From Desulfuromonadaceae bacterium (GTDB lineage: Bacteria; Desulfobacterota; Desulfuromonadia; Geobacterales; Pseudopelobacteraceae): a stretch of DNA of 64,000 nucleotides. This document shows, piece after piece, positions 1 to 64,000 of the stretch. A model generated the notes under the pieces. That model was not told the origin of the DNA and ran no database searches. It worked only from the letters and a program-made list of their open reading frames with translations. The number at the start of each line of letters is the position of its first letter. The first letter of the stretch is position 1. The DNA is taken from NCBI GenBank assembly GCA_028712075.1, contig JAQTQX010000018.1, positions 1 to 64,000 of the forward strand, given 5' to 3'. The position numbers and the translations under genes were made by a program.

Positions 1-32
1 TATTTGCCTGAAGGAATGGACAAAGGGTCCAA

Positions 33-866
33 ATGAACGATGAACTCAGCCGACGGCGTTTTTTGAAGTTGGGCGCTTTTTGCGGATTAGGCGCAATGAC
101 AAGCGTTTATGGCGTATCGTGTGCGCTTCAGTTTGAGGTTAACACCTACCGGATTCCCGTCCCGAACCTGCCGTTAAGTTTCAATGGTTTCACTATTGTA
201 CAACTAACTGATCTGCACCATGGATTCGGCATTCCTGTCAGCGTGATAGACAGAGTTATTCGACAGGTCAACATCATCGAAAAAGACGTAATCGTTTGCA
301 CCGGAGATTATATTCATGGCGGGGATACTCACAGTGCAATTGACGAGGTGTGGTCCCGATTGATGACATTGAAGGCAAAGTGCGGGGTGTACTCGGTACT
401 GGGGAACCATGACCACTGGAACAATAATCAAGACCGTTCTTTTTACTGGCTGGAAAAGAGCGGGCAGAGCGTTCGGCATCGAGCGATTCCCATCAGCAAA
501 GGTGATGACAGAATCTGGATTGGTGGCTCCGGGGATTATACTTTCGACCAACTCGGAATCGACGAGGCTTTCAAATACACTCCTTCCCGTGATTGTAAAA
601 TACTGCTTTCCCATAATCCCAATGCGGCGGATACCAAATTCGATACCAAGGTCGACCTGATGATATGCGGTCACACCCATGGCGGGCAAATAGCCATCCC
701 GCCATTTGCATCAAAACTGAGTGGTCTTCAGGTGAAATCAGGGGTGAATGTCTACATTTCCAGGGGTATCGGGTGGTACATAGCGCCGATCCGCATCAAC
801 TGCGCTCCGGAAATATCAGTACTGAAACTCTTCCCGTCCGAAAGAGCAGGCACAGTCAGCTCTTGA
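33..866 (+). CDS. Tat-exported metallophosphoesterase (YkuE-like)
   Basis: A calcineurin-like phosphoesterase of 277 residues. The N-terminus carries a twin-arginine signal (SRRRFLK at residues 6-12) followed by a hydrophobic stretch, so export to the periplasm by the Tat pathway is likely. The metal-binding motifs appear in family order: DLH (60-62), GD (91-92), GNHDHW (124-129), SHNP (193-196) and GHTHGG (213-218). These support a dinuclear-metal hydrolase. YkuE-type members act on phosphodiester or phospholipid-like substrates, but the substrate here cannot be read from sequence. The start is supported by AAAGGG a few bases upstream. It stands alone, with the next gene about 190 bp away. 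Confidence 0.88.
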   Translation: MNDELSRRRFLKLGAFCGLGAMTSVYGVSCALQFEVNTYRIPVPNLPLSFNGFTIVQLTDLHHGFGIPVSVIDRVIRQVNIIEKDVIVCTGDYIHGGDTHSAIDEVWSRLMTLKAKCGVYSVLGNHDHWNNNQDRSFYWLEKSGQSVRHRAIPISKGDDRIWIGGSGDYTFDQLGIDEAFKYTPSRDCKILLSHNPNAADTKFDTKVDLMICGHTHGGQIAIPPFASKLSGLQVKSGVNVYISRGIGWYIAPIRINCAPEISVLKLFPSERAGTVSS

Positions 867-1057
867 TCGGGAAAAACCTTTGGGGACGCCCTTCATATAT
901 TCACATTTGAGGAAAAGAGATGTCCCAACTCTCGTGTGGGGAGAAACTAGGAGAAAAGAGGGACACTCCCCAGTTATTGAAGAACCATCTGTCCAATGCC
1001 TCAAATATCATCAAAATAATCATTGAACGATAGTAACATATAGGATACCATTAACCC
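867..1057. other. Intergenic region with nothing recognised
   Basis: This 190-bp gap separates the phosphoesterase from the first toxin-antitoxin module. I see no convincing ORF, terminator with a T-tract or clear promoter pair in it. Confidence 0.4.
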
Positions 1058-1393
1058 ATGAGCTATAAGGTTGAAGAATACCTCCGCGAAGATGGAACAA
1101 GCCCTTATGAAGAGTGGTTCATGGGGTTGGACACCGTTGCGGCGGCAAAGATTACAATCGTGAAGCTCAAAATGGAGCAGGGCAATCTTTCCAATGTAAA
1201 ATGGTTCGGTGGAATTGGAGAATACCGACTGGATTGGGGGCCGGGCTATCGAGTCTACATTGGCAAAGACGGTGACAGGCTGATTATTCTTCTCGGTGGT
1301 GGCACCAAAAAGGGGCAGCAAAAGGATATCGACAAGGCTGAAGCGATTTGGAAAGATTACAAAGAACGAAAAGCCAACCAGAGAAAGAAATAG
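1058..1393 (+). CDS. RelE/HigB-type toxin (addiction-module killer protein)
   Basis: A 111-residue protein of the phage-derived Gp49-like/HigB group within the RelE/ParE superfamily. It shows the typical small basic fold signature: [14 protein letters not shown] in the middle, then [17 protein letters not shown] and a lysine/arginine-rich C-terminal helix. Family members cleave mRNA at the ribosome. The toxin lies first and the antitoxin follows after 25 bp, the order usual for this group (reverse of relBE). The pair is probably co-transcribed and autoregulated by the HTH antitoxin. Cleavage activity is inferred from family only. Confidence 0.85.
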
Positions 1394-1418
1394 ATTTAAG
1401 GAGATACAGGAGACGGAA

Positions 1419-1739
1419 ATGGCACTTACAAGAGACTTCAAAGAAACAATAAAAAAACGCGTTGAATGTGACCCTGATTTTGCAAAATCACTACTTCATG
1501 AAGCAGTTGATTTATTGCTGGATGGCGATTCAGCAACGGCCAAACTAATTCTACGCGACTTGATAAATGCAACCGTCGGATTTGAGCGTTTGGCTGAAGA
1601 AGTTAAGAAACCGAGTAAAAGTCTTCACCGCATGCTTTCCACTTCCGGCAATCCTACCATGGAGAATCTATCGACTATCTTCGCCATCATTAAGAAATCC
1701 CTCCACGTCAGAATTGAAACCACTGTCATCACAGTCTGA
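1419..1739 (+). CDS. HigA-like HTH antitoxin (addiction-module antidote)
   Basis: A 106-residue antidote protein partnering the toxin just upstream. The pattern DPDFAKSLLHEAVDLLLDG, then FERLAEEVKKPSKSLHRML and GNPTMENLSTIFAIIK matches the putative addiction-module antidote family, which has a helix-turn-helix domain in its C-terminal half. It should bind and neutralise the toxin and repress the operon. I chose the ATG at 1419 because two purine-rich ribosome-binding sequences (AGGAG and GGAG) lie just before it. The open frame extends upstream to 1296 inside the toxin gene, but that part is an out-of-frame shadow. Confidence 0.85.
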   Translation: MALTRDFKETIKKRVECDPDFAKSLLHEAVDLLLDGDSATAKLILRDLINATVGFERLAEEVKKPSKSLHRMLSTSGNPTMENLSTIFAIIKKSLHVRIETTVITV

Positions 1740-1907
1740 CAGCAACATAAAGCTGAAATTCCAACAAGGTTTACGACCTGCCCGAAAACCTGGCAGGTCA
1801 AAGCCATGCCCGTTCACCCAACTTTCGGACGAATGAACGGCACCCCGCGTTGACTCACACAACTCTCTGTGATATGTTTTCCCGTAACAATACGGAGGAT
1901 TTCCAAA

Positions 1908-2144
1908 ATGCCACAGACCATTTCTGCCACCTATGAACATGGTGTATTCGTGCCCAATACACCCGTCAATCTGCCGGAACATACCGAGGTAAAGCTTCTG
2001 CTGCCTGAAATAGCATCAAAACGGAATCAGTTGACAAAAGCAGAAATGAGTTTTCTTGCACTGCGCGGTATCTGCCATAATCTTGCAGAGACAGACTCCG
2101 TTGAAATGCAGAAAAATATCCGCAACGAATGGCGCGGTCTGTGA
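1908..2144 (+). CDS. AF2212-like (DUF104) antitoxin
   Basis: A 78-residue protein starting MPQTISATYEHGVFVP and continuing VNLPEHTEVKLLLPE. This is the typical signature of the DUF104/AF2212-like antitoxin family, a short beta-strand DNA-binding module found next to PIN-domain toxins. The ATG at 1908 is preceded by GGAGG at good spacing, so I prefer it over the upstream in-frame start at 1869. The gene overlaps the start of the following PIN-domain gene, which supports co-translation as a VapBC-like pair. Confidence 0.82.
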   Translation: MPQTISATYEHGVFVPNTPVNLPEHTEVKLLLPEIASKRNQLTKAEMSFLALRGICHNLAETDSVEMQKNIRNEWRGL

Positions 2145-2565
2145 CGGTCTGCATCGACACTAATGTACTGCTCGGCTTTTTCAATAACGAGCCGGCCAAG
2201 GTAGAAAGCTGTACCGCTTTTTTCAGCTACTTTTCACCAAACGCATCAAATCCGTTGTTGCTACCATTACCCTCTTGGAACTGGCTGCTATTCTCACCAC
2301 TGCTGATCAATCCGTTGTAGCTGAACGAATCGTCAAATTCATAGAATCACTTCCTCTGTTTTCCATCGTAGAATTTCGCAATGGCTGGATTCTGCGAACA
2401 GCCGCCCTAAAAAAAGCAAATCAATTGGCTATCGCTGACGCGATAATTCTGTCAACAGCCATTGAGACCCGTTGTTCCTACCTGATCACTTTCGACGCAG
2501 ATTTCAAGAGTGTCAGACAAATCCAAGTATTAACCCCACAGAAGTTTCTTGAATTGCAAAATTAA
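2129..2565 (+). pseudogene. VapC-like PIN-domain toxin, split by a -1 frameshift
   Basis: Two overlapping frames together make one PIN-domain protein of about 145 residues. The first part reads VCIDTNVLLGFF, with the first catalytic Asp. The second part reads ATITLLELAAIL, AIADAIILSTAIE and LITFDADF, giving the conserved Glu and the later Asp residues. The frames join by a -1 shift, and the sequence at 2218-2223 is a run of six T followed by C. In the zero frame this reads T TTT TTC, a textbook slippery heptamer. Slippage there gives a continuous TAFFQLLFTKRIKS. It may be a one-base deletion, a base-call error, or programmed frameshifting. The start is ATG 2129 or GTG 2141, both overlapping the antitoxin. 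Confidence 0.75.
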
Positions 2566-2647
2566 TTACTAAATTAAAAACAAGCAACGTAACGAACCAA
2601 CACCGAAAAAGGCGAATATTCTGAAGCCAATAGGCCGTTTCGTAAAG

Positions 2648-2663
2648 TGGATTGTGAATTGCA
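2648..2663 (+). promoter_or_regulatory. Candidate sigma-54 promoter for draG
   Basis: TGGATTGTGAATTGCA has the sigma-54 (RpoN) spacing: GG at -24 and GC at -12, ten bases apart. The -12 box TTGCA is perfect; the -24 box keeps TGG but has ATT in place of CAC. It sits about 55 bp before the draG start. RpoN control would fit a nitrogen-regulated gene. By eye only. Confidence 0.45.
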
Positions 2664-2716
2664 AGGACAATACGGAACGACATTACTCTCCTGAAATATT
2701 TTCCTGAACGGTGTCC

Positions 2717-3622
2717 ATGGTAGGCCGGTATAACATTGAAGAAATCAGCGATCGCGCCCGTGCCTCTTTTATCGGTATGGCGATCGGTGATGCCCTTGGT
2801 GCAACGCTCGAATTCATGACAGTGCCTGAAATTGCCCAAAAATACGGCATATTCAGGGATATCGTCGGTGGCGGCTGGCTGCGGCTAAAACCGGGGCAGG
2901 TGACAGATGACACGGAGATGGCGCTCTGTGTGGCCCGTGCAATCCTGCAGCATCAGAGGTGGTCGACAGAGGCGGTTGCCGACAACTTTGCCGCGTGGCT
3001 GAAAGGGCGGCCAACTGACTGCGGCGATACCTGCCGCAAGGGGATCAGACGCTATATGCTGCATGGTTCGCTGGAAGCACCGCCAAACGAATGGGATGCG
3101 GGTAACGGCGCTGCCATGCGCATACTTCCTGCAGCACTGTTTTCTTTTCCGGACAAGGAACTGCTCAAAAAGTATACTCTTGAACAGGCACACATAACCC
3201 ATAACAATCCGGTATCAGATGCTGCGTGTCTCGCTCTTGGAGCCATGCTTCACCAGGCATTACGCGGGGATTCAAAGGCACAGATGCGCAGGACGGCAGA
3301 TGCCCTGGCGACAAATTTTCCGACATTTAAATTTGATCCGTACCGGGGACTTGCCACCGGGTATGTGGTGGATACCGTGCAGACGGTGTTTCACTGGTTT
3401 TTCAAGGCGAGAAGTTTTGAAGAGTGTCTTGTCGGGACGGTCAATCAGGGTGGAGATGCGGATACGACCGGGGCAATCTGCGGCATGCTGGCCGGAGCCT
3501 ACTACGGTATGGATGCAGTTCCGAAACGCTGGATAAAGAAGATGGATGTAAAGGTGATTACTGAAATCGAGCACGTGGTTGAGCGATTGATATCAGCGAG
3601 TCCTGCGGGGAGAGGAATGTAG
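2717..3622 (+). CDS. draG: ADP-ribosyl-[dinitrogen reductase] glycohydrolase DraG
   Basis: A 301-residue ADP-ribosylglycohydrolase. The di-metal motifs are visible: GDALG at residues 24-28, TDDTEM at 63-68 and NQGGDADTTGA near residue 240. The segment VGGGWLRLKPGQ is typical of the DraG subgroup, which removes ADP-ribose from the Fe protein of nitrogenase (NifH) and so reactivates it after an ammonium or energy shift. DraT, the transferase partner, is not in this window. The ATG at 2717 is preferred; a GTG at 2711 is also possible, and the ribosome-binding site is weak for both. A sigma-54-like element lies upstream. It converges with the ANTAR gene. Confidence 0.85.
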   Translation: MVGRYNIEEISDRARASFIGMAIGDALGATLEFMTVPEIAQKYGIFRDIVGGGWLRLKPGQVTDDTEMALCVARAILQHQRWSTEAVADNFAAWLKGRPTDCGDTCRKGIRRYMLHGSLEAPPNEWDAGNGAAMRILPAALFSFPDKELLKKYTLEQAHITHNNPVSDAACLALGAMLHQALRGDSKAQMRRTADALATNFPTFKFDPYRGLATGYVVDTVQTVFHWFFKARSFEECLVGTVNQGGDADTTGAICGMLAGAYYGMDAVPKRWIKKMDVKVITEIEHVVERLISASPAGRGM

Positions 3623-3681
3623 GGGCAAGAGGCAAGGGAAATCGTGTTTTCTTCGAGTGGGTGTTCCCTGATCCTTGCCCC
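3622..3681. repeat. Imperfect inverted repeat between convergent genes
   Basis: GGGGCAAG (3622-3629) pairs with CTTGCCCC (3674-3681), and AAGGGAA (3634-3640) pairs with TTCCCT (3664-3669). The repeat fills the gap between draG and the convergent ANTAR gene and can fold in either transcript. There is no strong T-tract, so terminator function is only likely. Confidence 0.45.
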
Positions 3682-3687
3682 AGTCTG

Positions 3688-4257
3688 TTATAGCCCTTCC
3701 TGCAAAATTTTATTGGCAACCTGGAGCAGTGTCCTGCGCTTGTCCATTGCCGTCTTCTGCATGACGCGATATGCTTCTGCTTCCGAAACACCAGTGGTGC
3801 CCATCAACAGACCTTTCGCCTTTTCGATGACTTTGCGGTTTTCGATGAATTCCTGAAGATCATCAATTTTTTCCTTCAGCTCCTCAACTTCTTCCACATG
3901 CTGCAACGCCATCTGGATAGCCGGTAAAAGATCCTGCTGCCGGAGCGGCTTGGTTAAATAAGCGGCAATTCCGCTGGCAGTTGCCCTTTTTATCGTCTCG
4001 CTATCGCAGGCACCGGTTAACAGCATGATGGGGATTTTCAGCTTTTTCCTGATTTCAACCGCTGCGGAGATTCCATCCATTCCCGGCATGACAACATCAA
4101 GTATTGCCATGTCAGGAAAGGTACTAAGTGCCATCTCTACAGCTTTTGCGCCTTCTCCACACTCATAAATCTGATCGAAACCCAGATTTGTCAACATGTC
4201 CTTCAGGTTCATTCTGATGAGCGGCTCGTCATCACAGATCAGTATTGATTTACTCAT
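3688..4257 (-). CDS. ANTAR-domain response regulator (RNA antiterminator)
   Basis: A 189-residue protein with an N-terminal receiver domain (acidic pair at 9-10, phospho-acceptor Asp54 in AILDVVMPGMDG, conserved Lys in LTKPLR), a coiled-coil linker near 120-135, and a C-terminal ANTAR domain (about 125-187, containing AKGLLMGTTGVSEAEAY). ANTAR proteins bind paired RNA hairpins and prevent termination when phosphorylated. In Geobacter a regulator of this type (GnfR) controls nitrogen-fixation genes; equivalence here is inferred from architecture and from its position 94 bp after gltD. A near-consensus sigma-54 promoter and GGAGGG precede the start. Confidence 0.88.
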   Translation of the reverse strand: MSKSILICDDEPLIRMNLKDMLTNLGFDQIYECGEGAKAVEMALSTFPDMAILDVVMPGMDGISAAVEIRKKLKIPIMLLTGACDSETIKRATASGIAAYLTKPLRQQDLLPAIQMALQHVEEVEELKEKIDDLQEFIENRKVIEKAKGLLMGTTGVSEAEAYRVMQKTAMDKRRTLLQVANKILQEGL

Positions 4258-4284
4258 GGTTGGTGCCCTCCGTACCGAGGGACT

Positions 4285-4300
4285 AGCATGAGGCGTGCCA
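4285..4300 (-). promoter_or_regulatory. Strong sigma-54 promoter match before the ANTAR gene
   Basis: On the minus strand the sequence is TGGCACG-CCTC-ATGCT. It matches the RpoN consensus TGGCACG-N4-TTGCW at all positions except the first T of the -12 box. Transcription would start near 4274, giving a leader of about 17 nt with GGAGGG before the ATG at 4257. It lies between gltD and the regulator, so the regulator can be transcribed separately. Confidence 0.7.
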
Positions 4301-4351
4301 CTTGGACTGCCGGTGCAAAAGTTGATACAGATTTCCGGAAAATATCCGCAG

Positions 4352-5833
4352 TTACGGCAGCTCGCTGCTCCCCATCAGGTAGCGATCACATTCACGGGCC
4401 GCGCCGCGCCCCTCATTGAAGGCCCATACGACAAGGCTTTGGCCGCGACGGCAGTCGCCGGCGGCAAAAACGCCCGGTATACTGGTGGAGTATTTTTCGA
4501 ATTCCGCCTTTATGTTGCTGCGCGGATCCCTCTCCAGTCCGAAGGAGTCAAGCAACGGCTGTTCCGGGCCGAGAAAGCCCATTGCCAACAGCACCAACTG
4601 GGCAGGACGAATTCGTTCCGTACCCGGAACCGGTTGCGGGATAAACTGCCCCTTGTCATTCTTCTGCCAGGCAACTTCAACGGTATGAACCGCCTTCACC
4701 GCGCCGTCATCGTCACTTTCAAAGCGGGTGGCTGTTGTCAGGTACACACGCGGGTCGTTACCGAATCTGGCCTCAGCCTCTTCCTGTCCGTAATCTACCT
4801 TGTGGGTTTTGGGCCATTCGGGCCAGGGATTGTCATCAGCACGTTCATCCGGAGAACGGGGCATTATTTCCAACTGGGTGACAGAACTGCAGCCGTGACG
4901 GAGTGACGTCCCGACACAGTCGGTCCCGGTGTCACCGCCGCCGATAATGATGACATCCTTCCCTTTGGCCGATATATACTCATCGCTGCCGCTGAGCAGA
5001 GCCTTCGTATTGGCGGTCAGGAACTCCATGGCAAAGTGGATGCCTGTGAGACCACGCCCCTCAATCGGAAGATCACGCGGCAGAGTGGCACCGGTGGTAA
5101 GCACAACGGCATCATATTCACTGCGCAGCTTTGCAACGGGGAATTCGGTCCCGCCAATCTCGGTATTACAGACAAACGTGATTCCTTCTTTTTTCATCAA
5201 TGTTATTCGGCGCAGCACCACTTGACGCTTATCGAGTTTCATGTTGGGGATGCCGTACATCAACAGGCCACCCGGTTGATCGGCGCGCTCGAAAACAGTC
5301 ACGCTATGGCCGGCCTTGTTAAGCTGTGCGGCTGCGGACAGTCCGGCAGGCCCCGATCCGACCACCGCAACTTTTTTGCCGGTTCGGTGCGCAGGCGGTC
5401 GCGGCACAATCCATCCCTCGCCAAAACCACGTTCAACAATACTGACTTCAATATTCTTGATCGTCACCGCCGGGTCAATACTCGATAACGTACATGATCC
5501 CTCGCAGGGGGCCGGGCAGACGCGCCCGGTAAACTCCGGGAAATTATTGGTCTTGAGCAGCCTGTCCAGTGCCTGACGCCAGAGATTTCGATAGACCAGA
5601 TCATTCCATTCGGGAATCAGGTTGCTGATCGGGCAACCGCTGGCCATACCGCTGATCAACACGCCGCTGTGACAGAACGGTACACCGCAATCCATGCAGC
5701 GGGCACCCTGAGTGCGCAACCCGTCATCGGACATCTGCAGGTGAAATTCATCCCAGTCTGTTATCCGTTCCAGAGGCGCCCGGTCAGCAGGCACTTCGCG
5801 CTTGTATTCCATAAATCCAGTTGGTTTTCCCAT
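4352..5833 (-). CDS. gltD: Glutamate synthase (NADPH) small subunit
   Basis: The beta subunit of glutamate synthase, 493 residues. The N-terminal cysteine cluster ([12 protein letters not shown], then GCPISN and [11 protein letters not shown]) holds iron-sulfur centres. The FAD Rossmann motif [15 protein letters not shown] and a second NADPH-binding fold ([11 protein letters not shown]) follow. It passes electrons from NADPH to GltB, which makes glutamate from glutamine and 2-oxoglutarate in the cytoplasm. It lies 65 bp after gltB in the same operon. The ATG at 5833 follows AGGGAA; the open frame also contains a TTG six bases upstream. Confidence 0.95.
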
Positions 5834-5898
5834 GGTCAATTCCCTATATCAGATATTTCCGTACGGTTTATTCTTCAATCTTCAGCCTTCAACCTGAA

Positions 5899-8800
5899 TC
5901 AATGTCCGCCGTCCTGTGAATTTTCTTCAAATGCAGCGGCCATTGCATCGTCGCCGCTCAAGCCGGCCGCCTTCGCCCGTTCAAGCGCCTGCAGCACCCG
6001 CTTGTAATCAATCGGCATGACTTTCACAAAACGGGTCAAGGTCTGCTGCCAGCTTATCAGCATCATCTGCGCCCGGGAACTCCCGGTGCATTCGGCATGT
6101 TTCTCAATCATTGCCTTGAGTGTGGCGGCGTCAGAGTCGTCAAGCGGCTCGAGGGCAGCCATTTCGGTATTGCAGCGGGAGGTAAAATCATCATATTCGT
6201 CAAATACGTAGGCGATGCCGCCACTCATGCCGGCGGCAAAGTTGCGCCCTGTTTTGCCGAGAATTGCCACGATGCCACCGGTCATATATTCGCACCCGTG
6301 ATCACCCACTCCTTCAACGACGGCATTCACACCGGAATTTCGTACGCAGAAGCGTTCTCCGACCATGCCACGGATGTATGCTGTCCCGCCGGTTGCACCG
6401 TAAAATGCGACATTACCGGCAATGATGTTCTCTTCCGCCTTGAACGGAGAGCCTGCCGGGGGATATACGATGATTGTGCCGCCGCTGAGTCCTTTACCGA
6501 GATAATCATTGGCATCTCCGGACAGTTTCATGGTGATGCCGCGTGGGATAAATGCCCCGAAGCTCTGCCCGGCAGAGCCGTTGAATGTGAGCTGAACCGT
6601 GTTGTCAGGAAGGCCTGCCGCCCCGTATTTTCTGGTGATTTCGTTACCGATAATGGTTCCCACGACCCGGTCAATGTTGGTGATCGACAGTTCGGCGCTC
6701 ACCGCCTCGCCCCGCTCGATTGCCGGCTGGCAGATATCGAGCAGCTTTGACATATCGATCGATTTTTCCAGGCCATGATCCTGCTGTTCGGAACAATACC
6801 GGCCAACAGTCAGCGGTATTTTTGGCTGGTACAGGATGTTGGAGAAATCAAGCCCGGCTGTTTTCCCGTGTTCAATTGCCTTGCTAGCCTCCAGTACGTC
6901 ACTGCGGCCAACCATTTCATTGAGCGTCCGAAAACCGAGCTGAGCCATAATTTCGCGTAACTCCCGGGCAACAAAGCGCATGAAGTTGACGACATACTCA
7001 GGTTTGCCGCTGAAGTTCTTGCGCAGTTCAGGGTCCTGCGTCGCCACACCGGTCGGACAGGTGTTGCTGTGGCAGACGCGCATCATGACGCAGCCAAGAG
7101 TCACCAGTGGCGCTGTGGCAAAGCCGAACTCCTCGGCGCCAAGCAGAGCGGCTATGGCAACGTCCCGCCCGGTTTTCAGCTGGCCATCTGCTTCGATGAT
7201 AATCCGGCTGCGCAGATTGTTGAGCAGCAGGGTCTGATGTGTTTCCGCCAGACCGAGTTCCCACGGCAGGCCGGCATGCTTGATACTGGAAATCGGCGAA
7301 GCACCGGTGCCGCCATCATAGCCGCTGATCAGCACGACATCGGCATGCGCCTTGGCCACACCGGCGGCAATCGTCCCGACTCCAACCTCGGAAACCAGTT
7401 TGACGCTGATACGGGCGCGCCGGTTGGCATTTTTCAGGTCGTGAATAAGCTCCGCCAGATCCTCGATGGAGTAGATGTCATGATGCGGCGGTGGTGACAC
7501 CAGCCCGACGCCCGGAGTCGTGTGACGGGTTTTGGCAATCCAGGGGTAGACCTTGTGGCCTGGAAGTTCACCACCCTCGCCAGGTTTGGCACCCTGAGCC
7601 ATCTTGATCTGCAGTTCGCCGGCGTTTGACAGATATTCACTGGTGACGCCAAAACGTCCCGAGGCCACCTGTTTTATGTTGCTGTTCTTGGAATCGCCCA
7701 ATTCGTTGGTCCAGGTAAAGCGCTCGGGGTCCTCGCCACCTTCGCCGGTGTTTGATCTGCCGCCGATTCGGTTCATGGCGATGGCGAGCGTTTCGTGCGC
7801 TTCCTTGCTGATGGAACCGTAGGACATGGCGCCGGTCTTGAAGCGTTTCATGATGGATTCGACCGGCTCGACTTCCTCAAGCGGAACGGAGGGGATGTTG
7901 TCCTTGAAAGCAAGTAGTCCGCGCAGGGTGTAGTGACGCTCGCTCTGCTCGTCAATAAGTGAGGAGAACGTCTTGAATTCCTTGTAATCATCCGTCCGGG
8001 TTGCTTTCTGCAGAGCGGTGATGGTCAACGGATTATACTGATGTTCCTCCCCGTCTTTACGCCATCGGTACACGCCGCCGGGAGGGAGCACACCGTCCGG
8101 GGCAACCCGTGTCGGGTAGGCTCGTGCGTGCCGTTCCATCAATTCACGGGCGATGCCGTCAATATCTGTTCCGCCGATACGTGACGGGGTCAAGGTGAAA
8201 TATCGGTCAATGACACTTTGATGCAGGCCAACCGCCTCAAAGATCTGGGCGCCACGGTAGCTCTGCACGGTCGAAATCCCCATTTTGGCCATTGTCTTGA
8301 CAACGCCCTTGATGGCAGCCTTGGTGAAATTGTAGACCGCTTTCCTGTGATCGAGACCGGGCAGCATTCCCTGCAGAATCATGTCATCAAGCGATTCGAA
8401 GGCAAGATACGGATTGATGGCGTTGACGCCATAGCCGAGCAGCACCGCAAAATGGTGAACTTCGCGCGGCTCTCCTGATTCCAGAATCAGCGACACTAAT
8501 GTGCGTGTGCCGCTGGCAACCAGATGGTGGTGCAAACCTGAAACCGCCAGCAGTGCAGGAACTGCAGCATACTCGCTGTCGACTCCGCGATCGGAAAGGA
8601 TCAGGAGATTGCTCCCTGCGTCAATTGCGACGTCAGCTGCCGCAAAGAGCGCTTCCAGGCCACGCTCCATTCCCGCAGCGCCTCTCGATACCGGAAAGAG
8701 GAGCGGCAACGTTGCCGCTTTGAAATCAGGGCTGTCTATCTGGCGCAGTTTTTCCAGTTCCTGATTACAGAGTAGAGGGCTTTGAAGTTTGATCCTCCGG

Positions 8801-10473
8801 GCATTGGCTGCAGTCGGTTCCAGAAGATTACCCTCCGAACCAATCAGCGCGATGGTGGAGGTGACAATTTCTTCACGGATCGGGTCGATCGGCGGATTGG
8901 TAACCTGGGCGAACAGTTGCTTGAAATAATTGTATAGCAGCTGGTTCTGGCCGGATAACACAGCAAGCGGTGTATCGGTTCCCATCGAGCCGAGCGGCTG
9001 GATGCCGTCACGGGCCATTGGCCCGAGAACCGCTTGCTGGTCTTCATACGTATAGCCGAAGGCCATTTGACGCTGGGTCAGACTTTCCGGGTCAGGAAAA
9101 GGCATGTCCGTGGGATACGGCAGGTCCTCAAGCAGAACAAGATTTTCCTTGAGCCATCGCCCATACGGGTTGGCAAATGCCAGTTCCCGCTTGATCTCCT
9201 CATCGGGTACGATGCGTCCCTGTTCGGTATCAACCAGAAACATTTGTCCCGGCTGGAGACGCCCTTTTTTCACCACGCGTTCCGGATCGATTGTAAGGAC
9301 TCCTGCTTCGGACGCCATGATGACCAGGTCATCGCTGGTAATGTAGTAGCGTGACGGGCGCAGGCCGTTCCGGTCAAGTACCGCCCCGATACTGCGGCCA
9401 TCGGTAAAGGCAAGTGCCGCTGGGCCATCCCACGGCGCGATAAGGCATGAGTGGTATTCATAGAACGCCCGCTTTTCTTCACTCATTTCAGTATGGTTTT
9501 CCCACGGCTCAGGAACCATCATCATGATCGCATGCGGAAGTGAACGCCCACTCATGACCAGCAGTTCGAGACAATTATCGAACATACCGGAGTCGGAGCC
9601 GTTGGTGTTGATGATCGGCAGCACCTTCTTGATGTCGTCGCCGAACAGCACACTGGTAATATGGTTCTGACGGGCATTCATCCAGTTGACGTTGCCGCGC
9701 AGGGTGTTGATTTCACCGTTGTGAGCAAGATAGCGGTACGGATGGGCACGGTCCCAACTGGGGAAAGTATTGGTGGAAAAGCGTGAATGCACCAGGGCAA
9801 TGGCGCTCTCCATTAAGGGATCGCGCAGCTCCGGGAAATACTGGTCCACCTGAACCGGCATAAGCATCCCTTTGTATATTATCGTCCGGGTCGAAAGGCT
9901 GCAGACGTACCACTGGTCATCAACCTCGGCGCGCCGGATTTCATTGGTGGCCCGCTGGTTTATGACGTACAGCTTGCGGCTGAACGCCTGCTCGTCAGCA
10001 CAGCTGGCCGGGCATTTAAGGAGCAGTTGCCGTACCATCGGTTCACCGGACCAGGCGGTATTGCCCAGGGAAGAGTTGTCGGTCGGCACATTTCTCCAAC
10101 CAAGGAGTTCCACCCCCTCTTCGACCAGAATTTTTTCCAGGATATGCCGGGCGGCATTGCGCTCCGTCGCTTTCTGCGATGTAAAGACCATGCCGGCCGC
10201 ATATTTGAATGGTGCGGGGAGCTCGATGCCGAGTGGCGTGCAGACCGAACGGAGAAAACTGTCCGGCATCTGTATGAGGATTCCGGCACCGTCTCCGGTA
10301 TTCGGTTCACTGCCGGTAGCGCCACGGTGATCAAGATTGACGAGAACTTCAAGCGCCTGGCTGACGATCTTGTGGGATTTATTCCCTTTCATGTTTACGA
10401 TAAAGCCGACACCGCAGGCATCGTGCTCGAATTGTGGGTCGTAAAGACCCTGTTTCACGGGTGGTTTTTTCAT
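5899..10473 (-). CDS. gltB: Glutamate synthase large subunit
   Basis: The alpha subunit, 1524 residues, normal length for the bacterial NADPH enzyme. Cys20 in HDACGVGF is the predicted N-terminal nucleophile of the class II glutaminase domain after removal of a short propeptide. The FMN-binding synthase domain shows [10 protein letters not shown] and the 3Fe-4S cluster motif [15 protein letters not shown], followed by the C-terminal beta-helix domain ([18 protein letters not shown]). With gltD it forms the main ammonium-assimilation route together with glutamine synthetase. A sigma-54-like promoter lies about 60 bp upstream, consistent with nitrogen control. Large antisense open frames here are shadows. 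Confidence 0.96.
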
Positions 10474-10533
10474 GGAGGACCCTGTTTAAAATGTAATGAT
10501 GAGTGGCTCGCGCCTTGTGTGTCGGATAATAAT

Positions 10534-10549
10534 AGCAGGGAGCATGCCA
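10534..10549 (-). promoter_or_regulatory. Candidate sigma-54 promoter for gltBD
   Basis: Minus-strand TGGCATG-CTCC-CTGCT has the exact GG/GC spacing of RpoN promoters, with one mismatch in each box. The predicted start is near 10522, giving a leader of about 50 nt before the gltB ATG. Confidence 0.55.
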
Positions 10550-10784
10550 CAGTGAAGCCATGCCGCCAGTTCTCATGGATACAACGTGATATGTCAGCTA
10601 GTTATGGCAATTTACCCCGAATTTGTTTTCCGGTACCGCTATGGCAGTGAAAAATATACTGAGTAATATTGCCACACGTGTGAGTACACTGGTTGCCCGC
10701 ACCTACGATACATAATGATTGGATTGCAGGATGCGTTCAAGTGGTAATTTACATGGAAAAGATCCTGCATGAGGTAATACTGAC

Positions 10785-10796
10785 ATCGTTAACGAT
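10785..10796. promoter_or_regulatory. 12-bp perfect palindrome, operator-like
   Basis: ATCGTTAACGAT is a perfect palindrome in the gltB divergent region, about 140 bp before the plus-strand membrane-protein gene. It could be a repressor or activator site. No factor can be assigned. Confidence 0.3.
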
Positions 10797-10801
10797 AATG
10801 A

Positions 10802-10820
10802 TGCACCGCTTTTTGGTGTT
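10802..10820. promoter_or_regulatory. NtrC-like enhancer dyad
   Basis: TGCACC then seven bases then GGTGTT resembles the NtrC site TGCACC-N5-GGTGCA, but the spacer is two bases longer and the second half has two mismatches. Its position about 280 bp upstream of the predicted gltB start is plausible for an enhancer. Weak evidence. Confidence 0.25.
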
Positions 10821-10933
10821 TTTGCAGGTGATAAAAGATTGACTACCTTATGCGGCACGCGGTAATTTGGACGCACATTCAGTAACCGTCTGAACCATAC
10901 GATCACAACAATGCTGCACAGAGAGGGTAGTTA

Positions 10934-11266
10934 ATGGAAATAGTACTCATGCTGTTCGTTCTCGTGGGCGGTACCATCGCCTTCTCCGCCTGGAAAAAAA
11001 AATCATCCTCCGAACATGTCCAAGCGGATGACATTCATACGGACACTGATAACGGTCACTCTGTGCGGTCATGCCTTGCATGCGGTCATGAAGGTGAAAT
11101 GAAAACATGGCTTTCCGGCTATACAGCGCCCAAACTTATCGCGGTTGCCGGCTTTCTGCTCGGGTACATACCGGGGTTAATATTTCTTGCGGTCTACTGG
11201 GGCAAATACAAGTGTCCAAACTGCGGGGCTGTCGGCAAGAACCGTCAGATTACTGCTGTGTCGTAG
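10934..11266 (+). CDS. Small membrane protein with a zinc-ribbon
   Basis: A 110-residue protein of unknown function. It has an N-terminal hydrophobic helix (MEIVLMLFVLVGGTIAF), a polar stretch, CLACG near residue 47, a second hydrophobic hairpin (LIAVAGFLLGYIPGLIFLAVYW), and CPNCG near residue 95. The two CxxC pairs probably form one zinc ribbon that is brought together by the membrane hairpin. It stands alone, divergent from gltB and convergent with the next response regulator. GAGAGGG precedes the start. No function is assigned. Confidence 0.7.
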   Translation: MEIVLMLFVLVGGTIAFSAWKKKSSSEHVQADDIHTDTDNGHSVRSCLACGHEGEMKTWLSGYTAPKLIAVAGFLLGYIPGLIFLAVYWGKYKCPNCGAVGKNRQITAVS

Positions 11267-11299
11267 TGATAAAGAACCGTGACCATGGCACTGGCCATG

Positions 11300-11758
11300 T
11301 TATTTCCCTCCGGAGGAAAATCCGTCCGGTGGAAGTTCGTTCAGCAGGGCCCAGAAACCACCAAGCTGTTTTACTGCATCAACAAAATCTGAAAAATTCA
11401 CCGGTTTGACTACGTAGGCATTAATTCCCAAATCATAGCTCCGGAGCACATCCTGTTCTTCCCTCGAAGAGGTCAGCATCACCACGGGAATATTCTTGAA
11501 CGCCGGGTCGGAACGGATTGCCCGCAGCACCTCAATGCCGTCCATGCGGGGCATTTTGATGTCGAGAATCGCCACCGCCGGACTGACCGGTTTTCGTGAT
11601 GCGTATTTCCCCTCGCAGCGCAAAAACTCCAGTGCTTCAACACCATCTTTGACATGCGTAACCCGGTTTGCCAGGTTGTTATCCGCCAAAGCTTCAAGAG
11701 TCAGTTCGGCATCGTTGGGGCTATCTTCTGCCAGCAAGATCGGTCTCAGTTCCTGCAT
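11300..11758 (-). CDS. Single-domain response regulator (Rcp1-like)
   Basis: A 152-residue stand-alone receiver domain. It shows the Glu-Asp pair at residues 11-12, the phospho-acceptor Asp66 in AILDIKMPRMDG, a Thr/Ser in MLTSSRE, and the Lys in VVKPVNF. There is no output domain. The longer insert before the Asp and the DxxD-type N-terminus match the Rcp1 group, which pairs with phytochrome-like and hybrid kinases. It follows the heme-binding kinase by 27 bp on the same strand, so it is the likely phosphorelay partner. A CATGGC/GCCATG hairpin overlaps its stop codon. Confidence 0.88.
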   Translation of the reverse strand: MQELRPILLAEDSPNDAELTLEALADNNLANRVTHVKDGVEALEFLRCEGKYASRKPVSPAVAILDIKMPRMDGIEVLRAIRSDPAFKNIPVVMLTSSREEQDVLRSYDLGINAYVVKPVNFSDFVDAVKQLGGFWALLNELPPDGFSSGGK

Positions 11759-11785
11759 GAATGGTGTCCTCCTGTGATGCCGCTA

Positions 11786-13339
11786 TTACTGCGGCAGTGA
11801 AAAATAAAAATTCGCGCCCTTGTCCAATTCTCCCTCGCCCCACACCCTTCCGCCATGCCGGTTGATGATGCGCTGAACGGTGGCAAGGCCGATGCCGGTC
11901 CCTTCAAATTCTTCCTGTGAGTGCAGGCGCTGAAAAACACCGAAGAGTTTACCGGCGTACTTCATATCAAAACCGACCCCGTTATCTTCGACAACGAAGA
12001 CAATGTCGCTATTTTCTTCGTGCGCACTGACGGAGATGCGAGCGGTTTCCCGCGACCTGGTATACTTCACCGCGTTCCCCAGCAGATTGGCCCAGACTTG
12101 GCGCAGCAGTACCGAATCTCCCTTTACAGGGGGCAGTTCCCCAATCACCCATTCGATCATGCGATCGGAAGCGCTCTCCCGAACCATTGTGAGCACATCT
12201 TTGAGTAGCTGGTTCATATCCACCTGTTCGTGGCACATTTCGGCCCGGCCGGTTCGTGAAAACTGCAGCAGGTCGTCAATCAGCGTCCCCATTTGACGGG
12301 CTGAAGAGGCAATAGTATCAACATAATGCACGCCCTTATCGCTCAGGCCGTCACGGCAGCGGGATATCAGCAGATCAACGTAGCCGTCAATATGCCGCAA
12401 TGGAGCGCGCAAATCGTGCGATACGGAATAGCAGAAGGCCTCCAGTTCACTGTTGGCAGATTCCAATTGAGCAGTGCGCTCAATCACCCGCTGCTCCAGC
12501 TCGATATTCAGCCGATGAATTTCATCCTTGGTTTGTTTGTGCTCAATAATCTCGGCTTCAAGTGAGGCGGTTTTGTCACTGACAAGGATTTTCAAGCGTC
12601 TGTTGAAAAAGAACAGGAGAAACGTCGCTGCAATTCCGACCGAAAGAGAGCTGGTTAGAATATGGACGGTTGATATATCATCATTGATCGGCATCTTGAT
12701 CGACTCAATTGCCCGAAACACGCCGGTTTTTTCGTTAAAACCCCCTTCGCCCGGATAGAGTGCCTGAAGCCCTGGCGGCGCTTCCTCCCTTTTTCCATGG
12801 CATTTAAGGCAATTAGCATCAGTTTCCAGAAAAGGGATCGCGTAATACAGGTATTTTTTCCCATCAACGCTTATGACGTCCCTGTACTCATGCACATCCC
12901 TGTTCTCATTGAACATCTTGATCAGTGCGGCCTCGGACGGATCGGCTAAGTTAACCGGATTGCGAGGATTGACGGAGGCCATTTTGTAATATACTTCGGG
13001 GAGCCCCGCCTTTTTCATCTCTTCATTATAAAAAGCATGCATATTCCGGACGATGAAGGAGGATGAAAATATTTCGGGAGAGTAGAATTGTTGCGATACG
13101 GCACCATTGTCGCGTGCCTTGTAGAAGGTGGGGTGCATGATTTTCTGGATGTAATGGTGCAGTCCGCGGTGAGAAAAGAGGACATTTCTGATTTTGTCCT
13201 CGGCATCTTTCAAAAAAAAAGCCGATAATGCGTAATAGATGACAACAGCTACCGCGAATGTAGTTACAACAGCAAACAGGAGCGGTTTGAAAAAACGCCG
13301 CACTGTTTCTGGGCGATGACTTTTGCTGTCAATATCCAT
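11786..13339 (-). CDS. Heme-binding (DUF3365) membrane histidine kinase
   Basis: A 517-residue sensor kinase. Membrane helices at about 18-42 and 224-246 flank a periplasmic DUF3365/Tll0287-like domain that contains a c-type heme motif, CLKCH at 177-181. A coiled coil (about 255-305) leads to HisKA with His308 in SHDLRAPLRHID, then HATPase_c (NLLGNAVKYT, DNGVGFD, GTGIGLATV). The heme should be attached in the periplasm and may sense redox state or a gaseous ligand. The start at 13339 has GGAG six bases upstream and is preferred over 13366. It is the middle gene of a three-gene signalling operon. Confidence 0.88.
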   Translation of the reverse strand: MDIDSKSHRPETVRRFFKPLLFAVVTTFAVAVVIYYALSAFFLKDAEDKIRNVLFSHRGLHHYIQKIMHPTFYKARDNGAVSQQFYSPEIFSSSFIVRNMHAFYNEEMKKAGLPEVYYKMASVNPRNPVNLADPSEAALIKMFNENRDVHEYRDVISVDGKKYLYYAIPFLETDANCLKCHGKREEAPPGLQALYPGEGGFNEKTGVFRAIESIKMPINDDISTVHILTSSLSVGIAATFLLFFFNRRLKILVSDKTASLEAEIIEHKQTKDEIHRLNIELEQRVIERTAQLESANSELEAFCYSVSHDLRAPLRHIDGYVDLLISRCRDGLSDKGVHYVDTIASSARQMGTLIDDLLQFSRTGRAEMCHEQVDMNQLLKDVLTMVRESASDRMIEWVIGELPPVKGDSVLLRQVWANLLGNAVKYTRSRETARISVSAHEENSDIVFVVEDNGVGFDMKYAGKLFGVFQRLHSQEEFEGTGIGLATVQRIINRHGGRVWGEGELDKGANFYFSLPQ

Positions 13340-13395
13340 AGCAACTCCAATATTGGAAAACAGCACTGACGCCAGGTCACAATCAAAAATCCAGA

Positions 13396-15336
13396 TCAGT
13401 CATTCTCTTTCCTGTCGAGCATTTCCCGCATCTTCCGCAACAGCTCCAGCGGTTTGACCGGTTTCAGTATGAGATCGGCTCCCTTGTCAAGTTCTCCGCG
13501 GTTTCGGAGAAAATCGGCGGTATAGCCGCTGGTGAATAATACTTTGGCCCCTGCCTGGATTTGCTTGATCTCCTTGTATGCCTCCAGGCCGCTTTTTTTC
13601 GGCATAATCATGTCCATCAGGATGAGCTTGACGCTGCTGCTGTTTTCACTGAACATCTTAACGGCATCTACTCCATCCCCGGCACTGATAATTTCATATC
13701 CGGAATGTATGAGAATGCTTTCCATCACTTTTCGTACGGAAACATCATCTTCAACGACCAGTATCGTTTCTGTGCCCCCTTTGGGTGCCTTTTCAGCAAC
13801 ATGTTCCATTTCCGTAAGTAGTTCTTTGTCAATAATCGGGATAAAAATTTTGAAGGTGGTTCCTTTGCCCTGCTCGCTATACACGTAAATGAAACCGTTA
13901 TGTTGACTGACGATGCCATGTACGATGGCCATACCGAGACCGGTTCCTTTGCCGACTTCCTTGGTGGTAAAGAAGGGCTCAAAAATTCTGGTGCAGGTCG
14001 TCTCATCCATGCCGCAGCCGTTGTCGGATACCGATATGAGGGCGTAGTTCCCAACTTTTCCACAGTTGTGCTCATGTACAAAAGAATCATCAATAGTCTG
14101 AAAAGAGGTCTCTATGGTCAGCTCACCACCTTCTGACATGGCGTCGCGCGCATTCGCGGCCAGATTGATAAGCACCTGCTCAATCTGACCGGCATCGGCT
14201 AAAACGCTGAGAGTTGCATCATTATGAACCGCCCTGAGCCTGATGTCCTCGCCGATTATTCTGACCAGGAACTTTTGCATCTGTTGCACGATATCGTTCA
14301 GATTAACCGGTTTCGAATCCATGACCTGTTTGCGACTGAAGGCAAGCAGACCTTGTGTTAACTGGGCGGCTTTTTCGGCTGCCGAGACAATGTGTTGCAT
14401 GGCCTCCTTTTCTGATGCACTGAAGTTGACCTTCATGCTCAGGAGATTGGCATAGCCAAGAATCACCGTCAGAATATTGTTGAAGTCGTGTGCCACCCCA
14501 CCCGCAAGCTGCCCGATAGCTTCCATTTTTTGCGACTGGCGAAGCTGTTCTTCGAGTTTGCGATGATCGGAAATGTCCTGCATGAATACTACCATCTGCC
14601 CGCCGTCAACCGGTTGATACTGGACGCTGACTTCGATGTCAAACGTGCTTCCATCTTTGCGACGGTGCCGCGATTCAAAGCGGTCCTCGCCCTGATCCAC
14701 GAGTTTTCGTATGCGCGCAGCGGTTTCCTGCTGATTTTCAATGACCTCCAGGTCTGTAATTCTTTTCGCGAGTAATTCCTGAGCGCTATAGCCGCTCATG
14801 CGGCAATAGGTTTCGTTAACTTCGAGAATCCTCTCCTGCATATCCACCAGCCAGAAGCCATCCATCGCAGTCTGGAGAATCGTGCGGTGACGTTCCTCAC
14901 TCTTCAGGAGTGCCTCTTCGGCCAATTTACGCGCAGCGCGTTCCTTAACCTCATCAAGTGCACGCCGTATGGCCAGCTGCAGATTATCAAGTTTCTTCTT
15001 TGACACATAGTCGGTAGCGCCCTGTTTCAGCAGTGCCACCGCTTTTTCTTCACCAACAGCTCCGGAAACGCAGATAAAGGGCACCTCGGGGCACTGTCGT
15101 AGCACGAGTGCGAGAGCCTCCGGTGCCTCAAAGCCTGGCAGATGGTAATCAGCAATAATGATGTCATACATTCCGCTCTGCAGAAAACGGGCAAATTCGT
15201 TCTCGTTGGCAGCCCAGTCAATGTCAATCGAAAGGCCTCCGTCGATTAACTTCTCCCTGATTATCTCGGCATCCATTGGGGAGTCTTCAATATGCAGGAT
15301 TTTCAAGGGTTGATCGGTGCTATTCCCATTGTTCAT
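13396..15336 (-). CDS. Hybrid histidine kinase: REC-PAS-HisKA-HATPase-REC
   Basis: A 646-residue soluble hybrid kinase. The N-terminal receiver (phospho-acceptor Asp63 in IIADYHLPG) is followed by a PAS domain (about 145-270), HisKA with the AHDFNNIL signature near residue 288, HATPase_c ([27 protein letters not shown]) and a C-terminal receiver ([13 protein letters not shown]). No membrane segment or signal peptide is visible, so it acts in the cytoplasm. It is the first gene of an operon with the heme-binding kinase and a single-domain regulator, and probably links their phosphate flow. Confidence 0.9.
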
Positions 15337-15527
15337 GAGCGGTTATTCTCCAAAAGTATACGGCGAGTGAGCATATCGTTCTTAATTGTAGCGCTGTTTT
15401 GCGGGATTGCAATAAACCGTGAACTAATTGTTACCGCCGGAAACTCCGTATGCAGAAATGCTTCTTGTCTTAACGAGCCGGCTTAACGTAGAATCGCCAG
15501 CAAAAAAGCGTCGGAAGCGAGTGGTTT

Positions 15528-16346
15528 ATGAATATGGCGACAATCGATGGCATTACACTATCTCTTGCCGGACCGGTGGAGCTGAACCTGCGCTGGGTTG
15601 GTCAGGAAGATCTGCTGACGCAGCTTCTGGCGGCCTGGATGGTGATTGACGAGCGGGATCTTCCGTTTAATCCGCGTCTGGTTGGCAAGCCGGGCGTCGG
15701 CAAAACAACTCTTGCGTACGCTGCGGCAAAACGCTTGGGGCGACCGGTCTATCTTTTTCAGGCCACCATGGATACCCGCCCTGAAGATCTGATTGTAACT
15801 CCGGTGATCGGTCCTGATGCTAAGATCCAGTATGCCGCTTCTTCGCTGGTATCTGCAATGCTGACGGGAGGGGTACTGATTCTCGATGAAGGGAACCGCA
15901 TGAGCGAAAAGGCCTGGGCATCCCTGGCGCCCCTTCTGGATGACCGTCGCTATGTTGAGTCGCTTGTGACCGGCCTGCGCATCCCGGCTTCCCGGGATTT
16001 CCGGATTGTGGTCACCATGAACGAGGATTCCTCAACATTCGAGATTCCGGAATATATTCACTCACGACTGCAGCCGCAGATATATATCGATTTTCCCGAG
16101 GCTGACGAGGAGTTGATTATTCTCAAGGAAAACCTGCCGTTTGCCGACAATGACATACTGCAGTATGTGGTCGCCTTTCTGCAGCGCGCTCATGCCGCCG
16201 ATGAGCTCTACTCTGTGCGGGACGGCATCAATATTGCCCGTTATGCGCTCAAGATGTCTGCTGCCGGCAGCACACCGGCAACGGAACTGTTGCGGCTTGC
16301 CATGATGCGTATCCTCGGCAGCGAAGCGCTCCACTACCTCGACTGA
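15528..16346 (+). CDS. MoxR/CbbQ-type AAA+ ATPase
   Basis: A 272-residue AAA+ ATPase of the MoxR group. Walker A is GKPGVGKTT (53-61), Walker B is VLILDEGNRM (Asp120, Glu121), sensor 1 is VVTMNED (Asn165), and a likely arginine finger lies in EYIHSRL. MoxR proteins act as chaperone-like motors, normally with a VWA-domain partner. Here no VWA gene is adjacent; instead a 658-residue TraB/EreA-like protein starts three bases after the stop, so the two are surely co-translated. Resembles the ATPases found with DUF5682-type proteins. Target unknown. Confidence 0.82.
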   Translation: MNMATIDGITLSLAGPVELNLRWVGQEDLLTQLLAAWMVIDERDLPFNPRLVGKPGVGKTTLAYAAAKRLGRPVYLFQATMDTRPEDLIVTPVIGPDAKIQYAASSLVSAMLTGGVLILDEGNRMSEKAWASLAPLLDDRRYVESLVTGLRIPASRDFRIVVTMNEDSSTFEIPEYIHSRLQPQIYIDFPEADEELIILKENLPFADNDILQYVVAFLQRAHAADELYSVRDGINIARYALKMSAAGSTPATELLRLAMMRILGSEALHYLD

Positions 16347-16349
16347 CCC

Positions 16350-18326
16350 ATGCCGCAGCGCCTCTATCTGGAAACATTCGGTTCGATTCATGCCTTGCCG
16401 ATACTGCATTACCGAATGGAGTGCGCCCAGTTGGTACGCATGGCTGTTCGTCAACTGCGTCCCGATGCTATTGCCATTGAGCTCCCGACAACGGTGGAGG
16501 CACCGTTTCTGAGGGGGGTGCGCCGCCTGCCGCAGATTTCCGCCATCAGCTATCAGGCAGAGTATTTGAAAGGTGGGGGAGGGGGCAAAGGTGCCACGGT
16601 CTATCTGCTGACAGAGCCCGCAGACCCGCTGGTAGAAGCGGCGCGGCTGGCACTTGAGCTGCAGCTGCCGCTCCATTTCGTTGATGTAGATACCGACAGC
16701 TATCCCCAGCATCACGAGCCGCTTCCCGATTCCTACAGCATCTGCCGCATCGGTCTAGCGGCGTATTACCGTGCCTACCGGGCCGCGTCGGTCGGGCAAA
16801 CCCCCTGCTGTGAGGATCAGCGCCGCGAACAGGGGATGGCCTACCGTCTGCAAACAGTGGCACAAAATCACCAGCGCATCCTGTTTGTCTGCGGGATGGC
16901 GCATCTTGAGCGGATCAAGGGGCTGTATGCATTACCACAGGCCGCGCCACTGGAGCGGGTCAGGCGCGAAGGGATCAGCATCTTCAATCTGCATCCTGAT
17001 TCATGTCGGGAAATCCTTGCGGAATTTCCCTTTCTTTCCGCGGTCTATGAATACCGTCGCGGCCCACTTCCGGATGAGCCTGAAGAGAGCGGCGACGGCC
17101 TGCGCAAACGCTTCCATGCCCTTGAGCTGATTAAGGGGGGCAGACAGGATCTTTCCGAAGAACAACTACTGGATAACGCCATTCAGAGAACCGCGCGGCA
17201 TACCGGGTCCGAGGGAACTTTTCCCGATCGCCAGCGGATTATGTACCGCCTGTTCTTTGAAACGTGCCGGCACTATCGCCAGGAAACCGGTGAACCGGTG
17301 CATATCTGGCAGAAACGGGCTTTTTTCCGTTTTGCCCGGAATTACGCAGTGCAGGGAGGTATGCTGCTCCCGGACCTGTTCCAGCTCCTGGTTGCAGCGA
17401 GAGGGTGCATTGATGATAATTTTGCCTATGCATTCTGCCGATTGGCAACGTGCTATCCCTGGCAGTCAGCGTCGAGTGATCTCGCCACGATCAGTATTTC
17501 TCCGGAGGAAATATGGGGAGGCAGTCGCCACATCCGTTTCCGGCCACGGCAGAAACGGCACAAGGGGCTTTCGCAGCTTGGACTGCTCAAACGAAAACGG
17601 GAAAAGCGGACGGGTGAGTGGCTGGAGGGGTTTGACGATCCGTCTATCTGCTCGTATCCCCCTGAGGATATTGCCATAGAGGAATATGGGCGCTTTCTCA
17701 AGCGCAAGGGGAGCATGCAGCTTTCGGAGGAGTTGAGCCGCAGTGAGAAGTTCAGCACCTCGCTGCTTGATGGCATTGATATGCGGGAAACGGTGCGCAA
17801 CCTTCACGAAGGGGCAATCTATGTCCGGGAACAGCAGCGTGCCAAGGGGGGTGTTGGCTGCCTCGTGGTGATATTTGACGATGATCGCCGTACGGAGCGG
17901 TATCCTTACCGCATGACCTGGCTGGGGGAGCACGAACAGGAATCGGATATGGCTTTTTACGCCACCGATCCGGCTGAAAACATCGTCGGACCAGGTATCT
18001 GTCGTTGCGAATACGGCGGTTTCATGCTCTCGTATCCCCCCCGGCGCATGGCGGATGTCTGGCACGATCCGGATTACCGCATGTCTGCAACAAGGGCGGA
18101 AGTGCTGTTGCTGGCCGCACTGGACTATTCAATCGAGAAGCATGTTGTGTATGTAGCGGCAAAGCCCCCCCGCAGCATGTTCAAACAGATCGCCGCACGC
18201 CTCGACCGGAAAATTGTCTATATCCCGCTTGGCTCACTCTCCCCGCACAAACTAAAGCAGCTTCGGGTGCTGCATATCCTGTCCGGCAAGGATAAGCGTG
18301 AACTGGCAAAGGATTACATCTGGTAG
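16350..18326 (+). CDS. TraB/EreA-like protein with novel C-terminal region, MoxR partner
   Basis: A 658-residue protein I cannot name with certainty. The N-terminal 200 residues look like the TraB/EreA/ChaN superfamily, as in DUF5682: RPDAIAIELPTTVE (residues 38-51, Glu44), a strand-helix region with LHFVDVDTD, and ILFVCGMAHLERI near 177-189 with a conserved-type His. The middle (about 230-480) is helical and Arg-rich. The C-terminal 160 residues form a separate unrecognised domain (GCLVVIFDDD, VVYVAAKPPRS, KIVYIPLGSL). No signal peptide is seen. It is tightly coupled to the MoxR ATPase upstream and is probably its substrate-handling partner. Confidence 0.7.
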   Translation: MPQRLYLETFGSIHALPILHYRMECAQLVRMAVRQLRPDAIAIELPTTVEAPFLRGVRRLPQISAISYQAEYLKGGGGGKGATVYLLTEPADPLVEAARLALELQLPLHFVDVDTDSYPQHHEPLPDSYSICRIGLAAYYRAYRAASVGQTPCCEDQRREQGMAYRLQTVAQNHQRILFVCGMAHLERIKGLYALPQAAPLERVRREGISIFNLHPDSCREILAEFPFLSAVYEYRRGPLPDEPEESGDGLRKRFHALELIKGGRQDLSEEQLLDNAIQRTARHTGSEGTFPDRQRIMYRLFFETCRHYRQETGEPVHIWQKRAFFRFARNYAVQGGMLLPDLFQLLVAARGCIDDNFAYAFCRLATCYPWQSASSDLATISISPEEIWGGSRHIRFRPRQKRHKGLSQLGLLKRKREKRTGEWLEGFDDPSICSYPPEDIAIEEYGRFLKRKGSMQLSEELSRSEKFSTSLLDGIDMRETVRNLHEGAIYVREQQRAKGGVGCLVVIFDDDRRTERYPYRMTWLGEHEQESDMAFYATDPAENIVGPGICRCEYGGFMLSYPPRRMADVWHDPDYRMSATRAEVLLLAALDYSIEKHVVYVAAKPPRSMFKQIAARLDRKIVYIPLGSLSPHKLKQLRVLHILSGKDKRELAKDYIW

Positions 18327-18390
18327 TTTTTGGAGTTGATGTTGACGTTAGTGCATGAACAATTCTGATCAAGGCGCTTGCGTGTCAAAT

Positions 18391-20355
18391 TCACCCTGAA
18401 AACTTCTCCCACTCACCATACAGTTTTTCCAGTCGTCCGTTCAGTTCTGCATGGCGCTCACCCCCCTGCAATCCGCGCTCGGGATCGTCAAAAAAACCGG
18501 GGGCGTTCATTTTATCTTCCAACTGTGTCAGTTCCCGTTCAACCGCGGAAATCTGCGCCTCAATCTCCCCCATTTGCTTTTGCCGCGCCTGTTCTTCCCG
18601 CTTGCGTCGTTTCTCCTCTTCCCGGTCTTTCAGGCGCACTTCCTTGTTCAGTGGGGGGAGCGGGGCCGGAGAACTGTCAGTCGAAATTGAAGTGGTTGCG
18701 GAAGCCGTTGGGCAGGAGGCAGGGAGAGGCTTCACCCCTCCTGCCTCCTGAAAAGAAGCGCCTTTTTTCCCCAGGTAATATTCGTAATCGCCGAAGAAGT
18801 TCACCACCTTTCCCCCTTCAACCTCGACTACCCGCGTGGCGAGCGCATTGACAAAATAGCGGTCGTGCGAAACAAACACCACCGTGCCGTCAAAGCTTTT
18901 GAGGGCGTCCAGCAGAACTTCCTTGCTGTACAGGTCGAGATGATTTGTCGGCTCATCCATCAACAGCAGGTTGGAGGGGCGGAGCAGCATCTTGGCCAGG
19001 GCGAGGCGGTTCCGTTCGCCGCCGGAGAGAACGCCGATCTTTTTATGAATATCGTCGCCGGAGAAGAGAAATGCTCCGAGGATGTCGCGCAGTTTCGGCA
19101 CCATGTCATACGGAGCATCGGCATACAGTTCATCGTAGGCGGTACGGCTTTGTTCAAGGACATTGGCCTGATCCTGTGCGAAATAATCCATGCTGACATT
19201 GTGCCCGGGCAGCCGTTCCCCGCCTTGGAATTCTCCGCCGGCCAGCACCGCCATGAGGGTCGATTTTCCGGCACCGTTGTGTCCGACCAAAGCAACCCGT
19301 TCACCTTTGTCAATCGTCAGGTCAATAGTGTTCAACACAACGTGAGCGTCGAACGAGCGGGTCAGCCCCTTCAGCTCCATGACCGTTTTGCCGCTTTTTG
19401 GGGCATCCGGAAACTGGAAGCGGATTTTTTTCCGTTCGGGGGGGAGAATAATCCGTTCCACCTTTTCCAACTGTTTAACCCGTGACTGAACCTGCGAGGC
19501 CTTGTTGGCCTGATAGCGGAAGCGGCGGATGAAATCCTCGGTTTTTTCGATCTCTTCATCCTGGATACGCTTGGCATTCCGCAGAGCGGAGACCCGTTCG
19601 TCGCGCTGGACAAGATACCGGGTGTAGTTGCAGTGATAGTCGGAGATTGTATGGTTCCAAACTTCGGCGATGCGGCTGCAGACGCTGTCCATGAAGAAGC
19701 GATCATGCGAAACCAGGATAACCGAGCCGGGATAGGCGCATAGGTATTCTTCAAGCCAGTTGCGCGCCTCGATATCAAGATGGTTGGTCGGTTCGTCAAG
19801 CAGCAGGATATCCGGTTTCTGCAGCAGCAACCGGGCGAGGGCAATACGCATCTGCCAGCCGCCCGAGAACTCCCCGCAGTCGCGGTGCCAGTCGAATTGG
19901 GCAAAACCGAGCCCTTTCAACACCGTGCCGATCTCCGCTTCCATGGTATAACCGCCGCCATGCCGGAACTGTTCCTGTAGTTCGCCATAGCGTGCCAAAA
20001 TTTGGTCGTGTTCTGGAGAGTCGTGCGGGAGCCGTTCCAGTTCCTGGCCGATCCGGTGCAGCTCCTCCTCCATGGCGAGCAGTTCAGCGAGAGCGGCGCG
20101 GGCCTCATGGAACAGCGACAGACCTTCGGTGACGATGCCGTCCTGCGGCAGATAGGACGCTTTGGCGCCACGGGCGAACTGAATTTCTCCCGATGACGGT
20201 TCGGTCAGGCCAGAGATGATCTTCATCAGCGTCGATTTTCCCGCGCCGTTTTCGCCGACGAGCGCTACCCGCTCCCCTTTTTTCAAGTGCCAGGAAATAT
20301 CGGTGAAGAGGGGATTGCCGGCAAAGTCTTTGGATAGATTGATGAGTTGGAGCAT
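18391..20355 (-). CDS. ABC-F family ATPase
   Basis: A 654-residue protein with two ABC ATPase domains and no membrane segments. Each half has Walker A (GENGAGKST and GHNGAGKST), a signature motif (FSGGWQMR and LSGGERNR), and Walker B followed by EPTNHLD. The linker of about 80 residues is charged and helical, as in ABC-F translation factors (EttA/Uup/YheS group). A Pro-rich spacer and a C-terminal coiled coil (about 590-650) resemble the Uup DNA-binding tail. It probably acts on the ribosome. The start at 20355 (MLQLINLSKDF) fits the family better than the in-frame upstream codon at 20376. It converges with the TraB-like gene. Confidence 0.88.
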   Translation of the reverse strand: MLQLINLSKDFAGNPLFTDISWHLKKGERVALVGENGAGKSTLMKIISGLTEPSSGEIQFARGAKASYLPQDGIVTEGLSLFHEARAALAELLAMEEELHRIGQELERLPHDSPEHDQILARYGELQEQFRHGGGYTMEAEIGTVLKGLGFAQFDWHRDCGEFSGGWQMRIALARLLLQKPDILLLDEPTNHLDIEARNWLEEYLCAYPGSVILVSHDRFFMDSVCSRIAEVWNHTISDYHCNYTRYLVQRDERVSALRNAKRIQDEEIEKTEDFIRRFRYQANKASQVQSRVKQLEKVERIILPPERKKIRFQFPDAPKSGKTVMELKGLTRSFDAHVVLNTIDLTIDKGERVALVGHNGAGKSTLMAVLAGGEFQGGERLPGHNVSMDYFAQDQANVLEQSRTAYDELYADAPYDMVPKLRDILGAFLFSGDDIHKKIGVLSGGERNRLALAKMLLRPSNLLLMDEPTNHLDLYSKEVLLDALKSFDGTVVFVSHDRYFVNALATRVVEVEGGKVVNFFGDYEYYLGKKGASFQEAGGVKPLPASCPTASATTSISTDSSPAPLPPLNKEVRLKDREEEKRRKREEQARQKQMGEIEAQISAVERELTQLEDKMNAPGFFDDPERGLQGGERHAELNGRLEKLYGEWEKFSG

Positions 20356-20412
20356 GGCTGGCGTTGTAACATACAATGTGAGGTGTCGGCAAGCGGAGGG
20401 TGTGTGCTGCGC

Positions 20413-20440
20413 TTGCCCTATTCGGCAAACCTGCTACACT
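20413..20440 (+). promoter_or_regulatory. Candidate sigma-70 promoter for the HlyD exporter operon
   Basis: TTGCCC (20413-20418) and TACACT (20435-20440) are separated by 16 bp and lie about 65 bp before the exporter start. By eye only. Confidence 0.35.
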
Positions 20441-20504
20441 GGCGTCAGCTCCAGAGTCATCGAGCGGCAGCAAAAATACCCTGGTAAAGAGGGTGCCATA
20501 TACC

Positions 20505-21497
20505 ATGAATCTCCATCATGCAACATATATGCAGACTTCCGTACGCATCTGTGCGGTGCTGGCACTCCTGTTTTCTGCTGCGTGCAGCACGGAACCGGCA
20601 CCATCAAACAGGGTTCAGGGGTATGTCGAAGCCGACTACGTGTATGTCACCGCACCGTTGGCAGGGAAACTGCGATCGCTCTCTGTCCGGCGTGGGGCAC
20701 ACGTCAGTGCTGGCGAGTCGCTCTTCCTGCTGGAAAGTGTTCCGGAAAAAACGGCTCGCGATGAGGCAACACAGCGGCTTGCCCAGATCCGTGCCCAACG
20801 GGCTGATGCAGGAAAAGGGAAACGCCCGACGGAAATTGCGGCTGTCACAGCGCAGCTGAATCTTGCTCGGACAGCGCTCCAGCTGTCCGAGCAGGAGCTG
20901 GCTCGTCAGGAGAAACTGCTGCTTGCAAACGTAGTGGCTCTTCAGGATGTGGAACGACAGCGTTCAGCACGGGATCAGAACCGGCAGCGGGTTGGACAAC
21001 TGGAGGCGGAGCTCCGTACGGCACAGCTTGGTTCGCGCAGCGATCAGATGGCCATGCTCCATGCTCAGGAACAGTCTCTCGAAGCGGCTCTTGCCAGAAG
21101 CGAATGGGAGCTTGCCCAGAAGCAGCAGTCCGCTCCGGCCGCGGGGGTGGTTTTCGATACGTTGTACCGGCCGGGCGAGTGGATCGCTGCCGGACGCCCG
21201 GTGATTGTGCTACTACCTCCGCAGAATATCAAGGTGCGCACTTTTGTGCCGCAGTCATTGTTGACATCCATTCATACCGGCAGTAAGGCGGCGATCACGG
21301 TAGACGGAAAGCCGGCTCTGCTCACCGGGATTGTGGCGTACATTTCGCCGCAGGCGGAATACACACCGCCGGTTATCTACAGTCAGGAGCATCGGCAGAA
21401 ACTGGTCTACCTGGTAGAGCTGACGTTTGATCCGGCACCGGCAGATCTGCCCCATCCGGGGCAGCCGGTTGACGTCCAGTTCGGAACCGGCAGATGA
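20505..21497 (+). CDS. HlyD-type membrane fusion lipoprotein (YbhG-like)
   Basis: The periplasmic adaptor of an ABC exporter, 330 residues. A signal peptide ends in a lipobox-like LFSAAC, so the protein is probably a lipoprotein. It has the biotinyl-lipoyl-like segment (GYVEADYVYVTAPLAGKL), a long alpha-helical hairpin (about 90-200), and a C-terminal beta-barrel region. The ATG at 20505 has GAGGG upstream; a second ATG at 20529 is possible. The stop overlaps the next start (ATGA), giving a three-gene exporter operon with ATPase and permease, like ybhGFS. The substrate is unknown; drugs or other hydrophobic compounds are usual. Confidence 0.87.
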   Translation: MNLHHATYMQTSVRICAVLALLFSAACSTEPAPSNRVQGYVEADYVYVTAPLAGKLRSLSVRRGAHVSAGESLFLLESVPEKTARDEATQRLAQIRAQRADAGKGKRPTEIAAVTAQLNLARTALQLSEQELARQEKLLLANVVALQDVERQRSARDQNRQRVGQLEAELRTAQLGSRSDQMAMLHAQEQSLEAALARSEWELAQKQQSAPAAGVVFDTLYRPGEWIAAGRPVIVLLPPQNIKVRTFVPQSLLTSIHTGSKAAITVDGKPALLTGIVAYISPQAEYTPPVIYSQEHRQKLVYLVELTFDPAPADLPHPGQPVDVQFGTGR

Positions 21498-22420
21498 ACG
21501 GGAACATCGCTATTGATGTACGAGGCATGACCAAACGCTTTGGAGAGCATACCGTTGTCAACGGCATCGATCTTCAGATGCGCAGCGGCGAAGTGTGCGG
21601 CTTCCTTGGACCGAACGGGAGCGGCAAGACCACCTTTATCCGGATGCTCTGCGGTCTGCTGGCAGCAGATGCCGGTGAGGGGACTTGCCTCGGCTTCGAC
21701 GTTATCAGGGAAAGTGAGGCGATCAAGCGCCATATCGGCTACATGACACAGCGTTTCAGCTTTTACGAGGATCTGAGCATTGTTGAAAACCTTGATTTTG
21801 TGGCACGCATGTATGACGTGAACAATCGTCGCCAGGCGGTGCAGGATAGCATCGAACGACTCGGTCTTGCCGCCCGCCAGAAGCAGCTGGCCGGTGAGCT
21901 GTCCGGGGGGTGGAAGCAGCGCCTCGCCCTTGCGGCCTGCCTGATTCATAATCCGAGGCTGCTGCTGCTTGACGAACCGACCGCCGGGGTTGATCCGAAA
22001 GCGCGCCGTGACTTCTGGGAGCAGATTCATGAACTTGCCGGACAGGGACTCACTTTTCTGATCACTACCCACTACATGGATGAAGCGGAACGGTGTGACC
22101 GGCTCGCCTATCTTTCCTACGGTAATCTGCTCACTCACGGAACGGCGGCAGAGGTGATTGCCGGAGCGGGGTTGACGACCTGGTCGGTCAGCGGCTCCGA
22201 ATTGGCAGAGCTTGCCCTGCAGTTGCGCGGCATTCCGGGAGTCAATCAGGCGGTTGCCTTTGGTGCCAGGCTGCATGTAAGCGGTACCAGTCAGCATCTG
22301 CTTGAACAGGCAATTGCCCCCTTTCGCACGGAACAACACACATGGCAGCAAGTCAATCCGGGGCTTGAGGATGTTTTTATTCATCTGATGGGCACTTCAC
22401 AGGATAACTACACGCTATGA
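21494..22420 (+). CDS. ABC exporter ATP-binding protein
   Basis: A 308-residue ABC ATPase. It has Walker A GPNGSGKTT, signature LSGGWKQR, Walker B LLLLDEPTAGVD and the H-loop TTHYMDEAE. The C-terminal 80 residues form the extension typical of ABC-2 drug/lipid exporters such as YbhF and NatA-type proteins. YbhF in E. coli has two ATPase domains; this one has a single domain. It overlaps both neighbours by four bases, so translation is coupled with the HlyD adaptor before it and the permease after it. Confidence 0.92.
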   Translation: MNGNIAIDVRGMTKRFGEHTVVNGIDLQMRSGEVCGFLGPNGSGKTTFIRMLCGLLAADAGEGTCLGFDVIRESEAIKRHIGYMTQRFSFYEDLSIVENLDFVARMYDVNNRRQAVQDSIERLGLAARQKQLAGELSGGWKQRLALAACLIHNPRLLLLDEPTAGVDPKARRDFWEQIHELAGQGLTFLITTHYMDEAERCDRLAYLSYGNLLTHGTAAEVIAGAGLTTWSVSGSELAELALQLRGIPGVNQAVAFGARLHVSGTSQHLLEQAIAPFRTEQHTWQQVNPGLEDVFIHLMGTSQDNYTL

Positions 22421-23559
22421 AACAGCGCCCGCCATTGTCGTTTGCCCGTTTCTGGGCCATCGTCCTGAAGGAATTTGTCCAGATGCGGCGGGACCGGCTT
22501 ACCTTCGGCATGATTATCGGCATTCCGGTCGTACAGCTGATGCTGTTCGGTTATGCGATAAACGGTGACCCCAAGCATCTGCCCACCGCCGTACTCATGG
22601 CAGACAGCAGTCAGTACAGCCGATCTCTGCTGTCTGCGCTGAAAAACAGTGATTATTTCCGCTTTGTCCGCCGGCTGAACAGTGAGAACGAGGCTGAAAA
22701 AGCGCTTGCACGCGGGGACGTTCAGTTTGTGGTCACGATTCCGGTGGATTTCAGCCGAAAGCTGTTGCGCGGTGAAAAACCGACCATTCTGGTGGAAGCT
22801 GATGCGACCGATCCTTCGGCAACCGGCAATGCGATTGCCTCTCTCAGAACAGCCATCAACAGCGGGCTGCAAAACGATTTCAAAGGGCCTCTCGCCTTTC
22901 TGGCGGGGAGTGATGCCGCAGTGAATCTCCGTGTCCACGCCCGCTACAATCCGGAAGGAATTTCGCAGTTCAATATCGTCCCTGGTTTGATGGGGGTTGT
23001 CTTGACAATGACTATGGTCATGATTACCGGTTTGGCCATCACCCGGGAACGGGAACGTGGCACCATGGAAAATCTCCTTTCAATGCCGACCCGGCCGCTT
23101 GAAGTGCTACTCGGCAAGATCCTCCCCTATATTTTTGTCGGCTACATCCAGGTCGGTCTGATCCTCATAGCGGCGCGGTTTCTCTTTCATGTGCCGATGG
23201 CCGGCAGCATCCCGCTGCTATTGTTGACGTCACTGATCTTTATCGCCGCAAATCTGGCAATGGGTATCACCTTTTCCACTCTGGCAAAGAACCAGCTCCA
23301 GGCGGTGCAGATGACCTTTTTCTTTTTCCTGCCGTCGCTGTTGCTCTCCGGCTTCATGTTCCCGTTTCGCGGCATGCCGGAGTGGGCGCAGGTCATTGGC
23401 GAAATTTTACCGCTCACTCATTTTCTGCGTATCGTCAGAGGAATTCTGCTGAAAGGGAATGGATTTTCGGAGGTAATGCTGCAGTTATGGCAGATCGTGC
23501 TCTTTGCGGCCATCGTCCTGACCATCGGTGTGAAGCGCTATCGAAAAACGCTTGATTAG
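22417..23559 (+). CDS. ABC-2 type exporter permease (YbhS/YbhR-like)
   Basis: A 380-residue permease. One membrane helix near residues 25-45 is followed by a large extracytoplasmic domain (about 50-175), then five hydrophobic helices from about 180 to 375. The motif RERERGTMENLLSMP after the second helix is characteristic of ABC-2 permeases, as is the helix pair with LLLSGFMFP. E. coli YbhSR uses two permeases; only one is encoded here, so a homodimer is likely. It is the last gene of the operon. Confidence 0.9.
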   Translation: MKQRPPLSFARFWAIVLKEFVQMRRDRLTFGMIIGIPVVQLMLFGYAINGDPKHLPTAVLMADSSQYSRSLLSALKNSDYFRFVRRLNSENEAEKALARGDVQFVVTIPVDFSRKLLRGEKPTILVEADATDPSATGNAIASLRTAINSGLQNDFKGPLAFLAGSDAAVNLRVHARYNPEGISQFNIVPGLMGVVLTMTMVMITGLAITRERERGTMENLLSMPTRPLEVLLGKILPYIFVGYIQVGLILIAARFLFHVPMAGSIPLLLLTSLIFIAANLAMGITFSTLAKNQLQAVQMTFFFFLPSLLLSGFMFPFRGMPEWAQVIGEILPLTHFLRIVRGILLKGNGFSEVMLQLWQIVLFAAIVLTIGVKRYRKTLD

Positions 23560-23829
23560 AAAAATAGCCTACGCTTGGTATTTGCCATTGAAGAAATATA
23601 GCCACCGTGTTGATGTCTCGGCGTTCCATGAACCGGAGTTTGCAACAAAACGAGCAGAAGGGCTAAGGCGCTAACGGGTATGACGTTGACCGGGCGAGTT
23701 TAGGACCGGTCGAACTGTCTGGGATTTCAATTTTTATCTATTTGTATGGCATTGAAACTTGCACCCTTGTCTTTTATTCAACCGTTACATAACAAACCTG
23801 CGTCCCCTTCGAGCTTTTTTCCCTTGTAC
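23560..23829. other. Intergenic region with nothing recognised
   Basis: A 270-bp gap between the convergent exporter permease and flavoprotein genes. A short GACCGG/CCGGTC stem (about 23688-23711) has no T-tract. No gene is seen. Confidence 0.4.
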
Positions 23830-24432
23830 TTATGCTTGTACCAGTCTTCCCGCCAAATTTATAATCTTGGCCCGCACACCTGCCGACAGCTTCGGGTGCT
23901 GTTCCTTGGCAATCATACCCGTAAAGAGTGTACCAACGATTTCGGCGCCAATAACCTTTGCCGTCATTTTAAGTTGTGTATCGGTTCCAAACAACCAGCG
24001 CCCTAAAATTCCCGGAGCAGCACACGAGGAAACCAGCAGCGCTTTTTTCTTTGGTGCCTGCGCTTTTCTATACTGTGGCCCATTCATATCCCACGACCAA
24101 TATGCATAAACAGCCAACCGCTCAATAAACCGTTTAAAAATGGCTGTGACTGAACCAAAGTTTGTTGGTGACGCAAGAATATAACAATCCGCTTGCTCGA
24201 TCTTATCAATCAATTCCTGCATGCCATCATGGTGTACGCACTCCTCCGGCTCCGTACCGGGCTGTTGGGTGCATGCACGGCAATTAATACAAAACTCGAC
24301 TGGGTATTCCCGGAGAAGTATAGTCTCGACTTCGGCCCCAGCCGCCACTAAAGCCTGTGCCAAGGCCTCAACAGTTTGATCGGTTATACCATCATCCCGA
24401 TATGAACCATTAATTGCGAGTATCTTGATCAT
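23830..24432 (-). CDS. Flavodoxin-fold NAD(P)H-dependent oxidoreductase, possibly iron-sulfur flavoprotein
   Basis: A 200-residue protein with the flavodoxin-like FMN_red fold. The N-terminal phosphate-binding loop is INGSYRDDGIT, the second FMN loop is ASPTNFGSVTA, and YEWSW-like aromatic residues follow (YAYWSWD). A cysteine cluster CINCRAC with a fourth Cys ten residues on (EECVH) resembles the compact iron-sulfur motif of Isf flavoproteins. It may reduce quinones or other electrophiles, or move electrons. GGGATAG precedes the ATG. It is not obviously linked to the arsenic gene 245 bp upstream. Confidence 0.8.
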   Translation of the reverse strand: MIKILAINGSYRDDGITDQTVEALAQALVAAGAEVETILLREYPVEFCINCRACTQQPGTEPEECVHHDGMQELIDKIEQADCYILASPTNFGSVTAIFKRFIERLAVYAYWSWDMNGPQYRKAQAPKKKALLVSSCAAPGILGRWLFGTDTQLKMTAKVIGAEIVGTLFTGMIAKEQHPKLSAGVRAKIINLAGRLVQA

Positions 24433-24676
24433 GGTAGCTATCCCTTTCTGAGATGAGATATCTGTATTTCAGAGTTCCCATACTCATTCGTTTTAAGGTG
24501 TAGTTTTTACCAACGGATATGGCTTTGACCCGCCGGGTTGTTGGGCGGGTCTGGGCGCATGTTGAACACTACTTCGCTTTTTCTGTGGGAGTAACAAGGG
24601 CGTGTGCCAACTCTGCCGGTTGTCCGAAGTTGAACCGCGCCCCCCTTACTCTTGCAAGTTTATGCTGAAGTCAGAT

Positions 24677-25477
24677 CTATGATCTGATTGCCTCAATAGT
24701 TGCCGACACCACATAATCTTCGATCTTGCTTCCTGGCATCCAGTCACGGATAAATGTTTTGCTTTCAGCTTTTGGTTTGATCTGAATCTTCTCAAAACCG
24801 CTTCGATGCAACATGGTTTCAAGGTCCTGAACAGAAGATGCCCCGGCTATGCATCCGGTGTGGAACGCTATATCTTTCTTAAGGACTTCGGGCAGTTCAG
24901 CGGTGGCAACAACATCGGATACCGCTAACCGCCCCCCCGGCTTCAATACGCGGAATGCCTCTCTGAATACCCTTTCTTTCTCGGGAGAAAGGTTGATCAC
25001 GCAGTTCGAAATGATGACATCAACAATCCCATCGGCTACAGGCAGGTTTTCCAACTCCCCCAGTCGGAAATCGACGTTACCGAGGCCAGTTTTCTCCGCG
25101 TTCCGTCTGGATTTGGCGATCATTTCCGATGTCATATCAACGCCGATCACTTGTCCCTTGACGCCAACGGCTCGCGCCGCCAGAAAACAATCAAATCCTC
25201 CGCCGCTCCCCAGGTCGAGCACCGTTTCACCGGGTTGCAAAGAGGCGATGGCCTGCGGATTGCCACAGCCAAGCCCCATGTTCGCTCCTTTCGGCACAGA
25301 TGTCAGGTCCTCGCTGGAGTATCCCAAACCAAGCGAAATACCCGCTACAGTCATATCATCTGGCGATCCACAACAGGAAGAGGTGGAACAACCGCAACCG
25401 GCGTTCCCTGATTCAGCTATTTTCCCGTAATTCTCCCGTACTGCATTGCGAATCTCGTCATTCCTGACTTTGTCCAT
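24677..25477 (-). CDS. arsM: Arsenite S-adenosylmethionine methyltransferase
   Basis: A 266-residue class I methyltransferase. It has an N-terminal Cys-rich segment (CGCSTSSCCGSP) typical of ArsM, then GLGCGNP, the SAM-binding motif VLDLGSGGGFDCFLAA, ISNCVINL with the As-binding Cys, and a further Cys in FHTGCIAGA. ArsM methylates As(III) to mono-, di- and trimethyl species. The Cys set (two in the core plus one N-terminal) fits arsenite binding. GGAG precedes the start. It lies 88 bp after a SigZ-like sigma factor on the same strand, a pairing that suggests the sigma factor controls it. No ArsR is in the window. Confidence 0.92.
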   Translation of the reverse strand: MDKVRNDEIRNAVRENYGKIAESGNAGCGCSTSSCCGSPDDMTVAGISLGLGYSSEDLTSVPKGANMGLGCGNPQAIASLQPGETVLDLGSGGGFDCFLAARAVGVKGQVIGVDMTSEMIAKSRRNAEKTGLGNVDFRLGELENLPVADGIVDVIISNCVINLSPEKERVFREAFRVLKPGGRLAVSDVVATAELPEVLKKDIAFHTGCIAGASSVQDLETMLHRSGFEKIQIKPKAESKTFIRDWMPGSKIEDYVVSATIEAIRS

Positions 25478-25565
25478 TTTGAATCTCCTTCAATAGAGTT
25501 TATGAGCAATGCTCACCCTAAAGACGGTATGATTTCAAAAAGGACGCAAAATTCTGTGTCACTCG

Positions 25566-26114
25566 TCAACAAGCATCACAAGACTTCCCGTTGTGTTCAT
25601 AATCACAGAGCCTTCCGTTATGATCGAACTCAAGCCGGCAGCACTCGGCCAGCATTTCTTTCAATTGGGCACGCCCTCGCTGCACTCGGGATTTGGCGCC
25701 AGAAAGGGAAGTGCCCTGTATCTGTGCGACCTCCTTCTGCGTTAATCCTTTTATTTCTGAAAGAATGACAGCCTCACGATAGTTTTCCGACAACTTTTGT
25801 ATCATGGGTTGCAGGCAATCCGACAACTCTTGCATGACCTTTTCGCTGGGATTGTTTTCGGGATGTGGCAGCCACTCGGGAATCTCTACGGCGGGCTTTT
25901 TTGAGCGATAATGATCGATGACGGCGTTTCTCGAAATTTGATATAGCCAGCTTTGCATCTTTGTCTTGTCCTTCAGGAAAGACAGTCCTCCATGCATTTT
26001 CAGAAATACGTCCTGAAGAATATCATCGGTTGCCATGTCATCTGCAATTTTGCTTTTGATGAAAGCTCGAAGCCGTGCATGATATTCTTTCCAGATTTTT
26101 TCCGATGTACTCAT
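25566..26114 (-). CDS. sigZ: SigZ-like ECF sigma factor with Cys-rich tail
   Basis: An RNA polymerase sigma-70 family protein, 182 residues. Region 2 is about 10-75 (DDILQDVFLKMHGGL, WLYQISRNAVIDHYR) and region 4 is about 100-155 (LSENYREAVILSEIKGLTQ, SGAKSRVQRGRAQLKEML). The C-terminal tail carries five cysteines (ECCRLEFD, RLCDYE, KSCDAC), an arrangement that could bind a thiophilic metal or metalloid. No anti-sigma gene is adjacent. Its position right before arsM suggests control by arsenite or thiol stress, but this is inference. Confidence 0.85.
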   Translation of the reverse strand: MSTSEKIWKEYHARLRAFIKSKIADDMATDDILQDVFLKMHGGLSFLKDKTKMQSWLYQISRNAVIDHYRSKKPAVEIPEWLPHPENNPSEKVMQELSDCLQPMIQKLSENYREAVILSEIKGLTQKEVAQIQGTSLSGAKSRVQRGRAQLKEMLAECCRLEFDHNGRLCDYEHNGKSCDAC

Positions 26115-26394
26115 TGGAACTCCATGGGATCAACGACAGTATGGGAGCGCAACGGCAACCCTTGACACGAGACATTTTCGGCCCTATCCCCTCAATCGCT
26201 TTGGCACAAATCATGATCTTGTGCTGATATCCCTTGGCAACAGCTGCCGCCCTCATATCGCCAAATATCTCGCCGATCTCGCCGATCTCGCTGTTTTTCG
26301 CGGCCTCCCCGGCTTTCATGGCCTTAATGGCTGATTTAACCGAAATTCCAGCTGATCTATAAATTGATCCGCTCCTAGTTTATCCCATTTCTTT

Positions 26395-27951
26395 TCACTC
26401 CAACAGGTACCCTTTGGCAAGTTCGCAAAAGTCGGCAGCTTGCTGCTCCTGCCATATGTGATCTTTCCCCAATTCGCACGCCAGCAACTCTGCAACCGCT
26501 GACGCGGCGGTAATGCTCGCACGGGCATCCAGCAAAAGCGCCCTGGTACGGCGTGCCAGCACATCATCCACTGTCCTTGCCCATTCGTGCCGTACCGACC
26601 AGACAACCTCTCCCTTACAGTAAGGGAGCGCCGGGTGAAGCGGTTCGCGCCAAAGGGGGTTCTCTTCGAGAAGCAGTTCCAACGCCGGAGCGTCGCTGCC
26701 GTAGACTTGCCACTGATCGCCTGTGCGTACACCTTCCTGCCAGCCATGAATATGCAAACTAGCGGTGACGGATGGCCGATCATCAAGCCCGCCGACCTGG
26801 GCCGCTGCAGTCACCGTATCCTCCCCCATTTTGCGGTAGGTGGTCCATTTGCCACCGGCTATGGTGACCAGCCCGCTGCTGTCTATCAGGAGGGTGTGGT
26901 CGCGTGAAAGTGAGGCTGTATCGCCAACGCCGTCGGTACGCACCAGCGGACGGATGCCGACGAAAACGCTCAACACATCGGTCGCCGTGGGATGCCGGGT
27001 GAGATATCGCGAAGCATGAGTAAGGAGAAAATCGATCTCTGCCGGCAATGGGCGAGGTTCGAGAGGAGCCGCCATTATCGGGGTGTCGGTGGTGCCGACG
27101 ATGGTCCGGCCGTGCCATGGGACCGCGAACAGCACCCGTCCGTCATCGGTATGGGGGACCATGATGCCGCTATCGCCAGGAAGAAACGAGCTATCCAGGA
27201 CGAGATGTACGCCCTGGCTCGGGCTGATAAGCCCCCTCGCGCTTGGATCGATCATGCGTCTTACGCTGTCGATGAAGGGACCTGTGGCATTGACTACAAC
27301 CTTTCCCTTTATTCGGAATTTTTTACCGCTTTCACTATCAATTGCCTCAACTCCTGCCACCAGACCGCTTTCTTGAAAGATACCCGTCACCTGCAGATAA
27401 TTGAGCGCAACTCCTCCCAAATCTTCGAGAGTGAGGGCAAGACTGATCGCAAGCCTCGCGTCGTCGAACTGGCCGTCATGGTACATCACCCCGCCGCGGA
27501 GCCCGTTTGGCTCCACAGTTGGAATGTGGCGCAGAGTCTCTTCCAGAGACAGCAAACGGGACGGACCGAGCCCCAGCTTCCCGGCCAGAATATCGTACAG
27601 CTTGAGGCCTACCCCGTAGAAAGGACCTTCCCACCAGTCATAGATGGGAACTATGAAAGAGAGGTTGTGAACCAGATGGGGAGCGTTGCGGATTAGAAGC
27701 CCTCGTTCCCGCAGCGCCTCAAGCACAAGGGAAAGATTGCCTTGCTGCATATAGCGCACTCCACCGTGGATCAGCTTGGTGCTCCGGCTGGAGGTTCCTT
27801 TGGCGAAATCACTCTGCTCCAGGAGGAGGGTCCGGTAGCCCCGACTCGCAGCCTCCACCGCCGTACCCAGGCCAGTGGCGCCGCCGCCGATCACGATCAT
27901 ATCCCAGACCGGTTCATTTTCCAGTTGCCTTAGTAAATCTTCGCGCATCAT
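26395..27951 (-). CDS. glpD: Glycerol-3-phosphate dehydrogenase, FAD-dependent
   Basis: A 518-residue aerobic-type GlpD. The FAD dinucleotide motif [20 protein letters not shown] lies at the N-terminus, followed by [15 protein letters not shown], the signature of the family. The C-terminal region has [21 protein letters not shown] and the helical cap domain. It oxidises glycerol-3-phosphate to dihydroxyacetone phosphate at the membrane and feeds electrons to quinone. The preferred ATG at 27951 overlaps the glpK stop as ATGA, so translation is coupled. The C-terminus is normal in length. Confidence 0.93.
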
Positions 27952-29438
27952 GGCTGCTCCCATCCCTTTGCTCTCTCCAATGCCCTGCTCCAGCGGCTTC
28001 GCATCTCAAACACCCTCGATCTCTCCATGGCAGGGGTAAACGTGCGTTCCGCCTTCCAAAGCTGTCCAATCTCTGCACGGTCGTTCCAAAAACCGACCGC
28101 CAGCCCGGCCAGGTAAGCCGCCCCCAGCGCCGTGGTCTCCCGTATACACGGCCTCACAACCGGGACACCGAGAAGATCCGCCTGGAACTGCATGAGCAGA
28201 TCGTTGGCGGTTGCGCCGCCATCCACCCGCAGCTCGGCAAGAGGAGTGCCTGCATCCTCCTCCATGGCTTCCAGAAGGTCTGCAGTCTGAAAAGCGATGC
28301 TTTCCAAAGTGGCCCGAGCGATGTGTCCGGCAGTTGAACCGCGGGTCAGGCCGAACAAGGCCCCACGAGCGTAAGGGTCCCAATGCGGGGCGCCGAGACC
28401 GGCAAATGCCGGTACGAGATAGACACCGCCGTTATCGGGAACCGATGAAGCCAATGCCTCAACTTCCCCAGGGGTGCGGATTATGCCAAGCCCGTCCCGC
28501 AGCCACTGCACCGCCGCGCCAGCCACGAATATGCTTCCTTCGAGTGCAAACTCGGTCCGGTTACCCAGCCGGCACGCCACTGTACTGAGAAGGTTCCGCC
28601 TTGAAGTTACCGGTTTGTCACCCGTATGCATGAGCATGAAACAACCGGTGCCGTAAGTGCTCTTGACCATCCCCGGTTTGTCGCAAAGCTGGCCGAACAG
28701 CGCTGCTTGCTGGTCGCCGGCGATCCCCGAAATTGGCACATGCGCGGCGAGGAAGCGAGCAGCTGTCTCGCCATAGACCTCACTGGAGGAGACGATCTCG
28801 GGGAGGACCGCATGCGGAATCCGGAGCAACTCCAGCAGTTCTGTATCCCATGTACCTTCATGGATATTGAATAGCAACGTGCGGGAAGCGTTGCTGGCAT
28901 CGGTTACATGTCGTTCTCCCCCGGTCAGGTTCCAGACAAGCCAGGAGTCAACCGTGCCGAAGGCAAGCTCCCCCGCCTCCGCACGGGCTCGAGCGCCGGG
29001 GACATGGTCGATAATCCAGGCAAGCTTGGTGCCGGAGAAATAGGCATCCAGCACCAGCCCGGTCCTGGCGCGGAAAAGAGGTTCAACCCCCTCGGACTTA
29101 ATGCGGTCGCACTCGCCAGCAGTGCGTCGGTCCTGCCAGACTATGGCATTATGGATCGGTCTGCCGGTATGCCTATCCCAAACAATCGTTGTTTCTCGCT
29201 GGTTGGTGATGCCGATGGCGGCGATGTCGGCGGCTGTCAGTCCGGCCCGTGCGATGGCCTCAACCGCCACACCGAGCTGGGATGCCCAGATTTCCTCAGC
29301 ATCGTGCTCCACAAGACCCGGTTGAGGGAACATCTGGCGGAACTCCTTCTGGGCGAATCCACGGACACAACCGTCATGGCCGAACACAAGAGCGCGGGAG
29401 CTGGTGGTTCCCTGATCAAGGGCAAGGATGAAGCTCAT
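27948..29438 (-). CDS. glpK: Glycerol kinase
   Basis: A 496-residue FGGY-family kinase. The N-terminal [15 protein letters not shown] phosphate-binding loop and the GVTNQRET-type motif (here [13 protein letters not shown]) are present, as are [22 protein letters not shown] and [20 protein letters not shown]. It makes glycerol-3-phosphate from glycerol and ATP. GlpD follows with an overlapping stop/start, giving a glycerol catabolism operon. AGGAGG lies before the ATG. A decayed IS3-family element ends about 95 bp upstream of the start, so the native promoter may have been altered. No glpF or glpR is adjacent. Confidence 0.96.
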
Positions 29439-29620
29439 CGTTCATGACCTCCTGTATCTGCGTTGATTTAGGTATCCTGCATCCGTCAACCGATTGATGC
29501 GGTTCATTATGCCACATCCACGTGAGTTAGTCTGAGAAAAGTGGACACCATAAAGTGTGGTAAAGTTGCTATCACACAGGAGATGCCCATTGGAAAGTAT
29601 CCCGCGTCAGTTTTTCACGA

Positions 29621-30031
29621 ATGAAGTTTAAAGAAGAAGCAGTCAAGCTTGTAGTAGAAGGCGGTTTAACAGTTGCAGAAGCAGCTCGTCGCTTGAGTAT
29701 TTCTTCTCAAGCTCTGAAGAATTGGGTCACAAAACATCGAGCATGTGGTCTGGCTGGTCCTGGCAGCAGATCTGTCAGCGAACTGGAAGCTGAAGTATCC
29801 AAACTTCGTAAAAAGCTTGCCGAAACACGAATAGAGAAAGAAATCCTAAAAACGGCTATGGCGTACCTGGCCAAGGGGCCGCAGCCCGGTACGCGACGAT
29901 TGACGAGTTACGGTCACGCCATAAATACAAACTCGGAGTCATGTGCCAGGCCCTTGATCTGTCACGGAGTGGCTACTATGCCTGGAAACATCGGAAGCCT
30001 TCAGCCCGTAAGCTTGAAGATGAACGTATAA
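29621..30031 (+). CDS. IS3-family transposase orfA (HTH protein)
   Basis: The orfA product begins FKEEAVKLVVEGGLTVAEAA and continues SISSQALKNWV, the helix-turn-helix of IS3-family transposases, then a leucine-zipper region (ELEAEVSKLRKKLAETRIEKEILK). It binds the IS ends. The frame stays open past the normal end into the orfB region. The bases just before the ATG (from 29584) would read MPIGKYP and then a QFFTNE-like segment if two single bases were ignored, so the true N-terminus may also be disrupted. The element is probably inactive. Confidence 0.6.
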   Translation: MKFKEEAVKLVVEGGLTVAEAARRLSISSQALKNWVTKHRACGLAGPGSRSVSELEAEVSKLRKKLAETRIEKEILKTAMAYLAKGPQPGTRRLTSYGHAINTNSESCARPLICHGVATMPGNIGSLQPVSLKMNV

Positions 30032-30765
30032 CAATTGCGATCAAAACCGCTCATGAACACAGCAGAGGCACCTACGGCCCCGAAAGATTCAGGATGAATT
30101 GGCAGAAGTTGACGGTCTATCTGTTGGCCTGAATCGAATCAAGAGGCTACGCCGCAAACACGGCTTACGCTGTAAGCAGAAGAGGAAATCCAAAGCTACG
30201 ACCAACTCGAAGCACAAGATGCCGCTCGCTTCGAACCTACTTGATCACGATTTTGAGGTAGCAGCTCCTAGTCAGGTATGGGTTGCTGATATAACCTGCA
30301 TCCCGACAGATGAGGGGTGGCTGTATCTGGCGGCAATCAAGGCTCTTTGTACGAAGGAAATTGTCGGATATGCCAGAATGTACGCATGACACACGATCTG
30401 ATTGGTCGGGCACTGTTCCGGGTAGTAGCTGCAAAGAAACCTGCCCGAGGCCTGATTCACCATTCAGATCGCGGCAGTCAGTACTGTTCCAAAAGCTATC
30501 AGACACCGATCAAGCAATTTGGGATCGTACCGTCCATGAGTCGCGAGGGGAATTGCTACGAAACGCCCCAATGGAAAGCTGGTTCGGTACATTGAAGATG
30601 GAACTGACGCATCATCGGCATTACAAAACGAGGCATGAAGCAATTCAGGAAATAACGGAATGCATCGAGATATTCTATAATCGACAAAGACGACACGCTA
30701 AGCCTGGCAACATTTCACCAGCCGCATTTGAGAGGAAAGTGTATAAACTGAAACAGGTAGCTTGA
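29872..30765 (+). pseudogene. IS3-family transposase orfB (integrase), frameshifted
   Basis: A DDE integrase in pieces. The first piece has YATIDELRSRHKYKLGVM and LSRSGYYAWKHRKPS. The next holds the first Asp (VWVADITCIPTDEGWLYLA), the next the second Asp (LIHHSDRGSQYCS), and the last the Glu (NAPMESWFGTLKMELTHH). Each junction is a -1 shift, at about 30080, 30380 and 30565; two fall at short A runs. All catalytic residues survive but in separate frames, so no full-length protein is made unless these are base-call errors. Confidence 0.75.
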
Positions 30766-30816
30766 ACAAACTTATGGTGTCTACTGTTGACGACCTATCT
30801 CATCCCACCCTCAAAC

Positions 30817-30855
30817 GAAAAAACGCTCCTGGCGGAGTAATCGACGGGAGCGTTT
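30817..30855 (-). terminator. Rho-independent terminator after the NifU-like gene
   Basis: AAACGCTCC (30821-30829) pairs with GGAGCGTTT (30847-30855). On the minus strand the stem is followed by a run of six T. It ends the aspA/NifU-like transcription unit. Confidence 0.8.
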
Positions 30856-30879
30856 GCACTGCTGTATAACAGGGCTGGA

Positions 30880-31101
30880 TCAGACCTGGACAACTTCCTT
30901 GACACCCGGAATTTTCTCTTTCATGGCGCGCTCGATACCCATTTTCAGAGTCATGGTGGACATTGGACAGCTGCCGCAGGCGCCTTTCAAGCGCACTTGT
31001 ACGGTGCCGTCTTCAGTTACATCAACCAGCTCAACATCGCCGCCATCAGCCTGCAGAGCGGGGCGAACCTCCTCAAGGACTTTCAGTACTTCTTCTTTCA
31101 T
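30880..31101 (-). CDS. NifU-like C-terminal domain Fe-S scaffold
   Basis: A 73-residue protein that is almost entirely the NifU C-terminal (Nfu) domain. It starts [20 protein letters not shown], has GDVELVDV, and carries the cluster-binding pair CGSC in [16 protein letters not shown]. Proteins of this type hold a transient 4Fe-4S cluster and pass it to apo-enzymes. GGAG precedes the ATG. It lies 51 bp after aspA on the same strand and ends at a clear terminator, so the two may be co-transcribed. Confidence 0.9.
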
Positions 31102-31152
31102 CTGTTCATTCTCCTTTGTAGTTATTGTGACGTCACGCCCATCAACGGCATG

Positions 31153-32550
31153 CTACCGTTTCGGCAGTCCTGGTTCGGTCAGCAGCTCCGGCTGCATGAC
31201 CCGGTCAAACTCATCGACAGTCAAAAGCTTCTGCTCCAGAACAATCTCCCGGATGCTTCTGCCGCTGGCAACCGATTTCTTGGCAATTGAAGCCGCCGCA
31301 TTGTAGCCGATAAACGGGGCAAGCACCGTTACCAGACCGAGTGAATCCTCGAGATATTTCCTGCAGCGTGCCTCATTGACGGATATTCCCCTTATACAGG
31401 AATCGGTAAATTTCTGCACGCAATTCTTGAGCAGTTCCATTGAAAATGTCAGGTTCCAGGCGATAAGCGGCATCATGACATTCAGTTCCAGCTGTCCTGC
31501 CTGACCAGCCAGCAGCACCGCCTGGTCACACCCCATGACCTGGAAGCAGACCATGTTGACCATTTCGGCCATTGAAGGGTTGATTTTACCCGGCATGATT
31601 GAGGAGCCGGGCTGGATGGCGGGGAGGCATATTTCATCAAGGCCGGTGCGGGGGCCGGACGCAAGCAGGCGCAGGTCATTGGCAATCCGCCCGAGGGTAA
31701 CCGCTGTCCGGCGCAGTGCCGCAGAAAGTGCCAAAAACGGGTCCATGTTCTGCATCGCCTCAAACAGATTGGGGTGGGCAACCAGTGGGAACCCGGTGGC
31801 GACCGATAACGCTTCAATGACAGCCGTAATGTACTCCGGTTCGGCATTCAGGCCGGTACCCACGGCGGTGCCGCCGATGCCGAGTTCAAGCAGTGGCGGT
31901 ATGCATGATTCCAGTCCCTCGCGGTTTGTCCGGATAGCTGCTGCGTAGGCACCGAATTCCTGTCCCATCCGGATAGGCACAGCATCCTGCAAATGGGTGC
32001 GCCCCGATTTGAGGATATGGTCAAATTCCTTTGCTTTGCTGCCAAGCGCCAGCTCAAACTCCTCAAGACGTTCCAGCAGAGGGTCGAGCATTTCCAGCGA
32101 GGCAAGGCGAATGGCTGTTGGAATGACGTCATTGGTCGATTGTGCCATGTTGACATGGTCATTCGGATGCAGGGATGAAAAATCGCCACGTTGGCACCCC
32201 ATCAGTTCCAGCGCCCGGTTTGCCAGCACTTCATTGACATTCATGTTGTGTGACGTTCCGGCGCCCGCCTGAAACGGATCGACCACGAACTGGTCGGCCA
32301 TTTCTCCTGCCAGCACCTCATCGGCAGCGGCTACGATGGCCGAGCCGATTTCCGGCTGCAGTCGTCCGGTGGTCATATTGGCCTGTGCGGCGCATTTTTT
32401 TATGGTTACCGTCGCCCAGGTGAAAGCGGGGTGGGGTGTGAAGCCGGAAATGGGGAAATTATGCACAGCTCTCGCGGTCTGCGCTCCGTAGTAGGCCGCT
32501 TCCGGAACCGCCATTTCTCCCATGGAATCTTTTTCAATACGTGTGTTCAT
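31153..32550 (-). CDS. aspA: Aspartate ammonia-lyase (class II fumarase family)
   Basis: A 465-residue member of the fumarase/aspartase superfamily. The signature GSSIMPGKINPS and the aspartase-like GLDEICLPAIQPGSS are present. The C-terminus matches aspartase better than fumarase C (GISVNEARCRKYLEDSLG, APFIGYNAAASIAKK). It would convert aspartate to fumarate and ammonia, linking nitrogen release with the respiratory acceptor fumarate. Fumarase activity cannot be excluded from sequence alone. The ATG at 32550 has GGGG upstream; the open frame extends to 32562. Confidence 0.85.
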   Translation of the reverse strand: MNTRIEKDSMGEMAVPEAAYYGAQTARAVHNFPISGFTPHPAFTWATVTIKKCAAQANMTTGRLQPEIGSAIVAAADEVLAGEMADQFVVDPFQAGAGTSHNMNVNEVLANRALELMGCQRGDFSSLHPNDHVNMAQSTNDVIPTAIRLASLEMLDPLLERLEEFELALGSKAKEFDHILKSGRTHLQDAVPIRMGQEFGAYAAAIRTNREGLESCIPPLLELGIGGTAVGTGLNAEPEYITAVIEALSVATGFPLVAHPNLFEAMQNMDPFLALSAALRRTAVTLGRIANDLRLLASGPRTGLDEICLPAIQPGSSIMPGKINPSMAEMVNMVCFQVMGCDQAVLLAGQAGQLELNVMMPLIAWNLTFSMELLKNCVQKFTDSCIRGISVNEARCRKYLEDSLGLVTVLAPFIGYNAAASIAKKSVASGRSIREIVLEQKLLTVDEFDRVMQPELLTEPGLPKR

Positions 32551-32739
32551 GGAGCACCCCATTACATTTAAGTAATCACCACTCCGGCGGTACTATAGGG
32601 AAGTCTGGTAACTCTTTCAACCGTTTATCACATCCTGACGTATCGCAACTCTGGCTCGGCTCATTTTTTCTTTGCCTCACTACTCCTGTTACAGGTAATA
32701 TGCCGACGCTTGTACACTTTCCGGAGAACCATATACTTT

Positions 32740-35094
32740 ATGAGTGCGGAACAGACAAAGAAGGAAAATCTGGCTAAAGAGCTGCAGGGAATGGCACTCG
32801 GAACAGTGGGCGTGTTTATTCTGCTCTCTTTTCTGACCTACAATTCATCCGATGTGTCATGGAACAGCTACTCCACCGATGGTGGACCCCACAATCTCGG
32901 GGGACGACTGGGTGCCCAGGTTGCAGATCTGCTGTACAACTCTCCGGTTTCTTTTGGGATTGCCTCTTACCTGATTCCGGGTGCGTTGCTGTATATGGCC
33001 TACACGCTGTTCCGTTTCAAGGAAATCCGCCTTCGCTCGTATAAACTGGCGGCAGCATGTGCACTGCTTTTTTCTTTGGCGACCCTCTGTACTTTTATCA
33101 GTGGCACGGCGGTCATATTCGGCCAGGAGGTGGCGACCGGAGGAGCGGTCGGCGTTGTGGCGTCCCGGATACTGAGAAACACGATTGGCGTTACCGGTGC
33201 TCTTCTGCTGCTTCTGCCGCTGCTGGCGGCGTCAATTATGGTTCTTTCGAAATTTTCTTTTGTTCTGTTTGCCGGCTGGTGGCTGGAAAATCTGAAGCAT
33301 AAATGGAATGCACTGCAGGAGCGGCGCACCACACTCCGCGATGAAAAAAGCCGTATCAAAGCAAAACAGGAAGGGCTTCCACCGGCGGCATCATCGGGTG
33401 GTCCGGTTATCAAGCCGCTTGCGCCGCCGGCGCCACGTCCGAGTATAGTGAAGAAGGAAAAGGATAAAAAGAAGGAAGATGCCAAGAGTGCCGCAGTGCA
33501 GGAAACCTTTGAATTCATCAAGGCAGAGGGAGATTTCCATACTCCGCCGTTCTCGCTGCTGGATGTACCTCCCGTTGCTGAAAAGACGCTCGACCGCGAA
33601 ACATTGACGATGAATGCGCGGTTGCTGGAGAAAAAGCTCAAAGATTACAATATAGACGGTGAAGTGGTTGAGATATGCCCCGGTCCGGTCATCACTATGT
33701 ATGAATACGCTCCGGCCCCTGGCATCAAAATCAGCAAAATTGCCGGTCTTACCGACGACCTGACCATGGCGCTGCAGGCCATGTCGATCCGAATCGTCGC
33801 ACCGATTCCCGGCAAGGGGGTTGTCGGTATCGAGGTGCCTAACCGTGACCGCGAAATGGTCTTCCTGCGCGAAATATTCAACTGTGAACACTTTTCCCAC
33901 AGCAGGATGAAGCTGCCGCTTGCATTGGGCAAGGACATTGCCGGCCTGCCGGTCGTTACTGATCTGGCCAAGGCTCCCCATCTGCTTGTAGCCGGTTCCA
34001 CCGGTTCCGGAAAGTCAGTCTCGATCAATACCATGATTCTTTCACTGCTCTATACGTCCACACCGAAAGATGTGCGGATGATCATGGTGGACCCGAAGAT
34101 GCTCGAGTTTTCCATGTATGAGGGGATTCCGCACCTGCTGCTGCCGGTGGTGACGGAACCGAAAAAGGCGTCGTTGGCCCTCAAATGGGCGGTCAACGAG
34201 ATGGAGCGCCGCTACGTGCTGCTCTCTGACAAAGGCGTCCGTAATATTGAATCCTATAACAAAAAACTTGCCGGTGAACTTCTTGAACAGGAAGAGTACG
34301 GTTCGATATCCGAAGCTGAAATTATCGAAGAGCTTGAAGAATTGGGTGAGGATGATGACGCTGTCATAGATTCGTTCCCCTTTGTGGTGGATGACGGAGA
34401 TGCTCTGGAGCATAGCCATCTTCCGTATATTGTTGTGATTGTGGACGAGCTGGCAGACCTGATGATGGTGGCCGGTCGTGAGGTTGAGGAACATATTGCC
34501 CGTCTTGCCCAAAAGGCGCGCGCCTCCGGTATCCACCTGATTCTTGCCACCCAGCGTCCTTCGGTGGATGTCATTACCGGTCTGATCAAGGCCAATTTGC
34601 CGTCGCGCATTTCGTTCCAGGTGACGTCGAAGGTGGATTCGCGCACTATTCTTGACTGCAACGGCGGTGAAAGCCTGCTCGGTAACGGCGACATGCTCTA
34701 TATGCCGCCCGGTACCTCGCGACTACAGCGGATCCACGGTGCGTATGTATCCGATTCAGAAGTCCAGCGGGTTGTCGATTTCCTGAAAAAACAGGGAAAA
34801 CCGGTCTATGAGAAGTCGATCATGGAAATGAAGGACTCGGATGAGAAAGGGAACAGTGAGGACGAGGTGCAGGATGAGCGATGGGAGGATGCCCTGCGGA
34901 TGGTTGCCGACACCAGGCAGGCCAGTATTTCGATGATTCAGCGTAAACTGCGGATCGGCTATAACCGGGCTGCCCGAATTGTGGAAATGATGGAGAGCGA
35001 GGGGATGATAGCCCAGAGCGACGGCACCAGCAAGCCGCGCGAGATTTATATGGATGTCATCAATGCGTATCTGAATTCGCAGCTGACGAAGTAA
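32740..35094 (+). CDS. ftsK: DNA translocase FtsK/SpoIIIE
   Basis: A 784-residue FtsK. Four hydrophobic segments (about 20-180) anchor it in the membrane. A charged, Pro-rich linker follows (about 185-260), then the motor with Walker A GSTGSGKSVSINTM near 418, Walker B VIVDELADLMM, and a C-terminal winged-helix gamma domain (ISMIQRKLRIGYNRAARIVE) that reads KOPS sites. It moves chromosome termini at the division septum. The linker is short compared with E. coli. The ATG at 32740 with GGAG upstream is chosen; the open frame reaches a TTG at 32710. Confidence 0.95.
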   Translation: MSAEQTKKENLAKELQGMALGTVGVFILLSFLTYNSSDVSWNSYSTDGGPHNLGGRLGAQVADLLYNSPVSFGIASYLIPGALLYMAYTLFRFKEIRLRSYKLAAACALLFSLATLCTFISGTAVIFGQEVATGGAVGVVASRILRNTIGVTGALLLLLPLLAASIMVLSKFSFVLFAGWWLENLKHKWNALQERRTTLRDEKSRIKAKQEGLPPAASSGGPVIKPLAPPAPRPSIVKKEKDKKKEDAKSAAVQETFEFIKAEGDFHTPPFSLLDVPPVAEKTLDRETLTMNARLLEKKLKDYNIDGEVVEICPGPVITMYEYAPAPGIKISKIAGLTDDLTMALQAMSIRIVAPIPGKGVVGIEVPNRDREMVFLREIFNCEHFSHSRMKLPLALGKDIAGLPVVTDLAKAPHLLVAGSTGSGKSVSINTMILSLLYTSTPKDVRMIMVDPKMLEFSMYEGIPHLLLPVVTEPKKASLALKWAVNEMERRYVLLSDKGVRNIESYNKKLAGELLEQEEYGSISEAEIIEELEELGEDDDAVIDSFPFVVDDGDALEHSHLPYIVVIVDELADLMMVAGREVEEHIARLAQKARASGIHLILATQRPSVDVITGLIKANLPSRISFQVTSKVDSRTILDCNGGESLLGNGDMLYMPPGTSRLQRIHGAYVSDSEVQRVVDFLKKQGKPVYEKSIMEMKDSDEKGNSEDEVQDERWEDALRMVADTRQASISMIQRKLRIGYNRAARIVEMMESEGMIAQSDGTSKPREIYMDVINAYLNSQLTK

Positions 35095-35166
35095 GGTATA
35101 AGGGTTGAAGGTCAGTAGATTTGCGGAAACTATCCGCATTAACCATACATCAGGAGGGTTATCAGA

Positions 35167-35607
35167 ATGAAGCGTTTTACCAGAATTGCTGTATCGGTTG
35201 TTATGGCTGCACTGCTTGCTGTTCCTGTGTTTGCCGCGCAGGAGGCAAAGAAGGATGCCGGAAAAACAGTTACAACACCGTCCGGGCTTAAATACACCGA
35301 CGTCGTAGTTGGCAAGGGTGCTTCGCCAAGTCTCGGCAAGAGTGTTAAAGTGCATTACACCGGGACACTTGAAAATGGCAAGAAGTTTGACAGTTCCGTG
35401 GACCGTAATGAGCCGTTCTCGTTTACAATCGGTGTCGGTCAGGTCATTAAAGGGTGGGATGAAGGGGTCATGACCATGAAAATCGGCGGCAAGCGCAAGC
35501 TGATCATTCCGGCCAAGCTCGGTTACGGTGCGCGTGGGGCCGGTGGTGTTATCCCGCCGAATGCCACGTTGCTGTTCGATGTTGAGTTGCTCGACGTAGC
35601 GAAGTGA
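35167..35607 (+). CDS. FKBP-type peptidyl-prolyl isomerase, exported
   Basis: A 146-residue FKBP. The N-terminal signal peptide ([21 protein letters not shown]) should direct it to the periplasm. The FKBP fold shows [38 protein letters not shown] and the C-terminal ELLDV strand. It catalyses cis-trans isomerisation at prolines and helps fold exported proteins. AGGAGG precedes the ATG and a strong terminator follows. It is transcribed alone, between ftsK and greB. Confidence 0.93.
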
Positions 35608-35627
35608 TAAAAATGTGATGTCTACCG

Positions 35628-35655
35628 AACAGCCCGTGTAAGCGGGCTGTTTTTT
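35628..35655 (+). terminator. Rho-independent terminator after the FKBP gene
   Basis: AACAGCCCG (35628-35636) pairs with CGGGCTGTT (35643-35651), with a T-tract through 35655. It lies just after the FKBP stop. Confidence 0.88.
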
Positions 35656-35678
35656 ACGCCATGTATGGAGATGTCTGA

Positions 35679-36155
35679 ATGACCAATTTGATTTCTGCTG
35701 AAGGGTTGAAAAAACTGTGTGACGAATATGACTATCTCTGGAAAGTCGAGCGCCCCAAGGTTGTCAGAGGGGTTGCGGACGCTGCTGCGGAAGGAGATCG
35801 GTCGGAGAACGCCGAATATATTTACGGGAAAAAACGTCTGCGTGAAATTGATCGAAAACTGAAACACCTCGGTTCGCGCCTGAAAGTACTGAAGGTGGCA
35901 ACGGTTCCCGCCAATCCCAGGCAGGCGACATTCGGCTGCTGGATCAGCTATGAAGAAGAATCGGGGGAAGAGCGCTGCTACCAGCTGGTCGGACCGGATG
36001 AAATTGATGTCAGTATCGGCAGGATCAGCATTGACTCACCGGTGGGCCAGGCCCTGATGCACAAAAAAGTTGATGATGAAGTTACCGTCCTCAAGCCGGG
36101 AGGAGAATCAACGCTGTATATTACCGCTATCAGTGCCACACGCCCACTCCTGTAA
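35679..36155 (+). CDS. greB: Transcription elongation factor GreB
   Basis: A 158-residue Gre factor. The N-terminal coiled coil (ENAEYIYGKKRLREIDRKL) carries the acidic tip (AEGDRSENAEY) that enters the RNA polymerase secondary channel. The C-terminal FKBP-like domain has CYQLVGPDEIDVSIGRISI, the GreB-type signature, and SPVGQALMHKKVDDEV. It stimulates cleavage of backtracked RNA. It follows the FKBP terminator, so it has its own promoter. It converges with a hybrid sensor kinase. Confidence 0.92.
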   Translation: MTNLISAEGLKKLCDEYDYLWKVERPKVVRGVADAAAEGDRSENAEYIYGKKRLREIDRKLKHLGSRLKVLKVATVPANPRQATFGCWISYEEESGEERCYQLVGPDEIDVSIGRISIDSPVGQALMHKKVDDEVTVLKPGGESTLYITAISATRPLL

Positions 36156-36172
36156 TGCAGGGGGGCATCGTG

Positions 36173-38719
36173 TTACGATGACAACAGCCTGCCAAGCAGC
36201 CGGTCGATGTCTTCCATGCGGTACGGTTTTGACAAAACTCCGGCAAAACCAAAGTCACGGAAATTGGCAACGACAGGGTCTTCAGAATAACCGCTTGATA
36301 CGATCAGGCACGCGCTTGGATTGATGGCGTGTATCAGGCGCGCCGCTTCTTTCCCTCCCATTCCTCCTGGAACAGTCAGATCCATTATTACCGCTGAAAA
36401 AGGTGCACCTGATTTCTGCGCTGTTTTAAAGCGCTCAACAGCCTCTGTGCCATCGGCACAGGATGTTACCTTATAGCCGTACGCCTCAAGCATTGAGGTG
36501 GTTATGTCGCGAATAATCTCTTCGTCGTCCATGACCAGGACAGCAGCGCCGGAATGATTCTTGTCAGCCAGGATGGGCGGCTCTGTATCAGGTGGGCTGT
36601 ATGAATCTTCGATAGCTGGCAGATACACCGAAAAAGTTGTGCCGGCTTCAGGTGTGGATGTTACACGGAGATTACCGCCATGTTTGGTTACTATCGAATA
36701 GGCGGAAGCCAGCCCAAGGCCGTTACCGGTCGACTTGGTCGTAAAATAGGGATCAAATATTTTGGTAAGATTTTCTTCTGAAATTCCACACCCCTGATCA
36801 GTAAATGAAATGTTGAGGTACATTCCGGCAGGGAGCGACAGAGGGTTTGCTTCCGGTATAATCTCGTTACACGCAGTTACGGTGATAATACCTCCGCCCG
36901 GCATGGCCTGAACGGCATTGGTGATGATGTTGGTAAAAGCCTGACGAATCTGCACTTCGTCCGCTTCGATGGCATGAAGTGTCGGAGAAATAGTAATAAC
37001 TCCGTGTACATGTGAACTGCGTAGGGCAGTAGTGACGCACTCGTTAATAAGCTGTTCAACAGTCACTCTTGTTTTGGCCGGTACGCCCCCTCGGGCAAAC
37101 GTCAGAAGCTGTCGGGAGAGTTCTGCAGCGCGAGCCGAGGCTTTTTCTGCCGTACAAAGTGATTTGTAAGAACGGTGTTCCGGCTCTATGAATTTCTGCG
37201 CATAAGAAATACTTCCCATAATACCGGCCAGAATATTATTGAAGTCATGAGCAATGCCACCGGCAAGTACACCAAGTGATTCCAGTTTCTCAAGCTTGAT
37301 CCGCTCTTCTTCGAGCTCTTTTTGGGCGGTTATGTCACGCGTGAAACCGACCGTGCCGAACAGCTCACCGTTTTCTGAAATAACCGGTGTTTTATACGTC
37401 TGGGTCCATGTGCGCACGCCATGCTCTGCGGTTTCTTCTTCATACATGATAGTTCTGCCTGTCCTCATGACTTCACGGTCTTTTGTCTGGTATGTTTCAG
37501 CGAGTTCCTGCGGCATAAAATCAAAATCATTTTTTCCGATGATGGAACCGGTACTGCTGGGTGTGTAGGAATCGATAAACTTCTTATTTACGGCAAGGTA
37601 GCGACTTTCGGTGTCCTTGAGCCATACGGCGAACGGGAAGTTGTCGAGCAGGGCGCGTTGATACTGTTCTTTTTTCTGCAGGGCCGCTTCAGCCCGTTTG
37701 AGATCGGTCAGGTCAATATCGAGGCAGAACAGTTCCTGTTCTTTCCCGGGGGACTGGACGATGGCATGGCTTGAGAATACCGGAACGTGCGTGCCATCTT
37801 TGCGCATCTGGGATAATTCAGAAGCGGGGACAGCTTGCCCCGATCCGGCCATAAAGAGGATGGCCTGTTCGACATCTCCCCTCATTTCCGGTGGAATAAT
37901 CAGGTCAAGCAGATTCTGTCCGATGGCCTCCTGCGCACTATATCCATACAGGCGCTCTGAGGCATGATTCCAATACCGGGTAGTGCCATCAGGGGCGTAA
38001 CCCTGTACAGCAATGGCTGGAATATCGAGCAACAGCTGCTTAAAGCGGGTTTCGCTGGCAATCAGTGCCTCAACTGCCAGTTTCCGCTCGGTGATATCAC
38101 GCCCGATTCCAAGGAACGAAAACTCGCCGCTTTCAGCATCGTGCAGGAGGGAAGCGTTGGCTGAATACCAGATCCAGTCGCCGTTTTTGTGCTGCACCCG
38201 ATATACAATATCACTCAGTTTTTCCCCACTGCCTGAAACCTGCTGAAGCGCTTCAAAGCAGGTGGCGACATCATCGGGGTGGACAAACGGGGTAAACGGT
38301 TTGCCGATGGTTTCTGCCAGTTCGTAACCAAACGCGTCCCTCCAGTTGGGGGATACATACGTGAATATCCCTTCAACCGAAAGAACAAAAATAATGTCGT
38401 TGGCATTTTCAACCAGAGTGCGAAAATTCTGTTGACTCTGGCGCAGCGCCAGTTCCGCTGCTCTGCTGCGCCGCAATTCCCTGGTCAGCAGTCGTGCAGA
38501 TTGCGTCGAGATAAGCAGAAAGACAGCCATGAACAGCGTAAATGTGATTAATTCGGAGTGCCAGCGGGTGCGGTCCTGATTGCAGTAATACAGCGAAAAA
38601 CCGATTAACCCGGCAACGGCAAGATTGATGGCAAGGACAGAGAGCCAAATTTTAGTACGTAGCGGATTGGCTGATACGTTTTGTGTGTGTGGGATTATTG
38701 GAAATGTGGACACTGACAT
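36173..38719 (-). CDS. Membrane hybrid histidine kinase with three PAS domains
   Basis: An 848-residue hybrid kinase. Two N-terminal helices (about 25-45 and 58-75) hold it in the membrane with little periplasmic sequence. Three PAS domains follow (about 95-215, 220-340 and 345-470), then HisKA with [13 protein letters not shown], HATPase_c (NIITNAVQAMPGG, DQGCGIS, GNGLGLASAY) and a C-terminal receiver (VIMDLTVPGGMGG). The paired PAS domains suggest a small-molecule, redox or light-insensitive cytoplasmic signal; no heme ligand is evident. It is divergent from dusB-ntrB-ntrC but no target is known. Confidence 0.9.
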   Translation of the reverse strand: MSVSTFPIIPHTQNVSANPLRTKIWLSVLAINLAVAGLIGFSLYYCNQDRTRWHSELITFTLFMAVFLLISTQSARLLTRELRRSRAAELALRQSQQNFRTLVENANDIIFVLSVEGIFTYVSPNWRDAFGYELAETIGKPFTPFVHPDDVATCFEALQQVSGSGEKLSDIVYRVQHKNGDWIWYSANASLLHDAESGEFSFLGIGRDITERKLAVEALIASETRFKQLLLDIPAIAVQGYAPDGTTRYWNHASERLYGYSAQEAIGQNLLDLIIPPEMRGDVEQAILFMAGSGQAVPASELSQMRKDGTHVPVFSSHAIVQSPGKEQELFCLDIDLTDLKRAEAALQKKEQYQRALLDNFPFAVWLKDTESRYLAVNKKFIDSYTPSSTGSIIGKNDFDFMPQELAETYQTKDREVMRTGRTIMYEEETAEHGVRTWTQTYKTPVISENGELFGTVGFTRDITAQKELEEERIKLEKLESLGVLAGGIAHDFNNILAGIMGSISYAQKFIEPEHRSYKSLCTAEKASARAAELSRQLLTFARGGVPAKTRVTVEQLINECVTTALRSSHVHGVITISPTLHAIEADEVQIRQAFTNIITNAVQAMPGGGIITVTACNEIIPEANPLSLPAGMYLNISFTDQGCGISEENLTKIFDPYFTTKSTGNGLGLASAYSIVTKHGGNLRVTSTPEAGTTFSVYLPAIEDSYSPPDTEPPILADKNHSGAAVLVMDDEEIIRDITTSMLEAYGYKVTSCADGTEAVERFKTAQKSGAPFSAVIMDLTVPGGMGGKEAARLIHAINPSACLIVSSGYSEDPVVANFRDFGFAGVLSKPYRMEDIDRLLGRLLSS

Positions 38720-38963
38720 GTACCCCTTGCAGTATCTTCCTCAAACGGTTTACTAAAGGCTATCAATTGCAGAGAGGTGGAGTTGGACAGTTGCTGTAAC
38801 ATGTGAACATATTAACCGTCATTTGGGAAAATATCAACACTGTTTATGTGATGCACAATCTGTTTTTACCCTTGTTATTTATTTTGACTGTGCTACTATG
38901 CCCAAAATTTAGGCAACAAGACATCGTTTTTCTTCCCCCCGGTTTCGCTGCCGCGTGTGTATC

Positions 38964-39968
38964 ATGTTAAAACCATTAATTATTAGTTCTCTCGTCCTCC
39001 AGCACAACGTCGTGCTTGCACCTCTGGCGGGAATTACAAATCTGCCGTTCCGCCTGATCTGCCGTCAGGAGGGAGCTGCTTTGGCTTTTACCGAAATGGT
39101 CAGTGTCAACGGCCTGGTACGCGAAGGGGTGAAAACCCTGGCGTTGCTGAAGAGTTCTGCCGCCGACCGTCCGCTCGGCATCCAGCTGTTTGGCGACAAG
39201 CCCGCCGATCTCGCTGAAGCTGCACGCATGGTGGAGGGATACGGAGACCTCCTTGACATCAACATGGGGTGCCCGGTACGCAAGGTGGTCGGCACCGGCG
39301 CCGGAAGCGCCCTGCTGCAGGAACCGATCAAAATCGCCGCCATCATCCGCGCGGTGCGTGCTGCAACCACACTGCCGTTGACAATCAAGATCCGCTCCGG
39401 CTGGCACTGTGGCGATGATGTGTTTCAGGAGGTCGGGCATATCGCGCAAAGCGAGGGATGTGATGCCATAACGCTCCATCCACGCAGTCGCAGTTTGATG
39501 TTTTCCGGTCAGGCTGACTGGACACATCTAGCGCAGCTGAAATCTGCACTCTCAATTCCGGTGCTGGGAAGTGGCGACCTGTTTACGCCGGATGACTGCC
39601 TGCGGATGATGAAAGAAACCGCTTGTGACGGTATAATGATTGCCCGTGGAGCACTTGGCAATCCCTGGATTTTCAGGCAGGTGAAGGAGTTGGAGCGATC
39701 CGGTTGCTACACTTCGGTTACCCCTGTGGAGCGTGCCGGGGCTATCGAGCGGCACCTGGACCTGTTCATAGGCGAAATGGGTGAGGCGGTCGCCATTCGA
39801 GAAATAAAAAAACATATCGGCTGGTATGCCAGGGGATTCGCCGGAGCTTCCGACATCCGGCGGGCTGCCAATTCTGCCCGTACCGTTGACGAAATTACCC
39901 TCCTGATCGGGAGAATCCGCAGCATTCCCACGAGTGAAAGCCATGGTTCAGATGCCTTTGCAGCATGA
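38964..39968 (+). CDS. dusB: tRNA-dihydrouridine synthase B (NifR3 family)
   Basis: A 334-residue flavoenzyme of the DusB family. It begins with LVLQHNVVLAPLAGITNLPFR-type FMN-barrel sequence, has the catalytic Cys in INMGCPVRKVVGTGAG, and HPRSRSLMFSGQADW. It reduces uridines in the D-loop of tRNA. The gene name nifR3 reflects its conserved position before ntrB and ntrC. The ATG at 38964 is chosen; the open frame also contains GTG at 38955. It overlaps the ntrB start. Confidence 0.92.
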   Translation: MLKPLIISSLVLQHNVVLAPLAGITNLPFRLICRQEGAALAFTEMVSVNGLVREGVKTLALLKSSAADRPLGIQLFGDKPADLAEAARMVEGYGDLLDINMGCPVRKVVGTGAGSALLQEPIKIAAIIRAVRAATTLPLTIKIRSGWHCGDDVFQEVGHIAQSEGCDAITLHPRSRSLMFSGQADWTHLAQLKSALSIPVLGSGDLFTPDDCLRMMKETACDGIMIARGALGNPWIFRQVKELERSGCYTSVTPVERAGAIERHLDLFIGEMGEAVAIREIKKHIGWYARGFAGASDIRRAANSARTVDEITLLIGRIRSIPTSESHGSDAFAA

Positions 39969-41055
39969 TCAAAATCAAAAAAAGCGTGATGACTATTACG
40001 CCACCGTTATCGACAGTGTCGGGGATGGGGTTATAGTCGTGGGGAGCAACGGGAAAATCACCCTGTGTAATCCGGCTGCTGAGCAGATTATCGGGTTTTC
40101 GCAGCGGCAGGCCCAGGGAGCTGCATTCGACGAACTTTTCGCTCTGGAAACGACCCTGATAGAGATGCTTGGCAAAACCATGCGTACCGGTATCACCATT
40201 TCTGATCATGAAAACGTAGTGGTTCGCTCAACCGGCAGAGTCACACCGGTTGCTGTTACCTGCTATCCGCTGGTGGAAGGGAGCGGCGAAAACATCGGCG
40301 CGATCTTGACGCTGAAGGATATCACATACATACGCGATCTGGAAGCTGCAGTGCGGCAGGCTGATCGACTTTCCACACTTGGTGCCTTGGCGGCCGGCCT
40401 TGCTCATGAGGTAAAAAACCCGCTTGGCGGTATAAAAGGCGCGGCCCAGCTGCTGGAACGCGAGTTTCCTCCGGACAGCGACATGCTTGAATATACCCGG
40501 GTTGTTATCCGCGAAACCGAGCGGATCGATCATATTATCAGAGAATTACTGGAGCTTGCCTCTCCGCGCGCGCTCCAACGTGCGCCGGTCAATCTGCATA
40601 TGGTTCTTGGCGACATACTCTTGCTGCAAAAGCAGGCGGCCTCAGATCGGAACATCACATTCGTGCAACATCTGGACCCCAGTATTCCTGAGCTTATCGC
40701 CGATGAAGCCCTGTTGACCAGGCTGTTTCTGAATCTGATTTGCAATGCCCTTGACGCTATGGAGGACGACGGGCGTCTGACTGTGTCAAGCAGGGTGCTG
40801 GCCGACTACCGAATGACTCAGGATCAGCAGCGTTCCCGTTTTGTAGCCATTGAAGTCGCCGATGATGGGCCGGGCATTCCGCAGGAGGATCTGGAAAATA
40901 TCTGGACGCCGTTTTTCAGCACCAAATCTGGTGGCACCGGCCTCGGCCTTGCCATCTGTCACAAAATCGTTGCCGAACATCGTGGCATGATCAAAGCTGA
41001 ATCAGATCCGGCCCACGGCACAAAATTTACGGTGCTACTTCCGCTGGTGAGATAA
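39943..41055 (+). CDS. ntrB: Nitrogen sensor histidine kinase NtrB-like
   Basis: A 370-residue soluble kinase. The N-terminal PAS domain (about 15-125) is followed by HisKA with [20 protein letters not shown], the NtrB signature, and HATPase_c ([36 protein letters not shown]). NtrB phosphorylates NtrC under nitrogen limitation and is controlled by PII. Its position after dusB and before ntrC is the classic nifR3-ntrB-ntrC arrangement. The exact start is uncertain: GTG 39934, ATG 39943 and ATG 39952 all overlap the end of dusB. Confidence 0.9.
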
Positions 41056-41158
41056 TTACAGAGTCATTGCGTAAGGAGAAACATTGGGCCGGTGACGTCA
41101 AAGCCCTTTGCAGCTTTCCTTGGCCCTTGCCCTCTGACCCTGAAAAAAGAGGTATAAC

Positions 41159-42601
41159 ATGCCATTAAACAGAATTCTGGTAGCAGATGATGAAGAGAGT
41201 ATCCGCTGGGTACTGTCAAAGGCGCTCAAACAGAAGGGGTTCAGCGTTGACCTCGCTCACGACGGTCGTCACGCGCTGGAGTTGATCAAGGATAACTGCT
41301 ATGACCTGGCAATTCTTGACATCAAAATGCCGGGGATTACCGGACTTGATCTTCTGGACAAGGTTCGCGAGCTGAAGAACGATCTGCTGGTTGTCATCAT
41401 GACCGCCGAAGCCAGTATGAAAAACGCGGTGGAGGCTATGAAGCGTGGAGCGTACGATTATATCACCAAGCCGTTCGATCTGGACGTTATTGATGCCATC
41501 ATTGAGAAGGTTGCCAAGGCCCGTGACATTGCCGGGCAGGTGACGACCCTCAAGCAGGAGCTCAAAGAACGCTATCAGGTTGAGAAAAACATCGTCGGGA
41601 ACTCTGCCGTCATGCAGGAGGTATACAAAACTATCGGCAAGGTGGCCGTCAGCGACGTCACCATCCTGATTCAGGGAGAGTCCGGTACCGGCAAGGAGTT
41701 GATAGCGCGGGCGGTTCACTTTAACTCGGAACGACTCGGCAAGCCTTTCATTGCGATTAACTGTGCAGCCATCCCGCACGATCTGCTTGAAAGTGAACTG
41801 TTCGGGTCTGAAAAAGGGGCCTTCACCGGGGCCGGAGAGCGGAAGCTGGGGAAATTTGAGCAGGCCAATCACGGCACGCTTTTTCTGGACGAAATTGGCG
41901 ACATGCCGCTTGACCTCCAGGCAAAGATGCTGCGGGTACTGCAGGAGCAAGAAGTGACCCGGATTGGCGGCACCCAGAATATATCGGTCGATGTCCGGAT
42001 TGTTGCTGCAACCAATCAGTCACTAGTCGAAAAAGTCCGTCTGAAAGAGTTCCGCGAGGATCTTTATTATCGCCTGAACGTTGTGCCGATTACCCTCGCA
42101 CCGCTGCGCGAACGCCGTGACGATATCCCTGATCTGGCCAACTACTTCCTGACCCGTTCCAGTGCTGAAATGTCGGTGCCCCCCAAACGACTGACTGATG
42201 ATGCTGTTGCACTCTTGAAGGCATATTCCTGGCCCGGAAACGTCCGTGAACTGGAAAATTCCATTAAACGAGCGGTTATATTGTCAAACGATCCTCTTCT
42301 GTCAGCGCTTGATTTTGGAGGACTGATCCCTGTCGGTGAAACAGCCGTAAGGAATTCTCAGGAAACTTCGCTGGAAGATTTGATTGATCTGAAGCTGCGA
42401 TCCAGTATGAACGGTATTGAGGAGCTTGAGAAGGGAGACATCCATTCCATGGTGCTTGAGCAGGTTGAGCGTCCCCTGATCCGCCTTGTGCTGGAGAAAT
42501 GCCGCTGGAACCAGGTCAAGGCTGCCGATGTGCTCGGCATCAACCGGAACACCTTGAGGAAGAAAATTACGGAGCTGCATATAGAGATGAAGCGGGGCTG
42601 A
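41159..42601 (+). CDS. ntrC: Nitrogen regulator NtrC-like (sigma-54 activator)
   Basis: A 480-residue sigma-54 enhancer-binding protein. The receiver has phospho-acceptor Asp54 (LAILDIKMPGITG). The AAA+ domain has Walker A GESGTGKE near residue 172, the sigma-54 contact loop GAFTGA near residue 220, and the arginine-finger region. A Fis-type HTH ends the protein (VKAADVLGINRNTLRKKI). It activates RpoN promoters of nitrogen genes, and the candidate sigma-54 sites before gltB, the ANTAR gene and draG fit as targets. AGAGGT precedes the ATG. Confidence 0.92.
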   Translation: MPLNRILVADDEESIRWVLSKALKQKGFSVDLAHDGRHALELIKDNCYDLAILDIKMPGITGLDLLDKVRELKNDLLVVIMTAEASMKNAVEAMKRGAYDYITKPFDLDVIDAIIEKVAKARDIAGQVTTLKQELKERYQVEKNIVGNSAVMQEVYKTIGKVAVSDVTILIQGESGTGKELIARAVHFNSERLGKPFIAINCAAIPHDLLESELFGSEKGAFTGAGERKLGKFEQANHGTLFLDEIGDMPLDLQAKMLRVLQEQEVTRIGGTQNISVDVRIVAATNQSLVEKVRLKEFREDLYYRLNVVPITLAPLRERRDDIPDLANYFLTRSSAEMSVPPKRLTDDAVALLKAYSWPGNVRELENSIKRAVILSNDPLLSALDFGGLIPVGETAVRNSQETSLEDLIDLKLRSSMNGIEELEKGDIHSMVLEQVERPLIRLVLEKCRWNQVKAADVLGINRNTLRKKITELHIEMKRG

Positions 42602-42612
42602 AAACAGCCCCG
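42593..42612 (+). terminator. Hairpin at the ntrC stop codon
   Basis: CGGGGCTG (42593-42600) pairs with CAGCCCCG (42605-42612) around a four-A loop. It overlaps the ntrC stop and lies before a convergent gene. The T-tract is weak. Confidence 0.55.
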
Positions 42613-42620
42613 TTGACCAA

Positions 42621-43706
42621 TCAGAATAAATTCATATTTTCCAGCGCCTTGAGCGGTTGGTTATTAAATGTTGGGCGCGCCGCGCGCTCGTCCGGTTCGC
42701 CCGGTGTCGCCTGGCATGTTTCATCCTCGACCTGCTCGACTTCCTGGTCTGAAGCCATACCGCTGCTTTTGAAAAAATAGCGGTCATACAACCGGTGATG
42801 TGCCGTCCAGCGTGATGAAGAAACAGCCTCTTTGGCTATGTGGGCCTGGATGCCGTTGATCTTTGAATCCATGTCATCCAGATAATTGAGGATGGTCGCC
42901 TCGACCGTTTTTGGGCGTTTGGGCGAACCATACTCGTACTGGCCGTGGTGGGAAAGCAGCATATGTTTCAACAGCAGTGCCAACTCGCGCGGGAACCCTT
43001 CCACCAGCCGGATCTTGTCGTCGACCAGCTCGACGCCAATGGTGATATGCCCCAACAGCTTACCTGCATCGGTGTAATCAAAGGCGCGCTCAAAGCTCAT
43101 CTCATAAACTTTGCCGACATCGTGCAGCAGTGCGCCGACAATCAACAGGTCCTCGTTTATGCCGCTGTACAAGGGCACAACCCTTTTCACCAGCTTGACC
43201 AATGAGAGTGAATGTTCCAGCAACCCCCCCAGATACACATGATGCATTCCTTTGGCAGCCGGTGCCTGACAGTACAGATGCATGAGCGGTTCATCGGCAA
43301 GAAAGGCTGCCATGAGCGACTTGAGATTGCTATCCCCGAGCTGAGCAATTGTATCGGTCAGCTCCTGGCGCATATCCGTCCTATTGCGCGGTGACTCAGG
43401 CAGAAAATCGGCCAGTACGACATTTTCCTCGGGTACTCTGGTGATCTCGGCAATGACAACCTGCATCTTGTTCATGTACACGGATGCTTTGCCCCGTATT
43501 TTGACAAAATCGTCCTTATCGAACTGCTTGTCCAATACCTCGGTATTATCCCATACCTTCGCTTCGATGTCGCCGCTCTTGTCCATGAGGCGCAGATTCA
43601 TGTATGGCTTGCCGTTTTTTGCCATTGCCAGAATCTTGTCCTTGACCAGAAAAACGGCACTGACTGCGTCACGATCTTTTATGTCACTGACAAATTGTTT
43701 TGTCAC
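42621..43706 (-). CDS. YhaM-like 3'-5' exoribonuclease (OB-fold + HD domain)
   Basis: A 361-residue protein with an N-terminal OB-fold (about 10-105: AVFLVKDKILAMAKNGKPY, IRGKASVY) and an HD phosphohydrolase domain (HHVYLGGLLEHSLSLVK, LLHDVGKVYE, MLLSHHGQYEYGSPKRP). This is the YhaM architecture; YhaM degrades RNA or DNA from the 3' end. The C-terminal tail is acidic and Gln/Glu-rich. The GTG at 43706 fits the family N-terminus and has GAGAGG upstream; the open frame reaches 43757. Confidence 0.85.
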   Translation of the reverse strand: MTKQFVSDIKDRDAVSAVFLVKDKILAMAKNGKPYMNLRLMDKSGDIEAKVWDNTEVLDKQFDKDDFVKIRGKASVYMNKMQVVIAEITRVPEENVVLADFLPESPRNRTDMRQELTDTIAQLGDSNLKSLMAAFLADEPLMHLYCQAPAAKGMHHVYLGGLLEHSLSLVKLVKRVVPLYSGINEDLLIVGALLHDVGKVYEMSFERAFDYTDAGKLLGHITIGVELVDDKIRLVEGFPRELALLLKHMLLSHHGQYEYGSPKRPKTVEATILNYLDDMDSKINGIQAHIAKEAVSSSRWTAHHRLYDRYFFKSSGMASDQEVEQVEDETCQATPGEPDERAARPTFNNQPLKALENMNLF

Positions 43707-44090
43707 ACGGCACCTCTCTTGCTGCAGGGAAATCACAAATGTTCGTGACGTTAGCACGAGGACGGCTTGATAGACAAGGGTAGAAACCGGTGTATACGCA
43801 ATCGAGTACAGATATTAAAATAAAAGCTTGCTTATAAGCTGATAAGCGTCTATCTTGTAAAACTCTGTTGCACCACATGAAACGCGGTAAGGTGTCCGCT
43901 GTTTCTCTTTTGATCGTCGCATTCTGCCCCTCCTGCATTCAATCCCGCATTGAAACAAGCAGACCGTACGGCAGGCGAAGATTTATTGTCTGTCCGCACG
44001 AAGCTGATTTTCCCTTCCTGGAATCAATGGTTTGATTCCTCGGTTCGTGTGCGCTTTTGTCTTTACACCGCTCCCAGAAAAGGAATCACC
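43707..44090. other. Divergent region between the YhaM-like and helicase genes
   Basis: A 384-bp gap. It contains a perfect hairpin GGAATCA-ATGGTT-TGATTCC (44020-44039) in the helicase leader, about 50 bp before its ATG. Otherwise I see no gene or clear promoter. A long leader is common for cold-induced DEAD-box helicases. Confidence 0.35.
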
Positions 44091-45443
44091 ATGACGTTTG
44101 AAGAACTCGGTCTTAATCCGGCCATCCTCTCCGCAATTACCGCCTGCGGCTACACTACTCCGACCCCTATTCAGGAACAATCAATTCCGCTGGTACTCGC
44201 TGGTCACGACCTGATTGCCACTGCCCAGACCGGCACCGGCAAAACAGCAGCCTTCGTGCTGCCCGCTTTGGAGCTTCTGACGAAAAAGTCAACGCTTCCT
44301 GGCAAAGGGCCGCGCATTCTTGTTCTGGCACCGACCCGCGAACTGGCCGGCCAGGTAATGGAATCCGCACGCAACTACGGTCGCGGCATTCGCCCCCGCT
44401 GCGGTACACTGCTGGGTGGCATGCCCTATCGTGAGCAGCTGCGCCTGCTTTCTGCACCGGTTGACATCATTGTTGCCACCCCCGGTCGTCTGGTTGACCA
44501 TATCGAGCGCGGCAGCATCCGTCTCGACCGTCTTGAGATGCTGGTTCTTGATGAAGCCGACCGCATGCTTGATATGGGCTTCAGTGAAGATATCAACAAA
44601 ATTGTTTCCCGCACTCCTGCCAACCGCCAGACCCTCATGTTTACCGCCACCATGGAAGGCGATATTGCCCGACTTGCCGAAAACATGATGCGAGAGCCGC
44701 AGCGGATCCAGCTTGCTGTCAGCACGTCATCGCACGCGCTGATCGAACAACGCCTGCATGTCACCGATAACCTGACCCACAAGAAGGAATTACTTGACCA
44801 TCTGGTCAGGGATGTGGAGTTGACCCGCGCCATTATATTCTCCGCTACCAAGCGCGACGCTGACGAATTGTCCCGTGAGCTTTCCCGCAACGGTTTCCCC
44901 GCAGCTGCACTGCATGGCGATATGACCCAGATGGCACGCAACAAGACAATCGACCGGATGCGCCGCGGCGGTATCCGCCTGCTGGTGGCCACCGACGTTG
45001 CCGCCCGCGGCCTTGACGTAAGCGGCGTCAGCCACGTCATCAACTTTGACCTCCCCCGCTTTGCCGAGGATTATGTCCACCGCATCGGCCGCACCGGTCG
45101 CGCCGGAGCAAACGGCATCGCCATCTCCTTCGCATCAGCCGGAGAGCGCAACTACCTGGAGCGCATCGAGCGCTTCATCGGCAAGAAACTCCCCGAAGCA
45201 CAGATTGAAGGGCTTGAGCCGAAAACCTCTATCCGTAAACCGCTTGGCAGAAGCGGCGGCCCGCGCAAAAGCGGCCCCGGCGGCGCACCGGGCGGACGCT
45301 TCGGCAAACCGGTCGGTGGCCGTGACAGCCAGGCAAAACCGTGGAACAAATCGGCCAAACCAGCCGGCCAGAAACCGCGCACCGCTTCCGCAGCTCGTCA
45401 CGAACCGGTAATCGAGTACCGCTCACGTCGTCCGCAGGCGTAA
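44091..45443 (+). CDS. rhlE: RhlE-like DEAD-box RNA helicase
   Basis: A 450-residue DEAD-box helicase. Motifs are present in order: the Q motif (GYTTPTPIQEQS), Walker A AQTGTGKT, PTREL, GGMPY, TPGRL, DEAD, the TATM motif, and HRIGRTGRAG. The C-terminal 70 residues are Gly/Pro/Arg/Lys-rich and should help bind RNA, as in RhlE. Helicases of this group act in ribosome assembly and RNA turnover. The ATG at 44091 follows AAAGGA; the open frame extends upstream to 43950 but lacks similarity. It converges with rlmN across a bidirectional terminator. Confidence 0.9.
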   Translation: MTFEELGLNPAILSAITACGYTTPTPIQEQSIPLVLAGHDLIATAQTGTGKTAAFVLPALELLTKKSTLPGKGPRILVLAPTRELAGQVMESARNYGRGIRPRCGTLLGGMPYREQLRLLSAPVDIIVATPGRLVDHIERGSIRLDRLEMLVLDEADRMLDMGFSEDINKIVSRTPANRQTLMFTATMEGDIARLAENMMREPQRIQLAVSTSSHALIEQRLHVTDNLTHKKELLDHLVRDVELTRAIIFSATKRDADELSRELSRNGFPAAALHGDMTQMARNKTIDRMRRGGIRLLVATDVAARGLDVSGVSHVINFDLPRFAEDYVHRIGRTGRAGANGIAISFASAGERNYLERIERFIGKKLPEAQIEGLEPKTSIRKPLGRSGGPRKSGPGGAPGGRFGKPVGGRDSQAKPWNKSAKPAGQKPRTASAARHEPVIEYRSRRPQA

Positions 45444-45466
45444 GCAACCTCCACATATTCAAAAAA

Positions 45467-45505
45467 ACAAAGGCCTCCAGGAATTTCCCGGAGGCCTTTG
45501 TTTTA
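45467..45505. terminator. Bidirectional terminator between rhlE and rlmN
   Basis: ACAAAGGCCTCC (45467-45478) pairs with GGAGGCCTTTGT (45490-45501). T-rich bases on both sides allow termination of both convergent genes. Confidence 0.85.
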
Positions 45506-45524
45506 GTGCCATTTTTCAGTTATG

Positions 45525-46637
45525 CTACTTTTTCTCCAGCTTTCCCTTCAACTGGCCGCACGCCGCCGAAATATCCCCCCCCCGGCTGTCACGGGTGATG
45601 ACCGTCACATGTCGATCAATCAGATATTTGTGAAATGCATCAATCGACTTGCGGGTCGGCGCCTTGAACTCGCACCCCTCATGCTCATTGAACGGAATCA
45701 GGTTCACCTTGTTGGGGATGTCGCTGATAAGCTTCAGCAGTCGCTTGGCGTCGTCCAGCGTATCGTTTACCCCCCCCAGCATGACGTATTCAAATGTCAC
45801 CTTGCGCCGCCCGGGGAGCGGAAATTCCTTGCACGCCTTCAAAAGCTCCTTCAGAGGGTAACTCCGGTTCACCGGCATGATCCGGTTGCGCAGTTCATCG
45901 GTGGTGGCATTGAGGGACACCGCCAGATTGACGTTCGGGATCTCCCGCCCCAGGCGGCCCATCTCCGGCACCAGGCCGCAGGTGGACACGGTAACCCGCC
46001 GGTTGGACAGCTGCAGGCCGTTGCCGTCGATCATGATCTGGATCGCCGGGATGACGTTATCCAGATTATGCAGCGGTTCGCCCATCCCCATCAGCACGAT
46101 ATTGCGGATGGCAGCCGGCGAATCGGCCTGATCATCGTCATCCTCGTCGTCAATAATTCCTGCCGCATCAAGTGAAAGCGCCGGAGGGTTCCTGATCAAA
46201 TCGCGCCGAACCGCCATGATCTGGTTGACAATCTCGGCTGTGGTCAGATTGCGGGTCAACTTGAAAGTGCCGGTCAGGCAGAATTCACAGGCCATGGCAC
46301 AACCGACCTGCGACGAGATACAGAGCGTATTGCGCCCTTCAATCGGGATCAGCACCGATTCGACGCTGTTGCCGTCCGCCAGCGGAAATAGGTACTTGCG
46401 GGTGCCATCGTTCCCCTGCTCCACCGCTTCCGGTTCAAGGTTGCTGATGAATGCGGTTTCGTCCAGCTCTTTGCGCAGCGCTTTGGAGATGTTGGTCATC
46501 TCATCAAAGCTGTAGGCATCCTGCTGGTAAATCCACTTGAATACCTGGAGGGCGCGGAAACGCTCTTTGCCCTGTCCCTGGAGAAATTGTTCAAGAGCGG
46601 GAAGTGTAAGGTTTTTAAGGTCGGTTTTGGTTGTCAT
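45525..46637 (-). CDS. rlmN: 23S rRNA (adenine2503-C2)-methyltransferase
   Basis: A 370-residue radical-SAM enzyme. The CxxxCxxC cluster motif is [15 protein letters not shown]-binding and catalytic segments follow ([32 protein letters not shown]), and the catalytic Cys lies near the C-terminus in [11 protein letters not shown]. It methylates A2503 of 23S rRNA and A37 of some tRNAs. There is an acidic insert (IIDDEDDDD) near residue 165. The ATG at 46637 is preceded by GGAG. Confidence 0.95.
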
Positions 46638-46685
46638 GTACTGCAAACTCCGGATATTTTTCGATATGGCAGAACGTCTTTACAA

Positions 46686-47096
46686 TCAATAGTCTACTGA
46701 CTTTTCAGCAGCGGTATTGACCGCCAACAGCACATGGTCATAAAGTTCCACGACTTTGCCAAGCATTTCAGGGCGGTCAAGAACGTTGGTGGGTGTCTCT
46801 TGTGGTTCATAACGAAACCGCACCGCATAGACGTTCAGCAGTAGCAGATTTTTGAATCGACTGATGTCACAGCCCAGCTCACGAAGGTTCAGGAGCAGAA
46901 CGTGAATATCGTGAACAAATCCGTAGGAGCCCCCGACAACCGCAATCCATGCTTTGAGGGATTTCTCGACCGCCTGCTGGGCGTGAAAACCAAAAATTTC
47001 ATCATCCGCCGATTCCGGCGACAGCAACGATTTCATTGCCTTGATGTCCTTGGATGCCATCACCAGCATCTGGCGCGCCTGATCAATTGCGTTCAT
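46686..47096 (-). CDS. HEPN-domain protein (putative toxin of MNT/HEPN pair)
   Basis: A 136-residue HEPN-domain protein. The signature FGFHAQQAVEKSLKAWI matches the PF05168-type HEPN family, and VYAVRFRYEP follows. The canonical HEPN RNase motif (Arg, four to six residues, His) is not evident, so activity may differ from HepT. It lies directly after a minimal nucleotidyltransferase (MNT), with a 14-bp overlap, the arrangement of MNT/HEPN toxin-antitoxin modules. The ATG at 47096 is preferred over 47129. Confidence 0.82.
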   Translation of the reverse strand: MNAIDQARQMLVMASKDIKAMKSLLSPESADDEIFGFHAQQAVEKSLKAWIAVVGGSYGFVHDIHVLLLNLRELGCDISRFKNLLLLNVYAVRFRYEPQETPTNVLDRPEMLGKVVELYDHVLLAVNTAAEKSVDY

Positions 47097-47418
47097 AAAG
47101 CACCTTTCCATCCTTGAGAGCATGGGCAATCACATGATTCCGCACATCCTTCCACTGATCAATCTCTTCAGATGAGTACACCAGAAAATCAAGCGGGATG
47201 TTGTAATCAAAACAAACCTCCCAAAGCTTCACCATCTCGGACTCTCTACTGTGTCGGGCATTAAACGGACCATCCTCGACGACCAGAAAATCCAGGTCAG
47301 AATCAGGCCGCGCCGTACCTTTTGCGTATGAGCCAAAGAGAATTATCTTGTTGGGATTGACTCCCCGCACGATGGTTTCGGTCATTTCTTTGAGAAGTTC
47401 GTCTGTTACTTGGAGCAT
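47083..47418 (-). CDS. MNT nucleotidyltransferase (antitoxin of MNT/HEPN pair)
   Basis: A 111-residue minimal nucleotidyltransferase. The catalytic pattern GSYAKGTARPDSDLDFLVV is present (Gly-Ser and two Asp residues), with a third carboxylate expected in LDFLVY. In MntA-HepT systems this enzyme adds AMP to the HEPN toxin and blocks it. It is preceded by GGAGAC and overlaps the HEPN gene. It lies 72 bp after the deoxynucleoside-kinase-like gene of the nucleotide operon, on the same strand, so it may belong to the same island. Confidence 0.87.
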   Translation of the reverse strand: MLQVTDELLKEMTETIVRGVNPNKIILFGSYAKGTARPDSDLDFLVVEDGPFNARHSRESEMVKLWEVCFDYNIPLDFLVYSSEEIDQWKDVRNHVIAHALKDGKVLYERN

Positions 47419-47490
47419 GGCTGTCTCCTTGAGTTCGTTGTTATTTTCGCCACAAATGAGCTGTCGTCATCGCCGAGGAAGTAGTATCCG

Positions 47491-48102
47491 TTATAAAGAA
47501 GGGATTTTTAAGGCTTGGGCAACAAGCTGTACAAGCTCAGCTTTAACTGACTCATCATCAACAAAATTCATCTTTGAGCTATCAACAGAGATGATTTTTG
47601 AATGAGATCGTGCTTTGTCAATCTGCGCTTCAATGGAGTCATTCAGTAACCGGAGAAAATCTGTGGTTATGGATTTTTCCACCACTCGCCCCCGGTTGCT
47701 GATGCGGGTTAACTCGGTTTCGGGATCGCATTGCAGATGAATTATCAATGCCGGGGGCGGCAGCTCTTTTTTGATTTCTTCGTAAACGACTTTGAATGCA
47801 GCCAGCCGCGAACCTTGAAGCCCCATTTCGGCATATGCCATGTCCAGCAAAAACGAGTAATCGCACACCATAATTTTATTATCAGCGCATTGTTTATTTA
47901 TCTGGTGATAATGCTGAAGCATGAAGGATATTTCGGTTTCAAAGGTGTATTTTTTAGGATCGGAATAGAACGCTTCCCAGAACGGGTTTGAATGAAATGA
48001 TTCGTAAATTGGATTAATGCCGGTTTTGGCCAAAAATGATGCGAATGTGGTTTTACCTGATGCGATACCGCCGCATATTTCAATTCTGCCAACCATAATC
48101 AT
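47491..48102 (-). CDS. Deoxynucleoside-kinase-like protein
   Basis: A 203-residue P-loop kinase resembling the deoxynucleoside kinase family. The P-loop is GGIASGKTTF (11-20). ESFHSNPF fits the substrate-binding glutamate motif, DYSFLLDMAYAE replaces the DRS motif, and RISNRGRVVE resembles the lid arginines. It would phosphorylate a deoxynucleoside, or another nucleotide-like substrate. Its start overlaps the stop of the dCTP-deaminase-fold gene as ATGA, so the two are translationally coupled. It is the last gene of the five-gene operon. The substrate cannot be predicted. Confidence 0.75.
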   Translation of the reverse strand: MIMVGRIEICGGIASGKTTFASFLAKTGINPIYESFHSNPFWEAFYSDPKKYTFETEISFMLQHYHQINKQCADNKIMVCDYSFLLDMAYAEMGLQGSRLAAFKVVYEEIKKELPPPALIIHLQCDPETELTRISNRGRVVEKSITTDFLRLLNDSIEAQIDKARSHSKIISVDSSKMNFVDDESVKAELVQLVAQALKIPSL

Positions 48103-49133
48103 CTGCTTTTTTGAGCTAATTTTCGCTCTAATTCATCGATTTTTTTCTTTTGCATTGAGAGCGTTGTACTAATGTTGTCAAAGTATTTTTGATTATTTTT
48201 TACATAATTAACAGCGTCTTGCACTATTGACCTTGTTGAGACATGAACGGAATATAAAGATGCCATTACTCCAACGAGCGCAACTGCAACAGCAAAACTT
48301 GCTACTATATCAAAAGTTTTTTGTTTTGAAATTTTGTCTTTTACGTCAGTAATCGTCTTATTAATCAATTCATTTGCATCTGTAATATCCTTGTTCAATT
48401 TTATTGACATCTCAGAAACTGTTTTTTCTACTCCAATCGCTTTTGAAATAGCCGATGGAATTGAACTATGAATATAATTAAAAGATTGACCAGCTAAAGC
48501 TTTGCCAAGAAACTCTTCTGGCTTTTTGTTTTTTTTGGAAACTGGAAATGGAATATATTTATTGCTAAATTCATAACTTTCATTATTTGAACGCCATCGC
48601 GGATTATTACTTACCTTGGTAAATTCAACCCAGATGAGCCCTTCTCCACCCTTTATCAAATAATCATTATTTGTAAGGTTATGTAGTGGTATTAAAAGCT
48701 GACCTTCAAACCCTGGATCTACAAGAGGTCCAGTACCTAACAAAATCCCACTATGAACTAATTTGATCTGCAAATTAAAGCGAACTGCCAAATAGTCAGG
48801 AAGTCTAAAATATAAGTCAGGTGAAATAAAAGCTATCGAGTGTTTAGGCAGTATGAACACACCGTCATCTTCTATTCGCTCAGTTTTTTTATTACCAGCC
48901 TCATCCCAATAAATAATCGTCCCAATAAAATCAACTTCATAAGAAGCAGACTTAAGGTTTTTATGACAAAATGGCCATATCATTGCTGTCTTTGCTGCAT
49001 AAGCAAAGATATCTGCTGAATTAAGCAACGCAGGGTCGATGTGTTCGAGCGGGTCTTTGCCTTCTAAAGATTCAAAGACACTTTTTGCGTCTACATCTAT
49101 CCTGTCAAAATGATCTTTCACAATATCCGTCAT
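48099..49133 (-). CDS. dCTP-deaminase/dUTPase-fold protein with C-terminal membrane anchor
   Basis: A 344-residue protein. The segment GTGPLVDPGFEGQLLIPLHN (133-152) matches the core of the dCTP deaminase/dUTPase fold. By hand alignment to E. coli Dcd, the catalytic Glu aligns with Pro and the substrate Arg/Ser residues with Gln, Ile and His, so it may be non-catalytic. The C-terminus has a helical region (about 240-270), one membrane helix (about 274-297) and a coiled coil (about 318-342). That is unusual for this fold. Strongly AT-rich relative to neighbours, suggesting transfer. Possibly a nucleotide sensor or effector; the role is unknown. Confidence 0.7.
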   Translation of the reverse strand: MTDIVKDHFDRIDVDAKSVFESLEGKDPLEHIDPALLNSADIFAYAAKTAMIWPFCHKNLKSASYEVDFIGTIIYWDEAGNKKTERIEDDGVFILPKHSIAFISPDLYFRLPDYLAVRFNLQIKLVHSGILLGTGPLVDPGFEGQLLIPLHNLTNNDYLIKGGEGLIWVEFTKVSNNPRWRSNNESYEFSNKYIPFPVSKKNKKPEEFLGKALAGQSFNYIHSSIPSAISKAIGVEKTVSEMSIKLNKDITDANELINKTITDVKDKISKQKTFDIVASFAVAVALVGVMASLYSVHVSTRSIVQDAVNYVKNNQKYFDNISTTLSMQKKKIDELERKLAQKSR

Positions 49134-49157
49134 AATTTATTAAACCTCAACAGCAGA

Positions 49158-50186
49158 TTATGCAGCGTCACGACTTAACAATAACGCTTCCTTACTAAGT
49201 AACAGATTATTACTAAGTCCAAAATATGACACGCTTTTACCAATATTTTTTTCTATATAACTTACATACTCTATTGCAATCCTGTTATTATCAAATTCTT
49301 CAATGTAATCTAGATGATTTAACACAATTATCGTTGGCTGATTTACCAAGATGGCCTGTTTAACAATCTTAGCATCAAATTCAGCAATCCTTCTGACTGT
49401 TTTTGTAACAGAAGTTAACTCGAAAAAAGCCGATGATCTTTTCAATCGCTTATTCAGCAGTTCCCAGCTGATTTCATCTGGCAATGGCCCAGAATTACCC
49501 CCAACCCTTATCGGATATGTCCTAATTACAAGTACAATATCATCAACATCCATTGGGCTCAATCCAGCTTCAGCTAAAAAAGCAGCTGCCGATGTATCGC
49601 GACTGGTTGCATACGGATAATAGGGTGAATGAAGTAGCGACAGGCCAAAGCCTTGCGTTCCTTCGATAATAATCCGCTCCCCCTTTGATAACAAATCACG
49701 CATAAACGGTACAACTGGATGAATGAACGGCTTCAGCCTTTCATCGTCTTTTGCCAGCCGTGCAGTACCGTCACGGCTGATGCGCCTTATTACCGCAGCG
49801 CCCGTGCCACTCTGGGTCGATCCAATTGATTCACGCAGAGAACTATTTTTCTCCGCACTGATTTCATTATCAGTCACAACCATGGCATTCGGGTCGATAT
49901 ACAGGCGATCTGTTGACAATCCAGTGCGGATAATTTCTTCAAACAAAATATCCACATCGATATAACTTCCAGCACCCAACACACAGGTAACATCCGGCAG
50001 TATGGATGGTGTCGGCAACTGCCGCAGAATTAATGGTGTTCCGGTCGAGTCAACAACCGTATGCCCCGAATTGGAACCACCAACCCTGACGGCAACTTTT
50101 GCCCCCATCTCCCGTGCCAGGAAATGCGCAACCTTTCCTTTTCCTTCCCCGCCAAATTGTCCACCAACAACAACTGTTACAGGCAT
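49158..50186 (-). CDS. PurZ-like short adenylosuccinate synthetase homologue
   Basis: A 342-residue member of the adenylosuccinate synthetase superfamily, about 90 residues shorter than E. coli PurA. The phosphate loop reads GGQFGGEGKGK: the catalytic Asp13 of PurA is Gly13 here. His42 in GSNSGHT is kept. It also has STQSGTGAAV, IEGTQGFGLSLLH, YATSRDTSAAA and RVGGNSGPLPDE. Loss of the Asp and the short length are features of phage PurZ, which uses dGMP to make the precursor of 2-aminoadenine nucleotides. That would be striking in a chromosome. Substrate must be tested. It lies 24 bp before the dCTP-deaminase-fold gene. Confidence 0.8.
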   Translation of the reverse strand: MPVTVVVGGQFGGEGKGKVAHFLAREMGAKVAVRVGGSNSGHTVVDSTGTPLILRQLPTPSILPDVTCVLGAGSYIDVDILFEEIIRTGLSTDRLYIDPNAMVVTDNEISAEKNSSLRESIGSTQSGTGAAVIRRISRDGTARLAKDDERLKPFIHPVVPFMRDLLSKGERIIIEGTQGFGLSLLHSPYYPYATSRDTSAAAFLAEAGLSPMDVDDIVLVIRTYPIRVGGNSGPLPDEISWELLNKRLKRSSAFFELTSVTKTVRRIAEFDAKIVKQAILVNQPTIIVLNHLDYIEEFDNNRIAIEYVSYIEKNIGKSVSYFGLSNNLLLSKEALLLSRDAA

Positions 50187-50195
50187 AAAACACCC

Positions 50196-52268
50196 CTATT
50201 TCAATTTCGAATCAACCTTGGCAATTTTCGCTATCTGCTGTTGCAACGAAACAATATCGTTGCCGTTATGTATCACTACATGGGCAAGACTTGTCAACGT
50301 GTAGATTTCCATTTCTACATGATGAGCATTTGCTTTGTCATAATCTTCCTTGCTATTGCCATCGGCAAGATATCTTTTAATACGCTCTTCTTCCGAAGAT
50401 TCAATATGCACGTGAATGAATGCCTGTCCGAAAGTTTCCACCATGAAGGCATGGTCTTCGGGATGACGAAGCCCGTCAATAACAAGATTACCTTTGGCTG
50501 GCAGCAGTTTAAGCAATTGCTTACATAGCCAGCGTTGCCCCGGTGTTTTGTTTATCTCATCGCCAATGTCCTGAAGGGTATCTCGATCCGGCTCTATGCC
50601 ACGCTCTCGCAGCAGTTGCTTTAACACCAGGCTGAATCTTGTATAGGCAAAACCGGAAGATTCAAGGAAAGTACCTGCAGTAGTCTTACCGGTTGCAATC
50701 GGCCCGCTGAGACCAATTACCTTCCTGTTTCTCCAGCCGCTGGTATTAACCGCCAGATCAGGGATGATCAGGTATTCCTCGTCTTCCGTCCCAAGAGCTT
50801 CAAACTTGCCACTCCAGAAAAACAGGCCGACGATGGCAGAGGTAATGGCATCCAGCTCATCATGGGTGACTTCTTTGTAGTCAAAGCTCCCTTCAATGCC
50901 AAACAACTGTAAACCGCGCTCAAGATATTCAAGGCTGGCACGTTTGCGCGGTATACCCATGATGTCCTGCGCTGCACCGGGATAGCTTTCTATGACAGGA
51001 ACGCCAAGGCTGCGGAAATGAGCAGCCAGCCGCATACCTCGCGCGGTCAATTTTTGCATACTCGGAATTAATGAAGGATAAACGTTTACGCCGCGCCTTT
51101 TCAGGATGCGCTCGCATATTCTCATGATGCCAAATTCATCGCGCCCGGGGTCGTCATCACTTACCGAAAGCCTTCCCTTCGGAATGGATAGCGGGGAATC
51201 AATTGAAACCACATCCGGACGGAATGAAAGGGTTGTTTCAATCAAATCATGGTCAGTACCCAGGCATTGCGTTTCGGCAACATTGTTAGTCAACAGACAC
51301 CACCCGGAGGGACGGCTTTCACTTCCGGTCAGGTCGATGCCCACCACTTTGAATTCGCGGTCTTTTTTGAGAACATGGAGATCTTTAAGAAGAATTAGCG
51401 GTCCGGCAACACCTTCATACGGCTGTAAGCGTATGCCTTCACTGCTTGAGTCACTTGCCCAGACGATTTTACTTTTTTGCTTTGAAAAATGTGGCAATGC
51501 TTTCCTGATTTGATGCGGGGCCTTGAGCTTGTCGAGCATCCGGTCAACTACCGTATCAAAGATGACTTTCATCCCTTCAATATCGGCATGGTTGTACTGT
51601 ATCAGTTGCTTCAGGGCTTTCATGTCACCCCAGCGATACTTGTACCAGAGCACCGGAGCGGCCTCACCCGCCATGTTTTGCAGGTTGCTGGGACGAACAA
51701 CGCCAATCTCGGTTTCAATCGCTTTTTGTCCGCCTGACAATCCCACACGCTTTGCCAGAAAACGAAGGTCAACGTGGCAGACGGGGAGATTCAGCCCCTT
51801 AAATTCCTGCTTTATAAAGGGGAGATCAAAAAGTGAACCGTTGAAGGTAACCAGGATTTTTGCTTGAGCGATGGCCTTTTTAAACGCCTCATCACTACCA
51901 CCCTGAATAAAAGCACCAAATTCTTTACCCATACTCCAGCCTACGAGTGTTATTTTGTCGTAATGCTTACTCAAGCCGGTAGTTTCGATATCAAGAAACA
52001 TGGTTTTTTCGGGGAAGCTGGCGGCAATGCGGTAGTGCTCATTATTTGGAAGGGCGTTGGCAAAGAAATCAAGATCTTGTTTCTCAAATGCCAACTGTGA
52101 CAAGAGTAAAGGAGAGCCGGGCATACTTACAACGTCATCAGCAAATAATGAAAACTGGCTGGGCAGGGTCTTCTCGTAGTCCTTCCAAGTGACAATGCCG
52201 GATTGCCAAAAAGTTTGTTCTCTTTTTGCGGTAATTCCTCTGATATGTTGAAATGTGTGGATGAGCAT
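50196..52268 (-). CDS. Triple fusion: DEDD exonuclease + DUF429 + P-loop kinase
   Basis: A 690-residue protein with three domains I can see. Residues about 85-240 form a YprB/RNase H-like exonuclease with FLDIETTGL (Asp93, Glu95), TFNGSLFDLP (Asp148) and YNHADIEG (Asp229). Residues about 305-490 match DUF429, a predicted RNase H-like nuclease (VVGIDLTGS, VSIDSPLS, THDELDAITSAIVG). Residues about 515-685 are a P-loop kinase of the dephospho-CoA/NMP kinase type (GLSGPIATGKTT). The fusion suggests that nucleic-acid breakdown or repair is coupled to nucleotide phosphorylation. It starts four bases after the membrane-protein gene and ends nine bases before the PurZ-like gene. Confidence 0.78.
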   Translation of the reverse strand: MLIHTFQHIRGITAKREQTFWQSGIVTWKDYEKTLPSQFSLFADDVVSMPGSPLLLSQLAFEKQDLDFFANALPNNEHYRIAASFPEKTMFLDIETTGLSKHYDKITLVGWSMGKEFGAFIQGGSDEAFKKAIAQAKILVTFNGSLFDLPFIKQEFKGLNLPVCHVDLRFLAKRVGLSGGQKAIETEIGVVRPSNLQNMAGEAAPVLWYKYRWGDMKALKQLIQYNHADIEGMKVIFDTVVDRMLDKLKAPHQIRKALPHFSKQKSKIVWASDSSSEGIRLQPYEGVAGPLILLKDLHVLKKDREFKVVGIDLTGSESRPSGWCLLTNNVAETQCLGTDHDLIETTLSFRPDVVSIDSPLSIPKGRLSVSDDDPGRDEFGIMRICERILKRRGVNVYPSLIPSMQKLTARGMRLAAHFRSLGVPVIESYPGAAQDIMGIPRKRASLEYLERGLQLFGIEGSFDYKEVTHDELDAITSAIVGLFFWSGKFEALGTEDEEYLIIPDLAVNTSGWRNRKVIGLSGPIATGKTTAGTFLESSGFAYTRFSLVLKQLLRERGIEPDRDTLQDIGDEINKTPGQRWLCKQLLKLLPAKGNLVIDGLRHPEDHAFMVETFGQAFIHVHIESSEEERIKRYLADGNSKEDYDKANAHHVEMEIYTLTSLAHVVIHNGNDIVSLQQQIAKIAKVDSKLK

Positions 52269-52272
52269 GAAA

Positions 52273-52677
52273 TTAGTGTGGGGTTATATTGTAATAAACA
52301 GTGGAAAGGATCCAAAATACAGAGCACATCAAATAAACAAGTCCAGAACGCCTGAAGCTTGCCAAGCTCAGATGCGCTTTTCTTAATTGAATTATGTCAA
52401 ATAATAACGCTTTCCCTTGATCGCTATCGCCAAGACTGCCCTTAACCTGAGTTTCAAGTTCTGATATGCGTTTATCAAATGGCCTTCTGTCATTTCGAGC
52501 TCCTGAAATCCGCCAGAAAAAAAGTACCATTGCAATCGTAAATGCGACAGAACGAAGCCACCCTTCAGGCACGCTCCAACATCCCAATGTGGTAAGGAAA
52601 AGCCATATACCCTCATGATCAAGAGTGCTTCTCCATGCCATTATATCTATTTCAATCTTCTTTATTTCGTCTTTCAT
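52273..52677 (-). CDS. Small membrane protein, first gene of the nucleotide operon
   Basis: A 134-residue protein without a recognised family. Two hydrophobic segments lie near residues 25-58 (GIWLFLTTLGCWSVPEGW, SVAFTIAMVLFFW). A helical charged stretch follows (KRISELETQVKGSLG), and a third hydrophobic helix is at the C-terminus (GLVYLMCSVFWILSTVYYNI). The layout is like the small membrane proteins often found as effectors or sensors in defence operons, but I claim no function. The ATG at 52677 has AGGA upstream; the open frame reaches 52689. Co-transcribed with the fusion gene. Confidence 0.65.
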   Translation of the reverse strand: MKDEIKKIEIDIMAWRSTLDHEGIWLFLTTLGCWSVPEGWLRSVAFTIAMVLFFWRISGARNDRRPFDKRISELETQVKGSLGDSDQGKALLFDIIQLRKAHLSLASFRRSGLVYLMCSVFWILSTVYYNITPH

Positions 52678-52733
52678 CGTTCCTGCCATAGATGCGTTTG
52701 ATAAGAATGGAGGGATGACAAGTTAACCGAGGT

Positions 52734-52771
52734 TATACACCACATTTCATTCCACACGCCACCATTTTAAC
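52734..52771. repeat. Imperfect direct repeat, copy 1
   Basis: This 38-bp segment resembles 54113-54150: both share TATACACCACA, TCCACACG and CCACCATTTTAAC with short differences between. The copies flank the Cys-cluster and TPR genes. In minus-strand direction, each copy lies in the leader of the following gene. Copy 1 overlaps the Cys-cluster stop codon. Confidence 0.6.
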
Positions 52772-53120
52772 CTTGCCTCACAGCCTGCCAAATGCCCGGA
52801 CATCCAGTCTCTCTAGCTTTCTTCCGAGAATGAGGATAACTCCGGCATATCTCCGGCTTCATATCCTGTATCCGACAGATATATTTAGCCTTGCCTGGCA
52901 GCTTACGCAACCATGGACAGCGGTTGACATCATCGTGAGTTCGTGGACTAATCCAGATATCAAAGATCCCAGGGCCAATTTCTTCGACCCACTCAAGAAT
53001 ATCGTTTCGACCGTGTTCTTCCCACATATCAACATCTTCAGCAGTGGCACAGGATTGGTAAGCGCCAAGATTAAGACAACAATGTCCGCACTGTGTACAA
53101 GCAAACCCTTTTGGTGGCAT
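52767..53120 (-). CDS. YkgJ-type cysteine-cluster protein
   Basis: A 117-residue protein with the N-terminal motif CTQCGHCCLNLG, a C-X2-C-X2-CC arrangement typical of the YkgJ family, which probably binds zinc or an iron-sulfur cluster. Further cysteines follow (RCPWL, YICRIQDMKPEICRSYP, TGCPGIW). The function of the family is unknown; metal storage or transfer is usually suggested. The ATG at 53120 with GGGAGGG upstream is chosen over the in-frame start at 53198. It lies 92 bp after the TPR gene. Confidence 0.82.
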   Translation of the reverse strand: MPPKGFACTQCGHCCLNLGAYQSCATAEDVDMWEEHGRNDILEWVEEIGPGIFDIWISPRTHDDVNRCPWLRKLPGKAKYICRIQDMKPEICRSYPHSRKKARETGCPGIWQAVRQG

Positions 53121-53212
53121 AAAACCCTCCCATAAAAAACGCCAACAATAGAAACAGCGCATCCTGCAAGTTTCCGTGGGTTGCCGCACCACGGCCAACC
53201 AGAGCTAAATAT

Positions 53213-54067
53213 CTACCCCCGCCCTTTCAACCCCACCCTGACAAACTCAATCGCTCCCGGCACCTCTTCCCAGTACTTCCCCGCTTCCTGCCAGTAATAC
53301 CAAGCCTGATCCGCACCGCCAACGGTATAACGCCCCTCATCCATATTTCTCGGTCTCGGATGGCGGACTTTTACAAGCTCTGCCGCCACCAGCGGTAAAA
53401 CTGTAACCGCCTGCCTGAACGCCTTTTCCGCCTTGACCAGCTGTTTGAGGGCGACAAGAGCCAGAACGTGGCCATATATCGTTTCGGCCATGTGGTCGTC
53501 CTGTGATTTTTTGCATATTGCCAGCACATCTTTGTACATCTTCAATTTCAGGCAGCAATCGACCACGAGCGCACGGACACCCTGGTTGTCGCCCGGATTC
53601 AGTGACAAGATTGTTTTGAAGACTGAAAGCGCCATCTCGGTATTGCCGTTTTCCATGTATTGCAGGCCAAGAGAATGATAGGAGCGCAAAAAGGGGCGGT
53701 TTTCGAGCCAGCCCCATTCCAGCTTGTTACCGGCGGCGCTGAATTGCTCGATAAAGCACTGCATGCCGATATTCACCGCCTGCTGCCACAGCAACTGGGC
53801 CTCCTGACTTTTTCCGTGCTGATCAAGGAGCATCGCCAGATGATGGTACACGTCAATGAAATTGGGCGCTTCGTGCAACAGTTCCCGGAGTTGCCGCTCC
53901 ATCTCCGTCGGGGTGACGCTGCCAAAATCCTGAGCATCAAGCAGGTCGTTGAACTCCATCTCCGCTTCATACGGAATCTCAACGAACCGCCACTCCTTGT
54001 TACCAAGATCTTCGAGAGTTGCCCTATTGCTTTTACTGGCCTTTTTTACGCTCTTTTTCATCCTCAT
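53213..54067 (-). CDS. TPR-repeat protein
   Basis: A 284-residue all-helical protein with tetratricopeptide-like repeats: FIDVYHHLAMLLDQHGKSQEAQ, SYHSLGLQYMENGNTEMAL, and later ETIYGHVLALVALKQLVKAE-type units. The N-terminus is Lys-rich. Such proteins act as scaffolds for protein-protein contacts. It lies between mtgA and the Cys-cluster gene and shares the flanking repeat with it. No function is assigned. The start ATG at 54067 or 54061 (six bases apart) cannot be separated. Confidence 0.7.
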   Translation of the reverse strand: MRMKKSVKKASKSNRATLEDLGNKEWRFVEIPYEAEMEFNDLLDAQDFGSVTPTEMERQLRELLHEAPNFIDVYHHLAMLLDQHGKSQEAQLLWQQAVNIGMQCFIEQFSAAGNKLEWGWLENRPFLRSYHSLGLQYMENGNTEMALSVFKTILSLNPGDNQGVRALVVDCCLKLKMYKDVLAICKKSQDDHMAETIYGHVLALVALKQLVKAEKAFRQAVTVLPLVAAELVKVRHPRPRNMDEGRYTVGGADQAWYYWQEAGKYWEEVPGAIEFVRVGLKGRG

Positions 54068-54112
54068 TTACCTCTCAGGCATTATTAGAAACGCACACAA
54101 CTTTCAACAACG

Positions 54113-54150
54113 TATACACCACACTCCTCCACACGTGCCACCATTTTAAC
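54113..54150. repeat. Imperfect direct repeat, copy 2
   Basis: Shares TATACACCACA, TCCACACG and CCACCATTTTAAC with copy 1 at 52734-52771. It lies about 45 bp before the TPR gene start, in its leader. Confidence 0.6.
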
Positions 54151-54222
54151 TAACCAAAACGGGCCACATGGCATGTTCGCCCTGTGACCCGTAGCAGGTT
54201 CGGTAACAGTGAGGCATCGAGC

Positions 54223-55170
54223 CTATTTGTTCTCCGGAACGGTCTCCACCGGCACTGGTGGTTGGGGTGAACTGCCAGAATCCTTCTGCTCTCCGGGGGA
54301 ATCGTTCACCTTTTCAGGTGCTGTATCCCGTTGTTCTCCATCCGGAGTTTCGCGTGGTTCTTGCCGCGCTGCCGACGGCGATGTAAATACCGGCGGTGCG
54401 GCAATAACGGTATCCACTTTTTTCTGCATACCGGCAATGTTCAGGTCAGCTGCAAGTGCCGACTGGTATTCCGCTTCGTCGAGAACGCCTTTCTGGCGCA
54501 ACAGGCGCAGAATCATATTAGAACGCTTCATGACTTTGCCCAGGTTCTTGTAGGGATTATATGCCACGCGCGGACCGGGGAGCATGGCCGCCAAAAAGGA
54601 GCATTCACGGGGTGTCAGCGCCGAAACCGGTTTGCCGAAATAGTACTGCGCACCATGGCCGATTCCGTACACCATCGGGCCAAGTTCGACCACATTCAGG
54701 TACAGTTCGATTATGCGCCCTTTGGTTAGTTCCTGCTCCATCCGGTATGCCAGAAAAATTTCCTTCAGTTTGCGGGTGATGGTCTTTTCGCGGGAAAGGA
54801 ACAGGTTCTTCGCGGCCTGCTGGGTGATGGTGGAAGCGCCCCGCTTCAGACTTTTCTTCTCCAGATCATACTTGATGGCATTTTTGATGGCTTTGACATC
54901 AAACCCGTCGTGGGAGTAAAAGTTTGAGTCTTCCGCCAGGATAACCGCCCATTTCATTTCCGATGGAATGCGACCGGACGAAGCCCAATAGCGGTTTTTC
55001 GGCCCAACGATAAACGGGTGGTATGCACCCTGCCAATCCCTGACCTGAATGGTGGTGCTGTATTTTTTGCTGGAAAGATCGGCAACAGGCGGCATCAATG
55101 CCAGTGAAATTGCGACGTACAGCAGATAGGCGATAGTGGCGATTATGGCATAGAAGAGGATTTTTTTCAT
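54223..55170 (-). CDS. mtgA: Monofunctional peptidoglycan glycosyltransferase
   Basis: A 315-residue family 51 glycosyltransferase. A single N-terminal membrane helix (ILFYAIIATIAYLLYVAISL) anchors it. The catalytic motif ILAEDSNFYSHDGFD, then GASTITQQAAKNLFLS and RKLKEIFLAYRMEQ, are conserved. GPMVYGIGHGAQYYFGK follows. It polymerises lipid II into glycan chains at the periplasmic face. The C-terminal 50 residues are Pro/Glu-rich and low-complexity, which is not usual for MtgA. The ATG at 55170 is preferred over 55209. Confidence 0.93.
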   Translation of the reverse strand: MKKILFYAIIATIAYLLYVAISLALMPPVADLSSKKYSTTIQVRDWQGAYHPFIVGPKNRYWASSGRIPSEMKWAVILAEDSNFYSHDGFDVKAIKNAIKYDLEKKSLKRGASTITQQAAKNLFLSREKTITRKLKEIFLAYRMEQELTKGRIIELYLNVVELGPMVYGIGHGAQYYFGKPVSALTPRECSFLAAMLPGPRVAYNPYKNLGKVMKRSNMILRLLRQKGVLDEAEYQSALAADLNIAGMQKKVDTVIAAPPVFTSPSAARQEPRETPDGEQRDTAPEKVNDSPGEQKDSGSSPQPPVPVETVPENK

Positions 55171-55354
55171 GGGCACCGTGCAGAAATCAGATTGACGCGC
55201 ACCATACATGATTGTGCCATGCTCTGCAATTCGGAACTCAATGAAACCAATATCTCGTTGACGCTGCAGCTAGTTGAGTGCTACTTTTCAAAGCCGTTTG
55301 CACTGGTACGCGGCAAACAGCTACAGAAGGAACATATGAATTGGAGGTTACTAC

Positions 55355-56350
55355 GTGAAAAAGTATATGAACGTTGTCCTGGTGTTGTTAGTGTGTGCCA
55401 TGTTGCCAATATCATTGGCCTTTGCCGAAGTTCCGACTTCAAAAATCGTCATCGGCATATCAAAGATTGTTGCCCATCCTGCCCTGGATGCAGTTGAGAA
55501 GGGGATTCAGGATGAGCTGGCTGCCGAAAAAATTAGTGCGACCTTTGACCTGCAAAATGCCAACGGCGATATCGGCACTTCCGCCTCCATCGCCAATAAG
55601 TTTCAATCGGAACATGTGACGCTGGCGGTCGGTATCGCCACGCCAACCTCCCAGTCGCTTGTCAACACGCTGAAAGGTATCCCGATCGTCTTTTCTGCGG
55701 TGACCGATCCGGTCAAGGCGGGTCTGGTACCGTCGCTCAAGGGGAGCAAAAAACCGGTCACCGGCGTTTCCGACATGACTCCGGTCAAGCAGCAGATTGA
55801 ACTGCTGCTGAAAATCAAAAAAATCAAGCGGCTCGGCCACATTTACACCAGTTCCGAAGAAAACGCGGCTGTTCTGGCCGGCGTTGTCAAGCAGAGCTGC
55901 AAGGAGTTGGGGCTCGAATATGTTGAGACAACCGTGTCCAAGTCTGCCGAGGTAAAACAGGCGGTGCAGGCAATTATCAGACGAGTCGATGCGATCTATA
56001 TTAGCACCGATAACACGGTTGTGTCTGCCATGAGCGCGATTGCCGATGTTGCAACCAAGGCCAGGGTGCCGATCATGTCAGCTGATCCGAGTTCGGCGGA
56101 AAAATATCCGGTGCTTGCAGCGTGGGGCTTTGACTATTACAAAATGGGACGTGCCACCGGAAAAGTGATTGGCGAAATTCTCAAGGGGAAAAAACCCGAG
56201 CAGATGCCGACCCGTTTTATGACCAAAGCATCTGATGTTGACCTGCTGATTAACCTGGATGTTGCTAAAAAACTCGGTCTGACGATTCCGAAAGATATGT
56301 TGAAAACCGCCAACAAGGTTATAGAAAACGGTAAGCTTGCCAACAAATAG
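55355..56350 (+). CDS. ABC transporter substrate-binding protein (TrpX-like)
   Basis: A 331-residue periplasmic binding protein with a signal peptide (MNVVLVLLVCAMLPISLAFA). It has KIVIGISKIVAHPALDAVEKG and GIATPTSQSLVNT, then GVSDMTPVKQQIELLL, the pattern of the PF04392 (ABC_sub_bind) family that includes the tryptophan transporter component TrpX. The start is a GTG at 55355, with GGAGG at the right distance. A hairpin separates it from the permease and ATPase genes, which probably lets it be made in excess. The ligand, probably an aromatic amino acid, is inferred. Confidence 0.88.
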   Translation: MKKYMNVVLVLLVCAMLPISLAFAEVPTSKIVIGISKIVAHPALDAVEKGIQDELAAEKISATFDLQNANGDIGTSASIANKFQSEHVTLAVGIATPTSQSLVNTLKGIPIVFSAVTDPVKAGLVPSLKGSKKPVTGVSDMTPVKQQIELLLKIKKIKRLGHIYTSSEENAAVLAGVVKQSCKELGLEYVETTVSKSAEVKQAVQAIIRRVDAIYISTDNTVVSAMSAIADVATKARVPIMSADPSSAEKYPVLAAWGFDYYKMGRATGKVIGEILKGKKPEQMPTRFMTKASDVDLLINLDVAKKLGLTIPKDMLKTANKVIENGKLANK

Positions 56351-56358
56351 TGCACACT

Positions 56359-56387
56359 CACCCGACAGTTCAATGAGCTGTCGGGTG
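56359..56387 (+). terminator. Intra-operon hairpin after the binding-protein gene
   Basis: CACCCGACAG (56359-56368) pairs with CTGTCGGGTG (56378-56387). The T-tract is short, so it probably acts as a partial terminator or mRNA stabiliser between the binding-protein gene and the permease. Confidence 0.6.
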
Positions 56388-56425
56388 CCTTATTTCGCTC
56401 TGGAATTGGTGAAACGGGTCAATTA

Positions 56426-57334
56426 ATGATAGAAGCTATTCTGGTCGAAGGCCTGATCTACGGCATTATGGTGATGGGGGTGTTTATCACCTTCAGAGTC
56501 CTTGATTTTCCCGACTTGACGGTGGACGGTTCGTTCCCGCTCGGTGCTGCACTGATGGTTCAGGGGATTCTGCTCGGTATGAACGGGTGGCTCGCGCTGG
56601 CGCTGGCCTTTGTCGGCGGCGTTATTGCCGGCGTTATCACTGCGCTCATTCATAATCGCCTCAAAGTCCCCAATCTGCTGGCCGGCATCCTGACCATGAC
56701 GATGCTGTACTCCATCAACATCCGTATCCTCGGAAATCGGGCCAACGTGCCGGTGCTTGATCAGGAGACGCTTCTGTCGGACGTGTCAGCCCGTCTGTCC
56801 GGCATTATTCCCGAAGAATATGTGCTGCTGATTTTTTTCGTGGTCGTTGCACTGGTCATAAAACTCCTGATTGACCTGTTTTTTCGCACCGATCTCGGTA
56901 TGACTATCGGCGCACTCGGCAACAATGAACAGATGATCGTGTCGCAGGGCATCAATCCACAAACCCTTAAAACCATCGGCCTGGGCCTGTCAAACGGTCT
57001 TGTTGCTGTTTCCGGTGCGTTTGCCGCCCAGTATCTCGGTTTTGCCGATGTGGGCCTCGGTCAGGGTATCATCATTTCCGGTCTGGCTTCGGTCATGATC
57101 GGCGAATTCCTGATTATGAAGAGCAATCGCATCAGTATTCTCACCCTCTGTGCATTGGCCGGTTCCGTGCTGTTCCATGCCGTGATGTACCTGGGGCGCT
57201 ATTACGGTTATGTCATCAAAATGACCCCCAATGACCTGAATCTGATCAAAGGGCTTTTGATTATTGTCCTGCTGATTATGACCCGGTTCAAGAAGCTCAA
57301 TATGGCCGCGTTGAAGGCGATGGTGCAGAAATGA
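56426..57334 (+). CDS. ABC transporter permease (TrpY-like)
   Basis: A 302-residue inner-membrane permease. About eight hydrophobic helices can be seen, beginning with EGLIYGIMVMGVFITFRVLDF and DLTVDGSFPLGAAL, which are typical of this ABC import family. The permease sits between the binding protein and the ATPase and overlaps the ATPase start by four bases. It probably imports an amino acid, with the ligand inferred only from family. Confidence 0.9.
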   Translation: MIEAILVEGLIYGIMVMGVFITFRVLDFPDLTVDGSFPLGAALMVQGILLGMNGWLALALAFVGGVIAGVITALIHNRLKVPNLLAGILTMTMLYSINIRILGNRANVPVLDQETLLSDVSARLSGIIPEEYVLLIFFVVVALVIKLLIDLFFRTDLGMTIGALGNNEQMIVSQGINPQTLKTIGLGLSNGLVAVSGAFAAQYLGFADVGLGQGIIISGLASVMIGEFLIMKSNRISILTLCALAGSVLFHAVMYLGRYYGYVIKMTPNDLNLIKGLLIIVLLIMTRFKKLNMAALKAMVQK

Positions 57335-58125
57335 TAGAGATAATAAATGCTTCCGTAATCTTCAATCAGGGCACGGTCAATGAAAACAGGGCGCTACAGA
57401 ATATCAGCCTGAATGTCCGGGAAGGTGATTTTATAACTATCATCGGCAGTAATGGCGCGGGGAAATCAACTCTCTTCAACCTGATTGCCGGCACCATTTC
57501 CCCGGCAACCGGTTCCATTCATGCCAATGGCCGTGATATCACCCGCGAACCGGAATACAAGCGGGCGCAATATATCGGCAGAATTTTCCAGAATCCGCTG
57601 CTTGGCACCGCCTCGAACATGAGCCTGGAAGACAACATGATGATCACCTACCGCAAAGGTTTCAAATGGCTGAAACGGAGTCTCAATAACAGGATGCGGG
57701 AATTTTTCCGTTCGGAACTGGTTCAGCTGAAGATGGGACTCGAACAGCGGATGAAGGAAAATCTGGTCATGTTTTCCGGCGGGCAGCGCCAGGCGTTGAC
57801 GCTGCTGATGATGGTGCTCTCCAAGCCGTCACTGATCATGCTCGATGAACACACCGCCGCACTTGACCCGAAAAATGCGGAAATTGTGCTGGAACTGACC
57901 GACACCTTCATCACAGAATACAAACTGACGTCAATGATGATCACCCACAACATGAGCCACGCCATCGAGTTCGGTAATCGGCTGCTGATGATGGACCGTG
58001 GTGAAATCATTTTTGACGTGTCCGGCGCTGCGAAAAAGGAACTGACGGTCGAAAAACTGATCGAGAAATTCCATGAACTGCGTCATCACGGTATTGAAAA
58101 TGACCGTGCGCTGCTCTCTGACTGA
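57331..58125 (+). CDS. ABC transporter ATP-binding protein (TrpZ-like)
   Basis: A 264-residue ABC ATPase. Walker A is GSNGAGKST, the signature is MFSGGQRQA, Walker B is SLIMLDEHTAALD and the H-loop is MMITHNMSHA. The Walker B sequence has Glu-His where Glu-Pro is usual, a trait of this subfamily. It powers the TrpX/TrpY-like importer. It overlaps the permease stop by four bases, so the operon is binding protein, permease, ATPase. Confidence 0.9.
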   Translation: MIEIINASVIFNQGTVNENRALQNISLNVREGDFITIIGSNGAGKSTLFNLIAGTISPATGSIHANGRDITREPEYKRAQYIGRIFQNPLLGTASNMSLEDNMMITYRKGFKWLKRSLNNRMREFFRSELVQLKMGLEQRMKENLVMFSGGQRQALTLLMMVLSKPSLIMLDEHTAALDPKNAEIVLELTDTFITEYKLTSMMITHNMSHAIEFGNRLLMMDRGEIIFDVSGAAKKELTVEKLIEKFHELRHHGIENDRALLSD

Positions 58126-58269
58126 CCATCTCTCCCCTCATTTCTCCTACGATGGATTCAGGGCTCTTAAAAGTACAGGTCCCCGGCTTGATGTTACTAT
58201 CTCAGCTATCCAGCGCTTCGCGTAGACCCGCAACGGAGTGCTATCTCTGTTATGTATGAGAAAAAACCA

Positions 58270-60723
58270 TTACAGCCTGAACCAGCCAACCATCTGGTTA
58301 AGCTCACTTGCCAGGCGGGCAAAACTTTCTGATGTCCCTTTAATATCACCTACCGAAGAGGAAAGCTGGCGGGTTATTTCGTTTATTGAGGCCATGTTGT
58401 GGTTGACGTCTTCCGCAGTAGCTGACTGCTCTTCGGTGGCGGTGGCAATGGTCTGAATCATATCGAAAACACGTTCTGCACAGAGAACTATTTCACCCAT
58501 CGAATGCTGGGTTGCATTGACATGAGCCACAATCTTTTCAATCGCATTACGCTCGTTCTGCATAAAGGTGACAGAGCCCGCAACCTCGGCTTGCATCTCA
58601 TTAACCGTCCGACTGATTTCGCTTGAAGATTCGATGGTGCGTTGAGCCAGCTGCTTGACGCTATCGGCCACCACCGCAAAACCGCGCCCCATTTCTCCGG
58701 CACGGGCAGCTTCAATCGAAGCATTGAGGGCCAGCAGATTGGTCTGGTCAGCGATATCTTTGATCATATTGACGATATCGTTGATTGCTTCGGATTTTTC
58801 ACCCAACCGCTCGATCTTCTCGGCCGACTGTCTCACTGTTTCGGCAAATGACACGAGCTCTCGGGACGTATCGTCAAGCGCTTTTTGCCCATCCAGAGCA
58901 ATGTTCTTCATCTTGCCTGCCGCATCCGATGTATTGGACGCATTCTGTGATACATCCTGAATAGTCTGCACCATCTCGGTCATGGCGGTAACTGACTGGT
59001 CGATCTGACCGGTCTGTATTTGCGAGTTGCGCTCTAGTTCGTGTGCCGTGGAAGAGAGTTCTTCGGAGCTGCTAGCAATTGTGGTGGTAGAATCAGATAT
59101 TTTTCCGGCCATGTCGCGCAGATTACCAACCATCTTCTCCATAGAAGTCTGAACCTGGCCGAACTCATCGCCGGAGTGCCGTATTGTGCTGATATGAATG
59201 TTGCCGCCTGCCACGCTGTCAGTCACCTGAATTAGCTGTTCAAGCGGCCTTGATACTGAACGGAACACCCAGATGCCTATGCCTATTCCGGCAATTGCGG
59301 CGACAATGCTGATTATTGCCAGTAACGTGACACTGGTTTTGACAACCGAATTGACCGAGCTGATAGCTTTTTCCTGTTCACCGCGAGCCGTAGAGACAGA
59401 TTCTTTACCTTTTTCGGCCTGCTTCAGCACTATTTCACGCAGTTTCAGAGCCGTCTGCAGAGCCTTCTGCTCCATTTCAAACCGTTTTTTCAGTGTCGCC
59501 ACGATACCATTTTCAGCGAGAATGGTGCTCTGAACCCCTGAAAGTGCCGAGGTAACGCTCTTCAAAATCTGCAGTTCGTTCCTGACTCCCAGTTTGGCAA
59601 GATTCTTTTCAAGGTTCGCTGCAGTTTGGCCCGCCTTGGCAAACTTTGCCTTAATGGCAGGGACGGCTTTATCAATATCGGCAGATGATTTGAGTGTAAA
59701 CAGTTGTGCCGAGGAAGCATCAATATCCATTCCCAGGCTGACCAGTTCCGAGTTGGCAACCAGTACGGAATTAGCAAGATTTGACTGGCCGAACATAGTT
59801 CCCTGTTTGGTCGATTCGCTCGCGAAGCGTTCGTTTGCCATCAAGGCATCTTGCTCTATAGACAGGGAGAGAGCGTTCAGCCTTTCACTAATCTCCCTGT
59901 TGGCAACATCCGCTTTACTCTTCGTTACATCATCCTTTTGGGAGAGCCACACACCCCGCAGTTTCTGGGCCTCATCCAGGTGATCGGCAAGCCATTTGAC
60001 ATCAGCAAGTGCGCCATTGGTACTCTTCATAAATTCGCTTTGCTGCAGTTTGGCAATGGCATCATTTACCTTGCCACGGGCAATCAGTACGGTGGGCCGC
60101 TTCTGGGCGTTCTGTATTTCGTAGAAGCCCAGTTGCAAATCTTTCAGATGGAGTCGAACAGCCTCGACACCGCGCAGTCGGCGGGCAATCTTGCCGGACT
60201 CGTCCAGGGCGGCACTGAAAGCACCGGCGCGATTACCCTGCAGTGACCTGACCTTGGCATCTAATTCCCGCAGGTGTACGCCAGATTGGTTCATCCGCTT
60301 CGTAAGGTCGGCAGATGCGTTTTCTGCATCATTCTGTGCCTGAAGTTTGCTGGCGACAATTCCGTACAGTTCTGTGGCAACGGCCTGCAGCTCTTCGTAG
60401 GTCCCGAGCTTGTTTCCACCACTCAAGGCCTCCAGCTGTTCCTGTATCGGCCTGACTTCCGCCACACTCTTCTCGGCTTCGGCTTTAAACGTTTTCAGTT
60501 CCTGAGAATCAAGAGCGGTACTGACTTTTGCAAGAGAGGACGTTGCACTCTGAATTTCCCGCTGGAACTCAAGGGTACGCATCTGATAGGGGGTCGTTTT
60601 CTGTGTCAGATATGAGAGTTTGCCGCTGACAAAGCGCATGCTGAATATGCTTGTGGCAACAACCGTTGCCACGATAGTGAGCACTATGATGATATTAAGA
60701 ATCAGCTTGGCTTTGATGGTCAT
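58270..60723 (-). CDS. Methyl-accepting chemotaxis protein
   Basis: An 817-residue chemoreceptor. Membrane helices are near residues 7-28 and about 465-490, and the periplasmic part between them, about 435 residues, is long and mostly helical. A HAMP region follows, then the signalling domain with the hairpin tip sequence [22 protein letters not shown]-type and [16 protein letters not shown]. It signals to CheA/CheW. It begins 29 bp after the periplasmic-binding-protein gene on the same strand, so the binding protein is a likely ligand-loaded partner. Confidence 0.92.
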
Positions 60724-60752
60724 ATAAACTCCACATCTGATATTATCAGCGA

Positions 60753-61523
60753 CTATTTTATGAACTTCGCACCGTCGCCTTTGATATAGTCGAGCAGCTT
60801 CTGTACCTTGACGGATGGCGCGCCTTTGGTCAGAATGGTGATATTGCGGGCGACTTCAGGTGACTTGGGGGACCAGACACTGTCATCAACAACTGCTGCC
60901 GGCCCGATTCCGATCGCTTCCGGATTAGCCTTGATCTTGTCCTTTACATCCGCGGCGGTAGTGGCATCAAGCACCTCTTTGGATACTGTCGCACCGCCAA
61001 GCGCTACCTTGATGAACATGCTGTTGGTGCCGGGAATCAGACTCCCCCAGACAATCAGTACCGGCAAATCCTTGCCACCCACCTCTTTCCAGTTTTGAAT
61101 CCTGCCCGAAAAGAGGCCGACCAGCTGTTCCGATGACAAGCTGGCGATCCGGTTGTCCTTGTGGGTAAGCACTATCACCCGGTCCTTGCCGATTACTTGG
61201 CTTTGATAGTCGGCCTGGTTGGCGACAGCAACTCCTTCTTTCTTCAGTAAAGCCCACCAGTCACCAATAGACAGGCCAGCGGCAGCGGCATCAACGGTTC
61301 CTTTCTCCAGCTCAATAAATGCCTGTTTTGGCCCATTGGAAAGGGTGTTGAGCGTCAGGCCGGAGGCCTTTTCAAAGTTTGCTTTCAGAGGTTTGAGAAT
61401 GTTCTCGGTGGGTGCCGCCCCGGCGCCGATTTTCAGCTCTTCGGCACCTGCAGCAAGGGTTAACGTGAGAACACAGGCTGCGGTAAGAGCAATAATGGTA
61501 CTGGCCGGATTACATTTGAACAT
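60753..61523 (-). CDS. PstS-like periplasmic substrate-binding protein
   Basis: A 256-residue protein with a signal peptide ([20 protein letters not shown]) and the PBP-like fold of PstS-type proteins: [52 protein letters not shown] and [13 protein letters not shown]. No permease is adjacent; instead a chemoreceptor gene follows. It may therefore serve as a chemosensory receptor for an anion such as phosphate, or for another ligand. AAGGAGG precedes the ATG at 61523, and the open frame extends to 61568. Confidence 0.85.
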
Positions 61524-62429
61524 CGGTATTACCTCCTTGAAATAAACGAGATTGTGCGTGTGAAACACACGTTGAATGACTTCCGCTACTGTAGGTACAA
61601 TGCGTTTCAGAACTTCCTGTAATTAATCAAAACTGTACGGCTCGGCAATTAAACCGGCAATATCTTCAGAGGCTATTTTTGAAGTTATATCCGTATAGTC
61701 AAATCCGCTCGATATAATTATCGGCAGTTCCGGGTGTGCCGTCTTTTTCCTGGAAAATAGCTGGGTAGAAAATGAAGGCGCCAATACGTACGGTCACAGG
61801 TGGATTTGAATCTGCGAATGATTCGTAAGTGATAAACAGCAGTGCTGAAATCACTACAGACAATATTCAGTAGTCGTTTTGGATAGAAATACCCTTATCT
61901 GGCGCGTAATCGTGACGTTGAATACGCATCGGATTCACCTGCAATATATTTGCAGCCTGACATCGCCAATGTTGCAAACATTTTAGCACCATATTTTATT
62001 AATGCAAGGTACTGCATAAAATAAAGTATTGCAAATATGCTTGTGCTGCACAAGTAACCAATTATACTTGCAAAATATTTTTTATCCTGCTTTCAAACGC
62101 AATACTAAAAATTGTTCAATATTCCATATTAGTGCCGTAAAGGCCGCACGGAAAACGGGGGAGTACAAGGCCGGAATGTTAGCCCCTCAGTTGAGCCTGC
62201 TATGTACGGAAGGTGATTCCGATTCCCCTTGACTTCTACCTGTCAAACAATTACCTTGCCCGCAATAAAAGGGAGTAGCTATCAACCGGAGGCATGGTTG
62301 ATCCCGTGTTCGTCAGCACAGTCGAAAGACTCGGACCGGGAACGATTTAATCGCAAGCAAGACTTTTATCCGAAGCGTATCACGCCGTGGGTAAAGGTCT
62401 TTTTTATTTATCCCGGCGAAAGGATTAGT
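61524..62429. other. Long intergenic region with operator-like elements
   Basis: About 900 bp without a gene. It contains three TTGCAAA elements at 61972-61978, 62029-62035 and 62068-62074, and a palindrome CTTGTGC-T-GCACAAG (62040-62054) between the second and third. On the minus strand, GCCGATAA (61718-61725) matches a sigma-28 -10 box, but the -35 spacing is off. The open frame upstream of the CBS gene (62229-62429) has no similarity and I do not call it. Confidence 0.4.
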
Positions 62430-63059
62430 ATGTTTTCTGTCTACGGTGTCACAGGACAAGAATTTAGCGGTACACGGGAAGAAATGATCCGGGTGCGTGC
62501 GTTGGCGAAGGCACGGTCTATACGCGCCGTCGCTCAGGAAGGTGATGAGCTGGGTGGTGATTCCACAGCCGGTGTGGCCAATCGGCTCAATGAAGAAGCC
62601 GTTCGCACGTACCTCACCATGCTTCCGCACGATTTAGAGCGCGGTCCGCTCTATCATGCCAACCAGATTATGCAGCACCACGTAATCACCGTCTTGGGAA
62701 ACGACGATGTGGCACAGGCCTGGCGGGTTCTCCGCGACAATCAGATCCATCAGGCACCGGTGCTCGACAAGATGCAACTTATTGGGATCGTCAGTGAACG
62801 AGATCTCCTGACGGCCATAAACATAGATGGTGGCCGGATTGTTGAAAGTCTCAATTTGCGGGTACGTAATGTCATGACTACTCCGGTGGTCGCGGCTGCA
62901 CCTGTGACCGATATTCGGCGAATTGCCGCCGTCATGCTCGACCATAACGTTGATGGCGTCCCTATAATAAATGACAGCGGGCGCCTGAATGGCTTCATTT
63001 CGCGCAGTGATATCCTTCGTGTTGTAGTCACCGACCCGCCGCTCAGCTTATGGCGCTGA
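62430..63059 (+). CDS. CBS-domain pair protein
   Basis: A 209-residue protein with two CBS domains (about 75-130 and 138-195): ANQIMQHHVITVLGNDDVAQ, VLDKMQLIGIVSERDLLT, then NVMTTPVVAAAPVTDIRRIAAVML and DSGRLNGFISRSDILR. CBS pairs bind adenosine nucleotides or other ligands. The N-terminal 70 residues are unrecognised and polar. AAAGGA precedes the ATG at 62430. It is on the same strand as the P-type ATPase, 57 bp away, and may regulate that pump, which is inferred from position only. Confidence 0.82.
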   Translation: MFSVYGVTGQEFSGTREEMIRVRALAKARSIRAVAQEGDELGGDSTAGVANRLNEEAVRTYLTMLPHDLERGPLYHANQIMQHHVITVLGNDDVAQAWRVLRDNQIHQAPVLDKMQLIGIVSERDLLTAINIDGGRIVESLNLRVRNVMTTPVVAAAPVTDIRRIAAVMLDHNVDGVPIINDSGRLNGFISRSDILRVVVTDPPLSLWR

Positions 63060-63116
63060 ATTGAATCAATAGGTTTTTACATGTGCAGGAAGAGTTTTGG
63101 ATGTGAGGCGTAACGC

Positions 63117-64000
63117 ATGAAGGAGAAGTTGGCAGAACAGTGGCATCATTTGTCTGAAGCGGACGTCATAGACTCTCTCGAGACAACTTCGGACAAGGGT
63201 CTGGACGCTTCTGATGTGGGGCACCGTCAGGAGCAGTTTGGTTCAAATACGATCACGCAGAAACAGGGGCGTGGCCTGGTCGTACTGTTTTTGCTGCAGT
63301 TTCATCAGCCGCTGGTCTATATTCTGCTGGCTGCTGCCGTTGTTACCAGTTTCCTTCAGGAATGGGTAGATGCCGGTGTAATTTATGGTGTTGTGTTGGT
63401 CAATGCCGTCATTGGATTCATCCAGGAGGCCAAGGCGGTTCGGGCCATAGAAGCCCTGGCACATTCCATGACCAGCACTGCAACCGTCCTGCGCGGTGGC
63501 GAGCGTCGTCAAATCCCGGCAGAAGAACTGGTCCCGGGAGATATCGTGCTGTTGCAGTCCGGTGACAAGGTACCGGCTGACCTGCGGTTGCTGAGTTCGC
63601 GGGAACTACAGATCGACGAATCAACTCTGACCGGCGAATCGGTTCCGGTGCAAAAACAGAGCGGACTGCTGCCCCACGACACCCAGTTGGCCGACTGCAT
63701 AAACATGGCCTATTCTTCGACACTGGTCACTTATGGTATCGCCACCGGTGCTGTCGTGGCAACCGGCAACAGTACGGAAGTCGGTCGCATTAACGAGTTG
63801 ATAGCTTCTGCCGATATTCTGGCAACGCCGCTCACCAGGAAAATCACCCGTTTCAGTGGGCTGCTGCTGTATATCATTCTCGGACTGGGTGCAATCACCT
63901 TTATTGTCGGGATGCTGCGGGGTTCCTCCTGGATAGAGATGTTCATGGCTGTGGTCGCTTTGGCGGTGGGAGCCATTCCCGAAGGGTTACCGGCAGCGGT
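63117..64000 (+). CDS. P-type cation-transporting ATPase, N-terminal part (cut by window end)
   Basis: At least 294 residues of a P2-type cation pump, running off the window. The N-terminal cation-ATPase domain (EQWHHLSEADVIDSLETTSD) is followed by membrane helices M1-M2, the actuator domain with LTGES, helix M3, and M4 beginning with VALAVGAIPEGLPA, the PEGLPA ion-site motif of Ca2+/Na+/K+ type pumps. The phosphorylation site DKTGT lies beyond the window. Ion specificity cannot be decided here. The ATG at 63117 is preceded by a weak ribosome-binding site. Confidence 0.85.
   Translation, partial: MKEKLAEQWHHLSEADVIDSLETTSDKGLDASDVGHRQEQFGSNTITQKQGRGLVVLFLLQFHQPLVYILLAAAVVTSFLQEWVDAGVIYGVVLVNAVIGFIQEAKAVRAIEALAHSMTSTATVLRGGERRQIPAEELVPGDIVLLQSGDKVPADLRLLSSRELQIDESTLTGESVPVQKQSGLLPHDTQLADCINMAYSSTLVTYGIATGAVVATGNSTEVGRINELIASADILATPLTRKITRFSGLLLYIILGLGAITFIVGMLRGSSWIEMFMAVVALAVGAIPEGLPAA

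Follow-up and report, generated by a model that had tools for sequence, protein, structure and literature searches.

A conserved gene pair of a MoxR-type ATPase and a TraB/EreA-like protein with no associated VWA gene

The two genes and their products

The DNA analysed (the window) comprises positions 1 to 64,000 of the forward strand of contig JAQTQX010000018.1 from a Desulfuromonadaceae bacterium (GCA_028712075.1). Its open reading frames, when re-derived, include two neighbouring genes encoded on the plus strand, the stop of the first being separated by 3 bp from the start of the second; both the sizes of the products (272 and 658 amino acids) and the spacing are those given by an earlier, sequence-only reading of this DNA. 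The second product is referred to below as P2.

15528..16346, plus strand: AAA+ ATPase (P0001) of the MoxR/NorQ/midasin group, 272 amino acids, from its Pfam match
Within the ATPase, motifs named by inspection: Walker A GKPGVGKT at residues 53-60, Walker B D120-E121, sensor 1 N165, arginine finger R180, sensor 2 R231-D232
16350..18326, plus strand: P2, the 658-amino-acid partner, with a TraB-like part, a helical middle and a conserved C-terminal domain, from the open reading frame, homologues and alignment
16371..17069, plus strand: P2 residues 8-240, TraB/EreA (TIKI)-like domain, from hhalign and invariant residues
17097..17624, plus strand: P2 residues 250-425, mainly helical middle with DRQR, FARNYA, AARGCxDDNFAY and YPWQ motifs, from predicted secondary structure
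17607..18323, plus strand: P2 residues 420-658, unrecognised C-terminal domain, from conservation and the structural model

The MoxR-type identity proposed for the first protein is borne out by its Pfam matches to AAA_5 (5e-20) and AAA_3 (1.7e-7), both of which lie above cut-off, and the solved structures closest to it are those of midasin (1e-17) and NorQ (6e-8). Across 91 relatives the residues of its catalytic motifs are conserved and, judged by motifs and profile together, the protein is a member of the MoxR or AAA_5-type group of AAA+ ATPases; comparison with PADLOC returned weak generic ATPase matches only. Upstream of the ATPase gene the window encodes a response regulator, a PAS hybrid kinase and, next to them, a histidine kinase whose sensor domain is Tll0287-like (window 11786-13366).

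Taken alone, the P2 of the window gives a marginal match to TraB (14 bits, E=0.048, under the Pfam TraB cut-off) and scores 9.9 bits against DUF5682 (PF18934), whose curated cut-off is 26, and it has no match in NCBIfam, PADLOC or PHROGs. In an alignment of 73 P2 sequences, 37 members match DUF5682 (best 5e-10) and six match TraB, and the N-terminal profile derived from it aligns by hhalign with a genuine TraB-family protein (L153) at E=3e-7 and with YehM-type DUF5682 at E=6e-7, all unrelated controls remaining at E of at least 0.04. The TraB/EreA-like N-terminus, which the sequence-only reading had recognised from Glu44 and from GMAHLERI (182-189), both found at the positions it gave, is thus marginal when seen from the window protein but solid when seen from the 73-sequence profile. 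H20, E44, D112, R159, E160, G182 and H185 are invariant in these 73 sequences, the identity of which falls to 41%. In the TraB alignment H20 lies on the histidine of GTxH, E44 on the glutamate of ELD, R159-E160 on Arg-Asp and G182xxH185 on GxGH, so that the His, Glu, Arg-Glu and GxxH positions match those of TraB/PrgY/GumN proteins, of EreA (erythromycin esterase) and of TIKI peptidases. By profile similarity and conserved positions, residues 8-240 belong to the TraB/EreA/TIKI superfamily; P2 nevertheless differs from these proteins in being fused to two unrecognised domains, in being tied to an ATPase and in falling, by itself, below the Pfam TraB cut-off.

The full-length AlphaFold2 model of P2 has a mean pLDDT of 85 and a pTM of 0.62, and inspection of the predicted secondary structure indicates that the order of strands and helices in the N-terminal part is compatible with TIKI/EreA/ChaN. 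With the full P2 model as the query, no TIKI/EreA structure is found among the 50 Foldseek matches listed, none of which has E<0.001, and for this reason the fold assignment rests on profiles and motif order. Furthermore, the first GxxH motif takes the form P17xxH20 and lacks the Glu located in RRSP two positions ahead of the His.

The C-terminal domain is the best-conserved part of P2, its mean column identity being 67% as against 50% for the whole protein. It contains the motifs CS-x-PPED, DGID-x-RET, W-x-GEH-x-x-ESDM, GPGI, YGG and PP, and in 121 unique sequences W424, C434, S435, E439, D440, E444, G475, T481, W524, E527, E531, S532, D533, P548, Y555-G-G557, P563-P564, P607, H642 and R650 are fully or almost fully conserved, H528 being kept in 117 of them. 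Although the model of this domain is confident (pLDDT 88, pTM 0.81), it has no Pfam family and Foldseek gives no PDB or viral fold match (best E=0.4); the RNase H-like and Rossmann-like matches returned were scattered, with TM-scores below 0.25, and were not used. Likewise, the middle part has no match to YehM, VWA or SWIM proteins by profile comparison and, together with the C-terminal 240 residues, it finds nothing in Pfam, NCBIfam, PADLOC, PHROGs, the PDB sequences or two fold libraries. The C-terminus, which could not be placed from the sequence, thus stays without a match when sequence libraries, structure prediction and fold search are applied to it.

Conservation of the pair and the VWA question

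Of 395 genomes drawn evenly across the phylum of the window, 67 encode P2; within the family of the window its distribution is patchy, 41 of the 59 near-complete genomes having it. It is also found in 15 of 297 genomes from the Acidobacteriota, to which Acidobacteria bacterium Mor1 belongs, and in records that carry the labels Nitrospirota, Armatimonadetes (Armatimonadota), SAR324 and Chlamydiae (Chlamydiota). Since the distant records are mostly metagenome-assembled genomes, claims concerning any single phylum depend on binning. A plasmid of Neochlamydia carries one copy, whose annotation is simply that of a hypothetical protein, beside an "AAA family ATPase". A phage origin of P2 was considered and rejected, there being no match to phage records and two IMG/VR contigs only.

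In 99 of 138 P2 loci, a set that includes some fetched twice via different collections, an ATPase gene lies on the same strand less than 400 bp upstream of P2, and in 11 further loci unrelated genes separate the two, the ATPase gene being 0.4-9 kb upstream; the remaining 28 are mostly pieces that end near P2, but in three loci (L076, L093 and L107) no ATPase was found even though at least 3.7 kb upstream of P2 is available. Where the flank is long enough, an upstream ATPase is thus present in almost all loci. When the neighbouring open reading frames of the 80 larger loci were clustered, the ATPase and P2 proved to be each other's sole general companions, and no third common gene emerged; response-regulator proteins, which form the next cluster, occur in 21 of these loci. 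The evolutionary distances of the two proteins are correlated (r=0.89, with a permutation maximum of 0.21), the value being r=0.44 among the distant pairs only. The conservation of the pair across phyla argues that the pairing is not due to chance, and the ATPase and P2 constitute a stable two-gene module in several phyla.

A few loci depart from the common arrangement. In L059 a toxin-antitoxin-like and restriction-like set (by inspection) is found between the two genes, and in L061 the insert (6475-9972) encodes a 1166-amino-acid, SWIM-helicase-like protein with what appears by eye to be a SWIM-like zinc finger, SWIM proteins being also part of the yeh operon discussed below; the repeats in these two inserts are short tandem repeats, none of note. 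The SAR324 genome G398 has a second, divergent P2 with an adjacent ATPase (L141:4050-7275), while its first copy (L107) lacks an ATPase within 10 kb. In L154 (4367-5320) an open reading frame fuses a truncated C-terminal stretch of P2 to a GGDEF-like domain (by eye), which may be either the decayed remnant of a P2 or an artefact of assembly. An apparent fusion of the ATPase and P2 genes in L016/L087 was rejected on inspection, as the two lie in different frames.

MoxR ATPases are usually held to work with a VWA protein as co-chaperone partner. In 34 genomes with P2, the 10 kb around this gene were searched for the VWA_CoxE and VWA_2 families, and in 33 of them no such gene is present, in agreement with the sequence-only reading, which had seen no VWA partner for the pair; the exception, G287, has a weak match within this distance (E=2e-6) on the opposite strand. 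Five genomes endowed with P2 (G098, G063, G102, G309 and G100) have no VWA_CoxE or VWA_2 match anywhere. With respect to these two families the pair is therefore not a MoxR-VWA pair, there being neither an adjacent VWA gene nor a MIDAS DxSxS motif. Supply of a VWA protein from another locus was rejected on two counts, namely the five genomes just mentioned and the fact that the window's genome has no VWA_2 match and a single VWA_CoxE gene, which directly follows a 300-amino-acid MoxR gene of its own. Rejected as well was the possibility that the C-terminal domain is a degenerate VWA domain: its hhalign probability is 0.1-0.2% to YehP and CoxE, and P2 has no DxSxS. The suggestion that this domain replaces the VWA protein consequently fails as far as homology is concerned.

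A putative ATP-gated hydrolase and its alternatives

The best reading of the pair, to which we assign a probability of roughly 0.45, is that it may be a VWA-independent two-component machine in which the ATPase gates a TIKI-fold hydrolase, either a peptidase or an esterase. The ATPase would presumably form a hexameric ring, like NorQ and other MoxR proteins, and would act on or through P2, with which it would be in physical contact; the N-terminal part of P2 would provide a hydrolytic site of the TIKI/TraB-EreA fold, whereas its C-terminal domain might dock on the ring and/or hold the substrate, at the place filled by the VWA protein in other MoxR systems. Hydrolysis of ATP would then remodel the substrate, or P2 itself, so that the hydrolase can act. 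This mechanism leans by analogy on two precedents, the TIKI enzymes, which hydrolyse ester and peptide bonds through conserved His/Glu residues (PMC6254334), and the ring-pore partners of NorQD and McrBC (PMC9976466).

This proposal is supported by the close upstream ATPase in 99 of the 138 loci and the absence of any other general companion, by the persistence of the pair in the 11 loci with inserted unrelated genes, by the correlated distances of the two proteins, by the invariance of the TraB-type residues combined with intact ATPase motifs, and by the five genomes devoid of VWA_CoxE and VWA_2. It is weakened, on the other hand, by the outcome of the Foldseek search, by the P17xxH20 form of the first motif and by the three loci without ATPase; the TraB part may instead be a non-catalytic fold, or the role of the pair may be purely that of a chaperone. 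A broader proposition can be put forward tentatively, with the odds somewhat against it: the pair would exemplify a widespread, VWA-independent class of MoxR systems in which a ring ATPase drives a TIKI-fold hydrolase through an unrecognised C-terminal coupling domain, and the long form described below would have been recruited into TIR/SLOG/NACHT islands. In the same scheme, the coupling domain could possibly have a second catalytic or metal site at W-x-GEHxxESD and YGG.

The pair shares with NorQ-NorD, CbbQ-CbbO and RavA-ViaA the same broad AAA+ group and the presence of one large dedicated partner gene, and it is conceivable, even if somewhat unlikely, that it is an assembly or metal-insertion chaperone like NorQ-NorD, in which the ATPase would remodel a target complex with P2 as co-chaperone, the C-terminal domain entering the ring pore instead of a VWA protein and the TraB fold only binding the target. 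This would agree with the closeness of the ATPase to NorQ and to the VWA-linked midasin, with the high conservation of the C-terminal domain and with the fingers that MoxR partners insert into the ring pore, as in NorQD and also, without any VWA, in McrC (PMC9976466). P2, however, differs from partners of the NorD/CbbO/ViaA type in having a hydrolase-like domain and no VWA domain or MIDAS motif, its C-terminal domain being unrelated to VWA proteins; no shared neighbour gene hints at a client enzyme, and the invariance of all TraB-type active-site positions exceeds what a binding fold needs.

That the pair is a conflict system, anti-phage or stress-related, in which the ATPase would serve as threshold switch for the effector, P2, we regard as unlikely. 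One argument for it is a long form of the pair, distant from the common one, found in G131 (L151) and in G736 (L161), the latter from the genus of the window, in which P2 is about 785 amino acids long, retains the TraB-type residues and has lost the C-terminal EHxxESD motif; with two examples only, it was rejected as a common type. In both loci a TPR gene comes next. The cluster in G131 (L151:2-13000) further comprises RyR-AAA, a ThsB-like TIR protein, SLOG-TIR and another TIR protein, while in G736 (L161:2616-13999) the TPR gene is followed by cREC_REC (a cyclic-phosphate processing receiver) and two DUF4062-NACHT-TPR genes; these are conflict-type neighbourhoods. The patchy presence within one family and the plasmid-borne copy in Neochlamydia point in the same direction. 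The resemblance to MoxR-vWA ternary conflict systems (PMC7159879) consists in a MoxR ATPase combined with a large multidomain partner and, for the long form, in the TIR, SLOG, NACHT and TPR genes nearby. Yet the pair has no vWA and no VMAP-like variability, and the words TraB, EreA and DUF5682 do not occur in that paper. True conflict systems display high architectural variability (PMC7159879), whereas the architecture of the common short form is fixed, none of the genes that recur beside it is a defence gene, and its P2 is matched neither by PADLOC nor by phage records. By PADLOC and by recurrent neighbours, the short form does not belong to the known anti-phage defence proteins; as regards its neighbours, the long form is the exception. 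The persistence of the TraB-type site where the C-terminal motif is gone points to the hydrolase-like site as the core shared by the two forms.

The last comparison concerns the E. coli genes yehL-yehM-yehP-yehQ, which encode MoxR, DUF5682, VWA and SWIM proteins in a row; the sequence-only reading, starting from the occurrence of DUF5682-type proteins with MoxR and VWA genes, took the pair for such a system in divergent and reduced form. Common to the pair and the yeh genes are a MoxR-type ATPase gene immediately preceding that of a protein with a TraB/EreA-like N-terminus (E=6e-7 between P2 and YehM) and the His, Glu, Arg-Glu and GxxH positions therein. P2 itself, to judge from its score below cut-off and from the coverage by its relatives of only the first ~80-90 of the 727 profile positions, is not a DUF5682 protein, and the pair is not a YehL-M-P-Q system, as the YehL-type ATPase and the VWA and SWIM genes are wanting. 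The ATPase profile, which gives 170 bits to the ATPase that accompanies a distant relative of P2 and 18.8 to the CoxD-like MoxR of the window's genome, scores YehL at -0.9 bits, indicating another MoxR subfamily, and the middle and C-terminal parts of P2 are unrelated to YehM. In the phylum full-length DUF5682 occurs in one of 390 genomes, as against 67 of 395 for P2, the other DUF5682 matches being P2 N-termini or a TraB protein. A complete yehL-M-P-Q-type operon exists separately in the Geobacter relative G202 (L150:5606-12559), whereas G098, from the same genus, has the ATPase-P2 pair instead. The operon in G202 is preceded by a 1398-amino-acid protein that looks by eye like WGR/DUF4132, the two together spanning L150:1342-12559; in E. 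coli, yehF (PF05406) and yehI (DUF4132) lie upstream of the yehL-M-P-Q genes. The literature search retrieved no paper on MoxR, TraB and VWA together, nor any use of the family name DUF5682. Since a TraB-like domain and a MoxR-type motor are all that the two systems have in common, descent of the pair from a yehL-M-P-Q operon by loss of the VWA and SWIM genes is very unlikely.

Implications of the ATPase-P2 pair

If the proposal of an ATP-gated hydrolase is correct, the pair would represent such an enzyme built from parts of two known types and from a domain undescribed in the libraries searched. A conserved MoxR-type pair that has a TraB/EreA-type site and no VWA protein departs from the usual account of these ATPases and their co-chaperones. 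The module consists of two genes only, which makes its expression easy, and its reading as a hydrolase machine would suggest what function to seek in the E. coli DUF5682/YehM proteins.
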